Below are positions 1 through 64,000 of a stretch of 64,000 nucleotides of DNA, piece by piece. The DNA is from an uncultured Bacteroidales bacterium (GTDB lineage: Bacteria > Bacteroidota > Bacteroidia > Bacteroidales > Muribaculaceae). The translations under genes and the position numbers were made by a program. The stretch spans positions 1 through 64,000 of the forward strand of contig CACZAC010000006.1 of the NCBI GenBank assembly GCA_902779125.1, in the 5' to 3' direction. Position 1 is the stretch's first letter, and every line of letters begins with the position of its first letter. The notes under the pieces were generated by a model. It searched no databases and was not told the origin of the DNA. It was given only the letters and a program-made list of their open reading frames with translations.

Positions 1-1
1 T

Positions 2-349
2 TATATTGGCGAACAGGGTGACACGCTGGCCTATGTGGTCGAGGGCATCGGCTTTGACAGCTATGACATGGGTGACCTGCTGACGCCGTTCACGCGCAAG
101 CCAGACCCGAATGCCGACTATCAGGAGTGGTGCGGACTGAGCCATGTGGTGAAGGACGGCAAAATCATCTACAAAGGCATGCGCTACCGTCATGGTGCCT
201 TCGATGGCATCGACGAGGTGGTGGCCGACAAGTCTCAGCGCCGTCCGCAGGACGACTACTACTACAACCTGATGGGCCAGCCCGTGGGCAAGGACGTCCC
301 CACCGCCCCCGGCATCTACATCCACAACGGCAAGAAAATCATCGTCAAC
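2..349 (+). repeat. Direct repeat, upstream copy
   Basis: This stretch aligns without gaps to 1542-1889 at an offset of exactly 1540 bp and looks more than 90% identical by eye. Both copies encode the C-terminal tails of tandem paralogs. The divergent part is short, around 205-225 against 1745-1765. Confidence 0.9.
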
Positions 350-355
350 CATTAA
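2..355 (+). CDS. Secreted protein with C-terminal sorting-type tail (5' end missing)
   Basis: The reading frame is open from the window edge, so only the last 117 codons are present. The protein ends in a linker with GIDEVVADKS and then a YNLMGQPV...PGIYIHNGKK tail. Such tails are common at the C-termini of Bacteroidales secreted proteins and resemble type IX secretion type A sorting signals. It is almost identical to the C-terminal part of the next gene, so it is the upstream member of a tandem pair. Function is unknown. Export by the type IX system is an inference from the tail and from porW/porX elsewhere in the window. Confidence 0.8.
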   Translation, partial: YIGEQGDTLAYVVEGIGFDSYDMGDLLTPFTRKPDPNADYQEWCGLSHVVKDGKIIYKGMRYRHGAFDGIDEVVADKSQRRPQDDYYYNLMGQPVGKDVPTAPGIYIHNGKKIIVNH

Positions 356-368
356 AAACATTCATGTT

Positions 369-1892
369 ATGAAAAAGACATTACTATTTTCATTATTAGC
401 CCTGCTGGGGATGACCCAGGCGGTGGCCCAGGAATACGAGTATGTGCCTTTGGTCCGTGAAGGCGTCAAGTGGGTATATCAAGCAAACGGTTTACAGTCA
501 TCCCAATATACTGTGGAGTTCTTTGGAGATTCTGTAATCGACGGAAAGACATACAAAGCACTTCATAAATACCAAGGAGAATCCATCAACAAGGACAATG
601 ACACCATAGTTGCCTTTATGCGAGAGGAGAACAAGGTTGTTTACAGTATTGTTCCCGATGGAAAGACGATACCTGAGTGTCCTGTAGGCAATTGGAGAGA
701 CACCGAGCTTTCTGCCCAAATAGTGGCAGGTGAGGAGTATGTGCTGTTTGATTTCAATGATCCAATTACCTTTTTGAGCAAGTACAATAATGAAGTTCTA
801 GCAGACTATGGTGACATTGTGTTCCCAATAATAAGCGACAAAGTTACAGTTGGGAACCATTTGGCAAATCGCTACATATTCCGCACAAATGGTGAGGACT
901 ATTGCCTAGTAGAGGGCGTAGGTTATGATGGCATTTATTATTCTTACCCGTTTGCTGCTTGTTACGGTGGTAACGGTTCATACAGTTTCCTGTTTAAGTA
1001 TATGCTGGAGAACGATTCAGTCATCTACCGCGGTGAAGGAGAATCCATAGGGCAAGATATCTTTGTTCCCTTGAGCCAAACAGACCTTCAATGGGTTTAT
1101 GAGCGCGTCTGTGTTGAGAATGGAGACACCGTTCGCAGTTATTACATATATGCACTTAGCGAGCGCCCGTCAACTGAAGGTTATGAGTATGACCACTACT
1201 ATGACTGCTATCGTTATGCCGGCACTCGAATTGACAGGAGAGATGATGGTGAGAGAATGGCTATTATTCATAATTCCGAAACATCCCGTAACATTATCTC
1301 AATAGATAACAAACCGTTACAGAGAATGGTAGAGGAATATCGCAATATGATAGATTTCTATGACAATGGATATGAACAATGCTTGTACATGTGTTGTCTC
1401 AGTGGATCAGACATTGACGTTACCTATTCACCAAATTACTATATCCGCTTTCAGAACAGTAATGAACTGAATCGACAGAACCTCATTGAAGTTGAGCCGC
1501 TTGCTATCGATGGCATATCAGAGGAGTGCAAACGATTTGCCTACATCGGTGAGGATGGCGAGGTGCTGGCCTATGTGGTTGAGGGCATCGGTTTTGACAG
1601 TTATGACATGGGTGACCTGCTGACGCCGTTCACGCGCAAGCCAGACCCGAATGCCTACTATCAGGAGTGGTGCGGTCTGAGCCATGTGGTGAAGGACGGC
1701 AAAATCATCTACAAGGGCATGCGCTGGCGCGAGGGCGTGATGACAGGCATCGACGAGGTGGTGGCCGACAAGTCGCCGCGCCGTCCGCAGGATGACAACT
1801 ACTACAACCTGATGGGCCAGCCCGTGGGCAAGGACGTCCCCACCGCCCCCGGCATCTACATCCACAACGGCAAGAAAATCATCGTCAGATAG
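369..1892 (+). CDS. Secreted protein with C-terminal sorting-type tail
   Basis: This 507-residue protein starts with a clear signal peptide (MKKTLLFSLLALLG, cleavage near AVAQ). After it comes EYVPLVREGVKWVY, a phrase that recurs near residue 235 as FVPLSQTDLQWVYE, so the body holds two similar halves. The C-terminus has the same GIDEVVADKS linker and PGIYIHNGKK tail as the upstream partial gene, which lies 13 bp away and is probably co-transcribed. The middle (about 480-1500) is more AT-rich than the last 350 bp. No enzyme motif was recognised. It is probably exported to the cell surface or the medium. Confidence 0.85.
   Translation: MKKTLLFSLLALLGMTQAVAQEYEYVPLVREGVKWVYQANGLQSSQYTVEFFGDSVIDGKTYKALHKYQGESINKDNDTIVAFMREENKVVYSIVPDGKTIPECPVGNWRDTELSAQIVAGEEYVLFDFNDPITFLSKYNNEVLADYGDIVFPIISDKVTVGNHLANRYIFRTNGEDYCLVEGVGYDGIYYSYPFAACYGGNGSYSFLFKYMLENDSVIYRGEGESIGQDIFVPLSQTDLQWVYERVCVENGDTVRSYYIYALSERPSTEGYEYDHYYDCYRYAGTRIDRRDDGERMAIIHNSETSRNIISIDNKPLQRMVEEYRNMIDFYDNGYEQCLYMCCLSGSDIDVTYSPNYYIRFQNSNELNRQNLIEVEPLAIDGISEECKRFAYIGEDGEVLAYVVEGIGFDSYDMGDLLTPFTRKPDPNAYYQEWCGLSHVVKDGKIIYKGMRWREGVMTGIDEVVADKSPRRPQDDNYYNLMGQPVGKDVPTAPGIYIHNGKKIIVR
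1542..1889 (+). repeat. Direct repeat, downstream copy
   Basis: Second copy of the repeat at 2-349. The preceding gene body is far more AT-rich. The near-identity of the 3' ends therefore suggests recent duplication or gene conversion confined to the tail. Confidence 0.9.
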
Positions 1893-1898
1893 CGTGAT

Positions 1899-1957
1899 GC
1901 TCGCCTTGCTCGCAGTTTAGTGGCATCCGCTTTGTATTTGTTGTGCTTATTGTTTTC
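1899..1957 (+). repeat. Intergenic word-repeat fragment
   Basis: It holds the word GCTCGCCTTGCTCGCAGTTTA (also in variant form at 9380-9400 and 45671-45691). About 15 bp later comes TATTTGTTGTGCTTATTGTT, which resembles one arm of the inverted repeats at 8572-8606 and 58712-58737. No opposing arm is seen here, so it may be a half element. Confidence 0.5.
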
Positions 1958-2065
1958 TATACTTCGCGTCTTAGCGTGAGGCTTCAATAGCGCGGAGGTC
2001 GTTTGTGGAACTGAAAAACTGACAACCTTTTTGACAGGCACGGTATTTGCTTCGGTTATGGGTGT

Positions 2066-3214
2066 ATGTTTATCTATACTTATACCGAAGCAGAAGGGAC
2101 CGAGTCGCAGCGAGTGGCTGGCATCATCGACCACACGATGAAGCCTGCCTTTGGCGACAGGCCGGGTGTCAACGGCCACGAAATGACGGGGCCACGACTG
2201 AGCGCAAGGATGCTCATGGAATATGAAGCGGCACAGCGCGAACTCGTTAACGGCATCGTCACCGAGGACATGGTCGAACTGGTGGACATGGGCAATTATG
2301 TCGTGGGCATGAACGTAAAATCGCCCTGCGGACTGACATTATGTCATGCCGTGCAAGGTTCTACCGTGAGGGCGCGCATCGACATCGACGACATGCACTA
2401 CCACCAGCAGTGGAGCGGCGCCCCCAACGAGGTCATCAACCGTAACCACATCGTCGAAGCCACCCGCGTGTTCCTTGACCACGCCGAGGAGTGGCGAGAT
2501 CAGCTTGCCGCCGCCTTCAAGGCCGACAGCAAGGGCGTGAAGATGCGCAACATGGCGATGAACAATATGGATGCCTACCTGAAGCGCTATTTTGACGGCA
2601 CGGGCATCACCTACCATTTTGACAAGCGTCACGCCGACGGGCACAAGGCACGCCTGCTCATCCACTTGAACCGCTACAAAACCCTAGACCTGCCCATTCC
2701 CCACGACGATTTCATCAACCATCTGGACCTGGTCAAGCCCCACATGGTGGAGTTTGCCTATATGGCACGCGACGGCCGTTTCACCGTGCGCGGCGAGGTG
2801 CGAGACGACTGGCAACAGGCGCCGCAACCCGTCCAGCAGAAGGATGAGGCTCCGTCACCCCAGCCCAGCGGCATCAAGGGGTGGCTGCACCGTCTGCTCG
2901 ACGGCACGGGCAGCAAGACGGTCGAGGAAGCCCCAAAAACCGCCCTGCAGCAACAGGTGGACGACTACTTCCAGGGCAAGCCGCACCATTACCACCTCAC
3001 CGAGGACGAGGAGACTGGGCGTCGCGAACTGCACATCCGCTTGAACGGCGGCAAGGCGATGATTATCGACCTGAACCAGTGCGGCGACCTCACCGACCGC
3101 CTTAACCACGACCTGGCCTACATCTCCCGACTGGTGGAACTGGCCAAACTGTTCCCCTACCGCCTCACCGGCCCCCGCAAGAAGGTAGAATGGATAACCG
3201 CATCAAGGGAATAG
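2066..3214 (+). CDS. Unrecognised protein at the head of a MoxR/VWA cassette
   Basis: This 382-residue protein has no signal peptide or membrane segment, so it is probably cytoplasmic. I do not recognise its family. A Pro/Gln/Glu-rich linker (about residues 254-270) separates a larger N-terminal part from a smaller C-terminal part. Two similar passages, around residues 185-220 (ITYHFDKRHADGHKARLLIH) and 310-335 (HHYHLTEDE...RELHIRLN), suggest a duplicated fold of roughly 100 residues. The gene lies 66 bp upstream of a MoxR-type ATPase and a VWA gene on the same strand. It may be a partner or substrate of that pair, which is inference from position only. Confidence 0.7.
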   Translation: MFIYTYTEAEGTESQRVAGIIDHTMKPAFGDRPGVNGHEMTGPRLSARMLMEYEAAQRELVNGIVTEDMVELVDMGNYVVGMNVKSPCGLTLCHAVQGSTVRARIDIDDMHYHQQWSGAPNEVINRNHIVEATRVFLDHAEEWRDQLAAAFKADSKGVKMRNMAMNNMDAYLKRYFDGTGITYHFDKRHADGHKARLLIHLNRYKTLDLPIPHDDFINHLDLVKPHMVEFAYMARDGRFTVRGEVRDDWQQAPQPVQQKDEAPSPQPSGIKGWLHRLLDGTGSKTVEEAPKTALQQQVDDYFQGKPHHYHLTEDEETGRRELHIRLNGGKAMIIDLNQCGDLTDRLNHDLAYISRLVELAKLFPYRLTGPRKKVEWITASRE

Positions 3215-3280
3215 ACATCAAGCTCCACCCAGGCTGGCGGATGCTCTTTAAACTGTAAACTCTAAACTAAAAACTAAATA

Positions 3281-4351
3281 ATGGCTATCACCATCAACAC
3301 CGGCGACCTCAAGACGATTCTCGAGACCACGCCATCGACACAAAACATCCTGCTCGTGGGAAAACACGGCATCGGAAAGAGTGAAATCATCACCCGTCAC
3401 TTCGAGGACCAGGGCATTCCCGTCATCGCCCTGTTCCTGGGACAGATGAGCGACCCGGGCGACCTTATCGGCCTGCCCAACAAGGACGAGAAAACCGGCA
3501 AGACCGAGTTCATGCCGCCCTACTGGTTCCCCATGGACGACAAGCCCGTGGTGCTCTTCCTGGACGAAATGAACCGTGCCCGCCCCGAAATCCTGCAATC
3601 GGTCATGGACCTGTCGCTCAACCGCAAACTGGCAGGACGCTCACTGCCCCCCGGCAGTCGTGTCATCGCTGCTGTCAACGACGGCGAGGAGTACCAGTTG
3701 ACCGACCTCGACCCGGCACTGGTGTCACGCTTCAACGTCTATTTCTTCAGCCCCACGGTGGGCGAATGGCTCTTCTGGGCCAAGCAGCACGACGTGGACC
3801 CGCGTGTCATCAACTTCATCGAGGAGCACCCCGACGAACTCGAGAAGAACGTGGACATCAACAAGGGCACCTTTGACAAGACGCCCGACCGCCGTGCCTG
3901 GGTGCGTGTCTCAGGACTGCTCAAGTCATGCGGCCACATCACCGACATGAACCGCCTTGCCAAGATGATTACCGGCGTCATCGGTGCCCGCTCAGCATCG
4001 ATGTTCATGCAGTCGCTCAACCAGTCGCGCATGCTCACCGCCCGCGACGTGCTCAACGACTTCGCCGCCTGTCAGAACGACCTCGCCACCTACACCATGC
4101 CGCAGATTGCCATCATCAACGAGGGCATCTACCAGGTGCTGGAACTGGGCGTGAAAAAGGACGAGAGCGAGGCTGTCGGCCGCAACCTGGTGCGCTACAT
4201 CCACTGGATGCTGAGCAACGGCCGTCAAGAGGCCATCGCCCACTTTGCATCCTTCTTTGAGAACGCGACCTATCCTAACGCCAACGCCTATATCATGATG
4301 GACTGCCGCGACGCGTTGCAGTTGATTAACCAGATGATTGCCAACTTATGA
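3281..4351 (+). CDS. MoxR-type AAA+ ATPase
   Basis: This 356-residue ATPase shows Walker A GKHGIGKS at residues 27-34 and Walker B VVLFLDEMNRARPEI with D95-E96. Sensor 1 lies in RVIAAVND, and LDPALVSRF carries a likely arginine finger. The order and spacing fit MoxR/RavA-type AAA+ proteins, which usually work with a VWA-domain partner to remodel or activate a client. Its stop codon overlaps the start of the VWA gene (ATGA), implying translational coupling and a joint complex. The client is unknown. Confidence 0.9.
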   Translation: MAITINTGDLKTILETTPSTQNILLVGKHGIGKSEIITRHFEDQGIPVIALFLGQMSDPGDLIGLPNKDEKTGKTEFMPPYWFPMDDKPVVLFLDEMNRARPEILQSVMDLSLNRKLAGRSLPPGSRVIAAVNDGEEYQLTDLDPALVSRFNVYFFSPTVGEWLFWAKQHDVDPRVINFIEEHPDELEKNVDINKGTFDKTPDRRAWVRVSGLLKSCGHITDMNRLAKMITGVIGARSASMFMQSLNQSRMLTARDVLNDFAACQNDLATYTMPQIAIINEGIYQVLELGVKKDESEAVGRNLVRYIHWMLSNGRQEAIAHFASFFENATYPNANAYIMMDCRDALQLINQMIANL

Positions 4352-5538
4352 CCGTCGGCGAGCGCATAAAGACCCTCTCACAGGACTGGTTCCTCACCGA
4401 ACCGCTCCTGTTTGCCGTGCTGTGTACCCACGCCATCAAGCGTAACGACAACATGGGATGCGACATGCGCTGCGGTAAGGGAATTATCGAGTACAACCCC
4501 GAAAGGCTGGAACACTTCGATGACAACCAGCTGGCACTCAGACTCAAAGCCGAGGTGGTGCGCATCATCCTCAAGCACCCCTACCAGCGCCAGCCCTATA
4601 ACCCGCGTCGCGATGTGATGCGCCTGTCGAGCGACCTCACCCTGTGTGACAACCTGGAGGGCATGGACACCATCGGGCTGGAACCGCCACGCATCTTTGA
4701 CATCCCGCGCGACCAGGCCTTTGAGCAATACTATTCGCTCATGGCGGGCGAAATCGTACAAATCGAGCAGAATGCCGATGAAGACGGTGTTCCCATCGAT
4801 ATGGACCTGCCTCTCAAAGGCAACGGCGAAGGCAGCAACCTGACTGATGACCTGCTCGAGGCCGATGCCGGTGCCTCGTTATGGGAGGAAGACGAACTCA
4901 TGAGCGAGAAGGTCAACCACGAGATTGAGACCGCCCAGCGTTGCAACCAGTGGGGCTCACTCGGCGGTGACCTCAGGGCACTCATCGAGAGCACGCTGGT
5001 GAGCAAACAGAACTTCCGCGCTATCCTCAGCCAGTTCCGTGCTTCCATCCTGAGCACCAAGCGCCACCTGACGCGCATGCGCCCCAACCGCCGCTACGGC
5101 TTTGACGCAATGGGCAGCCAGTATGCCTACAGCACACGCCTGCTTGTCGCCGTTGACGTCAGCGGCAGCGTCCCTGACGAGGACATCAAGAAATTCCTTG
5201 CCGTCATCAACCGTTTCTTCAAGCAGGGTATCGAGAGCATCGAGGTCATCGAGTTTGACAGCAAAATCACGACCGAGAAGCCCATCGCCCTCAAGCAGGC
5301 GACCGGCTCTATCCGTGTCACAGGACGTGGCGGTACCGACTTCCAGCCCGCCATCGACTTCTACTACGAGCACGAGGAGTATGACGGACTCGTCTTCCTC
5401 ACCGACGGCTATGCAGTTGTCCCCAAACTGCCCGACGACAAGCGCCACAAGCCGCTCGCCTGGATATTGACCACCAACGGCGGCAACGAGGACAACCTGA
5501 AACCCCTTGGGGCAGTCGTCCGCATCACCGGCCTGTAA
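4348..5538 (+). CDS. DUF2201-type VWA protein with degenerate metallopeptidase motif
   Basis: This 396-residue protein has a metallopeptidase-like N-terminal part and a C-terminal VWA-like domain (about residues 262-396). The VWA metal site DVSGS is at 270-274, with the conserved Thr in GRGGTDF and Asp in FLTDGY. By alignment to what I know of the family, the helix LRLKAEVVRIILKHP occupies the place of the HExxH helix. Both zinc histidines are replaced (A68-E69-V70-V71-R72), while His77 remains. It is therefore probably not an active protease but a binding partner of the MoxR ATPase, whose gene it overlaps by 4 bp. Confidence 0.85.
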   Translation: MTVGERIKTLSQDWFLTEPLLFAVLCTHAIKRNDNMGCDMRCGKGIIEYNPERLEHFDDNQLALRLKAEVVRIILKHPYQRQPYNPRRDVMRLSSDLTLCDNLEGMDTIGLEPPRIFDIPRDQAFEQYYSLMAGEIVQIEQNADEDGVPIDMDLPLKGNGEGSNLTDDLLEADAGASLWEEDELMSEKVNHEIETAQRCNQWGSLGGDLRALIESTLVSKQNFRAILSQFRASILSTKRHLTRMRPNRRYGFDAMGSQYAYSTRLLVAVDVSGSVPDEDIKKFLAVINRFFKQGIESIEVIEFDSKITTEKPIALKQATGSIRVTGRGGTDFQPAIDFYYEHEEYDGLVFLTDGYAVVPKLPDDKRHKPLAWILTTNGGNEDNLKPLGAVVRITGL

Positions 5539-5587
5539 GCATCCAGTCCCTTCCGGTTTCCTTCCAGTTTCTCTGTCACAAACAAAA

Positions 5588-5620
5588 AACTGACAACTGA
5601 AAACTGACAACTGAAAACTT
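5588..5620 (+). repeat. AACTGACAACTGAAAACTG word array
   Basis: About two and a half units of an AACTGACAACTGAAA-type word lie directly before the -7 box (TATCTTTGC, 5626-5634) of the topoisomerase gene. Related words occur reversed at 32551-32585. Confidence 0.6.
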
Positions 5621-5653
5621 TTTTGTATCTTTGCAGGTTAAAACGCTATAGAT

Positions 5654-8407
5654 ATGAAAAAAGACGACGACGAACTGGAAGGCATGGAGCCTCAGGAACC
5701 TGCCGAGGACAACTCCACGGACAACGGCAACGCTAGCGGCACTCCCGCCCCCGAGGGCGGTGACGGCAACGATGGCGATGGCGATGAACCGCAGGCCCAT
5801 TCTACCTACCAGGTGCCCAAAGATAAGAAACTGCAACTGAGCGGCATGTACGAGAACTGGTTTCTCGACTATGCCTCCTATGTGATACTCGAGCGCGCCG
5901 TTCCCCACATCGAGGACGGCTTCAAACCCGTGCAGCGCCGCATCATGCATGCCATGAAGGAGGCTGATGACGGCCACTTCAACAAGGTCGCCAACATCGT
6001 GGGTCTGACGATGCAGTATCATCCCCATGGTGACGCCTCAATCTACAGTGCGCTTGTCCAACTAGGTCAGAAAGAGCTACTTATCGACACCCAAGGTAAC
6101 TGGGGTAACATCCTCACCGGCGACGGTGCGGCTGCCGGACGTTATATCGAGGCACGCCTGAGCGAATTTGCCCTTGATGCGGTTTATAACCCCAAAGTGA
6201 CCGACTGGGGCATGTCCTATGACGGACGTAAGCGTGAGCCGCTCACCCTGCCCGCCAAGTTCCCGTTGCTGCTCACACAGGGTGCCGAGGGTATCGCCGT
6301 CGGCTTGTCGTGCAAAATCCTGCCCCACAACTTCAACGAAGTCATTGACGCCGCCATCAGCTACCTGCGTGGCGAGGAGTTCCACCTCTATCCCGACTTC
6401 CAGACGGGAGGCTACATCGACGTGAGCCACTACAATGACGGCGAACGCGGCGGCAACGTGCGCGTGCGTGCCAAAATCGAGAAACTTGACAACAAGACGC
6501 TGCTGGTCAAGGACGTGCCCTACGGCAAGACCACGGGCAACGTCATCGAGTCCATCCTCAAGGCCGGTGAGCGTGGCAAGATAAAAATCCGCAAGGTTGA
6601 GGACAACACCAGTGCAACCGCCGAGATTATCGTCTCGCTGCAGGCCGGCACGAGCAGCGACATCGCCATTGATGCCCTGTATGCCTTCACCGACTGCGAA
6701 ATCTCCATCTGGCCCAACTGCTGCGTCATCATGGACCAGAAACCGCAGTTCCTCACTGTGAGCGACGTGTTGCGCTACAGCGTGGACCGCACACGCGACA
6801 TCCTGCGCCAGGAACTTGAAATCCAGCGTGGCGAGACGATGGAAACCCTGCACAATGTGTCATTGGAAAAGATTTTCATCGAGGAGCGCATCTACAAGGA
6901 CAAGGAATTTGAGAACGCCAAGGATCAGGAGCGCGCCCTCAAACACATCGACAAGCGACTGACGCCCTTCAAGCCCCAATTCTACCGCGAGATTACCCAA
7001 GACGACCTGCTGCGCCTGCTTGAGATACCGATGAAACGCATCATCAAGTACAACAGCGACAAGGCCGAGGAAAACATCGCGCGTCTCAACGAGCGCATCG
7101 AGGACATCGACAACAAACTCGCCCACTTGACCGACTACACCATCGAGTGGTTCAAGGGTCTGAAGACCAAATACGGCGCCAAGTACCCGCGTCGCACCAT
7201 CATCCGCGAGTTTGACACCATCGTCGCCAGCAAGGTTGCCGAGGCCAACCAGAAGCTCTACATCAACCGTGCAGACGGCTTCATCGGCACCGGCCTGAAG
7301 AAGGACGAATTTGTGTGCAACTGCTCGGACATCGACGATATCATCATCTTCTACAAGGACGGTAAATTCAAAGTCGTCAAGGTGGCTGAGAAACTGTATG
7401 TGGGCAAGAACATCCTCTACCTGAACGTGTTCAAGAAAGGTGACGACCGCACCATCTACAACGTGCTGTATCTTGACGGCCGAGGCGGTACCACCTTCAT
7501 GAAGCGCTTTGCCGTCACGGGCATCACCCGCGACAAGGAATATGACATCACCCAGGGCAAGCCTGGCAGCAAGATTACCTGGTTCACTGCCAATCCCAAT
7601 GGCGAGGCCGAGGTGCTGCGCATCACCCTCAAACCCAAGTTCAGGCTCAAGATTCTGCAATTTGACGTGGACCTTGCCGAACTCGCCATCAAAGGCAAGC
7701 AGGCACGCGGTAACATCGTCACCAAGAACGAGGTACACCGCATCACCCTCAAAGAAGCCGGACAATCGACGCTGGGCGACCGCGAGGTGTGGTTTGACCC
7801 CGACATCCTGCGCATCAACTACGAGGGCCACGGCCGCTCACTGGGCCTGTTCGGCGGCGAAGACCGCATCCTCGTCATTATGGGCAATGGTGACTTCTAT
7901 ACCACCAGTGCCGAGGCAACCAACCACTACGATGAGGGCATCCTGCGCATTGAGAAGTTCGTATCCGACAAGGTGTGGACTGCCGTGCTTGATGATGCCG
8001 ACCAAGGTCACCCCTACGTCAAGCGCTTCACCCTCGAGGACAACACCAAGAAGCAGAGCATTATCGGCACCAATCCCGACTCACGCCTGCTGTTGCTGAG
8101 CGACGAGCCATGCCCGCGCTTTGAGGTGAAGATGGGCGGTGGCGATGCCTTCCGCGAGCCGTTTGTGATTGATGCCGAGGAGTTTATCGGTGTCAAGACC
8201 TTCAAGGCCAAGGGCAAACGCGTCACCAACTGGGAGGTGGCTTCCATCACCGAAATCGAGCCTCGAGAGCCGGCACCCGTCGAGGAGGCTGCTACTGTCG
8301 TGGCACCGATTGATGACACCGGCAGCGACGAGGCCACAGGCGACATCAGTCAGGAAGACGTGTTCAACGAGCTGACGGGCCAGCAACGCCTTCCCTTCGA
8401 TGAGTAG
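5654..8407 (+). CDS. parC: DNA topoisomerase IV subunit A (GyrA/ParC family)
   Basis: This 917-residue subunit cuts and rejoins DNA in a type IIA topoisomerase. The fold is clear from FKPVQRRIMHAM, YHPHGDASIYSALVQLGQ and the catalytic tyrosine in AAGRYIEARLSEFA (Tyr164). The C-terminal half (from about residue 530) is the expected beta-pinwheel region, without a gyrase GQRGGKG box, which favours topoisomerase IV over gyrase. Residues 1-50 form a low-complexity acidic Gly/Asp-rich extension. A -7 element TATCTTTGC lies 19 bp before the ATG. The partner ATPase subunit is not in the window. Confidence 0.9.
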   Translation: MKKDDDELEGMEPQEPAEDNSTDNGNASGTPAPEGGDGNDGDGDEPQAHSTYQVPKDKKLQLSGMYENWFLDYASYVILERAVPHIEDGFKPVQRRIMHAMKEADDGHFNKVANIVGLTMQYHPHGDASIYSALVQLGQKELLIDTQGNWGNILTGDGAAAGRYIEARLSEFALDAVYNPKVTDWGMSYDGRKREPLTLPAKFPLLLTQGAEGIAVGLSCKILPHNFNEVIDAAISYLRGEEFHLYPDFQTGGYIDVSHYNDGERGGNVRVRAKIEKLDNKTLLVKDVPYGKTTGNVIESILKAGERGKIKIRKVEDNTSATAEIIVSLQAGTSSDIAIDALYAFTDCEISIWPNCCVIMDQKPQFLTVSDVLRYSVDRTRDILRQELEIQRGETMETLHNVSLEKIFIEERIYKDKEFENAKDQERALKHIDKRLTPFKPQFYREITQDDLLRLLEIPMKRIIKYNSDKAEENIARLNERIEDIDNKLAHLTDYTIEWFKGLKTKYGAKYPRRTIIREFDTIVASKVAEANQKLYINRADGFIGTGLKKDEFVCNCSDIDDIIIFYKDGKFKVVKVAEKLYVGKNILYLNVFKKGDDRTIYNVLYLDGRGGTTFMKRFAVTGITRDKEYDITQGKPGSKITWFTANPNGEAEVLRITLKPKFRLKILQFDVDLAELAIKGKQARGNIVTKNEVHRITLKEAGQSTLGDREVWFDPDILRINYEGHGRSLGLFGGEDRILVIMGNGDFYTTSAEATNHYDEGILRIEKFVSDKVWTAVLDDADQGHPYVKRFTLEDNTKKQSIIGTNPDSRLLLLSDEPCPRFEVKMGGGDAFREPFVIDAEEFIGVKTFKAKGKRVTNWEVASITEIEPREPAPVEEAATVVAPIDDTGSDEATGDISQEDVFNELTGQQRLPFDE

Positions 8408-8425
8408 AAAACTACAAAGATAAAG

Positions 8426-8606
8426 GGAAGACAATAAATACAATAATGACAATGCTATCCAAATTCATAACCTGCGGAGCTAATGCGAATTACGCTAATT
8501 TCACGAATTGTTTGTTTTCAAAATTCATGGAATTTGTCAAATTCGAGAAATTCGCATTGAAAAAACGGTGCGGATGCCATAGTACTTATTGTACTTATTG
8601 TCTTCC
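8426..8606. repeat. Palindromic leader element A
   Basis: The outer arms 8426-8460 and 8572-8606 are inverted repeats matching at 29 of 35 positions (GGAAGACAATAAATACAATA against its complement). An inner inverted pair is built on AATGCGAATTACGC...GAAATTCGCATT. The element contains the likely ATG (8452) of the next gene, and its right arm encodes the core of the signal peptide (STYCTYCLPF). Confidence 0.75.
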
Positions 8607-9378
8607 TTTTATTTTACTGCTGTGCTGCAGCTTGAGCGTTGCGGCCGAACCCGCTGACATACCCGGATCGGCGGTGCTGCCCAATCAGTCGATATTCATG
8701 CTCGACGCGGGCTATGCCTCGGTCCATGACAGCTACCTCACGCCCATTACCTACGACGGCATCGACCTGGGCCTCTCCATCGAGGCCACGCGCTGGGTCA
8801 ACCGCTATAGGTGGCTGTGGCAACTGGGCGTGGGCGCCGGCTACAACTATGTGGAGAACAACGCCCAGAACAACGAGTTGCACAAGGTCATGGGCGACAT
8901 CTCGTTCAACATGCAGCACGCCTGGCTGGGCTTGATACACCCGCGGCTGGGCTTCTCGGCCGGACCCATGACGCAGTTGCGCGCGGGCATCGTCTATGAT
9001 GCCGTCAACAGCAACAACCCTGTCACCGTCAGGGCCCACTGGAATCTGGGCGCAACGGGTATGGCCTGGTTCAACCCCCTTCTGGGGCGCCTGCCCATCA
9101 CCCTGCGCTATCAGTTGCAACTGCCTGTCGCCGGCGTGTTCTTCGCACCCGAGTACGACGAGAGCTACTACGAGATCTACCTGGGCAACCACAAGAACCT
9201 CGCCCACCTGGGCTGGTGGGGCAACCGCTTCGACATGACCAACTACCTGGGAGCCGACCTGCGCTTGGGCAAGACCGTCCTGCGCATCGGCTATCGCAAC
9301 CGCCTCGAGCACTGGACCGTCAACAACCTCCATGTCCACGACGTCACCCACTCCATCGTCCTCGGCATCTCCCTCTAA
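8452..9378 (+). CDS. Outer-membrane beta-barrel-like protein, possibly DUF3316
   Basis: The mature part alternates aromatic and polar residues and ends in a strand-like ...THSIVLGISL, as in outer-membrane barrels. I recall Prevotella DUF3316 proteins with a similar C-terminus but cannot confirm this. The hydrophobic core of the export signal is LPFILLLCCSLSVAAEP, about 50-60 residues in. I chose ATG 8452 because it gives MLSKF, matching MLSRF of the next gene inside a shared leader sequence. ATG 8446 is 6 bp upstream, and ATG 8527 would give a signal peptide of more usual length. The start lies within palindromic element A. Confidence 0.65.
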   Translation: MLSKFITCGANANYANFTNCLFSKFMEFVKFEKFALKKRCGCHSTYCTYCLPFILLLCCSLSVAAEPADIPGSAVLPNQSIFMLDAGYASVHDSYLTPITYDGIDLGLSIEATRWVNRYRWLWQLGVGAGYNYVENNAQNNELHKVMGDISFNMQHAWLGLIHPRLGFSAGPMTQLRAGIVYDAVNSNNPVTVRAHWNLGATGMAWFNPLLGRLPITLRYQLQLPVAGVFFAPEYDESYYEIYLGNHKNLAHLGWWGNRFDMTNYLGADLRLGKTVLRIGYRNRLEHWTVNNLHVHDVTHSIVLGISL

Positions 9379-9379
9379 A

Positions 9380-9420
9380 CTCGCTTGCGCTCGCAGGTTA
9401 GAGATTAAAGGTTAAAGCTT
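9380..9420 (+). repeat. Intergenic word-repeat fragment
   Basis: CTCGCTTGCGCTCGCAGGTT is followed by the near-tandem words GTTAGAGATTAAAGGTTAAAG. The same two-part arrangement (GCTCGC...GCTCGCAGTTTA, then TTTAGAG-type words) occurs at 45671-45705. Confidence 0.55.
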
Positions 9421-9429
9421 AAAGAACGA

Positions 9430-9562
9430 AAATAATAAATACAATAATAACAATGCTATCCAGATTCAATCAAACAACAAGGACAACCATCAACAACAAG
9501 AACAACCGAGTATTTTTTAAGAATGTTGTTCCGGTTGTTCAATGTTGTTTATGTTGTTTGAT
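9430..9562. repeat. Palindromic leader element B
   Basis: The first part (9430-9467) repeats the 5' part of element A, including ACAATGCTATCC with the ATG. The inner arms differ: 9469-9508, made of AACAACAAGAACAACC-type words, pairs with 9532-9562 (CGGTTGTTCAATGTTGTTTA), with about nine extra bases in the left arm. The right arm encodes the VVQCCLCCL core of the lipoprotein signal peptide. Confidence 0.75.
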
Positions 9563-10589
9563 CTTGTGCTGCCTGTGCTGGGGTTGTGCCGAGAAGGATG
9601 AGTTTGAGCGGGACCAGGTGGGCAACTTCGAGGCACTGTGGACCATCATGGACGAGCACTACAGCTTCTTTGACTACAAGCAGGTGGACTGGAACGAGGT
9701 GCACAGCCGTTACCGCGCCCTGGTGTCCAACGACATGACCGACAGAGAGTTGTTTGACGTGTGCGGCGATATGCTCAAGGAGCTGCGCGACGGCCACACT
9801 AACCTCATCGCCAGTCACGACGTGTCGCGCTACTGGGTGTGGGAACAATGGCCCGTCAACTACAACGAGCGCCTTATTGACCAGCATTACCTTAACTTCG
9901 ACTACAAGAGGGCGTCGGGCATCAAGTACCAGATTCTGCCCGACAACTTCGGCTATATGTACTATGGTTCCTTCTCGTCGGTCATCGGCGAGGGCAACCT
10001 TGACCTCATTCTGAGTTACCTCTCCACCGCCGACGGCCTCATCATCGACGTGCGCGACAACGGCGGCGGCTACCTGACCAACGTCGAGACCCTCGTCTCG
10101 CGCTTCATCGGCGAGAAAACCCTCGCGGGCTACATCTGCCACAAGACGGGCAAGGGGCACAACGACCTTTCGGAGCCCTATGCCTACTATTTCGAGCCCA
10201 CCAAGAATCACATCCACTACCTCAAACCTGTCGTAGTGCTGGCTAGCCGCGGCTCCTTCAGCGCGACCAACAACTTCGTGTCGATTATGAAGTCCTTAGA
10301 CCAGGTCACCGTTGTGGGTGACACCACCGGCGGCGGTTGCGGCCTCCCCTTCACCAGTGAGTTGCCCAACGGCTGGCGTGTGCGTTTCTCATCGTGCCCC
10401 ATCATGGATGCCCAGGGCAGGCTCACCGAGTTTGGCGTAGCGCCCGACGTGCGCGTTGACATGGACGAGGATGACCACACCCATGACGCCATCCTCGACA
10501 CCGCCATCGACATCCTGGCTCGTGCCACGGCAGCGCCACGGCTTCCACAACGCAGCAATGCCAAATTACAACAACAATACGACAATTAA
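9453..10589 (+). CDS. S41-family peptidase-like lipoprotein
   Basis: This 378-residue protein begins with a cysteine-rich export signal ending in LCCLCWGC, a plausible lipobox. The mature part follows the tail-specific protease (S41) fold: GFEALW-like helical start, GHTNL, DVRDNGGGY and a nucleophile region RGSFSATN (Ser268/Ser270). VVGDTTGGG and a closing EFGVAPDVRVD follow. These enzymes cleave envelope proteins or peptides. No PDZ domain is obvious. ATG 9453 lies in palindromic element B, and its MLSRF start matches the previous gene. It probably acts at the periplasmic face of a membrane. Confidence 0.85.
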   Translation: MLSRFNQTTRTTINNKNNRVFFKNVVPVVQCCLCCLILCCLCWGCAEKDEFERDQVGNFEALWTIMDEHYSFFDYKQVDWNEVHSRYRALVSNDMTDRELFDVCGDMLKELRDGHTNLIASHDVSRYWVWEQWPVNYNERLIDQHYLNFDYKRASGIKYQILPDNFGYMYYGSFSSVIGEGNLDLILSYLSTADGLIIDVRDNGGGYLTNVETLVSRFIGEKTLAGYICHKTGKGHNDLSEPYAYYFEPTKNHIHYLKPVVVLASRGSFSATNNFVSIMKSLDQVTVVGDTTGGGCGLPFTSELPNGWRVRFSSCPIMDAQGRLTEFGVAPDVRVDMDEDDHTHDAILDTAIDILARATAAPRLPQRSNAKLQQQYDN

Positions 10590-10633
10590 CAACTAGAAAA
10601 CTCATAAATAACAATTAAAAACTCATAACAACG

Positions 10634-11125
10634 ATGAAAAAAATCATGCTTTTCGCCCTGATGGCTGTGATAGCAGTCATGGGAATGCGCGCTGAAGAGG
10701 GAGACCTCTCGGTGGCAACTGAATTAGCCTTCGGCTCCAAGTGCAGCCAACCCGGTATCGGTCTCCAGATTCAGATTGAGCCCGCCGGCAACTGGCGCAT
10801 TGCACCCGAGCTGATTCTCTATTTCAAGAACAAGAACAGGACATCCTATGACTTCAACCTCAACGCCCACTACCTGTTCCACACCAACGAGCATTTCGCC
10901 ATCTATCCGCTGGCAGGTATCTCCTATGTCAACATCAAGACCGAGTACAAGGAAGAGGACGGGACTAAGATCAGTCACAAGTACGACCGTTTTGGAGGCA
11001 ATGTCGGTGGCGGCATCCAGTACAAGTTCAAGGATTACCTCTACTTCTTCGGCGAGGAGCGTTTCCAGTTCATGAAAAACAACTGCCAGGCTGTGACAAT
11101 GCTGGGTGCCAGATTCGCCTTCTGA
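10634..11125 (+). CDS. Small outer-membrane beta-barrel protein (first of pair)
   Basis: This 163-residue protein has a signal peptide (MKKIMLFALMAVIAVMGMRA). The rest alternates hydrophobic and polar residues in strands (ELILYFKNKN, FNLNAHYLFH, YKFKDYLYFFGEERFQF) and ends in phenylalanine (ARFAF), the usual barrel insertion signal. It fits the OmpX/OmpW-sized barrel class. The next gene is a paralog 64 bp downstream. Confidence 0.8.
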   Translation: MKKIMLFALMAVIAVMGMRAEEGDLSVATELAFGSKCSQPGIGLQIQIEPAGNWRIAPELILYFKNKNRTSYDFNLNAHYLFHTNEHFAIYPLAGISYVNIKTEYKEEDGTKISHKYDRFGGNVGGGIQYKFKDYLYFFGEERFQFMKNNCQAVTMLGARFAF

Positions 11126-11189
11126 CCGATAAACATGACAAAATGTTAACACCACAAGATTTTTTAACAACAAATCATAAAACAACAAA

Positions 11190-11675
11190 ATGATGAAAAA
11201 ATCCATACTTTTTGCCCTCGTGGCTATCATGGCTGTCCTGGGCGCTCGCGCTGAGAAAGGTGACCTCTCGATTGCGGCACAGTTCGACTACGCTTCCAAG
11301 AACTCCATGGCAGGTTTCGGTGCACAGCTCCAATATGAGCCCATCAAAAACCTGCGCTTTGCTCCCGAGTTCATCTACTATCTCAAGAACGACGGTCTCT
11401 CGGCCTACAACTTCAATTTCAATGTCCACTACATTATCCCCACGGGCAACACCTTCGCCCTGTACCCGATGGCAGGCTTCAGTTACGCCAAATTCAAGTA
11501 TGACGACTCGTTGATTGGCAGCAGCTTCAACCGCTGCGGTGCCAACATCGGTTTCGGAGCCCAGTACCGTATCCAAGAGAGCCTGTACTTCTTTATCGAG
11601 CAGCGCTTCCAGATTATCAAGGACCGCAACCAGTCTGTTTCTGTCCTGGGAGTCAAATACGCTTTCCATCTCTAA
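11190..11675 (+). CDS. Small outer-membrane beta-barrel protein (second of pair)
   Basis: A 161-residue paralog of the preceding protein: signal peptide SILFALVAIMAVLGARA, then the same strand order with EFIYYLKND, FNFNVHYII and LYFFIEQRFQ, ending VKYAFHL. It starts ATGATG, so the true start may be 11190 or 11193. The pair probably forms small eight-stranded outer-membrane barrels. No enzyme motif is seen. Confidence 0.8.
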   Translation: MMKKSILFALVAIMAVLGARAEKGDLSIAAQFDYASKNSMAGFGAQLQYEPIKNLRFAPEFIYYLKNDGLSAYNFNFNVHYIIPTGNTFALYPMAGFSYAKFKYDDSLIGSSFNRCGANIGFGAQYRIQESLYFFIEQRFQIIKDRNQSVSVLGVKYAFHL

Positions 11676-11713
11676 GACTGGCGGTCAATTACTCTCCCGC
11701 TCTATCGACACAC

Positions 11714-11749
11714 TTTACCCGGTGCTGATTCCTATCAGTATCGGGTAAA
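11714..11749. terminator. Long hairpin, possible terminator or operator
   Basis: TTTACCCG at the left end pairs with CGGGTAAA at the right end, and CTGAT pairs with ATCAG further in, leaving a short loop. There is no T run, so termination is uncertain. Confidence 0.45.
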
Positions 11750-11805
11750 TATGTTATCAAGAATAGCAGATATTTTGCGAATATCGAATAATAAACAACA
11801 ATTTA

Positions 11806-11837
11806 TTTTGTAATAATAAAAAAACACTTTAATTTTG
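11806..11837 (+). promoter_or_regulatory. Bacteroidales-type promoter
   Basis: TTTTG (-33) is followed 19 nt later by TAATTTTG (-7). It fits the consensus for the primary sigma factor of Bacteroidetes and would start transcription about 200 nt before the 12044 gene. Confidence 0.7.
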
Positions 11838-12043
11838 CAGGTTATAATTAAATCATATAAGCCTAGTAGAAGCTTTTTCTGAACGCTTGCTTGAGTGTTA
11901 AATCATAACCGCTCACTCTACATGCTATTCATGACGGATAAGTGATGATATACTTTCAGACAGCAAATGCGCAATATGGCTTTTCTAGTCAATAATTTAG
12001 GAACTAAGAATAAATATAATATTAATAACCAAATCTTTAACAA

Positions 12044-13540
12044 ATGAAAAAGAAACTAACACTTTTATTGTTCGGCCTGCTCCTGGCAGTAGGCTGGACG
12101 AACGCGTTTGCACAACAGCAAGCGACAGTATCTCCCGCTGAGCGCCTCTCGCTCACGGTTGTCGACAACCAGAGTGTATATGATGTAGCTGCACAGACCA
12201 ACACCTACACCAACACGTTGCAACTCACGCAACCCAGCGGCAACAAGATTACCGCCGGTATGCTGAACAACGGCAACAACATTATCACCATTGCCCGCCA
12301 GGGTATTAAGGACGGAGCCAACGAGGGGAACCCCGAGGAGTTCGCACGCGTTAACGTGATGCGTACGCCACAGACCTATCCGCAAAACCCCATTGGTTCT
12401 CTGAGTTTTACGAGCGTATCATCATCTGGATCTCTTGATGCAAGTCTTCCTGCGAACTGGACTTCATCAGGGCTATATGGTAATCGCAATGGATATGCTT
12501 ATATACAAAGTGGATCAAGTAACCATCTGAGTTTCACTATTCCCGCTGGGTTGAACATTCACAATGGCAAAATTCTTGTGAGAATCTATACGACTCAACA
12601 AGGTTATTTTAGTGTTGGTGGCTGGATTAACCAGGCATCAGCTAACACCTGGAATGATTTTGGTGTGACCGGTGTCAATGTAGGTGATGTCATCACGATT
12701 CAAGGTATGACACAAGATTATTATGGTAACTGGAGCACTGCACAGTCACCCCGCATAACGCAAATTGAAGTTGACTTTTTGGAGCCAATGGTTCCCGTAT
12801 ATGACGTGACCACTACGCTCAGCACAAAAGGCAATAACGGTTGGAGTAATGAGGCGGCATTTGGTACGACTTCTGCCCTTTCTCCCAATGACCTGATCTC
12901 ACTGGATGGCATGAGCAACTTGATTGACAACTTCTCGGTTTCGACAGAACTCAATGCTCATCCCGATTCCTACTCCTATACGGCAACAGTCGATGCCAAC
13001 ATATTATTTCCGAGTAGCGGTTCTTCTGTAAGTGATTTCTATGCTAGTGCAGACTACCAGAATGGTGACGGCACCATTGAAGGCATCGTAGTAACGGGCC
13101 CCAACAACTGGTCTTATGAATTTGTAGGCCTCGTGGATGAGGGCACATATTGTCTCTGGTTTAACAATGACGGCAATGTGCTTTATACCATGCCAAACGA
13201 TTTTGCTGGAAACAGTGTTAATGTTACCATCATTGCTGATACTGGAACGTATGGCAATGGATCTATGATGGTTAACGGTGTAAGCCATACTTTCGTCGCT
13301 GGAGAAACCTACACTTGGACAGTTCCGGTATGTGCCAACGGCACCATTCTGTTCGCATGCATACCTACTGATCCATATTCTGTTGACGTGTCAAAGATCA
13401 TCATCTCAAGCGGCAATGGCTCTGCATCGGGCGCTCCTCGCCATGTCAGCAATAATCAAGGCAAGAACATGGCAAAGGGTGTCAAGAACAGTGTTAATAA
13501 TCACAAGTTCAGTGTGATGAATGGCAAAGGGCTTTATTAA
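12044..13540 (+). CDS. Large secreted protein of unknown function
   Basis: This 498-residue protein has a signal peptide (MKKKLTLLLFGLLLAVGWTN, cleavage near AFAQ). The body is Ser/Asn/Gly-rich and beta-type, without recognised catalytic motifs. The segment around residues 120-245 (SLPANWTSSGLYGNRNGYAY) could be a carbohydrate- or adhesion-type sandwich. The C-terminus is basic and Asn-rich (NNHKFSVMNGKGLY) and is not a dockerin. Base composition turns AT-rich after about 12400. The following gene starts 21 bp downstream and is probably co-transcribed. Confidence 0.75.
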   Translation: MKKKLTLLLFGLLLAVGWTNAFAQQQATVSPAERLSLTVVDNQSVYDVAAQTNTYTNTLQLTQPSGNKITAGMLNNGNNIITIARQGIKDGANEGNPEEFARVNVMRTPQTYPQNPIGSLSFTSVSSSGSLDASLPANWTSSGLYGNRNGYAYIQSGSSNHLSFTIPAGLNIHNGKILVRIYTTQQGYFSVGGWINQASANTWNDFGVTGVNVGDVITIQGMTQDYYGNWSTAQSPRITQIEVDFLEPMVPVYDVTTTLSTKGNNGWSNEAAFGTTSALSPNDLISLDGMSNLIDNFSVSTELNAHPDSYSYTATVDANILFPSSGSSVSDFYASADYQNGDGTIEGIVVTGPNNWSYEFVGLVDEGTYCLWFNNDGNVLYTMPNDFAGNSVNVTIIADTGTYGNGSMMVNGVSHTFVAGETYTWTVPVCANGTILFACIPTDPYSVDVSKIIISSGNGSASGAPRHVSNNQGKNMAKGVKNSVNNHKFSVMNGKGLY

Positions 13541-13561
13541 CGACTAAAACACATCAATGAT

Positions 13562-16372
13562 ATGAAAACGATAATTAATAAATTACGCTATACACTGCTG
13601 CTTGGTTTCTTCGCCCTAGCAGCACTTGGAAATAGCCTCAATGCTCAAACGGTGCCGCCCTACTCCAATGGTTTTAATTCAACAACTGAGTGGAACTGGT
13701 GGACGGTTATTAATAACAATGGTGGCAATACTTGGGCTCACAATAGTAGTCAAGAAGCGCGTTATACTTATGATAGCAACCAAGCTGCAGATGACTGGCT
13801 CGTGACTTCGGCTATTAGGCTAGAAGCTGGAAAGACTTACAAGTTCTCCATTAAAACGAGAGCAGATGGATATACTGAACGAATAGAGGTCAAGTTGGCA
13901 TCATCTAACACAGCAACTGCTCTTAGCAATGGAACGAGTGTCATTGCAGCTCAAAATGTAACTAATGAAAATTACTACACTCTCAGTAACGACCAAGTGT
14001 CTGTAAGTACAACAGGCAACTATTACTTTGGCATTCATTGTATCTCAATTGCCGACCAATGGCATTTATATGTCGATGACCTTGATATCGATGTTCAGGC
14101 AACTGATCCTACCATCCAGACTTCATCGAATACAGTCAACTTGAGTAGTATTCCTGGTGGAACCGCAACTCAGACTGTGACTGTCACTGGTTTGAACCTG
14201 ATAGGCAATATCACTGCTACGTTGAACGATGCCAATGGTGTGTTTAGCGTGACCCCTGCTACCTTGGGCACTAGTGGTGGTAACTTGACAGTGACCTACT
14301 CGCCCAGTGCTGTTGGTACCCACACTGCGACTGTTACTCTAACCAGCTCTGGAGCCGATCCTGTAACCATTACCCTAAATGGTGCTTGCACGAACGACTT
14401 GACCATATGTGACGGTACAGAAGTCAATACTTACCTGCCCATTTATAGTTATTATTACGATAATTACCAGAAAAACCAGATGATCTATCCCGAGGGCATG
14501 GTAAGCTCCCTTTCAGGTAGGGTAATCACTTCAATGACATTCTATGCCAACGGTAATTTCAATTTCAATGGTGGGCAGTTGACTGTAAGGCTTGGTACGA
14601 CTAATCAAACCAACTATACTGGGACAGTGCGCCTTCAGCCTGCTGACATGGACATCGTGAAATCAGGATTTGACGTACCGTCAGGTGGTGACACGTGGAC
14701 TATTGTATTTGACACTCCATTTGAATATAACGGTGGAAACCTTGTTGTTGACTTTGAGGAAACCAATCATGGTAGTGGCACGGGACACTATAGTTCACGA
14801 ACCTTTGGTTTCTATGGCATAACCCAAACTGGCGGTGGTTTCTATAGCAATGGAAGCACATACAACGCTGACTTCAGTACTGTTTACTCAGGCGGTGTTC
14901 AGAACTTCCTGCCGAAGGTGACCTTTACCTCTGAGGTGAATACTCCCATCACTAATGGTACTGTAACGCCTAATCCGGTTGATTTTGGAAATGTGTTAGT
15001 TGGCTCGACTGCAACTCAGACTGTTACCGTGCGTAACACGGGTAACCAGCCTTTCACTCCAACAATTAATGCAACCAACCTGCCTCAGGGCATTACTGTC
15101 AGTCCCACTACCAGCGGACAACTGGCTCCTGGCAGCACGCTTAATCTTACCGTAACCTTCACGCCAACAGCCGAGACCTCTTACAGCGGTTCGTTCACCG
15201 TGACCATTCCTATTCCCGATGGAGAGGATTTGGTATTCACTGTAGATGTGACTGGTTCAGCTTACGTGATCAGCAGCAAGCTGACCAGTAACATGGTTGA
15301 GATTCCTGTTTACAAGAGCGATGTCAATCCCAATGCTCCTAATGGTTATCCCTACATCTTCAGCCAGAATGATGTTGAAAACGATATTGACATGAGCTTG
15401 AGCTATGACGACGTCAGTGATGGCGTGAGCATCCTGGTGAAGAGTGACGAGCAGATTACCGGCTACGACCTCAAGCACAAGCCTGCCAACGGCAACACTT
15501 GGAGCAGTGTCGGCACGGCAGCCCACCAGGGCAATTCCTACGTAGCAGGCGAAACCACCATGAGCTTCGGTCAAGACGAGACCGAAATGTGGTTCCCCAT
15601 GGACGACCAGCAGGAAGAGGCCTATGACTACGTTCCCGTGACCGTTGCCAACAGTATTGTCGCTGGAGGTACCCAGGGTAACACCTACGGCGCCCCCATC
15701 CGCACCAAGAATGTTGACAATATCACCCTCGAGGTACTCGTTGGCGGTTCCAAGAGTGACCAGCGTCCAGCCGGCCGTTGGAACCAGAATGGTGTAGAAT
15801 ACTGTGTTTACACGCCTGTCATCACAATCAATTCCGAGGATTTGAGCGGTGAGACCCACATTCCCTACATGTTACGCGCATGGCTGTTGAGCGATGACGT
15901 CATCTATGACTTCGAGCGCAACACCACTACTGGTAAAATCGAAGGCACCACCCCGATTGAACTGCCGTACTGTTTAGGTACCTTCGAGGTTGACCAATCC
16001 GCAATCGGCAAGACGTCATTCACCATCGGACGCGACTGGATTGAGCCCAATGGAGACATCCCCAATGACTGGGATACCAAGCTGCAGAATGCCTTTGGTG
16101 CTCCATGCGAGGATGCTGACGTGAGGATTGTCGTTCGCGCCTACTACACCCGTGCCACACGCGACGGCGGTGGCTATGGCTTTGGTGAAGGCAATGGTGA
16201 TGGTGATGGCATCTCTACCTGGGTCATGGAACTGAATCCTGACCGTCAGGTGGTTGGTGTGACCTACGTCAACCCGATGGGTATGACCAGCGACCGTCCC
16301 TTCGACGGCATGAACATCATCGTGACCCGTTACAGCGACGGCAGCAGCCGCACCAGCAAGGTGATGTATTAA
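13562..16372 (+). CDS. Large secreted multidomain protein with Ig-like modules
   Basis: This 936-residue protein has a signal peptide ending near SLNAQ. Residues about 25-180 look like a choice-of-anchor J/jelly-roll domain (FNSTTEWNWWTVIN, ADDWLVTSAIRL). Two Ig-like anchor modules follow: about 185-275 (TQTVTVTGLNLIGNITATLN), with a close relative in the M6 protease at 23707, and about 475-570 (DFGNVLVGSTATQTVTVRN). The C-terminal part ends FDGMNIIVTRYSDGSSRTSK, which I take to be another sorting-type tail. Composition is AT-rich up to about 15.2 kb and GC-rich after. Probably a surface adhesin or binding protein. Confidence 0.8.
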   Translation: MKTIINKLRYTLLLGFFALAALGNSLNAQTVPPYSNGFNSTTEWNWWTVINNNGGNTWAHNSSQEARYTYDSNQAADDWLVTSAIRLEAGKTYKFSIKTRADGYTERIEVKLASSNTATALSNGTSVIAAQNVTNENYYTLSNDQVSVSTTGNYYFGIHCISIADQWHLYVDDLDIDVQATDPTIQTSSNTVNLSSIPGGTATQTVTVTGLNLIGNITATLNDANGVFSVTPATLGTSGGNLTVTYSPSAVGTHTATVTLTSSGADPVTITLNGACTNDLTICDGTEVNTYLPIYSYYYDNYQKNQMIYPEGMVSSLSGRVITSMTFYANGNFNFNGGQLTVRLGTTNQTNYTGTVRLQPADMDIVKSGFDVPSGGDTWTIVFDTPFEYNGGNLVVDFEETNHGSGTGHYSSRTFGFYGITQTGGGFYSNGSTYNADFSTVYSGGVQNFLPKVTFTSEVNTPITNGTVTPNPVDFGNVLVGSTATQTVTVRNTGNQPFTPTINATNLPQGITVSPTTSGQLAPGSTLNLTVTFTPTAETSYSGSFTVTIPIPDGEDLVFTVDVTGSAYVISSKLTSNMVEIPVYKSDVNPNAPNGYPYIFSQNDVENDIDMSLSYDDVSDGVSILVKSDEQITGYDLKHKPANGNTWSSVGTAAHQGNSYVAGETTMSFGQDETEMWFPMDDQQEEAYDYVPVTVANSIVAGGTQGNTYGAPIRTKNVDNITLEVLVGGSKSDQRPAGRWNQNGVEYCVYTPVITINSEDLSGETHIPYMLRAWLLSDDVIYDFERNTTTGKIEGTTPIELPYCLGTFEVDQSAIGKTSFTIGRDWIEPNGDIPNDWDTKLQNAFGAPCEDADVRIVVRAYYTRATRDGGGYGFGEGNGDGDGISTWVMELNPDRQVVGVTYVNPMGMTSDRPFDGMNIIVTRYSDGSSRTSKVMY

Positions 16373-16459
16373 AAAGTCAAGTGTTAGGGGCCGACATTAA
16401 AGTGCCTCAAGCCACTAACGACTGAAGACATAATAATTTTTCATAACCACAGATTTTGG

Positions 16460-16496
16460 CCAGAGGCTCGCTGCTAGAAGCGCGCCTCTGGTTTTA
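16460..16496 (+). terminator. Terminator-like hairpin
   Basis: CCAGAGGC (16460-16467) pairs with GCCTCTGG (16484-16491), followed by TTTTAATAT. It would end the 12044-16372 transcript. Confidence 0.7.
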
Positions 16497-16556
16497 ATAT
16501 ATTGTAAGTGACAAAGAGGCCTTGATTCATGTCCAAAAAGATTTATAGTCAAAGTA

Positions 16557-16588
16557 TTGCACAGTTAAGTAAAAGTTCCTACCTTTGC
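16557..16588 (+). promoter_or_regulatory. Bacteroidales-type promoter
   Basis: TTG, 20 nt, then TACCTTTGC. It drives the 627-residue secreted protein. Confidence 0.75.
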
Positions 16589-16685
16589 CCCCATGAAACG
16601 GACCTCGCTCACTTAAAGCGCTCAAAATGAACATTTTTTGTTTATTCACATATTTCATTAACTTCTAAATTCATTCACGTTTTTT

Positions 16686-18569
16686 ATGAAGAAATTATTT
16701 TCTCTCCTCACGATTGCCCTGCTGACCATGTCGGCTTGGGCCGCTAGCTCTGTAACTATTGACTTCAGCACTCAGGGCTACACCAACGCACAGGATTTTG
16801 ATGGTCAGACCATCACTATCAATGGTGTATCGATGACCTTCAACGCTAATGGTGGCACTACCCCCAAGTATTACACCAGTGGTACAAGTATGCGTCTGTA
16901 CGCCAACAACACAATGACTGTTGCTGCCGAGAACAACATCACCTCGATTGAGTTCACCTTCTCACAGGGTGGTTGGGCTAATAACAGTGCTAACAGCGGC
17001 ACCTATGCAGACGGTGTTTGGGGTGGCGAAGCCACAAACATCATCTTCACCAACAATACCGGTTCTCAGGTGCGCATCCAGAAGATGGTTGTTACCTTCG
17101 ACGGTGAGACCCCTGGTCCTGGTCCTGATCCCGATCCCGAGAGCAACGTATTTGCTCCTGTAACCAACGTGAATGACCTTGCCGCTGGCGACAAGATTAT
17201 CCTCGTGGGCTTCAAGGATGACGCTGCTTTCGCTATGGGCGATAGCCGTGGCAACAACTTTGGCGGTGTTGATGTAACCATTACCGATGGCAAGATTGTC
17301 ACCGATCTCGCTAACGTCATCACCCTTGAGGCTGCTGACGCAAACTGGAACCTCAAGACTGCTCAAGGCTACCTCTATGCAGCCAGCAGCACTAGCAACC
17401 AGATGAAGCTCGAAACCCCCGTTGACACTCTTGGCAACGCTAACGCTGCTATCACCATCGATGGCGACAGCGCTATCATCGTGTTCCAGGGCACCAACGA
17501 GCGCAACGTCGTTCGTTTCAACAGCACAAACAACCCCGTGCTGTTCTCTTGCTATGGTGCTACCAACAACCAGAAGCCTGTTTATATCTACAAGGCTACC
17601 GGTGAGATTATTGATATCACCGAGGTTGCTAAGCCCGTATTCGATCCTAGTGGCAGAGCATTCGTTGGCAGCCAGGAAGTTGCCATCACCTGCGCTACCG
17701 AGGGTGCTACCATTTACTACGCACTCAACGATGGCGAGTATGAGGTTTACGAAGCTCCTTTCACCGTGACCGAGACAACTACCGTTAAGGCTTATGCTGA
17801 ACTCAACGGCACTCAGAGCGAAGTGGCTACTGCTACCTACACCAAGCGCGTTGAGGTAGCTACCCTGGCCGAGGCTAACAACCTGGAGAACAAGAAGGAC
17901 TTTGTATTCTACGGCAACGTAGTTGTTGTTTACCAGAATGGTAGCAACCTGTGGGTTAAGGATGATAGTGGCTATGGCCTGATCTACGGCAGCCAGGTTC
18001 CCGAGTTCGCCGAAGGTACCGTTCTCAATGAGGAATGGGAAGCCCAGCACTATCTGTTCCGTGGCACTATCCACGAGTACCAGTATCCCTACAACGTGAC
18101 TGCAAGCGAAGAGCCCCTGCAGACCATCGAGGCTAACGAGTACACCGAGGCTCAGCTGACCACCGACAACATCAACGAGCGCGTGATTGTTAAGGGCCTG
18201 ACCCTGACCACTGCTGAGGATCCCAAGTATCTCTACACCGCTAACGGTATGGCTATCTACAACCAGTTCGGCATCACCTATCCCACCATCGAGGAGGGTA
18301 AGACCTATGATGTTGAGGGTATGGTAAGCTACTACAACAATGCCGTACAGATTATGCCCATCGCTGTTACCGAGGCTCAGGGTACTGATGTTATCCGTGG
18401 CGACGTTGACGGTGACGGTGTGGTAGCTATCGCTGACGTTACTGCACTCATCGACATCTTGGTCGGTGGTGGTGAAGTTTCTGCAGCTGCTGACTGTAAC
18501 CTGGATGGTGAGACAAGCATCTCTGATGTTACTGTACTCATCGACTACTTGGTAAGTGGCCAGTGGTAA
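16686..18569 (+). CDS. Secreted protein with chitobiase-type and dockerin-like domains
   Basis: This 627-residue protein has a signal peptide (MKKLFSLLTIALLTMSAWAA). A Pro/Asp linker (GPGPDPDPE, about residue 145) follows an N-terminal sandwich domain. Residues about 318-392 look like a chitobiase/hexosaminidase C-terminal-type module (VFDPSGRAF...YTKR). A central OB-like region follows. The C-terminus holds two dockerin-like calcium loops, DVDGDGVVAIADVTALID and CNLDGETSISDVTVLIDY. Codon use is biased to GCT and GTT unlike its neighbours, which may mean high expression. There is no catalytic motif; a surface or binding role is likely. Confidence 0.8.
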   Translation: MKKLFSLLTIALLTMSAWAASSVTIDFSTQGYTNAQDFDGQTITINGVSMTFNANGGTTPKYYTSGTSMRLYANNTMTVAAENNITSIEFTFSQGGWANNSANSGTYADGVWGGEATNIIFTNNTGSQVRIQKMVVTFDGETPGPGPDPDPESNVFAPVTNVNDLAAGDKIILVGFKDDAAFAMGDSRGNNFGGVDVTITDGKIVTDLANVITLEAADANWNLKTAQGYLYAASSTSNQMKLETPVDTLGNANAAITIDGDSAIIVFQGTNERNVVRFNSTNNPVLFSCYGATNNQKPVYIYKATGEIIDITEVAKPVFDPSGRAFVGSQEVAITCATEGATIYYALNDGEYEVYEAPFTVTETTTVKAYAELNGTQSEVATATYTKRVEVATLAEANNLENKKDFVFYGNVVVVYQNGSNLWVKDDSGYGLIYGSQVPEFAEGTVLNEEWEAQHYLFRGTIHEYQYPYNVTASEEPLQTIEANEYTEAQLTTDNINERVIVKGLTLTTAEDPKYLYTANGMAIYNQFGITYPTIEEGKTYDVEGMVSYYNNAVQIMPIAVTEAQGTDVIRGDVDGDGVVAIADVTALIDILVGGGEVSAAADCNLDGETSISDVTVLIDYLVSGQW

Positions 18570-18616
18570 TCACAAGTGTTCGCACTGAACTGCTGTTCGG
18601 TGTTCACTTCATGACA

Positions 18617-18650
18617 AAAACATCCGCCCCCTTTCGGGAGCGGATGTTTT
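18617..18650. terminator. Bidirectional terminator between convergent genes
   Basis: AAAACATCCGC pairs with GCGGATGTTTT around a CCCC/TTTC/GGGA core. The A and T runs on both sides let it serve the plus-strand dockerin gene and the minus-strand rnhB. Confidence 0.85.
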
Positions 18651-18706
18651 CTTGTCTTTATAGCATCATCAGAACATGTTTTGTCCCTGACTGAGCAGTA
18701 ATGATG

Positions 18707-19309
18707 TCACAGATTGTCGAATAGCGTGGGCTGAGGCAGCAGCTGGAACGTGTGGCGATGATAAGGTGTAGCCCCATACTGTGCGATAGCGGCACGGTGG
18801 TCGGGTGTGGGATATCCCTTGTTGCGCGCCCAACCATACTGCGGAAATTCGGCATCAAGTTGACACATCAACTCGTCACGATGGGTCTTGGCAAGAATCG
18901 AGGCAGCAGCGATGCTGAGCATTTTGCCGTCACCCTTGACGATGGTGGTGTGGGGAATATCATGATACGGGAAAAAGCGGTTACCATCAACCAGAATGCC
19001 CTCGGGACGCACAGTGAGCTGGTCCAGGGCACGGTGCATCGCCGTGATGCTGGCACGCAGGATGTTGATGCGGTCAATCTCCTGTGGCGACACCATGGCA
19101 ACGGCCCACGCCACTGCCTCGCGCTCGATAATGGGGCGCAATTGTTCACGCTGGCGCTCGGTCAGCTGTTTGCTGTCGTTAATCAGGTCATCATGGAAAT
19201 CGGGCGGCAAAATCACGGCAGCTGCCGTCACTGGGCCCGCCAGACACCCTCGACCGGCCTCGTCACAGCCAGCCTCGATGCGACCCGCTATTAAAAATGC
19301 CTGCAGCAC
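18707..19309 (-). CDS. rnhB: Ribonuclease HII
   Basis: This 200-residue enzyme cuts the RNA strand of RNA-DNA hybrids and single ribonucleotides in DNA. Catalytic acidic residues are visible: Asp-Glu in [11 protein letters not shown] (16-17), Asp in ILVDGN and Asp in THRDEL. The start is GTG at 19309. No closer ATG exists, and this start gives the usual 15 residues before the GCDEAGRG box. It lies 48 bp downstream of the polyprenyl synthase gene on the same strand, so the two are probably one transcript. Confidence 0.93.
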
Positions 19310-19357
19310 TTTGATCAGTAATTTGAAATTGGTGAAGAGGAACCGTGCTGAAAAAGC

Positions 19358-20335
19358 CTAAAGCTTCCGCTCGATGACGTAGTCAAAAATCTCCCTGAAC
19401 TGGTCCACGGTATCATCAGGCTGATAGGGTGACAGGATGGTCGTCGCATCGTCACGCAAGCGGCGCATCGTCTCATAGGCATACTCGATGCCTCCTGCGC
19501 GCTTAGCATAGTCGATGAGCAAGTCGATATCCTCGCTCGAGAGCGTCTCCTTGTTCACTATGGCCAGCATGGCGTCCCGTTCGGGCATATCATCACGACG
19601 CAGGGCATAAATCAGCGGCAAAGTCACCTTGCCTTCACGCAGGTCATTGCCCGTGGGCTTGCCGATAATGGGATCGTTGTAATAGTCAAATGTGTCGTCC
19701 TTGATTTGGAAGCAGATTCCCAGCAAACGGGCGTAGCGACGCAACTCGTCGATGACCGTCTGGGGGGCATTATTGGCATAACCGCCCACAACCGCACAGC
19801 ACTCAAACAGCGATGCCGTCTTGGCGCGGATAATGTCCATATAGGTTGCCTCGTCGATGTTGTGGTTGCGGGCAATGTCCACCTGGTCTATCTCGCCGAG
19901 AGACAGGTCACGTCCCATATCGGCAAGGGCGCTCAGGATGCGTCCGTCACCGGTAGCCACACCACAGCGCAAGGCTCCGGTAACAAAGAAGTCGCCCACC
20001 AGTACAGCCACATGATTGCTCCACACATTGTTGATGGTGGGCAGACCACGGCGCTCGGTGGCTTCATCGATAACGTCGTCATGGATAAGGGATGCGTTAT
20101 GGAGCATCTCGAGAGCTGCTGCACCCTGCAGGGCTTTCTCATTGATGCCGCCAAAGAACTTGGCACTCAACAGCGTGATAATGGGTCGCAACATCTTGCC
20201 CTTGCTCTTGAGATAGGCGGTCACGATGCTGTTAGTGAGTTCGCTGTTGCTCGTCAATGTTGTGGCGATGATATTATTGAGCGCGTCCAGTTCGGGACTC
20301 AACTGTTCTTGTATATATTTCAACGATTTTGCCAT
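19358..20335 (-). CDS. ispB: Trans-polyprenyl diphosphate synthase
   Basis: This 325-residue enzyme extends farnesyl diphosphate with isopentenyl units to make the side chain of menaquinone. The two aspartate-rich motifs are present: DDVIDEATERRG (86-90) and DDTFDYYNDP (around 210). KGKMLRPIIT matches the family N-terminus. Chain length cannot be read from sequence by eye. I start at ATG 20335. A TTG three codons upstream lies inside the -7 box (TATCTTTGC) and is unlikely to be a start, which makes the mRNA nearly leaderless. Confidence 0.9.
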   Translation of the reverse strand: MAKSLKYIQEQLSPELDALNNIIATTLTSNSELTNSIVTAYLKSKGKMLRPIITLLSAKFFGGINEKALQGAAALEMLHNASLIHDDVIDEATERRGLPTINNVWSNHVAVLVGDFFVTGALRCGVATGDGRILSALADMGRDLSLGEIDQVDIARNHNIDEATYMDIIRAKTASLFECCAVVGGYANNAPQTVIDELRRYARLLGICFQIKDDTFDYYNDPIIGKPTGNDLREGKVTLPLIYALRRDDMPERDAMLAIVNKETLSSEDIDLLIDYAKRAGGIEYAYETMRRLRDDATTILSPYQPDDTVDQFREIFDYVIERKL

Positions 20336-20340
20336 AGCCT

Positions 20341-20349
20341 GCAAAGATA
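20341..20349 (-). promoter_or_regulatory. -7 promoter element five bases from the ispB start
   Basis: On the minus strand TATCTTTGC is followed by AGGCT and then the ATG. No TTG is seen at -33. The geometry implies a leaderless or nearly leaderless mRNA. Confidence 0.6.
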
Positions 20350-20464
20350 ATAATAATTCCCGATAGAGCCACCATTTTTAAGAGTAAAAATTGAATTGAC
20401 GTCCAGAATGGAGCCAGAACAAGACAAAAAGCCCCAACAGGGGAAAACTTAAAAAACTGAAAAC

Positions 20465-20495
20465 TTGAATCTCAAAGAAAAAAACACTACCTTTA
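20465..20495 (+). promoter_or_regulatory. Promoter of polA
   Basis: TTG, 20 nt, then TACCTTTA, ending 23 bp before the polA ATG. Confidence 0.7.
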
Positions 20496-20518
20496 TGGCC
20501 TAAAACAATCGCTACATT

Positions 20519-23365
20519 ATGGAACCTACCAAAAAACTGCTGCTCCTTGACGCCTATGCGCTCATTTTCAGGGCTTTTTATGCCATGATTCGCAGCCCGC
20601 GTGTCACCTCTACCGGCATCGACACATCGGCCATTTTCGGCTTTGTCAACACGTTGCAAGACCTGCTCAAGCGTGAGCAGCCTTCACACATCGCCGTGTG
20701 CTTTGACCCTCCTGGAGGCAAAACCTTCAGGCACGAGAGTTACGAGCCCTACAAGGCCAATCGCGAGAAGACGCCCGAGGGCATCCTCGTTGCCGTGCCG
20801 TATATCAAACGTATCCTCCAGGCCTACCGCATACCCATCTTTGAAATCGAGGGCTACGAGGCCGATGATGTCATCGGCACCCTCTCCCATGAGGCAGAGC
20901 AACAAGGTTTCTTTACTTATATGGTCACTGCCGATAAGGACTTCGGCCAGCTGGTGACTCCAAACATCAAAATCTTCAATCCCGGCAAGAATGAGATTCT
21001 GGGAGTGGACGAGATTAATGCCAAATACGGCATACAATCCCCCAAACAGCTTATCGATATTCTGGGACTGATGGGAGATACTGCCGATAACATTCCCGGT
21101 TGCCCCGGCGTGGGACCCAAAACCGCCGAGAAACTCATCCAGCAGTTCGGCTCCATCGAAAACCTGCTGGAACACACCGACGAACTCAAGGGCGCCCTGC
21201 AACAGAAGGTCGTGGAAAACGCCGACCAGATACGTATGTCAAAATGGCTGGCGACCATCATCACCGATGTGCCTGTCGCACTCGATGCCGATGCGCTGCG
21301 CCGTGAGCCAGCCGATTTGGACACGCTGCGCACGGTATTCAATGAACTGGAATTCCGCACACTCACCCAACGTCTCATCGACGGCGGCGATGCCAATGCC
21401 GGATTGGAAGGTTCCAGCCATGTACCAACAAGCCCGGTTAATCCAGTCAAACCAGTCAGCCCAGCAAGTCCTGCAAGCGCCCCATCTGCTGCCCCACGCC
21501 AGCAATTGTCGCTCTTTGACCTCGACAATCCCGAACCGCCAGAAACTGCCGACAACGCTACGCCCAGTCACAAGACACTCAGCGATGTGCCCCACAACTA
21601 TCGCCTCGTCACCTCACCCATCGAGGCAGCAACACTGGTGAGCGAGATGCTGGGGCTAGAACGCGTCGCCGTGAGCCTTTTGGGCACGGGTAGCAGTGCC
21701 ATGCAGCTAAGCATCCTGGGCATCGCATTGTGCGGAAAAGTTCACGAGGCGACATTCGTCCAGTGCAACGGCAAGAGCGATATGCTCAAGGCCATGGCAC
21801 CGCTGTTCTCGGGCAAGACATGTATCGTGGGCAGCGACATCAAGCGCACCATGGTTGCCCTGGACCGTCACAGCGTTCCATTCACGGCTCCCTACTATGA
21901 TACCGCTGTTGCCCACTACCTGCTGCAACCCGAACGCGGGCATTCTACTGCCGAAATGGCCTACGAACTGCTGCATTACACCGCCATTACCCCCGAGAGC
22001 CTCTTGGGTCCCAAGGGCCGCAACCAGCTCAAACCGCAACAAGTGGCACCCGAGGCGCTGTCAAGATGGGCATGTGAGGCTGCCGATCTGACCCTGCAAC
22101 TGCCCGATGTGCTTAACAGCCAGTTGAAGCAGCAAGGATTGGAAAAACTGCTCAACGACATCGAGTTACCCTTGATTAGAGTATTGGCTAGCATGGAACT
22201 GGCAGGTGCTCGCATCGACGTGAACGCGCTTAAGGAATATTCCGTAGCCCTGACCGAACAGATGAACCGTCTGGAAGCGGAGTGCCATCAGTTGGCAGGC
22301 GTGCCTTTTAACACAGCGTCACCGGCCCAAGTGGGTGAAGTCCTTTTCGACCACCTGAAAATCGACCCCAAGGCCAAGAAGACCAAGACAGGACAATACA
22401 GCACGACCGAGGATATCCTGCTCAAGCTGCGGGATCGTCATCCGCTCGTTGACAAAATCCTGGAACTGAGAGGCATACGCAAACTGCTGTCCACTTATGT
22501 CAACGCTTTGCCAGCCCTCATCAACCCCAGCACCGGGCGCATCCACACGACCTATAACCAAACAGTCACAGCCACAGGGCGACTGTCCTCGACCAATCCC
22601 AACCTGCAGAACATCCCCGTGCGCAGCGATGACGGCAAAGAAATTAGGCGAGCCTTCATCCCTGCCGAGGGCAACGTGTTCTTCAGCGCCGACTATTCAC
22701 AGATTGAGTTGCGTCTTGTCGCCGATTTGAGCCATGACAAGACCATGCTGGACGCCTTTGCCCATGGCCACGATATCCACGCCATCACTGCTGCGCGCAT
22801 TTACCACAAGCCACTGGAACAGGTCACCAGCGATGAGCGCCGCAAAGCCAAGACCGCCAACTTCGGCATCTTGTACGGCATCAGCGCCTTCGGGCTTGCC
22901 CAGCGCCTCAACATACCGCGCGAGGAGGCCAAGATGCTTATCGACGGTTACTATACCACCTTCCCGCAGGTGCGCGACTACATTGACCGCAGCATTGCTC
23001 AAGCGCGCGAGAAAGGCTATGTCACGACCCTCTACGGTCGCCGACGCATGCTGCCCGACATCAACTCCCGCAATGCCGTGGTGAGAGGCTTCAGCGAACG
23101 CAATGCCATCAACGCCCCCATTCAGGGCACCGCTGCCGACGTCATCAAACTGGCCATGGTACGCATCTACCAGCGCTTCATGCAGGAAGGCATCCAGTCC
23201 AGGATGATTCTGCAAGTGCATGATGAACTCAACTTTGACGTCATCCCCAGCGAACTCGAACATGTGCAGCGCATCGTCATCGAGGAGATGGAAGGCGTTT
23301 ACAAGGGCCAAGTGAAACTCACGGCCAGCCACGGTGCCGCCAGCAACTGGCTCGACGCCCACTAA
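20519..23365 (+). CDS. polA: DNA polymerase I with vestigial proofreading domain
   Basis: This 948-residue enzyme fills gaps and removes RNA primers. Residues 1-290 are the 5' nuclease (LLDAYALIFRAFYAM, helix-hairpin-helix GCPGVGPKTAEKLI). A Pro/Ser-rich linker spans about 305-350. The polymerase domain keeps motif A (DYSQIELRLVA), motif B (RRKAKTANFGILYGI) and motif C (LQVHDELNFDV). In the 3'-5' exonuclease region the catalytic acids are missing: the DxE site reads AVSL, the NxxxD site reads GSDIKRT, and the YxxxD site reads WACEA. Proofreading is therefore predicted to be absent. Confidence 0.95.
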   Translation: MEPTKKLLLLDAYALIFRAFYAMIRSPRVTSTGIDTSAIFGFVNTLQDLLKREQPSHIAVCFDPPGGKTFRHESYEPYKANREKTPEGILVAVPYIKRILQAYRIPIFEIEGYEADDVIGTLSHEAEQQGFFTYMVTADKDFGQLVTPNIKIFNPGKNEILGVDEINAKYGIQSPKQLIDILGLMGDTADNIPGCPGVGPKTAEKLIQQFGSIENLLEHTDELKGALQQKVVENADQIRMSKWLATIITDVPVALDADALRREPADLDTLRTVFNELEFRTLTQRLIDGGDANAGLEGSSHVPTSPVNPVKPVSPASPASAPSAAPRQQLSLFDLDNPEPPETADNATPSHKTLSDVPHNYRLVTSPIEAATLVSEMLGLERVAVSLLGTGSSAMQLSILGIALCGKVHEATFVQCNGKSDMLKAMAPLFSGKTCIVGSDIKRTMVALDRHSVPFTAPYYDTAVAHYLLQPERGHSTAEMAYELLHYTAITPESLLGPKGRNQLKPQQVAPEALSRWACEAADLTLQLPDVLNSQLKQQGLEKLLNDIELPLIRVLASMELAGARIDVNALKEYSVALTEQMNRLEAECHQLAGVPFNTASPAQVGEVLFDHLKIDPKAKKTKTGQYSTTEDILLKLRDRHPLVDKILELRGIRKLLSTYVNALPALINPSTGRIHTTYNQTVTATGRLSSTNPNLQNIPVRSDDGKEIRRAFIPAEGNVFFSADYSQIELRLVADLSHDKTMLDAFAHGHDIHAITAARIYHKPLEQVTSDERRKAKTANFGILYGISAFGLAQRLNIPREEAKMLIDGYYTTFPQVRDYIDRSIAQAREKGYVTTLYGRRRMLPDINSRNAVVRGFSERNAINAPIQGTAADVIKLAMVRIYQRFMQEGIQSRMILQVHDELNFDVIPSELEHVQRIVIEEMEGVYKGQVKLTASHGAASNWLDAH

Positions 23366-23382
23366 AGAAAATTGGCGAAATA

Positions 23383-23415
23383 TTGCTCAGTTTTAAAAAA
23401 AAGCAGTACCTTTGC
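23383..23415 (+). promoter_or_regulatory. Promoter of tRNA-Pro
   Basis: TTG, 21 nt, then TACCTTTGC, ending 17 bp before the tRNA. Confidence 0.7.
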
Positions 23416-23432
23416 ACCGCTCAAACGAGCTT

Positions 23433-23506
23433 CGGGGTGTAGCACAGTTGGTTAGCGCGCCACGTTCGGGACGTGGAGGCCGGAAGTTCGAGTCTTCTCA
23501 CCCCGA
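23433..23506 (+). tRNA. tRNA-Pro (anticodon CGG)
   Basis: The acceptor stem is CGGGGTG/CACCCCG. The anticodon stem CCACG/CGTGG encloses the loop TTCGGGA, giving anticodon CGG. The T arm is GGAAG-TTCGAGT-CTTCT. The discriminator base is A and no CCA is encoded. The D stem GCAC/GCGC has one mismatch. Confidence 0.93.
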
Positions 23507-23518
23507 CCCAAACACAAG

Positions 23519-23552
23519 GCTAATGCGGTCAATGCCGCATTAGTCTTTTTTG
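23519..23552 (+). terminator. tRNA-Pro terminator
   Basis: CTAATGCGG pairs with CCGCATTAG around TCAATG, followed by TCTTTTTT. Confidence 0.85.
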
Positions 23553-23617
23553 TACTATGACATCTGCTTGCCTTATGGAATATGGTGTGATTTTTACTGA
23601 ATTAAAGTTTAAAAAGG

Positions 23618-23647
23618 TTGAAGTTTTAAGATTATTACTATATTTGC
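23618..23647 (+). promoter_or_regulatory. Promoter of the M6 metalloprotease gene
   Basis: TTG, 18 nt, then TATATTTGC, about 60 bp before the ATG. Confidence 0.7.
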
Positions 23648-23706
23648 ACCGTTTTATTATAATTAGTGACTAATTAAACTACCAAAAACCAAAATTCAAG
23701 TTTCAA

Positions 23707-26604
23707 ATGAAAAGAATTTCTATGATTTTGATGCTACTGCTGAGTTGCGCATTAGCAGCAGTAGCAGTGCCCGCTAAACCCGGTTGGGTCACATTAAAGC
23801 AAAGTGATGGCACACTCCTGAGGGTACAAGCTGTAGGTAACGCCTTTAACCATGCCCTGCTCACCAGCGATGGCCTGATGGTTGCCTTGGGCGATGACGG
23901 TGACTATTACTACAAGTCCTCATTAACAGGTATGAGTACAGTGCTCGCCCATGAGCCCAGTCAGCGCTCAGCCAGTGAGAGAGCGTTTATCGTCTCCCAG
24001 CACAGCAACCTGACGATGACGCACAAGGAATTCAAGCCCATACAGGGGCGTCCGTTCTTTGGCGTTGGAGGCAGCAATGCCGACGCCGACGTACCATCGT
24101 TGGGAGCCCGCAAGGTGCCCATCATTCTTGTCGAATACCAAGACAAAAGATTCAATAACACCCGTGAGCAAATCATCCAAGCCATGCTGACGGGTAACAC
24201 GAGCGTTCAGCAGTATTTCAAGGACCAGTCCAATGGAAAGTATGACCCTGATTTTGAAGTCTTCGGTATCTACACTTTGAGCCAGAACCGCCAGTACTAC
24301 GGCGGCAACACTTCGGGCGGTGATGACAAGGGTTTGGGTTCGATGGTAACCGAGGCTTGCCAGATGGCTGCTGCCGACGGTGTGTCGTTTAATCGTTTTG
24401 ATACCAACAGCGATAACTATTGCGACGTGGTCATCGTCATTTACGCCGGTGTAGGCGAAGCTCAAGCCTCATACACCGTCCCCAGTGCCATCTGGCCTTG
24501 CAACTGGAATCTCCAGTCGGCCTCTTACTACGGCATGGGCGGTAACGGAGCCTTCCGTCCCAACGGCAGTAACGTCTATGTGAACAATTTTGCTGTGTTC
24601 AACGAGCTTCATGGCAGTAGCGATAACACAACCACTATCGATGGTATCGGTACTTTCTGCCACGAATTCGGCCACTGCCTGGGTCTGCCCGACTTCTATG
24701 ACACCAACTATGGCGGCCACTACGGCATGGGCTACTGGGACATCATGGACACCGGCTGCTATGCCAACGACACCTATACTCCCGTGGGCTATTCGGCCTA
24801 TGAGAAGAACTTTATGGGATGGATTGACTATGTCATTCCCAATCCTGGAACCCATTACACCTTGCCCATCTGGAACCAGAAAAATGAAGAGACCGACAAA
24901 GCATTGTTCCTCCAGAGCGACATTAATGGCAACGAGTACTTCATTATCGAGAACCGCAGGCAGCAGGGTTGGGACAGATATCTGCCTGGTCAGGGGCTAT
25001 TGATTCACCACATCACCTATAGTGCCGAACGCTGGTCGGGCAATACGCCCAACAACCAGAACATCCAGCTGGTCACCATCATGCCCGCCGACAACACCTT
25101 GTCGACCAATAACGAGAGCGGCGACACCTGGCCCCAGAATAACAAAACCGAGTTTACTGACAACTCGACACCCGCTGCCAAGCTCAACATGACCGCCAGC
25201 GGTAATATTACGGGTAATGCAGGTTATCTGGGTAAACCCGTGACCGAAATGGTCATCAATGGCGACGGAACAGCCAGCTTCTGGTACATGAAGGGGGCCA
25301 TCACCGACCCCACGATTCAGGTCTCGGCCGAAAACGTCAACTGCGGTGCTACACAAGTAAACACCAGTGTAACCAAGACGTTCACCGTTACCGGTTTGGC
25401 ATTGACGAACAATATCACCTTGACGCTTAATGATCCCAACGGCGTGTTCGCTGTTAATCCCGCGGTCATCAACAGCAGTAATGCCGCCAATGGTGTGACT
25501 GTGACGGTTACTTTCTCGCCGACGGCTGTGCAGAACTATACTGCAGAGTTGACCCTCGCCAGCAACGGTGCCGAAAATGTGACCGTTAACTTGACGGGAC
25601 AGGGCCTCATCGAAACTCACACTCCCGTGATGCAACCCGCTGTCGAGGAGTATATCAACCTGACCGAATTCCGCGCAGACTGGACCGACCAGACTCCTGC
25701 CGAAAATGTGACAAGCTATACCCTCGAGGTGAGGACCAAACCCGACGGGCCCATTCCCGTTGAGGGCGGAGTCTGCGATTTGACCGATGTTGAGGCTGTG
25801 ACTAACGATAACGGTACACTGCCCAACGTAGCCAGCACCGCTACCGACTACCTGCCTGACGGATGGAGTGCCGAGAATATTTTCTACGTCAACAGCGGCT
25901 TTGTCATCACGGGAGCCAGCTCCAGTTGGTGGAGCACCACCTATGGCGCTCTCGTTAGCCCGACACTTGACCTGACTGGCAACAACAAGGTGACCGTAGT
26001 GGCCAGGATTAAGTCCTATTATCCCTCCAGTTATGGTGTAGGCCAAGTCAGAATATCTACAGGCTCGGCTCAGAGTGATTTCACGCTTGGCTCATCGGAT
26101 GAAGACGACTTCCAGGAAATCACCGTTGTACTGAACTGCTCATCAAGCGACCGTGTGCGTGTTCAGGCTCGTGCCAACTACATCGCCATCGAGAGCGTGT
26201 ATATCTATGCTGGTGACATCACCACTGGAGCCAAGTTCAGCGCCAACGAAACAGGCGATGCCGCCTACCGTCTCATCACAGACATTACTGACAGATTCTA
26301 CACTGTGACTGGCCTTGAGGCCGAGGGCACCTATGTCTATAAGGTGAAAGCCCTGTATACTGACGGTACCGAGAGTGAATGGAGCAACCAACAGGAAGTG
26401 ACGCTGTTCCAGAACGGCCACGGCTTTGAATTGGGTGATGTGAACCACGATGGCACAATCTCTATTCTCGACGTGACCATCCTCATCGACTATCTGCTGG
26501 GTAATGCTGAGGTCTGCACCATCTGTGCCGACTTGAGTGGAGACAATTATATCTCCATTCTTGACGTGACAATGCTCTCTGACCAAATCTTGTCGGGTAA
26601 CTAA
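23707..26604 (+). CDS. Secreted M6-family metalloprotease with dockerin-like C-terminus
   Basis: This 965-residue protein has a signal peptide ending near AAVAVPAKP. The zinc site HEFGHCLGLPDFYD has His319, Glu320 and His323. With GYWDIMDTG downstream it matches the M6 (immune inhibitor A-like) peptidases. An Ig-like module (about 540-640; FTVTGLALTNNITLTLNDPN) closely resembles one in the 13562 protein. A second sandwich and a fibronectin-like module follow. Two dockerin-like loops close the protein (DVNHDGTISILDVTILID and DLSGDNYISILDVTML). It probably digests host or dietary protein outside the cell. Confidence 0.9.
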   Translation: MKRISMILMLLLSCALAAVAVPAKPGWVTLKQSDGTLLRVQAVGNAFNHALLTSDGLMVALGDDGDYYYKSSLTGMSTVLAHEPSQRSASERAFIVSQHSNLTMTHKEFKPIQGRPFFGVGGSNADADVPSLGARKVPIILVEYQDKRFNNTREQIIQAMLTGNTSVQQYFKDQSNGKYDPDFEVFGIYTLSQNRQYYGGNTSGGDDKGLGSMVTEACQMAAADGVSFNRFDTNSDNYCDVVIVIYAGVGEAQASYTVPSAIWPCNWNLQSASYYGMGGNGAFRPNGSNVYVNNFAVFNELHGSSDNTTTIDGIGTFCHEFGHCLGLPDFYDTNYGGHYGMGYWDIMDTGCYANDTYTPVGYSAYEKNFMGWIDYVIPNPGTHYTLPIWNQKNEETDKALFLQSDINGNEYFIIENRRQQGWDRYLPGQGLLIHHITYSAERWSGNTPNNQNIQLVTIMPADNTLSTNNESGDTWPQNNKTEFTDNSTPAAKLNMTASGNITGNAGYLGKPVTEMVINGDGTASFWYMKGAITDPTIQVSAENVNCGATQVNTSVTKTFTVTGLALTNNITLTLNDPNGVFAVNPAVINSSNAANGVTVTVTFSPTAVQNYTAELTLASNGAENVTVNLTGQGLIETHTPVMQPAVEEYINLTEFRADWTDQTPAENVTSYTLEVRTKPDGPIPVEGGVCDLTDVEAVTNDNGTLPNVASTATDYLPDGWSAENIFYVNSGFVITGASSSWWSTTYGALVSPTLDLTGNNKVTVVARIKSYYPSSYGVGQVRISTGSAQSDFTLGSSDEDDFQEITVVLNCSSSDRVRVQARANYIAIESVYIYAGDITTGAKFSANETGDAAYRLITDITDRFYTVTGLEAEGTYVYKVKALYTDGTESEWSNQQEVTLFQNGHGFELGDVNHDGTISILDVTILIDYLLGNAEVCTICADLSGDNYISILDVTMLSDQILSGN

Positions 26605-26648
26605 TCCCTTGTCAATGCCCTACTAAGGCATATTATCATGACTGAATG

Positions 26649-26679
26649 AAAAAGGAATCGCAGTTGCGATTCCTTTTTT
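26649..26679 (+). terminator. Terminator after the M6 protease gene
   Basis: AAAAAGGAATCGCA pairs with TGCGATTCCTTTTTT, with an almost perfect stem and a T run. Confidence 0.9.
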
Positions 26680-26799
26680 GTGCGGTCGTTCATTACGGCG
26701 GTTATCAATAAGTATCCTAGCCCGCTCAGAATTCGGGTTCGGTGTGGCGTGGTGACTCTGCATGATGACCTGTCAGAAGTGAATAGTCACACAGCATAC

Positions 26800-26831
26800 T
26801 TGCAATTGTGGGAAAAAGTTAATACCTTCGC
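26800..26831 (+). promoter_or_regulatory. Promoter of the AraC-type regulator
   Basis: TTG, 20 nt, then TACCTTCGC, ending 21 bp before the ATG. Confidence 0.65.
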
Positions 26832-26852
26832 AGGCAAATTCAAAACTGAATC

Positions 26853-27749
26853 ATGAAACCGACCAAAATTACCGAAATTGAGCTGCACGATGTGCCGCAG
26901 GTTTATCACAACCTCAAATACAATGACGGCGAAATCTTTTTTGCCGATAACATTACGTCTATCCCTGGGCTGATGAAGCAGTTCAAGGTGAATTTCTTCG
27001 CCTATGTCATGGTAACCAAGGGACGTCTCACGCTGGACTTGAACGGCGTCACCCATCGGCTGGACATGAACAGTTCGCTGTTTGTGGACCGCAAAATGGT
27101 CGTTGACAACATTCACCACACCGAGAACTTCAGCTGCATCATCTGCGCCATGAGCACCGATATCGGTTTTGGGTTCTTCAACAAGAGCCTGCTGCAGTCC
27201 ATCATGCACATCATGGCCAATCCGGTCATCAAACTGGAACAGAACGAGGTGGACCTGATGATGAAATACTATGAATTGCTCGTTTTCAAGATGGACCATC
27301 AGGAACTGAACTCCGGACGCGAAACTGTGCGCGACATCATCCGCTGTTTTGCTTACGACCTGCTGTCCAACCTCAACAAGCACCTTGACGACGACGGCGA
27401 TAACGAAATGCTGCGGCAAGGTGACCGCATCTACCGCCGTTTCATGCTTCTGCTCGCCGAGAGCACCAACGTGAACCGCAGCGTCAAGTCCTATGCCGAT
27501 GAATTGTGTGTCTCGCCCAAGTACCTTACCAGCGTGTGCCGCAAGCACAGCGACTATACCGCCAGCGAAATCATCGCCACGGCAATCGTTGGCCGCATCA
27601 AGCAACTATTGCTCTACAGCGACTTGAGCATCAAGGAAGTAGCCAGCGAGATGGGCTTTGACAACCTCTCGTTCTTCGGAAAATATGTGAAAAAACACTT
27701 GGGCCTCTCCCCCAACCACTACCGCAAAGCCAACGGCTACGGCAAGTAA
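26853..27749 (+). CDS. AraC-family transcriptional regulator
   Basis: This 298-residue protein has an N-terminal cupin-like sensing part (FFAYVMVTKGRLTLDLNG) and a C-terminal AraC DNA-binding domain (about 200-298). That domain shows SVKSYADELCVSPKYLTSVC as the first helix-turn-helix and LSIKEVASEMGFDNLSFFGK with HLGLSPNHYRK as the second. It is monocistronic, with its own promoter and terminator. The nearest possible targets are the M6 protease gene upstream or distant genes; its ligand cannot be told from sequence. Confidence 0.92.
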   Translation: MKPTKITEIELHDVPQVYHNLKYNDGEIFFADNITSIPGLMKQFKVNFFAYVMVTKGRLTLDLNGVTHRLDMNSSLFVDRKMVVDNIHHTENFSCIICAMSTDIGFGFFNKSLLQSIMHIMANPVIKLEQNEVDLMMKYYELLVFKMDHQELNSGRETVRDIIRCFAYDLLSNLNKHLDDDGDNEMLRQGDRIYRRFMLLLAESTNVNRSVKSYADELCVSPKYLTSVCRKHSDYTASEIIATAIVGRIKQLLLYSDLSIKEVASEMGFDNLSFFGKYVKKHLGLSPNHYRKANGYGK

Positions 27750-27752
27750 AAT

Positions 27753-27788
27753 AAAAGTCATCAAAGGGTCAATCCTTTGATGACTTTT
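27753..27788. terminator. Bidirectional terminator
   Basis: AAAAGTCATCAAAGG pairs perfectly with CCTTTGATGACTTTT around GTCAAT. It sits between the AraC gene and the end of the convergent folK operon. Confidence 0.9.
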
Positions 27789-27847
27789 CATCTATTTCTC
27801 TGATGTTTTAATAACCGCCGTCTTAGACGTTAAAACGTGATTGACGT

Positions 27848-28330
27848 TTAATCGGTATCTGATGGTTGGCGGCTTTCACCAGCCAGCATTTCGGCGGCTG
27901 TAAGTCCCGTGACGGGATGCCGCCACTCGGGAGCCAGCTGCATCATGGGGCGCAGGAAGAAGTCGCGCTCTGCCAGATGTGGGTGCGGCACCTGCAATGT
28001 GGGCGTATTGATGACGAGGTCATCGATGGCCACAATGTCGATGTCCACTAGCCTGTCGATATAATTGCCTTGCTCATCGCGATGAGACGCGCTGCCAAGC
28101 CGATGCTCGATATCGTGGATGAGGTCAAGCATCTCATGGGGCTCAATGTCACTGACGAGGCTCACACCGAGGTTCATGAACCGGTTCTCACTCTCAAACC
28201 CCCAGGGCTCACTCTCGACGATGCTGGAAACAGCACATCCGCCTGTGGATGCAGCAAGAGCGACAACGGCGCGATAGAGGTTATCGCGCCGCTGACCTAT
28301 ATTACTACCTATATTCAGGTAATAGTTCAT
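27848..28330 (-). CDS. folK: Dihydropterin pyrophosphokinase (FolK)
   Basis: This 160-residue enzyme transfers pyrophosphate to 6-hydroxymethyl-dihydropterin in folate synthesis. Family marks are YYLNIGSNIGQRRDNL at the N-terminus, ENRFMNLGVSL, the DRLVDIDIVAIDD metal/ATP loop and VPHPHLAERDFFLRPM. The start is ATG 28330, 7 bp after the infB stop. A longer frame would run back into infB and add 19 residues foreign to the family. It is the last gene of the rimP-nusA-infB operon. Confidence 0.93.
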   Translation of the reverse strand: MNYYLNIGSNIGQRRDNLYRAVVALAASTGGCAVSSIVESEPWGFESENRFMNLGVSLVSDIEPHEMLDLIHDIEHRLGSASHRDEQGNYIDRLVDIDIVAIDDLVINTPTLQVPHPHLAERDFFLRPMMQLAPEWRHPVTGLTAAEMLAGESRQPSDTD

Positions 28331-28337
28331 GAGTTGA

Positions 28338-31175
28338 TTACAAGGTCTTCTGTACCTCGATTTCCTCAAATGCCTCGATGATGTCACCTTCCTGCAGGTC
28401 GTTGTAGGACTTGAGGCTCAGACCGCAGTCGTAGCCGCTGGTTACCTCCTTGGCATCATCCTTGAAGCGCTTGAGCGAAGCCAGTTCTCCAGTGTGGATT
28501 ACAATACCGTCGCGGATTACGCGCACCTTGCTGCCTCGCTTTATCTTGCCTTCTACCACCATGGTACCGGCAATCGTACCCACCTTGCTGATGTGGTAAA
28601 CCTGACGCACCTCGGCGCTGCCGGTAACCTCCTCCTTGATGTCGGGCGAGAGCATACCTTCCATAGCACTCTTCACCTCCTCGATAGCATCATAGATGAT
28701 AGAGTACAGACGGATGTCAACACCCTCCTGCTCGGCGGCACGCTTGGCCGAAGCCGACGGACGTACCTGGAAGCCGATGATGTAGGCATCGCTGGCTGCT
28801 GCCAGAGTGACATCGCTCTCGGTGATGGCACCCACAGCCTTGTGGATGACGTTCACCTGAACCTCGGGGGTCGAGAGTTTAATCAGCGAGTCACTGAGTG
28901 CCTCGATAGAACCGTCCACGTCACCCTTGACGATACAGTTGAGCTCGTGGAACTCACCCAAAGCACGGCGACGGCCGATGTCTTCCAGACTGACACGGTG
29001 CTGGGTGCGGCGGCTCTGCTCACGCTGCAGCTGCTCACGCTTGTTGGCAATCTGACGGGCTTCCTGGTCGGTATCCATGACGTTGAACTTGTCACCGGCG
29101 GTGGGAGCACCGTTTAGACCCAGAATCAGTGCAGGGGTCGAGGGACCGCTCTCGGTGATGCGCTGGTTGCGCTCGTTGAACATGGCCTTTACCTTACCGA
29201 AGTGAGTACCGGCAAGCACGATATCGCCCACATGGAGCGTACCATTGTCGATGAGCACGGTAGCGATATAACCGCGGCCCTTGTCCAGCGAGGACTCGAT
29301 GATGGAACCCGTAGCCTTGCGGTTGGGGTTGGCCTTAAGGTCAAGCATATCAGCCTCAAGCAGCACCTTTTCCATGAGTTCGCTCACACCGATACCCTTC
29401 TTGGCCGAGATATCCTGACTCTGATACTTGCCGCCCCAGTCCTCGACCAGGTAGTTCATACCAGCCAGTTCTTCCTTAATCTTCTCAGGATTGGCGCTGG
29501 GCTTATCAATCTTGTTGATGGCAAAGATGATGGGCACACCTGCAGCCGAGGCATGGTTCAACGCCTCAACGGTCTGCGGCATGACGTTATCATCGGCAGC
29601 CACAATCACGATAACGATGTCGGTAACCTTGGCACCACGGGCACGCATAGCGGTAAACGCCTCGTGACCAGGGGTATCGAGGAACGTGATGCGACGGCCG
29701 TTGGGCAACTTCACGTTATAGGCACCGATGTGCTGGGTAATACCACCAGCCTCACCGGCAATCACATTAGAATTGCGGATGTAGTCCAGCAACGAGGTCT
29801 TACCATGGTCAACGTGACCCATGACAGTCACCACGGGAGGACGCTGAACGAGATCTTCGGGCTTATCCTCTTCTTCACTGATAGCTTCAGCGACCTCAGC
29901 ACTGGTATATTCAGTCTTGAAACCGAATTCATCAGCCACGATGTTAATCGTCTCGGCATCCAGGCGCTGATTGATGCTCACCATCACACCCAGATTCATA
30001 CAAGTGGCGATAACCTTGTTGATGGGCACGTTCATCATGCTAGCCAAGTCATTGGCTGTCACGAACTCGGTGAGTTTCAAAATCTTGCTCTGTGCTGCTG
30101 CCTGTGCTGCTTCCTCGCGCTGCTCCTCACGGAATTCTTCGCGTTTCTCGCGGCGACGGGCGGCTGCCTTCTTGTTGGTCTTGGCAGTGAGACGTGCCAG
30201 CGTTTCCTTCATCTGGCGCTGAACATCCACCTCATTGACTTCGGGACGAAGGGGCTTGCGGCTGCCCTTCTTTTCCTTGTTGCGCTTGCCTGACTGTTCG
30301 TCCTTGCCGCCCTTACCCTTACCGGGCTGCGGAGCGGTCTGGTTGCCAGCGCTCTCAATGTCGATTTTCTCCTTGCCGATGCGTTTACGCTTGCGCTTGC
30401 CGCCACCTTCAGCCTGAGCCTTTGCCAAACGCTCATTGCGCTTTTCCTCTTTACTCTTCTTGCGGGGACGGGTCTGCTGGTTGAGCGATGTCAAGTCCAC
30501 CTTGCCCACAACCTTGAGTTGCGGACCGCCGACGGTCTGTGACACGGGCTTAAATACGCCTTCGTCCTTGTCTTCCTGCTCGGCAGGCTCATCTTCGGCC
30601 ACGGGGGCGTCAGAATCGACAGGTTGGGGCGCAGCCTCAGCAGGAGCCTCGGGAACGTCCTGAACTGAGGGCTCAACTTGAGCGCTCTGTTCAGCGGCAG
30701 TGGTTTCAGGTTCCTTTTCTTCCTGTACAGGCACCTCTACGGGCTTGACAGGCTTTGTCTCCTCTTCAGTCTTCACGACGGGCTCGGCAGGTTGTTCAAC
30801 CTTCTCCTTGGACTTCGGTGCTTGGGCCTCGGTCGCCGGTTTGGCAGCAGGCTTGGGATTGCCGGCAGAATCCAGTTCAATCTTACCCAGGATTTTGGGC
30901 TTCTGACCCGGAACCACGGTTTTGATTTCATGGGATTCGCTTTTAGCCTTGTCCCTGTTAGCCTTCTCCTTTTGACGCTCATTGGCCATCTTGTCAGATT
31001 TGCTCTTGAGGTCCATATCAGGCTTGAATTCCTTTACAAGCATCTCATACACGTCATCCTGGATGCGCGCATTGATGCTGGCGTCGATTTCGATGCCTTT
31101 CTTGTGCAGGAACTCTTCGATGGTTTGCCTACCCACGTTTAAATCTGCGATGACTTTACTAATCTTTATCGCCAT
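28338..31175 (-). CDS. infB: Translation initiation factor IF-2
   Basis: This 945-residue GTPase brings initiator tRNA to the ribosome. It begins with an IF2-N fold ([20 protein letters not shown]). Then comes a long charged Lys/Glu/Pro-rich region to about residue 360 and a second IF2-N segment ([19 protein letters not shown]). The G domain has [16 protein letters not shown] and NKIDKP, and the C-terminal domains end [16 protein letters not shown]. It lies 110 bp after nusA in the usual rimP-nusA-infB order. Confidence 0.97.
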
Positions 31176-31285
31176 AAAATGTTTTTTATCGGTTCGCTTT
31201 CGGCAATATGCTTTCGGCTGTTATGTGTTGCTATGTGAGAAGTGAATAAAACGGTCTGTTGTGACCTTGATAATTAATACAGCAG

Positions 31286-32542
31286 TTATTCTTCAAACTC
31301 GGCCCTGAGGACGGCAAGCAGGTTGTCCACGGTGTCCTCTTCCAGGTCGGCACGGTCGATGATTTCCTCGCGGGGAATGCGGAGCACCGACTTGGCTGTG
31401 GAGAGGCCCACATTCTTGAGTGCCTCGATAACCCACTCGTCGATCTCGTCCTTGAACTCGTCGAGGTAGATATCCTCTTCGCCCTCGGTCTCGATATCAC
31501 GATAGACATCGATGCTGTAACCCGTCAGGATGCTGGCCAGCTTGATGTTCAAGCCGCCCTTACCGATGGCCAGCGACACCTCTTCGGGACGCAGGAATAC
31601 CTCGGCGTGCAGGTTCTCGTTATCCAAGCGGATAGACGAAATCTTGGCGGGGCTCAAAGCACGCTGGATGAGCAATTGGGGGTTGTTGGTATAATTGATG
31701 ACATCGATGTTCTCGTTACGCAACTCGCGCACGATACCGTGGATGCGGGCTCCCTTTACGCCCACACAGGCGCCGACGGGGTCGATGCGGTCATCATAGC
31801 TCTCAACGGCAATCTTGGCACGCTCACCGGGAATGCGGGCGACGGCACGGATGACGATGAGTCCGTCATGAATCTCAGGCACCTCCTGCTCAAACAAGCG
31901 GCGCAGGAAATTCTGGCTCGTGCGTGACACGATAATCTTGGGATTGTTATTAGTGTTGTCCACCTTCTCGATGACAGCACGCACCACATCGCCCTTGCGG
32001 TAGATGTCGGTGGGAATCTGCTCCTCCTTGGGAAGCAGCAACTCGTTCTTGTCATCGTCGAGCAGCAGCACCTCGCGTTTCCACACCTGATAGACCTCAC
32101 CTGCCACAAGCTGGCCCTCAAGGGCCTTGAACTTGTTGTAGATGGCGTCCTTCTGGAGGTCAAGAATCTTGCTGGCTAAGGTCTGGCGCAAGTTCAGGAT
32201 GGCACGCCTGCCAAACTTAGCGAAGTCTATCTTGCGGAAATGTTCCTCACCCACCTCGCAGTCGGGGTCATCATCGGCCTGAGCGTCACTCAAGGAAATC
32301 TGCTTGACGGGATTCTCCACCTGTCCGTCCTCAACGACTTCCAGTTTCTGGTAAATCTCGCAGTCTCCCTTGTCGGGGTTGACAATCACGTCAAAGTTGT
32401 CGTCGTTGCCGAACATTTTGGACAACACACTGCGGAACGACTCCTCGAGCACGCTGATGAGTGTAGTCTTGTCAATGTCCTTGAGTTCCTTAAACTCGGC
32501 AAACTGTGCGGTCATGTTAACCGCTTCTTCTCTTTTAGCCAT
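31286..32542 (-). CDS. nusA: Transcription termination/antitermination factor NusA
   Basis: This 418-residue RNA-polymerase-binding factor has the N-terminal NusA domain (residues 1-130), then an S1 domain (EGQLVAGEVYQVWKREVLLL). Tandem KH domains follow with DPVGACVGVKGARIHGIVRE and EVSLAIGKGGLNIKLASILT. An acidic tail follows, without the extra repeats of the E. coli protein. It is the middle gene of the rimP-nusA-infB operon. Confidence 0.97.
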   Translation of the reverse strand: MAKREEAVNMTAQFAEFKELKDIDKTTLISVLEESFRSVLSKMFGNDDNFDVIVNPDKGDCEIYQKLEVVEDGQVENPVKQISLSDAQADDDPDCEVGEEHFRKIDFAKFGRRAILNLRQTLASKILDLQKDAIYNKFKALEGQLVAGEVYQVWKREVLLLDDDKNELLLPKEEQIPTDIYRKGDVVRAVIEKVDNTNNNPKIIVSRTSQNFLRRLFEQEVPEIHDGLIVIRAVARIPGERAKIAVESYDDRIDPVGACVGVKGARIHGIVRELRNENIDVINYTNNPQLLIQRALSPAKISSIRLDNENLHAEVFLRPEEVSLAIGKGGLNIKLASILTGYSIDVYRDIETEGEEDIYLDEFKDEIDEWVIEALKNVGLSTAKSVLRIPREEIIDRADLEEDTVDNLLAVLRAEFEE

Positions 32543-32550
32543 AATCTTTG

Positions 32551-32585
32551 TTCAGTTTTCAGTTTTCAGTTCTCAGTTTTCAGTT
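32551..32585. repeat. CAGTTTTCAGTT word array between rimP and nusA
   Basis: Near-tandem TTCAGTTTTCAGTTTTCAGT words. They are the reverse complement of the array at 5588-5620. Confidence 0.6.
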
Positions 32586-32627
32586 GAATGCGGATGACGC
32601 CGGCAACTGTCGGCTGAGAAATGACAA

Positions 32628-33092
32628 CTAAATTTTGATGATATTTTTTGTTTGTTTAATGTCGTTGTAATTGAATCGTTCTTCCTCCTCGACCAATTCG
32701 GGACGTTTCTTGCCCTCGAGTTTCTTCTTCACGGTCATGGTGAGGGTGAAGCCCTCTTCGTCGGCATCGGCGATGACGCCCTTGAGCTTGCGGCCGTCTG
32801 CGGTGAGTACCTCGACCTCATAGCCGATATTCTTGCGGTACTGGCGCGGCAGCAGCAACGGTGAAGTGATGCCATAGGAGCCCACCGTCAACTCATAGTC
32901 CTCGTCATCGCGGTCAAATGCGGCGAGTACGGCATCGTTCACTGCCACGCAGTCATCAACCGAAATGTCCTCATCGCTATCGAGAGCAACGTCAATCACA
33001 TTGTCCTTGCTCACCTTGAGGGTGACCAGAAACATCTTGGTGCCCTGCAGCGCCTCGTTAATCACTTGTTCCAATGCCGTCTTGTCAATCAT
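32628..33092 (-). CDS. rimP: Ribosome maturation factor RimP
   Basis: This 154-residue factor helps assemble the 30S subunit. It shows the family features SDEDISVDDCVAVNDAV and YELTVGSYGITSPLLLPRQY, with a C-terminal Sm-like barrel (VLTADGRKLKGVIADADEEG). It heads the operon with nusA and infB, the standard bacterial arrangement. Confidence 0.95.
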   Translation of the reverse strand: MIDKTALEQVINEALQGTKMFLVTLKVSKDNVIDVALDSDEDISVDDCVAVNDAVLAAFDRDDEDYELTVGSYGITSPLLLPRQYRKNIGYEVEVLTADGRKLKGVIADADEEGFTLTMTVKKKLEGKKRPELVEEEERFNYNDIKQTKNIIKI

Positions 33093-33096
33093 TTTT

Positions 33097-33133
33097 TAGT
33101 CTCTAGTTTCTAGTCCCTAGTTTCTAGTTTAGA
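33097..33133. repeat. TAGTTTCTAGT word array
   Basis: The words TTTAGTCTCTAGTTTCTAGT, then CCCTAGTTTCTAGTTTAGAG, lie in the rimP leader. CTAG is itself palindromic, so units can pair with each other. Confidence 0.55.
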
Positions 33134-33221
33134 GGCTAAAATGCATGACATTGGTTAACCTCTAAAACCAAATTATAATAAAAACGAGGAAGCCCGATCG
33201 CCCCCTCTCACGAATGCTGGC

Positions 33222-33253
33222 GCAAAAGTACTCATTTTCGCTCAAATCCACAA
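33222..33253 (-). promoter_or_regulatory. Promoter of the rimP-nusA-infB-folK operon
   Basis: On the minus strand, TTG, 20 nt, then TACTTTTGC. The rimP leader is about 125 nt. Confidence 0.75.
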
Positions 33254-33421
33254 TAATTAATGAGAGAAAGCACCGATTATTGCGGATAAATTAACTTTAT
33301 TTGATTCTTTTTAACATATCAGCAACGCTAAATTATGTTAAAAACCAGATGGTCCACTCATGGCAAGGCAATAACATGTAATTTTGTATTGACCAATGGT
33401 CACAAGAAACGACAATGACGC

Positions 33422-34756
33422 ATGAAAACCAGTCAAGGGAATAGACATATCACAGGGACGAATTGGGAACGGGTGTGTTCGTGGTTCGTTTTTCTGTTTT
33501 TCTTTACGGCGTTCTGCGTGAACATTTCGGGCGATTTCCTGAACTTATCTGAGCCTCAGATTAAGTATCAGAGTTGGGAAATCAGCGAGTGGCTCATCAA
33601 CTATGAGGGCGGATTCGTCAGACGAGGCCTCCTGGGACAAATTCTGTTAGCCCTCGAACAAGTGCGGATGTATGATGTGAGGATTGCGGTACGGCTGCTG
33701 TACACGCTGTCAAGCCTCGGTATTCTGTGCATTCTGTACCGGGTTTTCAAGGGCGAGGGCTGGTCGCCGCTGTTGCTCCTCACGGGGCTGTGTGTCGGCT
33801 ACACCCTGTTTAACCCTTGGGGACGCAAGGATTTCCTGATGCTGGCATTGACATTCGTGATTTTCTACTGCTACAGGTCGGCGATAACGAGTCCTCACAG
33901 GCACACAATGTCATGGGTGCTGTTTTATGCGCTTGCCGCATTGCAGTTGCTTATCCATGAAGCGTCCTTTTTCTTCACCATTCCTATCCTGATGCTATAC
34001 AGTTATTCAGCGGCCCGCACCAGCAAGCATTCCCGGCTGCAGAGCGCCATGCACTGCCTCGTGCGTTTCCTTCCCGTGCTGGCTGTCATGGCGATGGTAT
34101 GCCTGTTTAAGGGCAGCAAAAGCGTAGCCGATGCCATTTGGGCTTCCTGGGGCGGGGTGTTCTCTGTCTTTCCTGACCCAGACGGTACGTCAGTCGTCGG
34201 AGCAAGCGTTCAGGCATTGGGTTGGGACACTGTCACCACCTTCGACAAGCACTTCTACCATGCTTACTTTGGCGTCGGAGCCCCGTCAGTCCATAGTGTT
34301 TTCTTGACCTTGTTTGTCATGGTGTCAGCCTACTATCTGCTCACACGCATCGATAGCGTTTCCATGGGCAAATCCCGACCAAAGCCATTGAATCACACGT
34401 TATTGAGCAACGTGGCACTGATTCAGTTCGTCTCATTGATTCCCATGTTCACTGTCCTGTCATGTGACTGGGGCCGCACCCTGCCTTACTGGGTAATTTC
34501 CACCCTGTTCTTCTATCATGTCTTCAAACATGAGGCAGTCCCCTTCCCCCGGATTGTGACGAGAACTTCCCAGGCAATCCAAAACTTCATCAGCAGCAAC
34601 AGGCTGCTACGCTCCCCTTACTTCTACCTGCTGCTGGTGCTGCTGACCCCTGTTCCCAACTACTTTGCGCCTCTGGACCACCTCAACACGATACAGCAGA
34701 GGCACTATGCATATCTACTCGACCTCATCCACCAAATTGCTACATCATTGACATGA
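33422..34756 (+). CDS. Polytopic membrane protein in a polyprenyl-sugar cassette
   Basis: This 444-residue protein has about ten hydrophobic stretches, including WFVFLFFFTAFCVNI and PLLLLTGLCVGYTLF. Between them are conserved-looking polar loops (NYEGGFVRRGLLGQ and LFNPWGRKDFLML). I do not recognise the family. Size and topology would fit a GT-C-type glycosyltransferase or a polymer-synthesis membrane protein. It overlaps the next gene by ATGA, so it is probably made with the phosphoribosyltransferase-like enzyme and may use its lipid-linked product. That role is inference. Confidence 0.75.
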   Translation: MKTSQGNRHITGTNWERVCSWFVFLFFFTAFCVNISGDFLNLSEPQIKYQSWEISEWLINYEGGFVRRGLLGQILLALEQVRMYDVRIAVRLLYTLSSLGILCILYRVFKGEGWSPLLLLTGLCVGYTLFNPWGRKDFLMLALTFVIFYCYRSAITSPHRHTMSWVLFYALAALQLLIHEASFFFTIPILMLYSYSAARTSKHSRLQSAMHCLVRFLPVLAVMAMVCLFKGSKSVADAIWASWGGVFSVFPDPDGTSVVGASVQALGWDTVTTFDKHFYHAYFGVGAPSVHSVFLTLFVMVSAYYLLTRIDSVSMGKSRPKPLNHTLLSNVALIQFVSLIPMFTVLSCDWGRTLPYWVISTLFFYHVFKHEAVPFPRIVTRTSQAIQNFISSNRLLRSPYFYLLLVLLTPVPNYFAPLDHLNTIQQRHYAYLLDLIHQIATSLT

Positions 34757-35640
34757 CAGAAATCATCAAATTACTCCGTCCGCAACAATGGTTGAAGAAT
34801 CTGTTTGTCTTCATGCCACTGTTCTTTGACAGGCACCTCCTGGATGTGGATTATCTGCTGCCCTGCATCCTGATGTTCCTCGCCTTCTGCATGGCTGCCA
34901 GCGGCATCTACTGTTTTAATGACATCCTGGATGCCGAAGCCGACCGCAAGCATTGCGACAAACGCCGCCGCCCTATCGCTAGCGGTAAAGTCAGCAAGAT
35001 GACGGGCTACATCGTCATGCTCCTGTGCTTCATCCTCAGCATTGGGCTCCTTTGCCTCATCAACAGGGCAGACGGCAGGAACGGATTGGTATTTCTTGTA
35101 GTCGGGGCCTACGTCGTGATGAGCGTCGCTTATTCACTTCTATTGAAGCATATTGCCCTCGTCGATGTTTTTGTGATTGCCGTGGGATTTGTGCTGCGTG
35201 TTTGTGCTGGCGGGGCCGCAACGGGTATCATATTGACTCACTGGATTGTCCTGATGACCTTCTTGCTCGCGTTGTTCCTCGCATTTGCCAAGCGCCGTGA
35301 CGACGTGATGACGTTTGAGAGCGACGGCATAGCAACCCGAAAGACAGCCAATCGCTATAACGTCCGTTTCTTGAACGGAGCGACTAGCATTGTGGGAAGC
35401 ATCACGATGGTGAGTTACATCATGTACACGGTCTCCCCCGAGGTGGTGGAGCGTTTCGGCAGTCCCTATGTCTATCTCACATCCATCTTTGTACTGGCAG
35501 GCATCATCCGATATCTGCAGATTATGATGGTTGATGAGAAAAACAGCAATCCTAACGAAGTGATACTCAAGGACCGCTTTATCCAGGGTTGCGTCATTGC
35601 GTGGCTCCTCTCGTTTGCACTGATTATTTACTACCTATGA
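34753..35640 (+). CDS. UbiA-type prenyltransferase, decaprenyl-phosphate phosphoribosyltransferase-like
   Basis: This 295-residue integral membrane protein of the UbiA superfamily has about eight or nine helices. The first aspartate motif is NDILDAEADRKH. The second region, LKHIALVDVFVIAVGFVLRV with CAGGAA, is the form I know from decaprenyl-phosphate phosphoribosyltransferases (mycobacterial Rv3806c type) rather than quinone enzymes. The RPQQWLKNLFVFMPL start is also typical of that group. It would join phosphoribosyl diphosphate to polyprenyl phosphate. ATGA overlaps link it to both neighbours, and the downstream HAD phosphatase fits removal of the 5'-phosphate. Confidence 0.8.
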   Translation: MTEIIKLLRPQQWLKNLFVFMPLFFDRHLLDVDYLLPCILMFLAFCMAASGIYCFNDILDAEADRKHCDKRRRPIASGKVSKMTGYIVMLLCFILSIGLLCLINRADGRNGLVFLVVGAYVVMSVAYSLLLKHIALVDVFVIAVGFVLRVCAGGAATGIILTHWIVLMTFLLALFLAFAKRRDDVMTFESDGIATRKTANRYNVRFLNGATSIVGSITMVSYIMYTVSPEVVERFGSPYVYLTSIFVLAGIIRYLQIMMVDEKNSNPNEVILKDRFIQGCVIAWLLSFALIIYYL

Positions 35641-36257
35641 TAACGGTCAGCGCTATGGCAGACAATAAAACCAGGACTATTGCAGCCTTTGACTTTGACT
35701 GCACTTTAACGACCCGTGACACCTTCCCAGAGTTCATCAGGTTTGCCTGCGGATGGAGGCGTTTCATGATTGGATTTCTACTGTATTCCCCGCAACTGAT
35801 ATTGATGAAGTTGCATCTGTATCCCAACTGGAAAGCCAAACAACGGGTCTTCTCACACTTCTTCAAGGGATGGGACTTCTCACGGCTTCAGACGGCAGGT
35901 GAGGCTTTTGCACAGAAAATCGATACTATTCGCAACGCCTCCACCATTCAGCAAATGGAGAAACACCTTAAACAAGGCCACACCGTGTACATCATCACGG
36001 GAAGCATCCTCAACTGGGTGCAACCGTGGGGTGAAAAAGCGGGTGTCAGCGCCGTTATCGCCACCGAAATTGAGGTCGATTCCAACAACGTGATTACAGG
36101 CCGTTTCAAGACACCTAACTGCTACGGACAGCAGAAAGTCGAAAGACTCTTGGAACTCGAACCCGCAAGAGACACCTACCTGCTATATGCTTATGGCGAC
36201 GGCCTGGGTGACAGAGAACTGCTTGCGTTTGCCAACTACAGCAACACTGCTATCTAA
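35637..36257 (+). CDS. HAD-IB family phosphatase
   Basis: This 206-residue protein has HAD motif I as DFDCTLTTRDTF (nucleophile and acid Asp present, Cys in place of the common Gly). Motif II is in VYIITGSILNW and motif IV in YAYGDGLGDRELL. HAD-IB phosphatases act on small phosphomonoesters. Its ATG lies in an ATGA overlap with the prenyltransferase gene, so the likely substrate is the lipid-linked phosphoribose made by that enzyme. A further in-frame ATG at 35655 is possible. The TTG-started longer frame inside the previous gene is unlikely. Confidence 0.8.
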   Translation: MITVSAMADNKTRTIAAFDFDCTLTTRDTFPEFIRFACGWRRFMIGFLLYSPQLILMKLHLYPNWKAKQRVFSHFFKGWDFSRLQTAGEAFAQKIDTIRNASTIQQMEKHLKQGHTVYIITGSILNWVQPWGEKAGVSAVIATEIEVDSNNVITGRFKTPNCYGQQKVERLLELEPARDTYLLYAYGDGLGDRELLAFANYSNTAI

Positions 36258-36357
36258 CTGGCACAGATTCACCGAGTCACTGTTCTCAGGAAATGGAACA
36301 TCAAGGCTGATTCAAAAAAAAGTAGTATTTTTGGAGCCTGAAATGCGATAAAACACG

Positions 36358-36813
36358 ATGAAACTGATATTTCTTTTATTGACGATACTAGTCGTGGGGG
36401 GCGCCATCGTGTGGCTCATCGACCGCTTGTTTTACCACAAGAATGTGTCCGAAAATGGCGATGAAACCGACGCCAGCGACGACAAGGACGATACGCCGGC
36501 ACAGGGTTGTGCCGACGAGACCTGCGGCCTGCGCAGCATCTGTCCCAGCGAGCAGTTGCTGGAGGGGGCATGCAAGCAGGAGATTACTTACTATGACGAC
36601 GAGGAACTGGACGCCTTCAAGGACCGCGACGAGAACGGTTACAGCCCTGAAGAAGAGGAGCAATGGCGCGACGTGCTCTACACCCTGCAACCCGCTGACC
36701 TGCTAGGTTGGGGACAGAGCATCAAGCACCGCGGACTGGTCATGCCTACTGCAATCCGTGAAGAGTTTTTGCAACTTGCGGCCGAACATAGTGGCAACAG
36801 GGCAATAAAATGA
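36358..36813 (+). CDS. Small membrane-anchored protein upstream of porW
   Basis: This 151-residue protein has one N-terminal membrane helix (LIFLLLTILVVGGAIVWLID), then an acidic linker. A segment with four cysteines (CADETCGLRSIC and GACKQE) could bind metal or form disulfides. The C-terminal part (EEEQWRDVLYTLQPADLLGW) looks conserved among Bacteroidales proteins I have seen labelled hypothetical. A -7-like TATTTTTG lies at 36326-36333. It ends 46 bp before porW and may belong to that unit. Confidence 0.75.
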   Translation: MKLIFLLLTILVVGGAIVWLIDRLFYHKNVSENGDETDASDDKDDTPAQGCADETCGLRSICPSEQLLEGACKQEITYYDDEELDAFKDRDENGYSPEEEEQWRDVLYTLQPADLLGWGQSIKHRGLVMPTAIREEFLQLAAEHSGNRAIK

Positions 36814-36859
36814 CGCCGACTGCGTTTATTAGATACTAAATAGTGAAAACAATCGAAAT

Positions 36860-39800
36860 TTGAACAGGACACGACGATTCATACCACTGATGATTATTGC
36901 GATGCTGGTCACCCTTGCTGCTTGCAGCAACAAGACCAACACCGCCAGATCACGTTTCTGGCAGTCGTTCACGACCAAATACAACGTCTATTACCACGGA
37001 AAAACCAACTACGACGAGCAGATGAAGGCGATGATGGACGCCTACGAGGACGATTACTCGCAGCACCTGTATATGCACCCTGCCGAAGCGCGCTCCAATC
37101 CCAAGGCGCCCCAGCCTTCGGGCAGCTTTGACAAAACCATCGAGAAGATGGAGAAGGCTATCGCCCTGCACTCCATCAAGAAAAAGCCAAAACGTAAGGG
37201 CGGCAAGGACGCCAAAACCCGCGAGTGGATGGCCCGCGACGAGTACAACCCGTTTATCCACAATGCATGGTATCTGCTGGCCAAGTCACAGTACATGAAG
37301 GGTGACTTCCTGGATGCAGCCGCTACTTTCCGCTATATTTCCCGTCATTTCACATGGAAGAAGGACCTGGTGCAGGAATGTCAAGTGCGCGAGGCTCTGT
37401 GTTACTGCGCCCTGGGCTGGACCACCGAAGCCGACAACGTGCTATCACACATCCATCTGGACCAGATTACCAACAAACGTATACGCGCGCTTGCCAATGC
37501 AGCGTTTGCAGATTATTACGTCAAGTCTCAGAAGCCCGAAGAGGCCATTCCATACCTTGCAAAGGCCATCAAGGGCTTCAAGGGCAACAACAAGGTGCGC
37601 ATGAGTTTCCTGCTGGGACAGCTCTATGAGGACGTGGGCGACAAGCATAACGCTTACCTCGCCTACAAGCAGGCAGGCAGCAGCAGCGGTTCAACCTACC
37701 GCACCAAGTTCAACGCCCGCATCAAGCAGAGCGCCGTCTATGAGGGCGCCAACATCGCCAGTGAGGTCAAGGCGCTCAAGCGCATGACCCGCTACGACCG
37801 CAACAAGGACTATCTGGACCAGATTTATTATGCTATTGGCAACCTGTACCTCTCGCATAACGACACCACACGTGCCGTCGAGAACTACAAACTCGCTGCC
37901 GAGAAGAGTACCCGCAACGGCGTAGATAAGGCCATCAGCCAACTCACGCTGGGTGGCATCTATTTCGCACAGCGGCAGTATGACGAGGCACAGCCCTGCT
38001 ATGCCGAGGCCATTCCCCTGATTAATGACGACTACCCCAACTACAAGATGCTCAAGAAACGCAGCGACGTGCTCGATGAACTCGCTGTCTATTCCCAAAA
38101 CGTCACCCTACAGGACTCATTGCTCACACTGGCTGCCATGACGCCCGAAGAGCAGAGAGCCGTCATCGGCAAAATCATCGAGGAACTGAAGAAGAAAGAG
38201 AAAGAGGAAGCCGAGGCTGCCGCCCGCGAGGAATACCTGGCACAACAGAATGCTCAAGGTAGCTCGATTAGTAACCCAAATGATCCTTCCACCCAAATCA
38301 TCAGCAACGACAATTCGTGGTACTTCTATAATACGGCACTCAAGAATGCCGGTAAGACCCAGTTCCAGAAGCAATGGGGAAACCGCAAACTAGAAGATAA
38401 CTGGCGCCGCCGCAACAAGACGACGTTCTCGTTTGAAGACGAAGAGTCAGACAGCGCAATGTCGGAACCCAAAGACAGCGTTCTCGTCGATGCATTGACT
38501 GGTGACACCATCAAGGTGGATAAGGAAGCTCTGAAACGTTCCGAAGATCCGCATTATGAGGAATACTACCTCAAACAGATTCCCAAAACCGAAGAGGAAA
38601 TCCAGTCTGCCCATGATATTATCCAGGAAGGACTGTATAACATGGGTACCATCTTAAAGGACAAGATGGAGGACTATGACGCAGCCGCCTACGAGTTCAG
38701 CCAGTTGCTGGAACGCTATCCCGATAACACCTATCGTCTGGACGTGTTCTATAATATGTACATGATGTATATGCGCAACGGACAGGAGAGCGATGCCGAA
38801 CCCTATCGCGACAGCATCCTCGTCCAGTTCCCGGAATCGAAATACGGTTTGGCGATGCAGGATCCCAATTATCTGGAGAATCTCAAGAATATGACCCGTG
38901 ACCAGGAGAACATGTACGAAAGCGCATACGCCAACTACCTCTCGAACAACCATAGTGAGGTACATGAAGCATACGCCGAGATGATGCGCAAGTACCCGCT
39001 CTCCAAGATCATGCCCAAGTTCATGTTCATCGACGCATTGAGCTACTTGACCGAGAAGAATCACGAGAAGTTCAAGGAGACCCTCAAGGACATGCTACAA
39101 CGATACCCGCAGACCGACATCACGCCCGTGGCATCAGATATTATCAAGCAACTCAACCAGGGACGACGACTCGAAGGCGGCGGCAGCAACGCTCGCGGTA
39201 TGCTGTGGACGACACGACTGAGCAATGACACCACGCCCCAGGCGTTGGAACGCACCTTTACACCCTTTGCCGAGGACAACGACAAGCCACAGGTATTCAT
39301 TCTGCTCTACCCTGCCGACAGCGTGAACAGCAATATGCTGCTCTATGAGGTGGCAAGGCACAATTTCAACTCCTTCAAGGTTAAGGACTATGACATAGAG
39401 CAGATGAACTTCGGCACACTGGGACTGCTCGTGGTCAAGGGCTTGGAGGACTTCAAGGAAGCCATCAATTACCGCACCGTCTTTGAGAAGGACCAGAGCA
39501 TCAGGATTCCGCGACAGGTTCACTATGTCATCATCAGTGTGGATAACTTCAACCTGCTGCTGAACGAGGGACGCACCTTTGAGGATTACTTCAACTACCT
39601 TGAGGAGAAGAACGACAAACAGCATAGTGACCTCGAGATGAAGGAACTCGACGAGGCTGAGAAGAAAGCACAGGCCGAAGCCGATGCACTTGCTGCAGCC
39701 GAACGCGAGAAAGCACGCATCGAGGCCGAACAGCTGGAACGTGAGGCTGCCGAACTCGCTAAGAAGGACGCTGAAGCCAAGGCTATAGAAGAAGCCGAGG

Positions 39801-40735
39801 AGAAAGCACGTCTCGAAGCTGAAGCCGCCGAAAAGGCCCGTCTCGAAGCCGAAGAAAAGGCTCGCATCGAGGCTGAGGAAAAGGCACGTCAGGAGGCTGA
39901 GCGCAAACAAATCAAGGCCGAAGACTACCGCAAGTCGACCAAGTCATCATCGACCCAGCAGACCGACCAGCTCACCAAGGAGCAGGAACGCGAGGAAGAA
40001 AGACACCTCCAGCAGCTGGAACGTGAGGCCAAGGCCCGTGAAAAGGCCGAAAAGAAGCGCCAGAAGGAAATCGAGGACAGCATCAAGAAGGAGCAGAAGC
40101 ACCAGCGCAAACTGAGCCGCATCGCTGAACTCGCTGAGCAAGATTCCATCGAGCAGGCCGAGAAGGAGAAAGAGAAAGAGCGTGACTTCCGCTACAAGTG
40201 GCGTGAAGACTCGGCTAAGGCTGCCTACAAAGCCGCCGAACAGGCTAAGAAAGACGCCAAGAAGGCCAAGGAACAGGCTCGCAAGGACAAGGCGAAAGAA
40301 CGCAAGGAACTCGCTAAGCAACGTGAGCGTGAACGCAAGGAGAAAGCCAAGGAGCGTGAACGTGAACGCAAAGAAAAGCAGAAAGAGCGCAAGGAACAGG
40401 CCAAGGCCCGCGAGCAAGAACGCAAGCAACGGCAGAAAGAGCGTGAGCAAGAACGCAAGGAAAAGGCTGAGCAGCGCAAGCAAGAGGCCAAGGACCGCGA
40501 GCAAGAACGCCAAGAAAAGGCCAACCAGAAGAAAGACAAAGACAAGGCCGAAGGCAAGGCTAGTGACAAAGACAAAGGCAAGGCCAATGACAACACCCAG
40601 TCCAGCCAATCCGCCCAGTCCAGTCAGTCCAGTCAATCCAGCCAATCCACTCAGGCCAGCCCTGATGACGACAAGCCGTCAAAGCAGGACAAGCCCAGCC
40701 AGCGCTCTGTCAGACCCAACAAGAAAAACGATTAA
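36860..40735 (+). CDS. porW: Type IX secretion lipoprotein PorW/SprE
   Basis: This 1291-residue lipoprotein has lipobox LVTLAACS followed by SRFWQSFTTKYNVYYHGKTN, the typical PorW/SprE start. TPR-type repeats follow (FIHNAWYLLAKSQYMKGDFL, YLDQIYYAIGNLYLSHND). From about residue 925 a long charged helical tail of Glu/Lys/Arg-Ala repeats begins, ending in a Ser/Gln-rich stretch. This is much longer than I expect for the family. The start is TTG: an in-frame stop lies at 36830 and the first ATG would remove the basic n-region. PorW links the type IX motor or translocon to cargo delivery. porX follows directly. Confidence 0.9.
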   Translation: MNRTRRFIPLMIIAMLVTLAACSNKTNTARSRFWQSFTTKYNVYYHGKTNYDEQMKAMMDAYEDDYSQHLYMHPAEARSNPKAPQPSGSFDKTIEKMEKAIALHSIKKKPKRKGGKDAKTREWMARDEYNPFIHNAWYLLAKSQYMKGDFLDAAATFRYISRHFTWKKDLVQECQVREALCYCALGWTTEADNVLSHIHLDQITNKRIRALANAAFADYYVKSQKPEEAIPYLAKAIKGFKGNNKVRMSFLLGQLYEDVGDKHNAYLAYKQAGSSSGSTYRTKFNARIKQSAVYEGANIASEVKALKRMTRYDRNKDYLDQIYYAIGNLYLSHNDTTRAVENYKLAAEKSTRNGVDKAISQLTLGGIYFAQRQYDEAQPCYAEAIPLINDDYPNYKMLKKRSDVLDELAVYSQNVTLQDSLLTLAAMTPEEQRAVIGKIIEELKKKEKEEAEAAAREEYLAQQNAQGSSISNPNDPSTQIISNDNSWYFYNTALKNAGKTQFQKQWGNRKLEDNWRRRNKTTFSFEDEESDSAMSEPKDSVLVDALTGDTIKVDKEALKRSEDPHYEEYYLKQIPKTEEEIQSAHDIIQEGLYNMGTILKDKMEDYDAAAYEFSQLLERYPDNTYRLDVFYNMYMMYMRNGQESDAEPYRDSILVQFPESKYGLAMQDPNYLENLKNMTRDQENMYESAYANYLSNNHSEVHEAYAEMMRKYPLSKIMPKFMFIDALSYLTEKNHEKFKETLKDMLQRYPQTDITPVASDIIKQLNQGRRLEGGGSNARGMLWTTRLSNDTTPQALERTFTPFAEDNDKPQVFILLYPADSVNSNMLLYEVARHNFNSFKVKDYDIEQMNFGTLGLLVVKGLEDFKEAINYRTVFEKDQSIRIPRQVHYVIISVDNFNLLLNEGRTFEDYFNYLEEKNDKQHSDLEMKELDEAEKKAQAEADALAAAEREKARIEAEQLEREAAELAKKDAEAKAIEEAEEKARLEAEAAEKARLEAEEKARIEAEEKARQEAERKQIKAEDYRKSTKSSSTQQTDQLTKEQEREEERHLQQLEREAKAREKAEKKRQKEIEDSIKKEQKHQRKLSRIAELAEQDSIEQAEKEKEKERDFRYKWREDSAKAAYKAAEQAKKDAKKAKEQARKDKAKERKELAKQRERERKEKAKERERERKEKQKERKEQAKAREQERKQRQKEREQERKEKAEQRKQEAKDREQERQEKANQKKDKDKAEGKASDKDKGKANDNTQSSQSAQSSQSSQSSQSTQASPDDDKPSKQDKPSQRSVRPNKKND

Positions 40736-40759
40736 TACAATAAAAGCAAAACAAACCGC

Positions 40760-42304
40760 ATGAGTAAAGAAAGAATATTGTGGGCCGACGATGAGATTGA
40801 TCTGTTGAAACCCCACATTCTGTTCCTTGAGAACAAGGGATATGAAGTTGAAACCGTTACCAACGGCCGCGATGCACTCGATGCACTGGGCACACAGATT
40901 TTCAACCTCATCATCCTCGACGAGAACATGCCGGGCATCAGTGGACTGGAAGCCCTGCAGCGCATCAAAATCCTGCAGCCCAATGTTCCCGTCATCATGA
41001 TTACCAAGAGCGAGGAAGAGGATATCATGAACCAGGCCATCGGCAGCGAGATTGCCGACTACCTGATTAAGCCCGTCAATCCCATGCAGATTCTGCTGTC
41101 CATCAAGAAGAACCTGCACAGCGACGCCCTCATCACCGAGAAAGTCACTGGCGATTACAGGCAGGAATTCATGCGCATCAGCCAGATGATCAGTTCGGCG
41201 CAGACCATCGAGGACTGGTATGAACTCTACACCACCCTCGTCCACTGGGAACTCACCCTCTCCAATGCCGACACCAACATGGACGAGATGCTGCGTATGC
41301 AGAAGGTGGAAGCCAACAGCGCCTTTGCCAAGTTCGTCAAGCGCAACTATGAGAACTGGCTCACACAGCCCGAACATCCCCTGCGCAGCAATGAGGTCTT
41401 CAAGACCAAGGTGCTGCCGTTGCTCGACAACCAGGAGAAAGTCTGCTTCGTGGTCATTGACAACTTCAGGTTGGACCAGTGGAGGACCGTCAGCCCCCTG
41501 CTTGCCGATATCTACAATGTCGAGAGCGAGGAGTTGTACACCGCCATCCTGCCCACGGCAACACAGTATGCCCGCAACGCCATCTTCTCGGGACTCATGC
41601 CTGTTGACATCGAGAAGATGTTCCCCGACCTGTGGGTTGACGAAGAGAGCGAGGAAGGCAAGAACCTGAACGAGGCTCCGCTCATCCAGACCCTGCTCGA
41701 CCGCTATCGCCGCAAGATTCACTTCTCCTACAGCAAGATGAACGACAGCGCTGCCGGCGAGAAGCTGATGCAGAACTTCGGCATGTTCAAGAACTACGAA
41801 CTGAATGTGCTGGTGTTCAACTTTGTGGATATGCTGTCCCACGCACGCACCGAGTCCAAGATGATTCGCGAACTTGCCAACTCAGACGAAGCCTACCGCT
41901 CGCTCACCGAGTCCTGGTTCAAGAATTCCAATGTCCTCGAGATTTTCAAGCTCATGGCACAGAACGGTTACAAAATCGTGCTCACTACCGACCACGGCAC
42001 CATCAAGGTGGACCGTCCCATCAACGTCATCGGCGACAAGAACCTCAACACCAACCTGCGCTACAAGGTGGGCAAGAGCCTGTCCTACAACAGCAAGCAG
42101 GTCTATGAGATTAAGCAGCCCAAGCGTGTAGGCCTGCCCACTCCCAACATCTCGAGCACCTACATCTTCGCGATGAACCGTGACTTCTTCGCTTATCCCA
42201 ACAACTACAACTACTACGTATCCTACTATAACGACACGTTCCAGCACGGCGGCATTTCGATGGAAGAGATGCTCGTGCCCATCGTGACGCTATCACCCAA
42301 GTAA
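40760..42304 (+). CDS. porX: Type IX secretion regulator PorX (response regulator with PglZ domain)
   Basis: This 514-residue protein begins with a receiver domain (ILWADDEIDLLKPHI, phosphoacceptor Asp54 in IILDENMPG, Lys in YLIKPVNP). The larger C-terminal part is the PglZ/alkaline-phosphatase-like domain with PTATQYARNAIFSG (nucleophile region, about 265-277) and TTDHGTIKV. This layout and length match PorX, which with PorY controls type IX secretion genes in Porphyromonas. It starts 24 bp after porW, so both secretion components are probably one unit. Confidence 0.95.
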   Translation: MSKERILWADDEIDLLKPHILFLENKGYEVETVTNGRDALDALGTQIFNLIILDENMPGISGLEALQRIKILQPNVPVIMITKSEEEDIMNQAIGSEIADYLIKPVNPMQILLSIKKNLHSDALITEKVTGDYRQEFMRISQMISSAQTIEDWYELYTTLVHWELTLSNADTNMDEMLRMQKVEANSAFAKFVKRNYENWLTQPEHPLRSNEVFKTKVLPLLDNQEKVCFVVIDNFRLDQWRTVSPLLADIYNVESEELYTAILPTATQYARNAIFSGLMPVDIEKMFPDLWVDEESEEGKNLNEAPLIQTLLDRYRRKIHFSYSKMNDSAAGEKLMQNFGMFKNYELNVLVFNFVDMLSHARTESKMIRELANSDEAYRSLTESWFKNSNVLEIFKLMAQNGYKIVLTTDHGTIKVDRPINVIGDKNLNTNLRYKVGKSLSYNSKQVYEIKQPKRVGLPTPNISSTYIFAMNRDFFAYPNNYNYYVSYYNDTFQHGGISMEEMLVPIVTLSPK

Positions 42305-42307
42305 TGA

Positions 42308-42333
42308 TTCATGTTTCGTGGCCGAAACATGAA
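42308..42333. terminator. Hairpin after porX
   Basis: TTCATGTTTCG pairs perfectly with CGAAACATGAA around a four-base loop. No T run follows. It abuts a TTTAGAG word array. Confidence 0.5.
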
Positions 42334-42362
42334 GTTTAGAGTTTAGGGTTTAGAGTTTAGAG
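42334..42362. repeat. TTTAGAG word array
   Basis: Four near-tandem GTTTAGAG/GTTTAGGG words between porX and tsaE. The same word follows the GCTCGC element at 45686-45702. Confidence 0.6.
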
Positions 42363-42396
42363 ATATTTTCTTAATGCGCTATAAATCAACAATATA

Positions 42397-42846
42397 ATGA
42401 AAGAAAACAAGATTATCGAGATAGCCATTCCCAATCTGGAAGCCCTCGAAGAGGCAGCCTACAAGTTCATGACCGAAATGGGCGACCTGACGGTCTATGC
42501 CTTCTATGGCGAAATGGGTGCCGGCAAGACCACATTCATCAATGCGCTGTGTAAACAACTGGGCGTCGAGAGCGATGTGACCAACTCCCCCTCGTTTGCC
42601 ATCATCAACGAGTACCGCAGCGACACCACCGCCGAACTCATTTACCACTTCGACTGCTACCGCCTGGAGAAGGAGGAAGAGGCCGTTGACCTGGGTGCCG
42701 AGGACTACTTCGGCAGCGGAGCCCTGTGCTTCATCGAGTGGCCCGAGCGCATCGACGGTCTGTTGCCCGACGATACCGTGCGCGTGGACATCACCGTCAA
42801 CGACGATGAGAGCCGCACGCTCAAGATGACCTTCCCCAACGTCTGA
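42397..42846 (+). CDS. tsaE: tRNA threonylcarbamoyladenosine biosynthesis ATPase TsaE
   Basis: This 149-residue ATPase assists the TsaB-TsaD complex in making t6A37 on ANN-decoding tRNAs. It shows the P-loop [17 protein letters not shown], then [12 protein letters not shown] and FDCYRL, all typical of the family. birA starts 12 bp downstream. Confidence 0.95.
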
Positions 42847-42858
42847 AACACTGCCGTC

Positions 42859-43611
42859 ATGCCACACTACATCAAGGTCAGCCAGACGGCAAGCACCAAC
42901 ACTTACCTGTCCCGCTTGGCAGCCACGCTGCCAGGCGGTACGGTCATTTATACCCCCAGCCAGACTGCTGGACGCGGTCAGAAGGGCAATTCCTGGGAGA
43001 GCGAGGACGGCAAGAACCTCACTTTCTCAATGCTCCTCAAGCGACCACCCGTCAAGGCCCGCGACCAGTTCTACCTGAGCGAGGCGGCAGCGCTGGCTGT
43101 CGTCGAGGCACTGAGCACCGAGGCTGGCGAAGGTTTCACCGTCAAGTGGCCCAACGACGTCTATTGGCGTGACAAGAAGGTCTGCGGCATGCTTATCGAG
43201 AGTTCGCTCGACGGCAGCAATATTGCCCACAGCATTGTGGGCATCGGCATCAACGTCAACCAGGAGCGCTTCTTGAGCGATGCGCCCAACCCGGTCTCAC
43301 TCATCAATATCACAGGCCGTGAGCACGACCTGATGGCGCTGCTGAAACGCGTCTGTTCACGCATCGAGCAACTGACAGATGGACTTGCCGACGACAATGC
43401 CCGCAACGACCTGCACGAGCGCTACATGGCTGCACTCTACCGCAATGACGGCGAGTTGCACCCCTACGAGGACGCCAGTGGCAACCGTTTCAATGCCAAC
43501 GTGGCATGTATCGCCCCCGACGGCACTCTCACCCTGCGCCACGAGGACGGCACTACCCACGACTACCTCTTCAAGGAAGTCAAGCACATCATCAACGAAG
43601 TAGTCCTGTAA
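42859..43611 (+). CDS. birA: Biotin-protein ligase
   Basis: This 250-residue enzyme attaches biotin to carboxylase carrier domains. It has the biotinoyl-AMP loop in AGRGQKGNSWES, the lysine motif VKWPNDVYWRDKKVCGMLIE and GIGINVNQ. A small C-terminal SH3-like domain follows. No N-terminal winged helix is present, so it is a ligase without repressor function. It is in a unit with tsaE. Confidence 0.93.
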   Translation: MPHYIKVSQTASTNTYLSRLAATLPGGTVIYTPSQTAGRGQKGNSWESEDGKNLTFSMLLKRPPVKARDQFYLSEAAALAVVEALSTEAGEGFTVKWPNDVYWRDKKVCGMLIESSLDGSNIAHSIVGIGINVNQERFLSDAPNPVSLINITGREHDLMALLKRVCSRIEQLTDGLADDNARNDLHERYMAALYRNDGELHPYEDASGNRFNANVACIAPDGTLTLRHEDGTTHDYLFKEVKHIINEVVL

Positions 43612-43750
43612 ATAAAAAACTACGAATTACGCGAATTAAACAAAGGCTACGCAACGGATGCCTAATCCTGTCAATCCGTTTAATTCGCCGACAATAAAGA
43701 AGAATGTGGATACCAATTGGTATAATTAGCGTAATTCGTAGTTTATAAAT
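43612..43750. repeat. Palindromic intergenic element C
   Basis: The outer arms around 43617-43638 (AAACTACGAATTACGCGAAT) and 43722-43743 are inverted repeats with one mismatch in the 22-bp core. Inside, GCGAATTAAAC (43631-43641) also pairs with GTTTAATTCGC (43678-43688), and AACGGAT (43653-43659) pairs with ATCCGTT. The 43631-43641 segment cannot use both partners at once. Confidence 0.8.
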
Positions 43751-43759
43751 AACAAAAAT

Positions 43760-44302
43760 ATGAAGATTGTCGTTTATTGCAGTTCCATGGAGGGACTGGA
43801 GAAGAAATACCAGCAACTGGCCGCCGCCCTAGGTACATGGATTGGCCAGAACGGCCATACGTTGCTCTATGGCGGCTCCAACGCTGGCCTGATGCACATC
43901 ACCGCTGCCGCCGTTCATGAAGCTGGTGGCCACGTCATCGGCGTCATTCCCGAGATGTTCAGGCACCGCATTGACCCCTTGTGTGACGAGGTAGTCTATA
44001 CCGCCAATCTGGGCGACCGCAAGCAATACATGATTGAGCATGGTGACGTGTTCGTCATCCAGCCTGGCGGCATCGGCACCATCGACGAGTGGATGTCTAC
44101 CCTCGCCGTCATGACCATCGGCAATGACGACACACGCCCCGTCATCGTCGCCAACCTCGACGGCATGTACGATGCCACCATCCAACAACTTGCTGACCTC
44201 ACACGCACCCCTTTCGCCCGCGGCAAGAACCTCTCCTGCACCCTCGTCGCCCGCACCACGACCGAACTCCTCTCCACCCTAGCCACCCTAACCTCACGCT
44301 AA
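43760..44302 (+). CDS. LOG-family (TIGR00730-type) Rossmann protein
   Basis: This 180-residue protein has the family signatures LLYGGSNAGLMHITAAAV and QPGGIGTIDEW. Most studied members are nucleoside-5'-monophosphate phosphoribohydrolases that release cytokinin-like bases. The physiological role in gut bacteria is unclear. The palindromic element C fills the leader before its ATG. Confidence 0.9.
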   Translation: MKIVVYCSSMEGLEKKYQQLAAALGTWIGQNGHTLLYGGSNAGLMHITAAAVHEAGGHVIGVIPEMFRHRIDPLCDEVVYTANLGDRKQYMIEHGDVFVIQPGGIGTIDEWMSTLAVMTIGNDDTRPVIVANLDGMYDATIQQLADLTRTPFARGKNLSCTLVARTTTELLSTLATLTSR

Positions 44303-44487
44303 GCCACTAAGCCGCTATGGTTTATGATTGACTTGACTGACAAAAAATCATACGCCTATCGGAAAAGTCAAACAGGAAGCAGCACCCATCAATCGTTAAA
44401 GAAATGTTAATATGACAGGGGCGAATGATTTTAAATGAAATAATAATACCTTTGTAATCTAAATACACTTTCTAATACGGTAAATTT

Positions 44488-45516
44488 ATGAAACGAATCA
44501 CTTTTATGCTGGCGATGCTGGTGATGCTGGCACTGATGGGATGCAAGGATAGCAAGGATAGCAATGACGAGCCCGATTACAACAAGCCACCTCGCATCTA
44601 CATGGCAATCAACGATCGCTATGTGTTTGACATCGAGGGGAACGCCATCTATGAATGCCCTAGGAACTCCTACATCATCAAACTGGCCAGTGAAGGCAAG
44701 GACTGGTATGCCGTCAGATCAAGGCATGTTGATAATAATACCGTGCTCTATGAAGTGTTGAAAAACGGTATGGTACAGTTCCAGACACCCTACTGGATCG
44801 AGAGCATGTGTGTCGAGAACGGCGATGTCTATACGTTACAGCTGGATGAAAGTGAGTCCATCGACTATTACTTAATATATAAGAATGACCAGCAGCTTTA
44901 TAAATATGATGCTCACGACTACAATTTCCTGTATAATTCGTTTGACGTGGTGGATGGACATCTTGTAGCAGGCATTGGTTCTTGGAACCCTCCCACCTAT
45001 TGGATAGACGGCAATAAACTTACGTTAGACATAGGTAACCTTACATCCTACCAGGCGACTCTGAAAGCCTATGCAAGAGAGGGGGCTGAAGATTTGTTTG
45101 TCGTTGGTGATAATTCATATAGGCATTGGTATCAATTCAAAGGACAATTCCATGAACTCCCATCCGACATCGATGTGATACAAGCGATGATGGTCGATGG
45201 CATCCCTTACATATTGGCAAAAAATGATATTGAGGAACAGGATTTGCTGTACATCAATGGAGTTGAATACCCCCTCATTACACCTCATACGGACTACGAG
45301 TTTGTGTGGTGGCGTGGGTTGATGCGGGGTTATGGAAATGATGTGTATGTACTCATCACAACTACAGGAAATATACATTCTCAAATCTACAAGCGCAATG
45401 AGCCCATCAACATGAGCGCACACATTGAGTCGAAAGATGTATATGGTAATGAAGAGCATGAAGTGCCCTTGAGCGACTGCTCCATTACTGACTTCATCGT
45501 CTTGCCTCCCCAATAA
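44488..45516 (+). CDS. Lipoprotein of unknown function
   Basis: This 342-residue protein has a signal peptide and lipobox LALMGCKDS. The mature part is beta-rich with recurring short motifs (YIKLASEGKDWYAV, YLIYKNDQQLYKYD, YWIDGNKLTLDIGN). These suggest a beta-propeller made of weak repeats with small DGN/KNG turns. No enzyme motif is seen. The -7 element TACCTTTG at 44447-44454 is plausible, but no TTG is found at -33. Confidence 0.75.
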   Translation: MKRITFMLAMLVMLALMGCKDSKDSNDEPDYNKPPRIYMAINDRYVFDIEGNAIYECPRNSYIIKLASEGKDWYAVRSRHVDNNTVLYEVLKNGMVQFQTPYWIESMCVENGDVYTLQLDESESIDYYLIYKNDQQLYKYDAHDYNFLYNSFDVVDGHLVAGIGSWNPPTYWIDGNKLTLDIGNLTSYQATLKAYAREGAEDLFVVGDNSYRHWYQFKGQFHELPSDIDVIQAMMVDGIPYILAKNDIEEQDLLYINGVEYPLITPHTDYEFVWWRGLMRGYGNDVYVLITTTGNIHSQIYKRNEPINMSAHIESKDVYGNEEHEVPLSDCSITDFIVLPPQ

Positions 45517-45670
45517 GGGTAAAATAGGGACAATTCTTTTGATGTGATTTTTCCTCGGAAAATTAGGACGGCTCGACACGTTAAAAAGCAGGCTTTCTCC
45601 TTATTTGGATTGCCGAGTGGACTATACTTTCGGAGGCATCGGCACACTGACCTCACACTAAGCTTTTTAT

Positions 45671-45741
45671 GCTCGCTGTGCTCGCAGTTTAGAGTTTAGA
45701 GAGGCTTATGCATTGTAGGAGGTATCGCCTTGGCGTAGCCA
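45671..45741. repeat. Intergenic word-repeat element
   Basis: GCTCGCTGTGCTCGCAGTTT is followed by AGAGTTTAGAG words. At the far end is TCGCCTTGGCGTAGCC, the complement of GGCTACGCCAAGGCGA. Relatives of that last word are at 58751-58775 and, inside a gene, at 50885-50909. Confidence 0.6.
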
Positions 45742-45749
45742 ATTCCATT

Positions 45750-47474
45750 TCACACTTTGCTGAGGTAGGGTTCCACGAAGTCATCGAGGTCAGCGACATG
45801 GAGTTTCTTGGCAATCTGCAGTCGCTTATTATAGACTGTGCCGATGCTCTTGTAGCCCATCGTCACCATGATTACTGTGCGAGAGAAACCGCAGCAATAC
45901 AGTGCTAGCAGATTTAATTCACTGTCGTTCAGCGTTCCCCCAGCCACCTCTTGTGCCTTAACGAGCACATTATCGTGCAGTTCGTTGACCAAAATCTGCA
46001 GGTTGGACCAATAGTTATTGTCATCGGTCTGCCCGTTCAAAGTCATCATTTCCTTGAACTTTGCGGCAAATTTGTCACCATCGTATTGATAGGACCATGC
46101 CATCAACTGATGTACGGTGTCAATTTGTTGGTTAACGATGGTATGCAGTTCATCACTTCCATGCTCATTGCCCTCATTATCATGCAGATTATGATTGCGC
46201 GCATCTAGCCGTGCCTGCATCTGCTTCAGATTCGTTAGCGTGTCGTTCAGGTCTGCCTGCAGTATCTCGACCTCGTTCTGCCTCTTTTTTAATTGACTCC
46301 TGTAGCGCGACACCAGGAAAGCCAACGCCAGCAACGCCAAAGCCAACAAGGCCACCAAAAGCAAAATCCCTCTCAAGCGGGATTCATTCTTGACCTGGTT
46401 CAACTCCGCCAACTGGACATCATACTTCTTCTCCACTTCCAATAGTCGATGGTTCAAGCCATTGATGGTCATTGAATCGGCCATAGCATGTGCCAACTGG
46501 ATGTAGTTTTTTGACTGTTCTTCATGTTTCCAATAGCGGTGCTCCAATTCTGACATGAGTTCGTAATAAACGATACTGTCTCTCGCGCTGGCAGCACGAG
46601 GGGCCCTATTCAAATAAAAAACTGCAGAGTCAGCTTGTCCTAGGAACAAATAAGACGAGGCCAAACGATAGTGGGCACGAGGATGGTCAATGATGGCAGG
46701 GTCAGCCGAAATCGCTTGCAGCGCATACTCCTTGCTTAGTAGGTAATTTTGTTCACGCACCAGATAGTATTCCGAAAGAAGATATCGATTGGCAAAAAGA
46801 TGATAATCATCACCCAGTTTTTGGGCTAAGTCTATCGCTTCTTTCATATAGAAAACAGCGGAATCATGCTTTTCATCAATATTGCGGTAAATGCCGCCAA
46901 TGCTTGTGAGACACACCAGCTCATAATGCTTGTCGCCAAGAGATTTGAAGATGGGCAACGCCTCCTTGTATTTCTGCAAGGCGATGGTATTTGTCCCGAT
47001 AACCTGTGACTGGTAAAGTGTGCCCAGCCTCAGTTTAGCGTAGGCCATCATTGAACTGTCGGCGGATAATGGCAGTTGTTCGGCCTGATGGTAACTCTCA
47101 ACCGCCTGTTCAAGGTCGCCCATGTCCTCATTAACACATCCCTGGGCGATAAGTGCCTTCAAGTACTTCATGTCATCCCCCGACTTCTTGTAATAGCCGA
47201 CAGCCTCATTGATGGCCGAGTCACTGGTGCAGGGGATGTAGTTCTTGTACATGGCCATCGATAGAAGCACAGCATAATAGGCCCGTTCCTCTTTGCTGAA
47301 TCGTCCGCAATCCATCTGCTGCAGCGTGGCCAACGCCTCTTTCTCCTGCTGATGATAGACCATTGAGTCGATGCGGGAGAGTTCCTGCATGGTGGCGCTA
47401 TAGTGGTGGCATCCTCCAAACAATAGGAAAAAGAATGCTGCAACAGCACTGAAAATGTTCTTGAAATGTATCAT
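45750..47474 (-). CDS. TPR membrane regulator with C-terminal HTH
   Basis: This 574-residue protein has an N-terminal signal with a possible lipobox (FFFLLFGGC). Residues about 25-340 are TPR repeats, and a second membrane helix (GILLLVALLALALLALAFLV, about 365-385) follows. A coiled coil and a LuxR-like HTH (NDSELNLLALYCCGFSRTVI...GTVYNKRLQIAKKL) come last. This suggests a one-step regulator that senses periplasmic signals and binds DNA inside. I start at ATG 47474 because it gives the signal peptide directly; a longer frame adds 45 residues. It is divergent from the BspA-like gene, a possible target. Confidence 0.85.
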   Translation of the reverse strand: MIHFKNIFSAVAAFFFLLFGGCHHYSATMQELSRIDSMVYHQQEKEALATLQQMDCGRFSKEERAYYAVLLSMAMYKNYIPCTSDSAINEAVGYYKKSGDDMKYLKALIAQGCVNEDMGDLEQAVESYHQAEQLPLSADSSMMAYAKLRLGTLYQSQVIGTNTIALQKYKEALPIFKSLGDKHYELVCLTSIGGIYRNIDEKHDSAVFYMKEAIDLAQKLGDDYHLFANRYLLSEYYLVREQNYLLSKEYALQAISADPAIIDHPRAHYRLASSYLFLGQADSAVFYLNRAPRAASARDSIVYYELMSELEHRYWKHEEQSKNYIQLAHAMADSMTINGLNHRLLEVEKKYDVQLAELNQVKNESRLRGILLLVALLALALLALAFLVSRYRSQLKKRQNEVEILQADLNDTLTNLKQMQARLDARNHNLHDNEGNEHGSDELHTIVNQQIDTVHQLMAWSYQYDGDKFAAKFKEMMTLNGQTDDNNYWSNLQILVNELHDNVLVKAQEVAGGTLNDSELNLLALYCCGFSRTVIMVTMGYKSIGTVYNKRLQIAKKLHVADLDDFVEPYLSKV

Positions 47475-47730
47475 TTGATAGTGTTTTTTGTGTTCGGTCT
47501 TCAGGCATTTCACTCTAAAAGCAGTGAAACATTGATGCAAAATTAACAATTTTGAGCCAATAAAAATTCCTGATGAGAGCAGAATGAGATTTTTATTATT
47601 TAGATACAAGATTTTCAGCCGTTTACATTTGTAAAAATGAGATTGGAATGAGGCGTTTTTTTGACAAAATAATTATAACTTTGCAGATGAAATACTATCG
47701 CAATTAATAACTAAAAAACGACATATCATT

Positions 47731-50103
47731 ATGAACACGACAAAGAAACTCATGACACTGCTGCTGGCACTCATACTGCCAGCCTCAGTCTTTGCCCTTC
47801 GCCCATACAGCTACACCAACTATGAGTTTGAGGTAGATGGCATCTATTATAAGATTGTGGACAATGAAGCTTGTGTCACCTTTCAAGAATATCGTAGTGG
47901 CATGCACCTGAGTGATTACCATGGTGACGTGATTATTCCTGCTACCGTGACTTATCAGGACATGACCTACCCTGTCACGACAATAGACTATTATGCATTC
48001 AATTACTGTCAGGGTTTGACGAGCATCACCATTCCAGAATCAATCACCACCATCAAGGAATGTGCTTTCTACCTGTGTTCACGCCTGGCCTGCGTCAACC
48101 TTCTTACCTCTACGGTTGTCATCGAAAAATACGCCTTCTCGATGTGCTCGGCATTGACAACCATCACTTGTCCCTCAACGACGCCACCAGCAATGTACTA
48201 TGAGGAATGCTTTGACAGTCCCCACTACGAAACTGCCACCCTGCATGTTCCCGCCAGTGCTGTGGATAGCTATCGCAATGCACCTGTTTGGAAAAAATTC
48301 GTCCATATCAACGGCGATGCCGGGGGAGAAGCTATGGCGTTTGACCTTGAGGCTGACGGCATCTATTATGTCTTGAACAAGAAGGACGCCACCGCCACTG
48401 TGGTCAATTACTCCAATAGCAATGTCTTCATCTATGGCACCCCGCAATACAGTGGCGACATTGTCATCCCCGAGGCGGTCACCGATGAGTCGGGCAAGAC
48501 CTATGCCGTCACAGCCATCGGCAATTATGCCTTCAGTGGCTGCTCTGACCTCAGTAGTGTCAGCCTCCCCAATTCGATTGTCACACTCGGGTCGCATGCA
48601 TTCTTCTTGTGCAAGGGGCTTTCAAGTCTATCAATACCCAGATCGGTTACCACGGTGGGAGAAAACTGTTTTGATGGCTGCACTGGATTAACTGAACTGT
48701 CATTTACTGAAACGCTCCAGTCGATAGGTAATGAAGCCTTCAGCAGTTGTGTCAATTTGGCTGACATCTATATTCCTCAGTCATTAACAACCATTGGACA
48801 GGACGTGTTCCGCTGGACAGCATGGTTTAATAATCAGCCCGACGGCATCATCTATGCTGGACCGTTCGCCTATACCTACAAGGGTGAAATGCCCATGAAC
48901 ACCGTCATTGACATCAAGCCGAGCACAAAGTATATTGCTGACTATGCCTTCAGTGAACAGCCAAGGGTGGTACAGGTCATCATGCCCAACACCATCACTG
49001 CCATCGGAACCCGTGCCTTCTACTTCTGCACAGGGTTAGAGTCCATTGAGATGTCTGACGCGGTCACGGCTATCGGTTATCAAGCTTTTGCCGGTTGCTC
49101 CAGTATTCAGGATTTTGATTTCCCCAACACACTCCAATCCGTCGGTATTAGTGCTTTCGGCGGTACTGATTGGTATGATAAACAGCCCAACGGCCTTGTC
49201 TATGCCGGCCCAGTAGCCTATCATTACAAGGGAAGAATCCCCGACAACACTGATTTCATCATACCAGATGGCACAATCAGTCTGGGAGACGGACTCTTTT
49301 ACGGTAGTGAACGTTTTTCTCTTGAAGATAACTACGAGGGACTCCTTAGTGTAACCATCCCTAACTCGGTCCGTTATATCGGCGATTATGCCTTCCTCGA
49401 CGATTGCACCAATCTGCAGACGATAACCATTGGCAGCGGCGTTGAGGACATGGGCAATTGTGCCCTTGGATGGGTTCCCAATTTGACTCACGTCACCATC
49501 AACGAGGGCGTTAAGTTGATAGGACGGCACATGTTCTCGGGGTGCCCTAATCTGAAGGAGATAATCATCCCCAATTCTGTTGAGGTCATCAAGTATCGGG
49601 CATTTGCCGCCGATGATGTTTACGGTCAGACCGAGGATCCAGCTTGCATTTCACTGGCCAGTGTCACCATCGGCAATGGCGTCAAGGCAATTGAGGAATT
49701 TGCCTTCTCGGGATGTACAGCATTGACAGAGATAACTTGCTTGGCAACAACGCCGCCCGTAATGGAAAACGAGAACTGTTTTGACAATGAGTGCTATGAA
49801 ACTGCCACATTATTCGTCCCTGCTGAAGTGGTAAACGTATATAGAAATGCCCCCGCTTGGGATAAATTCAACAATATTAGACCTATCGACTCAAACTATC
49901 TTCCTAGTGACGTGAACGGGGATGGCGAGACTTCTGTTGCTGATGCTAACAGCGTGATTGACATCGTCGTCATGGGTGGCAACGGAGGCCACACCCGTGC
50001 ACCTGCTTACGAAGGCGAAATCGTTGGCGACGTGAATGGTGACGGTGAGATTACCATTGCCGATATAAATGCCATCATCCACCTGATTACTACAGGCTAC
50101 TAA
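47731..50103 (+). CDS. BspA-like leucine-rich surface protein with dockerin-like end
   Basis: This 790-residue protein has a signal peptide (cleavage near SVFALRP). Many BspA/LRR_5 repeats follow (AFNYCQGLTSITIPESITTI, AFSGCSDLSSVSLPNSIVTL). Larger duplications are visible: the DGIYY module at about 35 and 208, the TTPPxM...YETATL...YRNAP module twice, and a QPxGxxYAGPxAYxYKG module twice. The C-terminus has two dockerin-like loops (DVNGDGETSVADANSVID, DVNGDGEITIADINAIIH). Such proteins bind host matrix or other cells. A -7 element TAACTTTGC is at 47676-47684. Confidence 0.9.
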   Translation: MNTTKKLMTLLLALILPASVFALRPYSYTNYEFEVDGIYYKIVDNEACVTFQEYRSGMHLSDYHGDVIIPATVTYQDMTYPVTTIDYYAFNYCQGLTSITIPESITTIKECAFYLCSRLACVNLLTSTVVIEKYAFSMCSALTTITCPSTTPPAMYYEECFDSPHYETATLHVPASAVDSYRNAPVWKKFVHINGDAGGEAMAFDLEADGIYYVLNKKDATATVVNYSNSNVFIYGTPQYSGDIVIPEAVTDESGKTYAVTAIGNYAFSGCSDLSSVSLPNSIVTLGSHAFFLCKGLSSLSIPRSVTTVGENCFDGCTGLTELSFTETLQSIGNEAFSSCVNLADIYIPQSLTTIGQDVFRWTAWFNNQPDGIIYAGPFAYTYKGEMPMNTVIDIKPSTKYIADYAFSEQPRVVQVIMPNTITAIGTRAFYFCTGLESIEMSDAVTAIGYQAFAGCSSIQDFDFPNTLQSVGISAFGGTDWYDKQPNGLVYAGPVAYHYKGRIPDNTDFIIPDGTISLGDGLFYGSERFSLEDNYEGLLSVTIPNSVRYIGDYAFLDDCTNLQTITIGSGVEDMGNCALGWVPNLTHVTINEGVKLIGRHMFSGCPNLKEIIIPNSVEVIKYRAFAADDVYGQTEDPACISLASVTIGNGVKAIEEFAFSGCTALTEITCLATTPPVMENENCFDNECYETATLFVPAEVVNVYRNAPAWDKFNNIRPIDSNYLPSDVNGDGETSVADANSVIDIVVMGGNGGHTRAPAYEGEIVGDVNGDGEITIADINAIIHLITTGY

Positions 50104-50141
50104 AGCATCTGCCCAGGCATACGCAAAAAAACAAGATAATA

Positions 50142-50220
50142 AACACGAATGCCCGTGAATGGTCACGAATGGTCATAAATATTTTATGATGATTCATGGA
50201 CATTTATGGGCATTCGTGTT
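50142..50220. repeat. Palindromic intergenic element D
   Basis: The left arm 50142-50180 and right arm 50181-50220 form an almost loop-free inverted repeat. Thirteen outer bases pair perfectly (AACACGAATGCCC) and about 31 of 39 pair overall. The arms repeat CACGAATG/GTGAATGG words. It lies between the BspA-like gene and the gntP promoter. Confidence 0.8.
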
Positions 50221-50240
50221 ATAAAAAGGGTGCAGATTGC

Positions 50241-50272
50241 TTGATACTCTGGATATTATGTCGTACCTTTGC
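50241..50272 (+). promoter_or_regulatory. Promoter four bases from the permease start
   Basis: TTG, 20 nt, TACCTTTGC, then GGGT and the ATG. The mRNA should be leaderless or nearly so. Confidence 0.75.
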
Positions 50273-50276
50273 GGGT

Positions 50277-51635
50277 ATGACAACGATAGGCACATTACTG
50301 ATATTTGCTGCGGCTATCGTGCTGATGGTAGTGGCTATCGCGCGGTGGAAGGTGCATCCCTTCCTGGCGATAATGGGCACGGCGATACTGCTGGCGGTGT
50401 TGCTGGGCGTTCCCTATGCCGACATTCCTGATGTCATCGGCAAGGGTTTTGGAGGCGTGTTCAGTGGCATAGCCCTGGTGATTATCTTGGGCACGCTGAT
50501 TGGCAGCGTCCTGGAGCACACCGACGGCGCAGTCGCGCTGGCACGCGCCGTGGAGCGCGTGGTAGGAAAACGACATCCACGCCTGGCGATGATGCTTATC
50601 GGATGGATTGTGTCGATACCGGTCTTCTGCGACAGCGGTTTTGTGCTGGTGAGCCCCATCGGCAAGTCACTGGCACACAGGTCTAACACGTCGCCCGTGC
50701 CGTTGATGCTGGCGCTGGCTGCGGGCCTGTTTGCCTCTCATGTGTTTATTCCGCCCACTCCCGGTCCCGTAGCGGCAGCAGGTATGGTGGGACTAGAAAA
50801 CAACCTGCTGCTGGTTATCGGCATGGGCATTGTGATTTCGCTCTTGTCGCTGATTCCAGCCTATTTCTTTGCAGGCTATATTGGCGGCCACGCCAAGGCG
50901 AGGCCCTACGATGCTAGCAGCGATGCTATTATCATCGAAGATGAGCACCGTTGCAGCGCCACGCTGGCGTTCCTGCCCATTGTCTTGCCCATCGTGCTCA
51001 TAGCGCTGGGTAGCGTAGCGGCACTGGTGAACATGCCAACGGATGTCGCTGCCGTCTTCACCTTCCTCGGCAAACCCTCCATTGCCCTGATTATCGCATT
51101 ATTGTCCTGTCTGCCACTACTGATGCAACAGAAGATGACAGGCCAATTCTACGATATCACGCAATCGTCGCTCAAGACCGCAGGTCCCATCATCTTTATC
51201 ACCGCTGCCGGTGGCGTGCTGGGTGCAGTGGTCGTGGCTAGCGGTTTTGTCGATATCATCAAGGAGTCGGGCAATTCGCTCAAGGTCCTGGGCGTGGTGT
51301 TCCCCTTCCTCATCGCCGCTATCCTGAAGTCAGCACAAGGCTCCTCGACTGTTGCCATCACCACAACGGCGAGCATGATGGGCATGTTCAGCGATTCGGG
51401 CTCGATGATGAACGCGCTGGGTTTCACTACCCCCCTTGCCGCCACACTTGTCGTGATGGCCATCGGTGCCGGAGCGATGACCGTTTCTCATGCCAACGAC
51501 AGCTACTTCTGGGTAGTGACCGGATTTGGCGGCATCAAGGCAGGTGACGGTTACCGCACCATGACACTCATGACGCTTATCATGGGCATCACTGCCATCG
51601 CACTCATTGCCCTTGCGGCAGCCCTGTTACTCTGA
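50277..51635 (+). CDS. GntP-family gluconate-type permease
   Basis: This 452-residue inner-membrane carrier has 12 or more hydrophobic segments. Family signs are FLAIMGTAILLAVLLGVPY, SIPVFCDSGFVLVSPIGK, FIPPTPGPVAAAG, AQGSSTVAITTTASMMG and SHANDSYFWVVTGFGG. It imports gluconate or a related sugar acid with protons. I start at ATG 50277 because the longer frame reads through the promoter and palindromic element D. No sugar-acid kinase gene is nearby, so the substrate is open. Confidence 0.92.
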   Translation: MTTIGTLLIFAAAIVLMVVAIARWKVHPFLAIMGTAILLAVLLGVPYADIPDVIGKGFGGVFSGIALVIILGTLIGSVLEHTDGAVALARAVERVVGKRHPRLAMMLIGWIVSIPVFCDSGFVLVSPIGKSLAHRSNTSPVPLMLALAAGLFASHVFIPPTPGPVAAAGMVGLENNLLLVIGMGIVISLLSLIPAYFFAGYIGGHAKARPYDASSDAIIIEDEHRCSATLAFLPIVLPIVLIALGSVAALVNMPTDVAAVFTFLGKPSIALIIALLSCLPLLMQQKMTGQFYDITQSSLKTAGPIIFITAAGGVLGAVVVASGFVDIIKESGNSLKVLGVVFPFLIAAILKSAQGSSTVAITTTASMMGMFSDSGSMMNALGFTTPLAATLVVMAIGAGAMTVSHANDSYFWVVTGFGGIKAGDGYRTMTLMTLIMGITAIALIALAAALLL

Positions 51636-51757
51636 GCAGGGGTGTCACAACTGAAATAATTTGCATGACGGCTCAAGAAAAACGCCCAAAAAGCATATTA
51701 TACCAAAATTTTATATTAAATTTGCTGCAAACAACAATTACCAACCTCTAAAACATC

Positions 51758-52846
51758 ATGATTATGAAAAAAACCGGATTTATCGCGCTGATTGTCTCGT
51801 TGATGTGCTGTCTGCCGGCGCAGGCACAGTTAGGCAATCTTATCAACAAGGGGAAGAATGTCGTCAACAAGGCTAAGGAAGTCAAGGAGAAAGTTGATGA
51901 AGAGATCAAGAAATCTAACGGTGACGTTGATTTCTACTATATGAACGACCACAGGGGCTTTTACCGCAGCAAGAAACGCCAGATTATCTTTGATGACCTG
52001 CACAAGGAGGGAGACCGCACCGGCAAGAATGTCATCTACACCATCGAGAAAAACGGCGATGTGACGTTTGATGACGGCCGCAAGGTGGGCGAGGTGCTCG
52101 ACGGTGGTGTGGTCAACTGCCACAGAACTGCCCCCTATCTCATCCTGGCTGACAATGGCGACGTGATGATGGATGGCGAGGCCATTGGACACATTGACAA
52201 CCAGGGCAATGTAACCATGGAAGGCGCAGCGATAGGCAAGGCTCCAGGCATCGACAAGCAGGTGGCCGCCTTAATCTACTTCGGCATCCTGTTTGACAAG
52301 CAGGGCATTGCCACCGTGAGGGCCAAGGTCAAAGAAGAACTGCTGCGTGCCGAACAGGAGAGAATTAAAGCCGAGGAAGCCAGGAAGAAGGCAGCAGCCA
52401 CGGCAAGTGCCAACCAGACGAAGAGCAATCAAACCAACGCCAACAAGTCATCCAACAAAAAGGACACATCTACACCGAAAGTACAGGAATGGACCATCGA
52501 GAAGAACGGCAACCGTGGCTTTGTCGATGCCAATGGCGTGGTCTATAACTGGGCGCACAAAAAAATCGGCCAATTGCCCAAAGGCAACGGTGACATCAAG
52601 GACGGCTTTGGCAGCACCATCGGTCGCATCAGCAGCGGTGACATTTATAACAGCAGCGGCACCAAGGTGGCTACAGTCAGCAGCGGCGGCTCGATTGCCG
52701 TTCCAGGTTCTACCGCCACTGTCGCCGAGGTGCGTGGCGGAGGACGCATCGACAGGATGAAGGACTCGAAGACCCTCGGTTATTGCGATGTCCGCCCCTA
52801 TGAATGGGCGGTGGCCATCATCTTCTGCGACTTCTTCAAGTTCTAA
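51758..52846 (+). CDS. Secreted protein of unknown function
   Basis: This 362-residue protein has a signal peptide (cleavage near PAQAQ). The body has short beta repeats with IEKNGDVTFDDG, ADNGDVMMDGEAIG and IDNQGNVTMEGAAIG. An Ala/Lys/Asn-rich helical linker (about 200-235) follows, then a second set of repeats (IEKNGNRGFVDANG, IGRISSGDIYNSSG). The end is hydrophobic (WAVAIIFCDFFKF) and could insert in a membrane. It reads ATGATTATG, so the start could be 51758 or 51764. The -7 element TAAATTTGC is at 51717-51725. Confidence 0.75.
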   Translation: MIMKKTGFIALIVSLMCCLPAQAQLGNLINKGKNVVNKAKEVKEKVDEEIKKSNGDVDFYYMNDHRGFYRSKKRQIIFDDLHKEGDRTGKNVIYTIEKNGDVTFDDGRKVGEVLDGGVVNCHRTAPYLILADNGDVMMDGEAIGHIDNQGNVTMEGAAIGKAPGIDKQVAALIYFGILFDKQGIATVRAKVKEELLRAEQERIKAEEARKKAAATASANQTKSNQTNANKSSNKKDTSTPKVQEWTIEKNGNRGFVDANGVVYNWAHKKIGQLPKGNGDIKDGFGSTIGRISSGDIYNSSGTKVATVSSGGSIAVPGSTATVAEVRGGGRIDRMKDSKTLGYCDVRPYEWAVAIIFCDFFKF

Positions 52847-52870
52847 GGCCTCATTCTACACAAGGATTAT

Positions 52871-52907
52871 GTGCCATTACGTCAGTTATGGATGTAATGG
52901 CACGTTT
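52871..52907 (+). terminator. Terminator-like hairpin
   Basis: GTGCCATTAC pairs perfectly with GTAATGGCAC around a 13-base loop and is followed by GTTTCTT. Confidence 0.6.
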
Positions 52908-52987
52908 CTTGCTGCAAGATATAACATAAACGGGCTTTGTCCGTTATCAATATGACGACATTAACAAGATAACAAGAATACAACACT

Positions 52988-53542
52988 ATGAAAGGAAAAG
53001 TTTATACCCGCACCGGCGATGCCGGCACCACGTCACTCGTGAGCGGCAACCGCGTGAGTAAAGACGACGTTCGCGTCGAGGCTTATGGCACTGTCGATGA
53101 GCTGAATTCCAACATCGGCGTGCTGCTGCACAGCACCAAGCTCGATGAACACGATGTCATCGCCCTGCTGCGCAAGGCCCAGAACAAGCTGTTCAACATC
53201 GGCGCTTACCTCGCCAACGACGCTGCCGACGCCACCCTCTATGGCCTAAAACAAGAGGATATCACCGAACTGGAGCAAATGATGGACAAGATGAGCGAGG
53301 AACTGCCACCCATGCGCGGCTTCATCCTGCCTGGTGGCTCACGCCTGTCGGCAACCGCCGACCGCTGCCGTACCGTCACCCGCCGCGCCGAGCGCCGTGT
53401 GGTGTCGTTGACCAAGGTGGCACACGTCGAGCCTCTCGTGCTTGAATACCTCAACCGCTTGAGCGATTTCTTCTTCGTTTTTGCGAGATATAACAATATC
53501 CGCAACCAGGTGGAGGAAATTTATTGGGATAAAGACGCCTGA
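52988..53542 (+). CDS. Cob(I)alamin adenosyltransferase (PduO type)
   Basis: This 184-residue enzyme makes adenosylcobalamin from ATP and reduced cobalamin. The PduO-type signatures are clear: YTRTGDAGTTSLVSGNRVSK at the ATP site, EAYGTVDELNSNIG and RRAERRVVSL. Gut Bacteroidales use the cofactor in methylmalonyl-CoA mutase. No other cobalamin gene is near. Confidence 0.95.
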   Translation: MKGKVYTRTGDAGTTSLVSGNRVSKDDVRVEAYGTVDELNSNIGVLLHSTKLDEHDVIALLRKAQNKLFNIGAYLANDAADATLYGLKQEDITELEQMMDKMSEELPPMRGFILPGGSRLSATADRCRTVTRRAERRVVSLTKVAHVEPLVLEYLNRLSDFFFVFARYNNIRNQVEEIYWDKDA

Positions 53543-53653
53543 CATAAAAAATTATCGGGAATTGTGAACCGTATCTAAAAAATTATATTACTTTTGCGCA
53601 ATTTTTAGAACACAGGATATTTTCATAAAAGATTAGCACAACAAAAAAAGACT

Positions 53654-53878
53654 ATGTATTGGACACTTGAATTGGCAACAAAACTCGAGGATGCTCCCTG
53701 GCCCGCTACCAAGGCCGAGCTCATCGACTATGCCGTGCGCAGTGGCGCACCTCTCGAAGTGATCGAAAATCTGCAGGAGATAGAGGACGAAGGCGACACC
53801 TATGAGTCCATCGAGGACATCTGGCCCGACTACCCGACCAATGACGACGACTTCTTCTTTGACCCTGATGAGTATTGA
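53654..53878 (+). CDS. DUF2795 small acidic protein
   Basis: This 74-residue protein is WTLELATKLEDAPWPATKAE, then ELIDYAVRSGAPLEVIENLQ, with a very acidic tail. It matches the small DUF2795 family that is widespread in Bacteroidales. Function is unknown. A -7 element TACTTTTGC is at 53589-53597, and a terminator follows the gene, so it is its own unit. Confidence 0.85.
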   Translation: MYWTLELATKLEDAPWPATKAELIDYAVRSGAPLEVIENLQEIEDEGDTYESIEDIWPDYPTNDDDFFFDPDEY

Positions 53879-53913
53879 CACCGCATCATCACAAGTAGAG
53901 AGAAAACAATAAC

Positions 53914-53947
53914 AGCAGCCTTGGAACCAATTCCAGGGCTGCCTTTT
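53914..53947 (+). terminator. Terminator after the DUF2795 gene
   Basis: GCAGCC and GGA pair with TCC and GGCTGC, followed by CTTTT. Confidence 0.75.
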
Positions 53948-54035
53948 CACCACCCCACCCCTGATTTTAAAGCGGCACGGTTTTTGCAGGAATCACCATT
54001 TAGAGCGATATTTACAACCTCAACGATTGATAATT

Positions 54036-54701
54036 ATGATATACACCTGTCCCAAATGCGGCAAGAAGATGGACCTGAGCACCGAGGTGCTCATCAACAG
54101 CAATTACATGGTCATCTGCCCACAATGCCTGAGCCAACTGCAGATTGTGGGCGACTATGCCTATATCCCTGATGATTCGCTCGACCTGGACACAACAGTC
54201 GAGCCATCCCGCACAATCAATTGCCCCAAGTGCGGACACGAGGCCAACAGCAATGCACACTTCTGTCCCAACTGTGGCGCCAGTTTTGACGAGCCGGCAA
54301 AAAGCACGACAGCCATCGACTTGGGTCCCGAGGATGTGACCGTACTGCCGCCGCCCATCCCGAACAGCGACCCGCTGTACAACGACGCGGTGCAGTTCCT
54401 AACCGGGTGTTCATCCATCACGCCCATGATGCTGCGCGACCGCTTTAACATCAGCAATGAGCGTGCAGCCGAACTCATCCGCCAGCTCGAGGCAGGCGGT
54501 ATCATCGGCCCCTACGACAATGGCGGTCCCCGTAGAATCCTCATCCCCCACACCGGACTCTACGACAGAATCCCGCCTCAAAACACCATGCAGAGCGGCA
54601 CACCTCATCAAGGCAGACCTTTACCCCGCCGTTTTGGCTGCTTCACCTGGTTGCTGTTCGGCATGATGTTCATATTCCTCATGAAGGCCTGCGGGCTTTG
54701 A
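54036..54701 (+). CDS. Zinc-ribbon protein with FtsK-gamma-like domain and membrane tail
   Basis: This 221-residue protein has two zinc ribbons: CPKCGKK...CPQC (about residues 5-30) and CPKCGHE...FCPNCG (about 65-85). Residues about 110-170 (DPLYNDAVQFLTGC, RDRFNISNERAAELIRQLEA, GIIGPYDNGGPRRIL) closely follow the FtsK gamma winged helix that reads KOPS sites. A C-terminal hydrophobic helix (FTWLLFGMMFIFLMKACG) could anchor it in the membrane. The motor part of FtsK is absent. ATG 54036 is chosen; a TTG three codons upstream is possible. Role unknown; DNA binding at the membrane is inference. Confidence 0.85.
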   Translation: MIYTCPKCGKKMDLSTEVLINSNYMVICPQCLSQLQIVGDYAYIPDDSLDLDTTVEPSRTINCPKCGHEANSNAHFCPNCGASFDEPAKSTTAIDLGPEDVTVLPPPIPNSDPLYNDAVQFLTGCSSITPMMLRDRFNISNERAAELIRQLEAGGIIGPYDNGGPRRILIPHTGLYDRIPPQNTMQSGTPHQGRPLPRRFGCFTWLLFGMMFIFLMKACGL

Positions 54702-54723
54702 TGAGCTTCTTAAGGACAAAATG

Positions 54724-54763
54724 AAAACGAATCACGGACTTGTCGGCCCGTGATTCGTTTTTT
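54724..54763. terminator. Bidirectional terminator
   Basis: AAAACGAATCACGG pairs with CCGTGATTCGTTTTTT. It lies between the convergent zinc-ribbon and GYF-protein genes. Confidence 0.9.
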
Positions 54764-54780
54764 AGGTTTATAGGACTTTT

Positions 54781-55719
54781 TTACTTGCCCAGATTGTCAA
54801 TCTGCTGCTTCGCCCATTCCTTGGCCATGCGGATAGCCTCGTTGGCCATCTGGTTGACCATGCTGTCCATGCCCTCGGGTATCTCGATACCCATGACGCT
54901 GTCGGGCAACACTCGGGGGTCAGGCACCATTTCCTCGTCCTGGTCCTGTTCGTCGCTGTACTCGTCCTGCTGGTCAGGCTCGGGAGCAGGAGTGATATGA
55001 TGGTTGGCTTCATAGTCATCCATCGCTTTGCTCCATGCCTTCTCAATGTCTTCCTTGCCGAAAGTAAACACGTGACCGAACATTCCCAGCGAAACCATTT
55101 TTTCCTCGTTGTCACCGATGCTCATGCGGCCCACCGAGCAGACGACATAGTTCTTGACATCAAGGTAACTGGAAATGACCTTGTCGGTGCCAAAGCCCGT
55201 GAGTTCCTTGAGGGCCTTGTTGATTAAGTCGCCAAACACGCCACCCACGCCGGTGATACCGCTCAGGTTCTCATCAACCTTGTCGCCCACCCAAGCCTTG
55301 GTCACCTCTTGGATGGCAGCCTCGTGGTCAGTTCGGTCAGGACAAGTCATTACCATCGTACCAAACAAGATGGCAAGCACCAGGGCAGCAATGAGCCACG
55401 GGGTGCAGCCGCTCTTCTTGGTTTCGGGCTGCGTGGGATAACGGGGCGGCACTTGGGGCGGTGCCTGGGCAGGAGACACAGGGGGCTCATAGGGCTGTCC
55501 TGTTGCCACCTGATTCTCGGCCATGCGGGCAGCCTGCTGCGAAGCCTCAAACTCAGCACGCTGGAGCACAGCGGTCAACTCGGGCACATCACCAGCCTGT
55601 TGCCAGTCGCTCATGCCGGGAGCCCACACTTCGCTCTCGGGGGTCAACCCTTGCTGACCCAATTCCTCGATGGAAAACGGACCTTCCTGTTTTCCATTTC
55701 TAATCAGATGAAATTCCAT
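54781..55719 (-). CDS. GYF-domain membrane protein
   Basis: This 312-residue protein begins with a GYF_2/DUF4339-type domain (FHLIRNGKQEGPFSIEELGQ, PGMSDWQQAGDVPEL). A Pro/Gln-rich linker leads to a membrane helix (TPWLIAALVLAILFGTMVM). A periplasmic part follows (about 150-240) with VKNYVVCSVGRMSIGD...SLGMFGHVFTF, which reminds me of DUF4359-type segments, and a very acidic Pro/Asp/Glu linker. Function is unknown. The GYF-like part usually binds proline-rich peptides. Confidence 0.8.
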   Translation of the reverse strand: MEFHLIRNGKQEGPFSIEELGQQGLTPESEVWAPGMSDWQQAGDVPELTAVLQRAEFEASQQAARMAENQVATGQPYEPPVSPAQAPPQVPPRYPTQPETKKSGCTPWLIAALVLAILFGTMVMTCPDRTDHEAAIQEVTKAWVGDKVDENLSGITGVGGVFGDLINKALKELTGFGTDKVISSYLDVKNYVVCSVGRMSIGDNEEKMVSLGMFGHVFTFGKEDIEKAWSKAMDDYEANHHITPAPEPDQQDEYSDEQDQDEEMVPDPRVLPDSVMGIEIPEGMDSMVNQMANEAIRMAKEWAKQQIDNLGK

Positions 55720-55983
55720 AATCAGTCTTTAATGATAAAAAGCCAATGTTTATTGCTAAAAAAAGCCGTAGGCAAAAGCCTTCTTTTTGTTCCTTGCAAA
55801 AAGTGTGCCCAAATGCACCGGTGCAAAAATACACCTTACTGGCTTAGTATCAAGACAGAAATATGGTATTTTGCTTTTTTTAACCATACAATAGCGATGA
55901 CTTACAATAAAATAGGGGTAAACTGACCGTCATTGACATTTATTGAGTAAATTTGCAACATTAATCGATACAACCGAAAAGCT

Positions 55984-57288
55984 ATGAAGCGATTTATCTC
56001 ATTTTTTACCATTGCCTTAGTTGGCATCATGACACTCACCGCTGGGGTGCGCGAGGATTTCAAGGCGAACCCCAAACTGAGCGCCAACAACTACCAGGCC
56101 TATCCTGACAAGAACCTGCCAGCCATCACCCCGGCACCTGCAGGCTATGAGCCGTTTTTCATCAACCACTACGGCCGCCACGGTAGCCGTTGGCTAATCA
56201 ATGACAAGAAATACTCCTTCCCCCTGCAGATGTTGGAGAAAGGCCAAAACGACGGCAAACTCACGCCACGCGGCAAAGAGGTGCTTGACATCCTGCGCGA
56301 GGTACATGAGGCCAGCAAAGGACGACTGGGCGAATTGAGCGATCTGGGCGCTGACCAGCACCAGGGCATCGCCCGACGCATGTACCAGAACTTCCCGCAG
56401 GTGTTCCGCGACGGAGCAGATGTCGTGGCACGCTCGACGGTTGTCATCCGCTGCATCCTCTCGATGCAGAACGAGGTTGATGTGCTTGCCTCACTCAATC
56501 CGCGACTTAACATCACCACCGACGCCAGCCAGGCGACAATGTACTACATGAACTACAGCGACAGCGTCGTCAAGCCGCTGCGCAACAAGATGGCCGAAAC
56601 AGAAAAGCAGTGCCTGAAGAAGTGGGTAAACCCCAAAAAGTTCCTCAAAAAGCTTTTCAATGACCAGAAGTGGGTAAAGAACAACATCAGTGAAGACGAT
56701 GCACGCAAGATGATGCTGTACCTGTTTGAGGTGAATGGTAACATGCAGAGCCACTATCGCTTCGAGAATGTGAACATGTATGACCTGTTCACCGACGAGG
56801 ACATCTACAGCGTGTGGCGTTACAACAATGCTTACTGGTATATCCACTCGGCTGAGACGCCATTGACGCAGTGCCGTGTGGACTATATGGAGGCCAACCT
56901 GCTGCGCAATTTCATCGAGGATGCCGACCGCGCCACCACGACCGACGACCCCACACCGGGCGCCTCGCTGCGCTTCGGCCACGAGAGTGTGGTGCTGCCG
57001 CTCTGCTGCCTGATGGGTCTGAACGGTACCGACTACCGCACGACCGACCTCGAGAACCTGGACAAATACTGGCAGACCTACAAGGTGTTCCCGATGGCTG
57101 CCAACATCCAGTTCGTCTACTTCCGCAAGGCTGGCAGCGACGACATCCTGATGCTGCCGTTGCTGAACGAGCACGAGGCGACCCTGCCCGTCCCCACCGA
57201 CGTTGCCCCCTACTACCACTGGAGCGACGTGCGCGACTATTTTATCGATAAACTTTCCCGTCAACCTGTCATCGACCTGAACAAATGA
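55984..57288 (+). CDS. Histidine acid phosphatase, possibly phytase-like (first of pair)
   Basis: This 434-residue secreted enzyme belongs to clade-2 histidine phosphatases. A signal peptide ends near TLTAGV. The catalytic box YGRHGSRW has Arg65-His66, and the second box FGHESVVLPL has His333-Glu334. The arginine-rich ARSTVVIRCILSM is also conserved. Bacteroides homologs include a multiple-inositol-polyphosphate phosphatase, so phytate or another phosphoester is a plausible substrate. Its stop overlaps the start of the paralog (ATGA), so the two enzymes are co-made. Confidence 0.85.
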   Translation: MKRFISFFTIALVGIMTLTAGVREDFKANPKLSANNYQAYPDKNLPAITPAPAGYEPFFINHYGRHGSRWLINDKKYSFPLQMLEKGQNDGKLTPRGKEVLDILREVHEASKGRLGELSDLGADQHQGIARRMYQNFPQVFRDGADVVARSTVVIRCILSMQNEVDVLASLNPRLNITTDASQATMYYMNYSDSVVKPLRNKMAETEKQCLKKWVNPKKFLKKLFNDQKWVKNNISEDDARKMMLYLFEVNGNMQSHYRFENVNMYDLFTDEDIYSVWRYNNAYWYIHSAETPLTQCRVDYMEANLLRNFIEDADRATTTDDPTPGASLRFGHESVVLPLCCLMGLNGTDYRTTDLENLDKYWQTYKVFPMAANIQFVYFRKAGSDDILMLPLLNEHEATLPVPTDVAPYYHWSDVRDYFIDKLSRQPVIDLNK

Positions 57289-58607
57289 AACGCATCACTT
57301 TTATCATTATAGCCATTACGGCGTGTCTGACACTGAGTGCCACCAACCCTCGCAAACAGGTCATCAACAACTTTGACCGCTCGGCAAGCAACCACTACGC
57401 CTACCCCTACGGCACCGACATGAAGGTGCCCTCGCTCACCGCTGCACCTGCGGGCTACGAGCCGTTCTACATCGACCACTACGGACGTCACGGCAGCCGT
57501 TGGCTGACCAACGGGCGTTACTATGAGCGTCCCTACAAGCAGTTACTCAAGGCCAAGGAGGCAGGAATGCTCAATTTGCAAGGTGACCTGTTGCTGCGCC
57601 AGCTCATGATTGTCAATGAGACCTCAAAGCAGCGTGCCGGTGACCTGAGCGACGAGGGTGCAAAGCAGCACCAGGAAATCGCCCAACGCATGTTTGACAA
57701 CTTCCCCCAGGTGTTCCAGGGCGATGCCCGCATTGATGCCCGCTCGACCGTCATCATCCGTTGCATCCTCTCGATGCAGAACGAGACGATGCGCCTGCGC
57801 TCACTCAATCCCAACCTGCGCATTACTACCGATGCCAGCTATCACGACATGTACTACATGGGATGGGGATATGGCGAGGACACCCTGGCCAATGACCTGC
57901 GCAAGAGCGTGGATCACATCTCAGATGAGATGTACAACAAGCACCTGCAATCTGAGCGCTTCATCGCCCAACTGGTGAACGACCCTGAATGGGCTGCTGC
58001 CAACCTGGACTGCAACCAGCTGATGCGCGACGTGTTTGATATCGCCGGTTCGCTGCAAGGACATCAGTTCTTCGACATGATTAACTTATACCACTACTTC
58101 AACAGCAACGAGATTTTTGAACTGTGGCGATTGAAGAATATTTACTGGTACATCCATTGGGCCAACGCACCCCAGAACGGCAACCGCATGCCCTTCATCG
58201 AGCGTGCCCTGCTGCGTGACATGATTCAAAAGGCCGACGACGCCATTGCCACTGGTGAACACGGTGCCTCGCTGCGCTTCGGACACGAGACCTGCGTGCT
58301 GCCCCTGGCTTGCCTCATGGAACTGGATAGCGTCAACTACAGCTGCGACGACCTGGAAACGCTGCATGAGCACTGGCAGGACTATAACACCATCCCCAAG
58401 GCCTGCAACATCCAGATGGTATTCTACCGCCCCACGGGAACGACAGGCAACCCTGCCAACGACATCTTGGTCAAGGTTCTCCTTAACGAGCACGAGGCAT
58501 TGCTGCCTGTAAAGCCGGTTCAAGGCCCCTACTACCGCTGGACCGACCTTCGCCAGTACTACGACCGCAAACTCGCCACCGCCATCGACTGGTCAGTCAA
58601 GAAGTGA
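57285..58607 (+). CDS. Histidine acid phosphatase, possibly phytase-like (second of pair)
   Basis: A 440-residue paralog of the preceding enzyme with a shorter signal peptide (MKRITFIIIAITACLTLSAT). It has the catalytic box YGRHGSRW (Arg68-His69), ARSTVIIRCILSMQNE and the second box FGHETCVLPL (His334-Glu335). Both active sites look intact. The copies differ most in the middle, near the likely substrate-specificity region. They may act on different phosphoesters. Confidence 0.85.
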   Translation: MKRITFIIIAITACLTLSATNPRKQVINNFDRSASNHYAYPYGTDMKVPSLTAAPAGYEPFYIDHYGRHGSRWLTNGRYYERPYKQLLKAKEAGMLNLQGDLLLRQLMIVNETSKQRAGDLSDEGAKQHQEIAQRMFDNFPQVFQGDARIDARSTVIIRCILSMQNETMRLRSLNPNLRITTDASYHDMYYMGWGYGEDTLANDLRKSVDHISDEMYNKHLQSERFIAQLVNDPEWAAANLDCNQLMRDVFDIAGSLQGHQFFDMINLYHYFNSNEIFELWRLKNIYWYIHWANAPQNGNRMPFIERALLRDMIQKADDAIATGEHGASLRFGHETCVLPLACLMELDSVNYSCDDLETLHEHWQDYNTIPKACNIQMVFYRPTGTTGNPANDILVKVLLNEHEALLPVKPVQGPYYRWTDLRQYYDRKLATAIDWSVKK

Positions 58608-58666
58608 CCAAAGCGTTTTTAAGCCATTAACTCGTTAGCATTTCCACTACTATAACGAGGGAAACT

Positions 58667-58737
58667 GAAAACAATAAATACAATAAGTACAAACTATTGG
58701 AATTTAATCCATTGTACTTATTGTATTTATTGTTTTC
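58667..58737. repeat. Perfect inverted repeat E
   Basis: The 26-bp arms 58667-58692 and 58712-58737 are exact reverse complements (GAAAACAATAAATACAATAA...) around a 19-bp loop. The same words occur in element A. It lies between convergent genes and ends in TTTTC on the plus strand, so it may also act as a weak bidirectional terminator. Confidence 0.85.
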
Positions 58738-58750
58738 TTGCTGATTTTTT

Positions 58751-58775
58751 CGGCCACGCCAAGGCGAGGTCCTAC
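58751..58775. repeat. CGGCCACGCCAAGGCGAGG word
   Basis: This word matches 24 of 25 bases with 50885-50909 inside the GntP-family permease gene. It is also related to the complement of 45726-45741. Confidence 0.6.
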
Positions 58776-58786
58776 TAAGGTTTGTT

Positions 58787-60049
58787 TTAATGCTGATTCT
58801 TCTTGAGGGTGGCTTCGTAGATAGCCTGGTGGCGGTGGGCTACTGCGGTCTCGCTGTAGGTGGCGAGGGCGGTGGCTCGGGCTGCTGCACTCAGGGCAGG
58901 CAGGCGCTCGTCATTGAGACACCATGAGATGCCTTGAGCGAAATCCAGACTGTCGCAATAGTCGGCGACATAACCATCCTGTTTATGGCTAATCATCTCG
59001 GGGATGCCACCCACGTTAAAGCCCACACAGGGTACGCCGCATGCCATAGCCTCGACAATGGTATTGGGCAGGTTGTCTTGCAACGAGGGGGTAACAAACA
59101 AATCCACGGCATTATAGAGTTCGGCGATTTCAGCCTCATTGCTCAGGTAATTGACCGTATAGACGGGTAGCGGCAGCGCCTCCTTGACGCTCTCAGCATC
59201 ACCGCCCAGCACGACAACGCCCAGTTTGCCTGGAAGAGTAGGATGATGCATGCTGATGTGTTCACAAGCCTCGACCAGATAACTGAAACCCTTGCGCTCA
59301 TCGGTAATGCGCTGGGCACCAAAGAGCAGGAGCCGCATGTCTTGGGGAAGATTGAATTTCTGCCGCGCTACCGTTTTGTCCATCGGGGTGAACACGCTGG
59401 TATCGATGGCATTAGGCGTGTTGAGGACGGCATAGCCTTGCGTGAGGCGGCTCTTGCGGGCAAGGTCGGCCATCCAGCGGCTGCAGCCCACAAAGGTCAG
59501 GTTACTGTCCTTGTACATCTCCCGCTTGCGGTCAAACACCCGCCGTGCCAGGTCTAAACCCGGTCCTTTCAGCATCGGACATTTTTCACACTGCGACTGG
59601 TACTTGTCACAGCCACCCGAGTAATGGCAGATACCTGTGAAATACCACTGGTCATGTAGCGTCACCACCACAGGCTTGCCACTGGCGAGAATACGCTCCA
59701 GATTCTTGAGTGAGAGAAAACCCTGATTGACCCAGTGCAGATGAATAACGTCGGCCTGCTGGAACTCGGGCAGCCTGGTGATGTCGGTGCCCGTGTTGGC
59801 AATGTCGACCTGGAACAGGTTCTGCTTGCTCAAGCCGTTGTTCAGCCAGATAACGCCGCGTTCCCAAAGGAATTTGGCCTTCAACAGCCATGACTGTGGT
59901 ATGTTTACCACCTCAGGGGCATCGGTCTTGCGGTCACGCACGAGCATCCGTGCCTCCACGCCATTGTTGTTCAGCGCATGCAGCAGGCGGTTGGCGGCAA
60001 TCGCTGCCCCACCCGTCCGTTCGGCCGTATTGACAATCAGTACTCGCAT
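58787..60049 (-). CDS. Glycosyltransferase family 4 protein
   Basis: This 420-residue GT-B enzyme has an N-terminal Rossmann start (MRVLIVNTAERTGGAAIAAN). Cysteines are grouped in CHYSGGCDKYQSQCEKCPML. The nucleotide-sugar site of family 4 reads PSLQDNLPNTIVEAMACGVP followed by CVGFNVGGIPEMI. It probably adds a sugar to a surface polysaccharide. It stands alone, not in a polysaccharide cluster. A palindromic array lies 23 bp before its start. Confidence 0.9.
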   Translation of the reverse strand: MRVLIVNTAERTGGAAIAANRLLHALNNNGVEARMLVRDRKTDAPEVVNIPQSWLLKAKFLWERGVIWLNNGLSKQNLFQVDIANTGTDITRLPEFQQADVIHLHWVNQGFLSLKNLERILASGKPVVVTLHDQWYFTGICHYSGGCDKYQSQCEKCPMLKGPGLDLARRVFDRKREMYKDSNLTFVGCSRWMADLARKSRLTQGYAVLNTPNAIDTSVFTPMDKTVARQKFNLPQDMRLLLFGAQRITDERKGFSYLVEACEHISMHHPTLPGKLGVVVLGGDAESVKEALPLPVYTVNYLSNEAEIAELYNAVDLFVTPSLQDNLPNTIVEAMACGVPCVGFNVGGIPEMISHKQDGYVADYCDSLDFAQGISWCLNDERLPALSAAARATALATYSETAVAHRHQAIYEATLKKNQH

Positions 60050-60071
60050 TCCAATGTCAAAATTACAAAAA

Positions 60072-60102
60072 GTTACATGTATGTAAGTTACATCAATGTA
60101 AC
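60072..60102. promoter_or_regulatory. Alternating GTTACAT/ATGTAAC heptamers
   Basis: GTTACAT, ATGTAAG, GTTACAT and ATGTAAC follow each other within 31 bp, giving nested inverted and direct repeats just before the minus-strand glycosyltransferase start. It could be an operator or a second terminator of pckA. Confidence 0.5.
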
Positions 60103-60141
60103 TTTTTTCTGAAATAATCTATTTTTAGTTGATATTCAAGC

Positions 60142-60176
60142 AAAAAGAGGGCGATGCCTGTTTAGACATCGCCCTC
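60142..60176 (-). terminator. pckA terminator
   Basis: On the minus strand GAGGGCGATG pairs with CATCGCCCTC and is followed by TTTTTG. Confidence 0.9.
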
Positions 60177-60210
60177 AAAACTATTGAATTTGTTTTATTA
60201 TTGCCCTTGT

Positions 60211-61827
60211 TTAGAGCTGGGGACCGGCGGCTACCAGAGCCTTGCCTGCCTCGTTGTCCTCGTACTTGACGAAGTTCTTGATGAAGCGGCTTGCCAGATC
60301 CTTGGCCTTCTCTTCCCACTGTGCGGCATCGGCATAGGTGTCGCGCGGGTCGAGGATGCCGGCGTCAACGCCCTCGAGCTGGGTGGGAACGGTGAAGTTG
60401 AAGTAAGGAATCACCTTGGTGGGAGCATTGTCGATGCTGTGGTTCAAGATAGCGTCGATGATGCCACGGGTATCACGAATCGAGATGCGCTTGCCAGTGC
60501 CGTTCCAACCGGTGTTCACCAAGTAAGCCTTGGCACCGCTCATCTCCATGCGCTTCACGAGTTCCTCGGCATACTTCGTGGGATGCAGCTCCAGGAATGC
60601 CTGGCCGAAGCAAGCGCTGAAGGTGGGGGTGGGCTCGGTGATGCCGCGCTCGGTACCTGCGAGCTTAGCGGTGAAACCACTCAGGAAGTAGTACTTGGTC
60701 TGCTCAGAGTCGAGAATCGATACGGGAGGCAGTACACCAAATGCGTCAGCACTCAAGAAGATAACCTGCTTGGCAGCGGGTGCGTGGCTGATGGGGCGCA
60801 CGATGTTCTTGATGTGATAGATGGGGTAGCTCACGCGGGTGTTCTCGGTCACGCTCTTGTCGGCGAAGTCAATCTTGCCGTTCTCGTCAACAGTGACGTT
60901 CTCGAGCAGTGCGTCGCGATGGATGGCGTTGTAGATGTCGGGCTCAGCCTCCTTGTCGAGGTTGATAACCTTGGCATAGCAACCGCCCTCGAAGTTGAAG
61001 ATACCGTTGTCGTCCCAGCCGTGCTCGTCGTCGCCGATGAGTTTGCGCTTGGGGTCGGTGCTCAACGTGGTCTTGCCGGTTCCCGATAGACCGAAGAAGA
61101 TGGCGGTGTTCTCACCGTTCATGTCGCAGTTGGCCGAGCAGTGCATGGCTGCAATGCCCTTCAACGGCAGGAAGTAGTTCATCATCGAGAACATACCCTT
61201 CTTCATCTCACCACCGTACCAAGTGTTGAGGATAACCTGCTCGTTGCTGGTCACGTTGAAGACAACGGCGGTGTCGCTGTTCAGACCCAGTTCCTTGAAA
61301 TTGTCCACCTTGGCCTTGCTGGCGCAATATACGGTGAAGTCGGGCTCCTGCTCAAATTCCTCCTCGTTCTGGGGACGGATGAACATGTTGGTCACGAAGT
61401 GAGCCTGCCATGCTACCTCCATGATGAAGCGCACCTTCATGCGGGTATCCTTGTTGGCACCGCAGAAACCGTCAACTACAAACAGGCGCTTGCCGCTCAG
61501 CTGTTTTACAGCGAGGTCCTTCAGGGCAGCCCAAGTGGCCTCGGTCACGGGCTTGTTGTCATTAGGATAACCAGGGGTGGTCCACCACACCTTGTCGTGG
61601 CTGTTGGCATCGTCAACGATGAATTTGTCCTTAGGCGAACGGCCAGTGTAAATACCGGTCATCACGTTGATGGCACCCAGCTCGGTCTCCTGACCCTTGT
61701 CAAAGCCCTCGAGCTCGGGCCTCATCTCCTCATTGAACAAAACCTCATAGGTGGGGTTGTAGAGCACCTCGGTAACACCAGTGATACCGTACTTCTCTGC
61801 TAAGATAGCCTTATCAAATCTTGCCAT
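60211..61827 (-). CDS. pckA: Phosphoenolpyruvate carboxykinase (ATP)
   Basis: This 538-residue enzyme interconverts oxaloacetate and phosphoenolpyruvate. In succinate-producing Bacteroidales it mainly fixes CO2 in the fermentative direction. Signatures are [15 protein letters not shown], the kinase loop [25 protein letters not shown] and the arginine-containing [13 protein letters not shown]. It is monocistronic with a clear promoter and terminator. Confidence 0.97.
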
Positions 61828-61879
61828 AATAAATATTTAATTATTAATGTTTTAGAAATTACCTTATTTGAAATCGACG

Positions 61880-61910
61880 GCAAAATTACGCATTATTTTA
61901 TAATGAGCAA
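61880..61910 (-). promoter_or_regulatory. Promoter of pckA
   Basis: On the minus strand TTG, 19 nt, then TAATTTTGC, about 50 bp before the ATG. Confidence 0.75.
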
Positions 61911-62022
61911 CGCGAATTAAAGAAAAATTTCCTTAATTCATGCCTTATTATATATTTTTAGCATTGCACCTCGACAAATTAACAAAAAACTATTCGTAAA
62001 ATTCGAATAATTAGCCACTCGT

Positions 62023-62601
62023 TTAGCAGCCACCGCATCCGCAGTCGCAGCCCTCGCCGTGCTCATGGCCGCAGTCGCCACCACCGCACTCTTCACAGCC
62101 ACATCCGCAGCCATGATGCTTGGGTTGCAACTCCTCGGGCGTAGCGTCACGCACGAGTTGCACATAGCCACTGTAACGCACAGTCTCGCCAGCAAGCTGG
62201 TGGTTGAAATCCATGAACACCTTGTCGTCGGTCACCTTGATGACCTGACCCTCGACGCGCATGCCTTCCTGTGTCATCATGGGCACGCGGGCACCCGGAC
62301 GGATATTCTCGGCGTCAAACTTGCCATCGACATGGAAAATCTCCTTCTCAAGTTCATAAATCAGGTCGGGGCTCTTTACGCCGAAAGCCTCATGGGGCTG
62401 AAGGGTGAAATCAAATTTTTCGCCCTGCTCAAGGCCCATGATATGGTTCTGGAAGCCCTCGATCAACGACAAATCCATACCAAAGACAAAGGCATCGGGA
62501 TGCTCCTTATTGAACTTGAACACACTGATGTTTTCCTCTCCGTTAACGACAAAGATTTCATATACGAGTTCAACGTACTTACCTGCTTGAATTTTCTCCA
62601 T
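62023..62601 (-). CDS. slyD: FKBP-type peptidyl-prolyl isomerase SlyD
   Basis: This 192-residue protein has the SlyD/FKBP fold with FGMDLSLIEGFQNHIMGLEQ and FDFTLQPHEAFG, plus an inserted chaperone flap. The tail is rich in His and Cys (HHGCGCGCEECGGGDC), the usual metal-binding end that stores or delivers nickel. A -7-like TATCTTTGC on the minus strand (62639-62647) is plausible, but no TTG is found at -33. Confidence 0.93.
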   Translation of the reverse strand: MEKIQAGKYVELVYEIFVVNGEENISVFKFNKEHPDAFVFGMDLSLIEGFQNHIMGLEQGEKFDFTLQPHEAFGVKSPDLIYELEKEIFHVDGKFDAENIRPGARVPMMTQEGMRVEGQVIKVTDDKVFMDFNHQLAGETVRYSGYVQLVRDATPEELQPKHHGCGCGCEECGGGDCGHEHGEGCDCGCGGC

Positions 62602-62797
62602 TGAATTTTTATAGTAATTGATTGATAAATAATTTCGTGCAAAGATACTTATTTTTTCTTTATATGTCTATTTTTAGAGTAACTTTGGCGTTCGCTGAAG
62701 TTACTGACAGTCGAAAATGATAAAGAAAACGGGTTTTTCTTTTCCATTTCTCTCATTTTGGAGTAACTTTGCAGCCACAACGAGTTTTAACCAGAAC

Positions 62798-64000
62798 ATG
62801 ATGACCGATAAATTTGACATGGTGGCTAAAACCTTCCTTGGCCTGGAAGGTGTTCTTGCCGACGAGTTACGCGCCCTGGGCGCCGAGGATGTGAAAGAAG
62901 GGAACCGCGTGGTTTCATTCATGGGTGACAAGGAGATGCTCTATCGCGCGAACTTTGCTTGCCGCACGGCAATACGTGTACTCAAGCCGTTCCTGCATCT
63001 GCACTCCACCGGTGCCGACGACCTGTATGAACAGCTCAAATCGTTTGATTGGGAACAATTGATGCAAGTGAACACCACATTTGCCATCGATGCCACCGTC
63101 TATAGCGAGGACTTCAACAATTCACGCTTTGTCACTTATCGTGTCAAGGATGCCATCGCCGATTTCTTCAACGAGAAATACGGCAAGCGCCCCAGCATCC
63201 GCCTCACCAACCCCGAAATCCGTTTCGACATCCACATCTCTGGACGTGATGTGACGCTGTCGCTCGACAGCAGCGGCGACCCGCTGTTCAAGCGAGGATG
63301 GCGCGTAGCACAGACCGACGCTCCCATCAACGAGGTTTTGGCAGCAGGCATCATCCTGTTGAGCGGATGGGACGGCAAGACCGACCTGATTGATCCCATG
63401 TGCGGCTCGGGCACGTTCCTCATCGAAGCGGCTCTCATCGCCGCCAATATCGCGCCGGGTGTCTATCGCGACCATTACGCTTTCCAGCAGTGGCCCGACT
63501 ACGACTCCGACCTGTTTGACAAGATTTATAACGATGACAGTGCCGAGCGTGAGTTCACTCACAAGATTTACGGCAGCGACATCGAGGGCAAGGCCATCGC
63601 CATCGCACGCACCAACGTCAAGAGCGCCGGACTCAACAAATACATTGAACTGGAACGCCGCGACTTCAACGACATCGAACTGGTTCCCGAGGGGGGCACT
63701 CTCATCAGTAACCCGCCCTACGGAGAGAGGCTGAATGTCGAAGACATTGAGCAGTTCTATCGCGACCTGGGCTTCAAACTCAAGCACACGTTCAAGGGCT
63801 ATAACGCATGGCTCATCTGCTACGATCCTGAACAATACTTCAAGATTGGCCTCAAGCCGTCGGTGAAATATGCCTTGAATAACGGCGGTCTGGACTGCGA
63901 ACTGTTGCAATATGTCATTTTTGACGGCACTTATGATAACCTGCGTGAACGCGGAGAGCACATCCGCAACGAGGGCTTCCGTGCCAGCGAGCGCAGCAAG
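62798..64000 (+). CDS. RlmL-type 23S rRNA methyltransferase, 3' end missing
   Basis: The frame runs off the window after 401 codons. An N-terminal THUMP domain is followed by the class I methyltransferase motifs: DPMCGSGTFLIEAAL (about residues 199-213) and the catalytic NPPYGERL (305-312). These match RlmL/YpsC N2-guanine methyltransferases that act on 23S rRNA. It reads ATGATG, so 62798 or 62801 is the start. The -7 element TAACTTTGC is at 62764-62772. It is divergent from slyD. Confidence 0.9.
   Translation, partial: MMTDKFDMVAKTFLGLEGVLADELRALGAEDVKEGNRVVSFMGDKEMLYRANFACRTAIRVLKPFLHLHSTGADDLYEQLKSFDWEQLMQVNTTFAIDATVYSEDFNNSRFVTYRVKDAIADFFNEKYGKRPSIRLTNPEIRFDIHISGRDVTLSLDSSGDPLFKRGWRVAQTDAPINEVLAAGIILLSGWDGKTDLIDPMCGSGTFLIEAALIAANIAPGVYRDHYAFQQWPDYDSDLFDKIYNDDSAEREFTHKIYGSDIEGKAIAIARTNVKSAGLNKYIELERRDFNDIELVPEGGTLISNPPYGERLNVEDIEQFYRDLGFKLKHTFKGYNAWLICYDPEQYFKIGLKPSVKYALNNGGLDCELLQYVIFDGTYDNLRERGEHIRNEGFRASERSK

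Follow-up and report, generated by a model that had tools for sequence, protein, structure and literature searches.

In an uncultured Bacteroidales bacterium, one of a group of related gut bacteria, two palindromic repeats, which we call elements A and B, encode the predicted start codon, the polar N-terminus and a portion of the hydrophobic core in two predicted export signals. They were likely inserted over the starts of two envelope genes and kept for their signal-like arms. The left arm (in B, the shared left part) is an A-rich leader holding the ATG, the loop or inner palindrome encodes a K/R-containing stretch, and the right arm encodes residues rich in L, V, C, Y and F that run into a remnant of the native signal. 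In one clade, the leader appears to have been replaced repeatedly by other palindromes or to have received a different inner palindrome, and leaders appear to have passed from one of the neighbouring genes to the other and from species to species. Selection would act on the open frame and the signal-like peptide, not on the hairpin, and mobility is suggested by type-1 copies in intergenic sites, one site differing between sister species. Judged from sequence, the leaders would be translated and exported.

Results

Two palindromic elements overlap the starts of neighbouring genes

The window is the whole stretch of 64,000 nt that was analysed; its genome comprises 3.35 Mb in 97 contigs. Element A overlaps the start of a DUF3316 gene and element B overlaps the start of an S41-peptidase gene (Table 1). 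Element A is a nested palindrome of 199 bp with outer arms of 44 nt and inner arms of 28 nt, both 82% complementary. The palindrome of B is 94 bp long, with arms of 38 nt that are 79% complementary. A sequence-only reading of this stretch had claimed that the elements share a 5' part, that both genes begin MLSK/R, and that each element forms a long hairpin from different words. The shared part is real (41 nt, 8427-8467 in A and 9428-9468 in B, 90% identity), the frames read MLSK from 8452 and MLSR from 9453, and the hairpins were borne out, A being larger than stated by its outer repeat. In A, this shared part doubles as an arm of the outer hairpin; B has no right arm matching it. The further claim that the right arm encodes the hydrophobic core held for B, where the arm gives the start of the core, and only in part for A, whose arm encodes STYCTYCLPF while most of the strongest hydrophobic 12-mer (FILLLCCSLSVA, residues 53-64) falls immediately after the arm.

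A second in-frame ATG at 8446, two codons before 8452, is the start given in the ORF list. Several relatives keep only the equivalent of 8452 and have none at the equivalent of 8446.

Table 1. Coordinates of the genes and repeat parts in the window
Feature	Position	Strand	Remarks
DNA gyrase/topoisomerase IV subunit A match	5654-8407		Upstream of element A
Element A, outer palindrome	8417..8615	+	Words AATAAATAC / TACTTATTGT; arms 8417-8460, 8572-8615
DUF3316 (PF11777) gene, predicted envelope protein	8446..9378	+	ORF list, domain match
Predicted start codon of the DUF3316 gene	8452..8454	+	Within the left outer arm of A
Element A, inner palindrome	8482..8558	+	GCGAATT-type words; arms 8482-8509, 8531-8558
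Right outer arm of A as codons STYCTYCLPF	8581..8610	+	First part of predicted signal-peptide core
Element B, left part	9428..9468	+	Includes start codon 9453; 90% identical to 8427-8467
S41 peptidase (PF03572 + PF14684, Tricorn C1 domain), predicted lipoprotein	9453..10589	+	Lipobox-like ..LCWGC
Element B, palindrome	9469..9562	+	Word AACAACAAG; arms 9469-9506, 9525-9562
Right arm of B as codons VVPVVQCCLCCL	9525..9560	+	First part of predicted lipoprotein signal core

Another repeat (GCTCGCAGGTTAGAG..TTAAAG) lies upstream of B at 9379-9429. Sequence resembling it precedes the S41 leaders of the genomes G161, G163, G196 and G199, as well as the intergenic copies on contig C39 and in G221 that are described below. 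Because a similar repeat stands before several copies, the unit may be compound. Behind the S41 gene are two tandem similar proteins (10634-11125, 11190-11675) with ordinary MKK-type N-termini, the first of which matches OMP_b-brl (PF13505).

Palindromes of this class are abundant in the genome

We scanned 796 kb of the same genome for gapped palindromes, in place of a stricter ungapped scan that had given 24 groups, with score thresholds of our own choice. There were 54 palindromes scoring at least 18 compared with one in one second-order Markov shuffle; thus the palindromes of A and B are not due to chance. Many arms consist of tandem short words, namely AATAAATAC, CAGTTTT, AACAACAAG, CGAATTACG, CACGAATG and TTTAGAG. 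The 796-kb sample and a 1.16-Mb sample used below represent about one third of the genome and are non-random: the whole contigs are C6, C2, C1, C5, C3, C9, C39 and C47, and C39, C47 and the partial pieces were picked because they hold matches. The 1.16-Mb set contains 67 palindromes, 11 of 78 being longer than 215 nt and left out.

Three more palindromes of the class lie in the window, at 43607-43754 (CGAATTACG), 50142-50220 (CACGAATG) and 58667-58737 (AATAAATAC); the first occupies nearly all of one gap between two genes. GGATGCC/GGCATCC occurs in 11 of the 67 palindromes across unrelated word classes (2.2 copies expected from genome density), possibly because these share an origin or a factor.

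The AATAAATAC word pair is found at 63 places in this genome, at 16 places in G045, mostly as a variant word, and at 0-5 places in the rest of 99 family genomes. The left-arm pattern (up to two mismatches) is present in 32 of 101 genomes of the genus. It also occurs in records named uncultured Bacteroidales, Prevotellaceae, Muribaculaceae and Porphyromonadaceae; goat duodenum and roe deer abomasum are mentioned in two of the record titles, while the RUG genome series is presumably of rumen origin. Among viral contigs, ten stretches matched a pattern and none was a relative. A second copy of A on C39 (82% over query bases 18-201 of 216) is intergenic, 44 nt after one gene and 275 nt before the next.

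Apart from A and B, none of the 67 palindromes in the 1.16 Mb has captured a gene start. The script, which called an ATG within 12 nt of a palindrome, counted A; B, with its ATG 16 nt before the palindrome, was added by hand. Two mixed-class palindromes with an internal ATG sit inside long ORFs. Since only A and B supply a start, capture is not general; it seems to be frequent at the DUF3316 and S41 genes, and because these are neighbours, exchange between the two is one possibility.

Leader palindromes occur in one clade of relatives

The DUF3316 and S41 genes are each present in 140 of 149 family genomes. In a tree of 38 S41 proteins, the window genome fell among 35 that were split from three others with support of 99/97. 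The sequence-only reading had suggested searching relatives for such palindromes at signal-peptide starts. In this clade, a palindrome scoring at least 14 with the start codon at it and the right arm in frame was found at 13 of 34 DUF3316 and 22 of 35 S41 starts (those examinable among 36 loci); the 13 is a lower bound, because those loci do not reach the DUF3316 starts of G204 and G238, for which the loci L184 and L187 were used instead. Outside the clade, palindromes scoring at least 14 within 380 nt upstream of a conserved anchor were seen in 0 of 28 DUF3316 and 0 of 27 S41 loci (29 loci per gene, with L106, L151 and L156 dropped for lack of the anchor motif), the largest scoring 13.5. Orthologues outside the clade start with short ordinary signal peptides such as MKRILYTLALLLTLTLTAC.

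The leaders of the clade (G228, which has no anchor, was dropped) were assigned to types by eye, giving at least five types. Type 1 has the outer AATAAATAC palindrome with the inner GCGAATT palindrome, and type 2 combines the type-1 outer palindrome with an inner AACAAC palindrome. Type 3 has the left outer part and an AACAAC palindrome, as in B. In type 4, the left arm of an AACAAC palindrome forms the untranslated leader as far as the ATG; type 5 is the MNSL type (G165, G167), and type 6 is a leader with TTTCCCGTGCG. Ordinary signals occur in the clade besides these types: the S41 genes of G209, G210, G204, G227, G238 and G239 have an ordinary MKR or MKK start, and of these only G204 has a palindrome scoring at least 14 upstream (18.0).

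The arms encode a polar and then a hydrophobic peptide

Translation of the 29 A-first palindromes in 1.16 Mb gave a mean Kyte-Doolittle (KD) hydropathy of -1.43 for left arms and +1.79 for right arms (all frames, both strands). In 69% of strands, each of the three right-arm frames exceeded 0.5; counted singly, 136 of 174 right-arm frames had no stop in nine codons. Twelve T-first palindromes showed the reverse pattern, and random 27-mers averaged -0.31. Codons with A in the middle specify polar residues and their complements, with T in the middle, hydrophobic residues, so that the polar-then-hydrophobic peptide of A-rich and T-rich arms follows from the genetic code. The palindrome classes were set by base composition; the values therefore show what the arms encode, not that selection made them so.

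Among the leaders, 27 of 28 have a hydrophobic 12-mer (KD of at least 1.8) after a net positive stretch, and a lipobox-like motif is present in 14 of 14 S41 leaders. In B-type leaders the arm forms the first half of the core. In A it forms a weaker first part; here, as in other type-1 leaders, the hydrophobic peak belongs mostly to the native sequence beyond the arm.

Hairpin decay leaves the frame and the peptide

Segments 8408-8640 and 9379-9600 have predicted folding energies of -68.5 and -55.4 kcal/mol, respectively. The hairpin could be a regulatory RNA over the start codon that controls translation or attenuates transcription, the coding capacity of the arms being a by-product; we think this unlikely. 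As such an RNA would suggest, 19 of 28 leaders have a start region predicted to be mostly paired (P unpaired <0.25), but in 8 of them it is mostly open; for G161 S41, both genes of G197 and G234 DUF3316, the codon assessed is the one aligned with MLS rather than the actual ATG. Stem pairs were counted in 18 aligned leaders, one of them an intergenic copy. In the outer stem, 88.6% of the cells are paired compared with 34-61% when the stem is slid, and five pairs have changed on both sides compared with 2.3 in shuffles, a value reached by 10 of 500. This excess and the unusual conservation of synonymous sites in the leaders (see below) are consistent with an RNA structure, whereas the inner stem shows no compensatory change in the 18 leaders. 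On these pair counts, weak for the outer stem and absent for the inner one, we set the regulatory hairpin aside as the less likely reading. At gathering thresholds, Rfam matched nothing but a tRNA in the window.

Decayed copies also argue against regulation. In the S41 gene of G195, an in-frame deletion has removed the inner palindrome and the outer arm has changed (best score 10), and in that of G220 the left outer arm has been replaced (best score 13); the start and the arm-derived peptide stay in both. The S41 gene of G217 has lost the inner palindrome and kept the outer one (score 23), and the peptide stays there too. Moreover, leader types with unrelated stems replace one another. Frame and peptide persist, and the fold appears to be dispensable, though it may have some effect on expression. 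The other suggestion of the sequence-only reading, that folding over the start controls translation, is therefore not upheld. Hairpin decay in coding copies, together with the inner stem that lacks covariation, suggests that the repeat likely supplies the start, the n-region and part of the core.

Leaders differ between sister genomes and are shared between genes

Identity between G000 and G163 is 0.93-1.00 over window positions 8421-8600, falls to 0.77 and 0.63 in the adjoining 30-nt bins and to 0.27 in the next bin downstream, and is 0.87-0.97 in the mature gene from 8691 on. The leader of G000 is absent from DUF3316 of the sister genome G221, which has different leaders at both genes. Modular swaps are seen in G196 (both genes) and G234 (DUF3316), where the outer arms enclose an AACAAC inner palindrome instead of GCGAATT with the frame kept. 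The number of type changes on the S41 tree is at least 20 for S41 and at least 14 for DUF3316, rough counts because the resolution of the tree is poor, with 20 of its 35 inner branches open. We compared leaders for their nearest relative, leaving aside type-3 leaders and G192, which is the same as G163. The S41 leader of G199 is nearest to the DUF3316 leader of G204 (0.938), and that of G198 is nearest to the DUF3316 leader of G238 (0.927). In G196, its own two copies are nearest each other (0.947). In G161 and G197, each leader is nearest to its orthologue, as vertical descent predicts.

These comparisons bear on the possibility that the leaders are old and vertically inherited, having diverged under nucleotide-level constraint with no insertion or exchange. 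The leaders shared by the sister pairs G161/G197 and G163/G192 agree with it, as may the synonymous divergence: over nine pairs, pS is 0.090 in the leader compared with 0.383 in the mature part, and pN is 0.053 compared with 0.074. These pairs exclude G214/G238 and G198/G214 (frameshift), both at DUF3316, and two cross-gene pairs, and the leader pN/pS is 0.63 when the frameshift pair and G214/G238 are included. The low synonymous divergence could also mean constraint on DNA or RNA rather than recent exchange. Against vertical inheritance stand the different leaders of the sister G221, the numerous type changes, the nearest leaders on the other gene of another species, and the existence of intergenic copies, and we consider it quite unlikely. 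Different palindromes at the same place in relatives, together with the open frame described below, point instead to a wandering repeat that likely became a working part of the protein.

The sequence-only reading had also proposed a repeat as the source of the leader, start codon and signal peptide of unrelated envelope genes. In agreement with this, PF11777 and PF03572+PF14684 genes carry the same leader with an open frame, and both leader and palindrome are absent from the orthologues examined outside the clade. A protein search with the DUF3316 leader matched 8 of 9 candidates, seven PF11777 proteins and one S41 protein (P0007, 71% identity to the DUF3316 leader), and found no other family among proteins of 0.55-1.75 times the query length. 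The same search with the B leader gave one S41 protein alone (1 of 1 candidate) in that length range. The DUF3316 proteins P0001 and P0002 are very similar and differ in the predicted signal peptide by one TYC unit; this unit is the translated 9-nt arm word.

G221 has an intergenic type-1 copy where the corresponding site of G000 has none; other repeats stand there in G000, including a short AATAAATAC piece. At the C39 site, the element is missing in G219 and a shorter related stretch is present in G203, the surroundings being too diverged to define a junction. No target-site duplication was visible in these two site comparisons, with flanks diverged or full of other repeats.

A search for transposases (PF01797) gave Y1 genes on C2 and C40. 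The one inspected, a RAYT-like gene at C2:95218-95466, is flanked on its two sides by GC-rich palindromes (94395-94643 and 95807-95902; L069), an arrangement known from REP-RAYT systems, and a AATAAATAC palindrome lies 1.5 kb from it at 96967. Mobilisation by this RAYT seems unlikely, as the gene has its own GC-rich palindromes, which are not of the A/B type.

The reading frame is open through coding leaders

Frame 0 is free of stops in 27 of 27 measured coding leaders, and the other two frames in 5 of 27 and 1 of 27. The intergenic C39 copy has four stops in frame 0. The 27 are drawn from 28 coding copies and include near-duplicates (G163 and G192 are alike); DUF3316 of G219 was dropped because the end of its arm was not recognised, and its translation is open. 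Each measured leader is a single stretch of 31-52 codons with a polar-to-hydrophobic layout. Since the leaders had been chosen by an in-frame start motif, the motif was recounted without that condition. Within 300 nt of the anchor, it is in frame in 26 of 27 clade rows, and the one out-of-frame row (G167 S41) lies above that gene's own different start. Two further coding leaders, those of DUF3316 in G204 and G238, were taken from named loci.

Left-arm matches elsewhere were read in the same way. Of 45 in named genomes, all 13 at DUF3316 or S41 genes read through, and 30 of the other 32 stop within 50 codons; the exceptions are L193 and L207, the latter (181 codons) appearing to be a gene that has a start of its own further on. 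A second set of 38 matches, which overlaps the first, contains 14 frames of at least 100 codons, and 11 of these are DUF3316 or S41 genes. The long frames at L252 (the same element as L193) and L254 are probably spurious, lying opposite longer ORFs on the other strand, and that of L261 has 101 codons. A type-1 copy elsewhere in the sister G221 meets a stop after 37 codons.

Gap runs against G163 are multiples of three in 13 of 18 cases. Among the rest, two with an apparent length of 8 are 9-nt gaps truncated at the column bound, another two are single gaps where the G195 arm ends, and one is a true +1 in G198. After this shift, the right arm of G198 reads MPLYLLCLLFS and is still hydrophobic.

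The open frames have to be weighed against the view that the repeats are passive neighbours, the genes starting downstream of the right arm and the upstream frames being open by chance. It is true that A has an in-frame ATG at 8527, which the sequence-only reading had named as a possible start, that some clade members begin with an ordinary MKR or MKK signal, and that five other A-first strands in the same genome read openly into a coding ORF while supplying no start. However, all 27 measured leaders are open, the ATG at 8527 is GTG in G163 and G192, and B has no in-frame ATG, GTG or TTG between 9453 and residue 36. In addition, B-type S41 proteins would lack an n-region without the leader. 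We consider passive neighbourhood very unlikely. An assembly artefact is extremely improbable: misassembly at repeats is well known and the named genomes seem to have been assembled from metagenomes, but nine of them, produced by several assembly projects, show the arrangement, and the P0001 cluster holds 85 member sequences.

Discussion

The closest known system, set against A and B by its description, is that of the Rickettsia palindromic elements (RPE). The parts of the sources consulted describe RPE as several families of palindromic repeats, each repeat about 150 bp long and translated in frame within unrelated proteins (PMC10969869, PMC2996958). A and B resemble them as palindromic repeats present in several copies (A of 199 bp, the B palindrome of 94 bp, the C39 copy, the 29 A-first palindromes) and in the frame, open in all 27 measured leaders, on the unrelated families PF11777 and S41. 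As described there, RPE are in-frame insertions into an existing ORF, whereas A and B would carry the start codon and part of a predicted export signal. Unlike RPE, repeats of the A/B type can be nested, and their A-rich-then-T-rich arms fit the layout of a signal peptide.

PARCEL modules are described as tandem 25-residue amphipathic domains encoded by dyad-symmetric DNA, thought to be exchanged between genomes and found in membrane-targeted proteins and lipoproteins (PMC2996958). The A/B leaders share, as far as that description goes, the dyad-symmetric coding DNA, the supposed exchange and the association with membrane-targeted proteins or lipoproteins. They are, however, single stretches with no tandem 25-residue amphipathic domain, and the portions of PMC2996958 considered here do not describe PARCEL as the signal peptide itself. 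Palindromic coding elements are also cited there for Wolbachia and Methanocaldococcus.

MITE and REP-RAYT palindromes are presented as dispersed, short and intergenic, with some in-frame gene fusions (PMC10969869, in part). Element A is MITE-like in having terminal inverted repeats, its 44-nt arms standing at the ends. It may differ, in that no target-site duplication was seen in the two comparisons and in that the inspected Y1 gene lies amid GC-rich palindromes of other sequence. According to the abstract of PMC6649704, mitochondria of Nematomorpha have long perfect inverted repeats with both arms translated in conserved protein regions. Both arms are translated, as they would be in A and B; in contrast, these are perfect repeats in animal mitochondria, and the abstract mentions neither a start codon nor an export signal. 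Titles and abstract openings on palindromes, MITEs, RPE and signal peptides describe no repeat that supplies a start codon together with a signal peptide.

It is an even question for us whether repeats with A-rich and T-rich arms are portable, ready-made secretion signals in either orientation and almost any frame, used as exchangeable cassettes at two envelope genes in this clade. If so, new export signals would arise by repeat insertion rather than by point mutation, which would bear on the open question of the origin of new signal peptides. Replacement can be compared across about 35 related species, in which the relatives with native signals are the likely starting point. The comparison also offers several palindrome products, frameshifted and decayed versions, and intergenic copies as a non-coding control. 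The genetic code gives a testable reason why A-rich/T-rich palindromes could be tolerated at the starts of secreted proteins.
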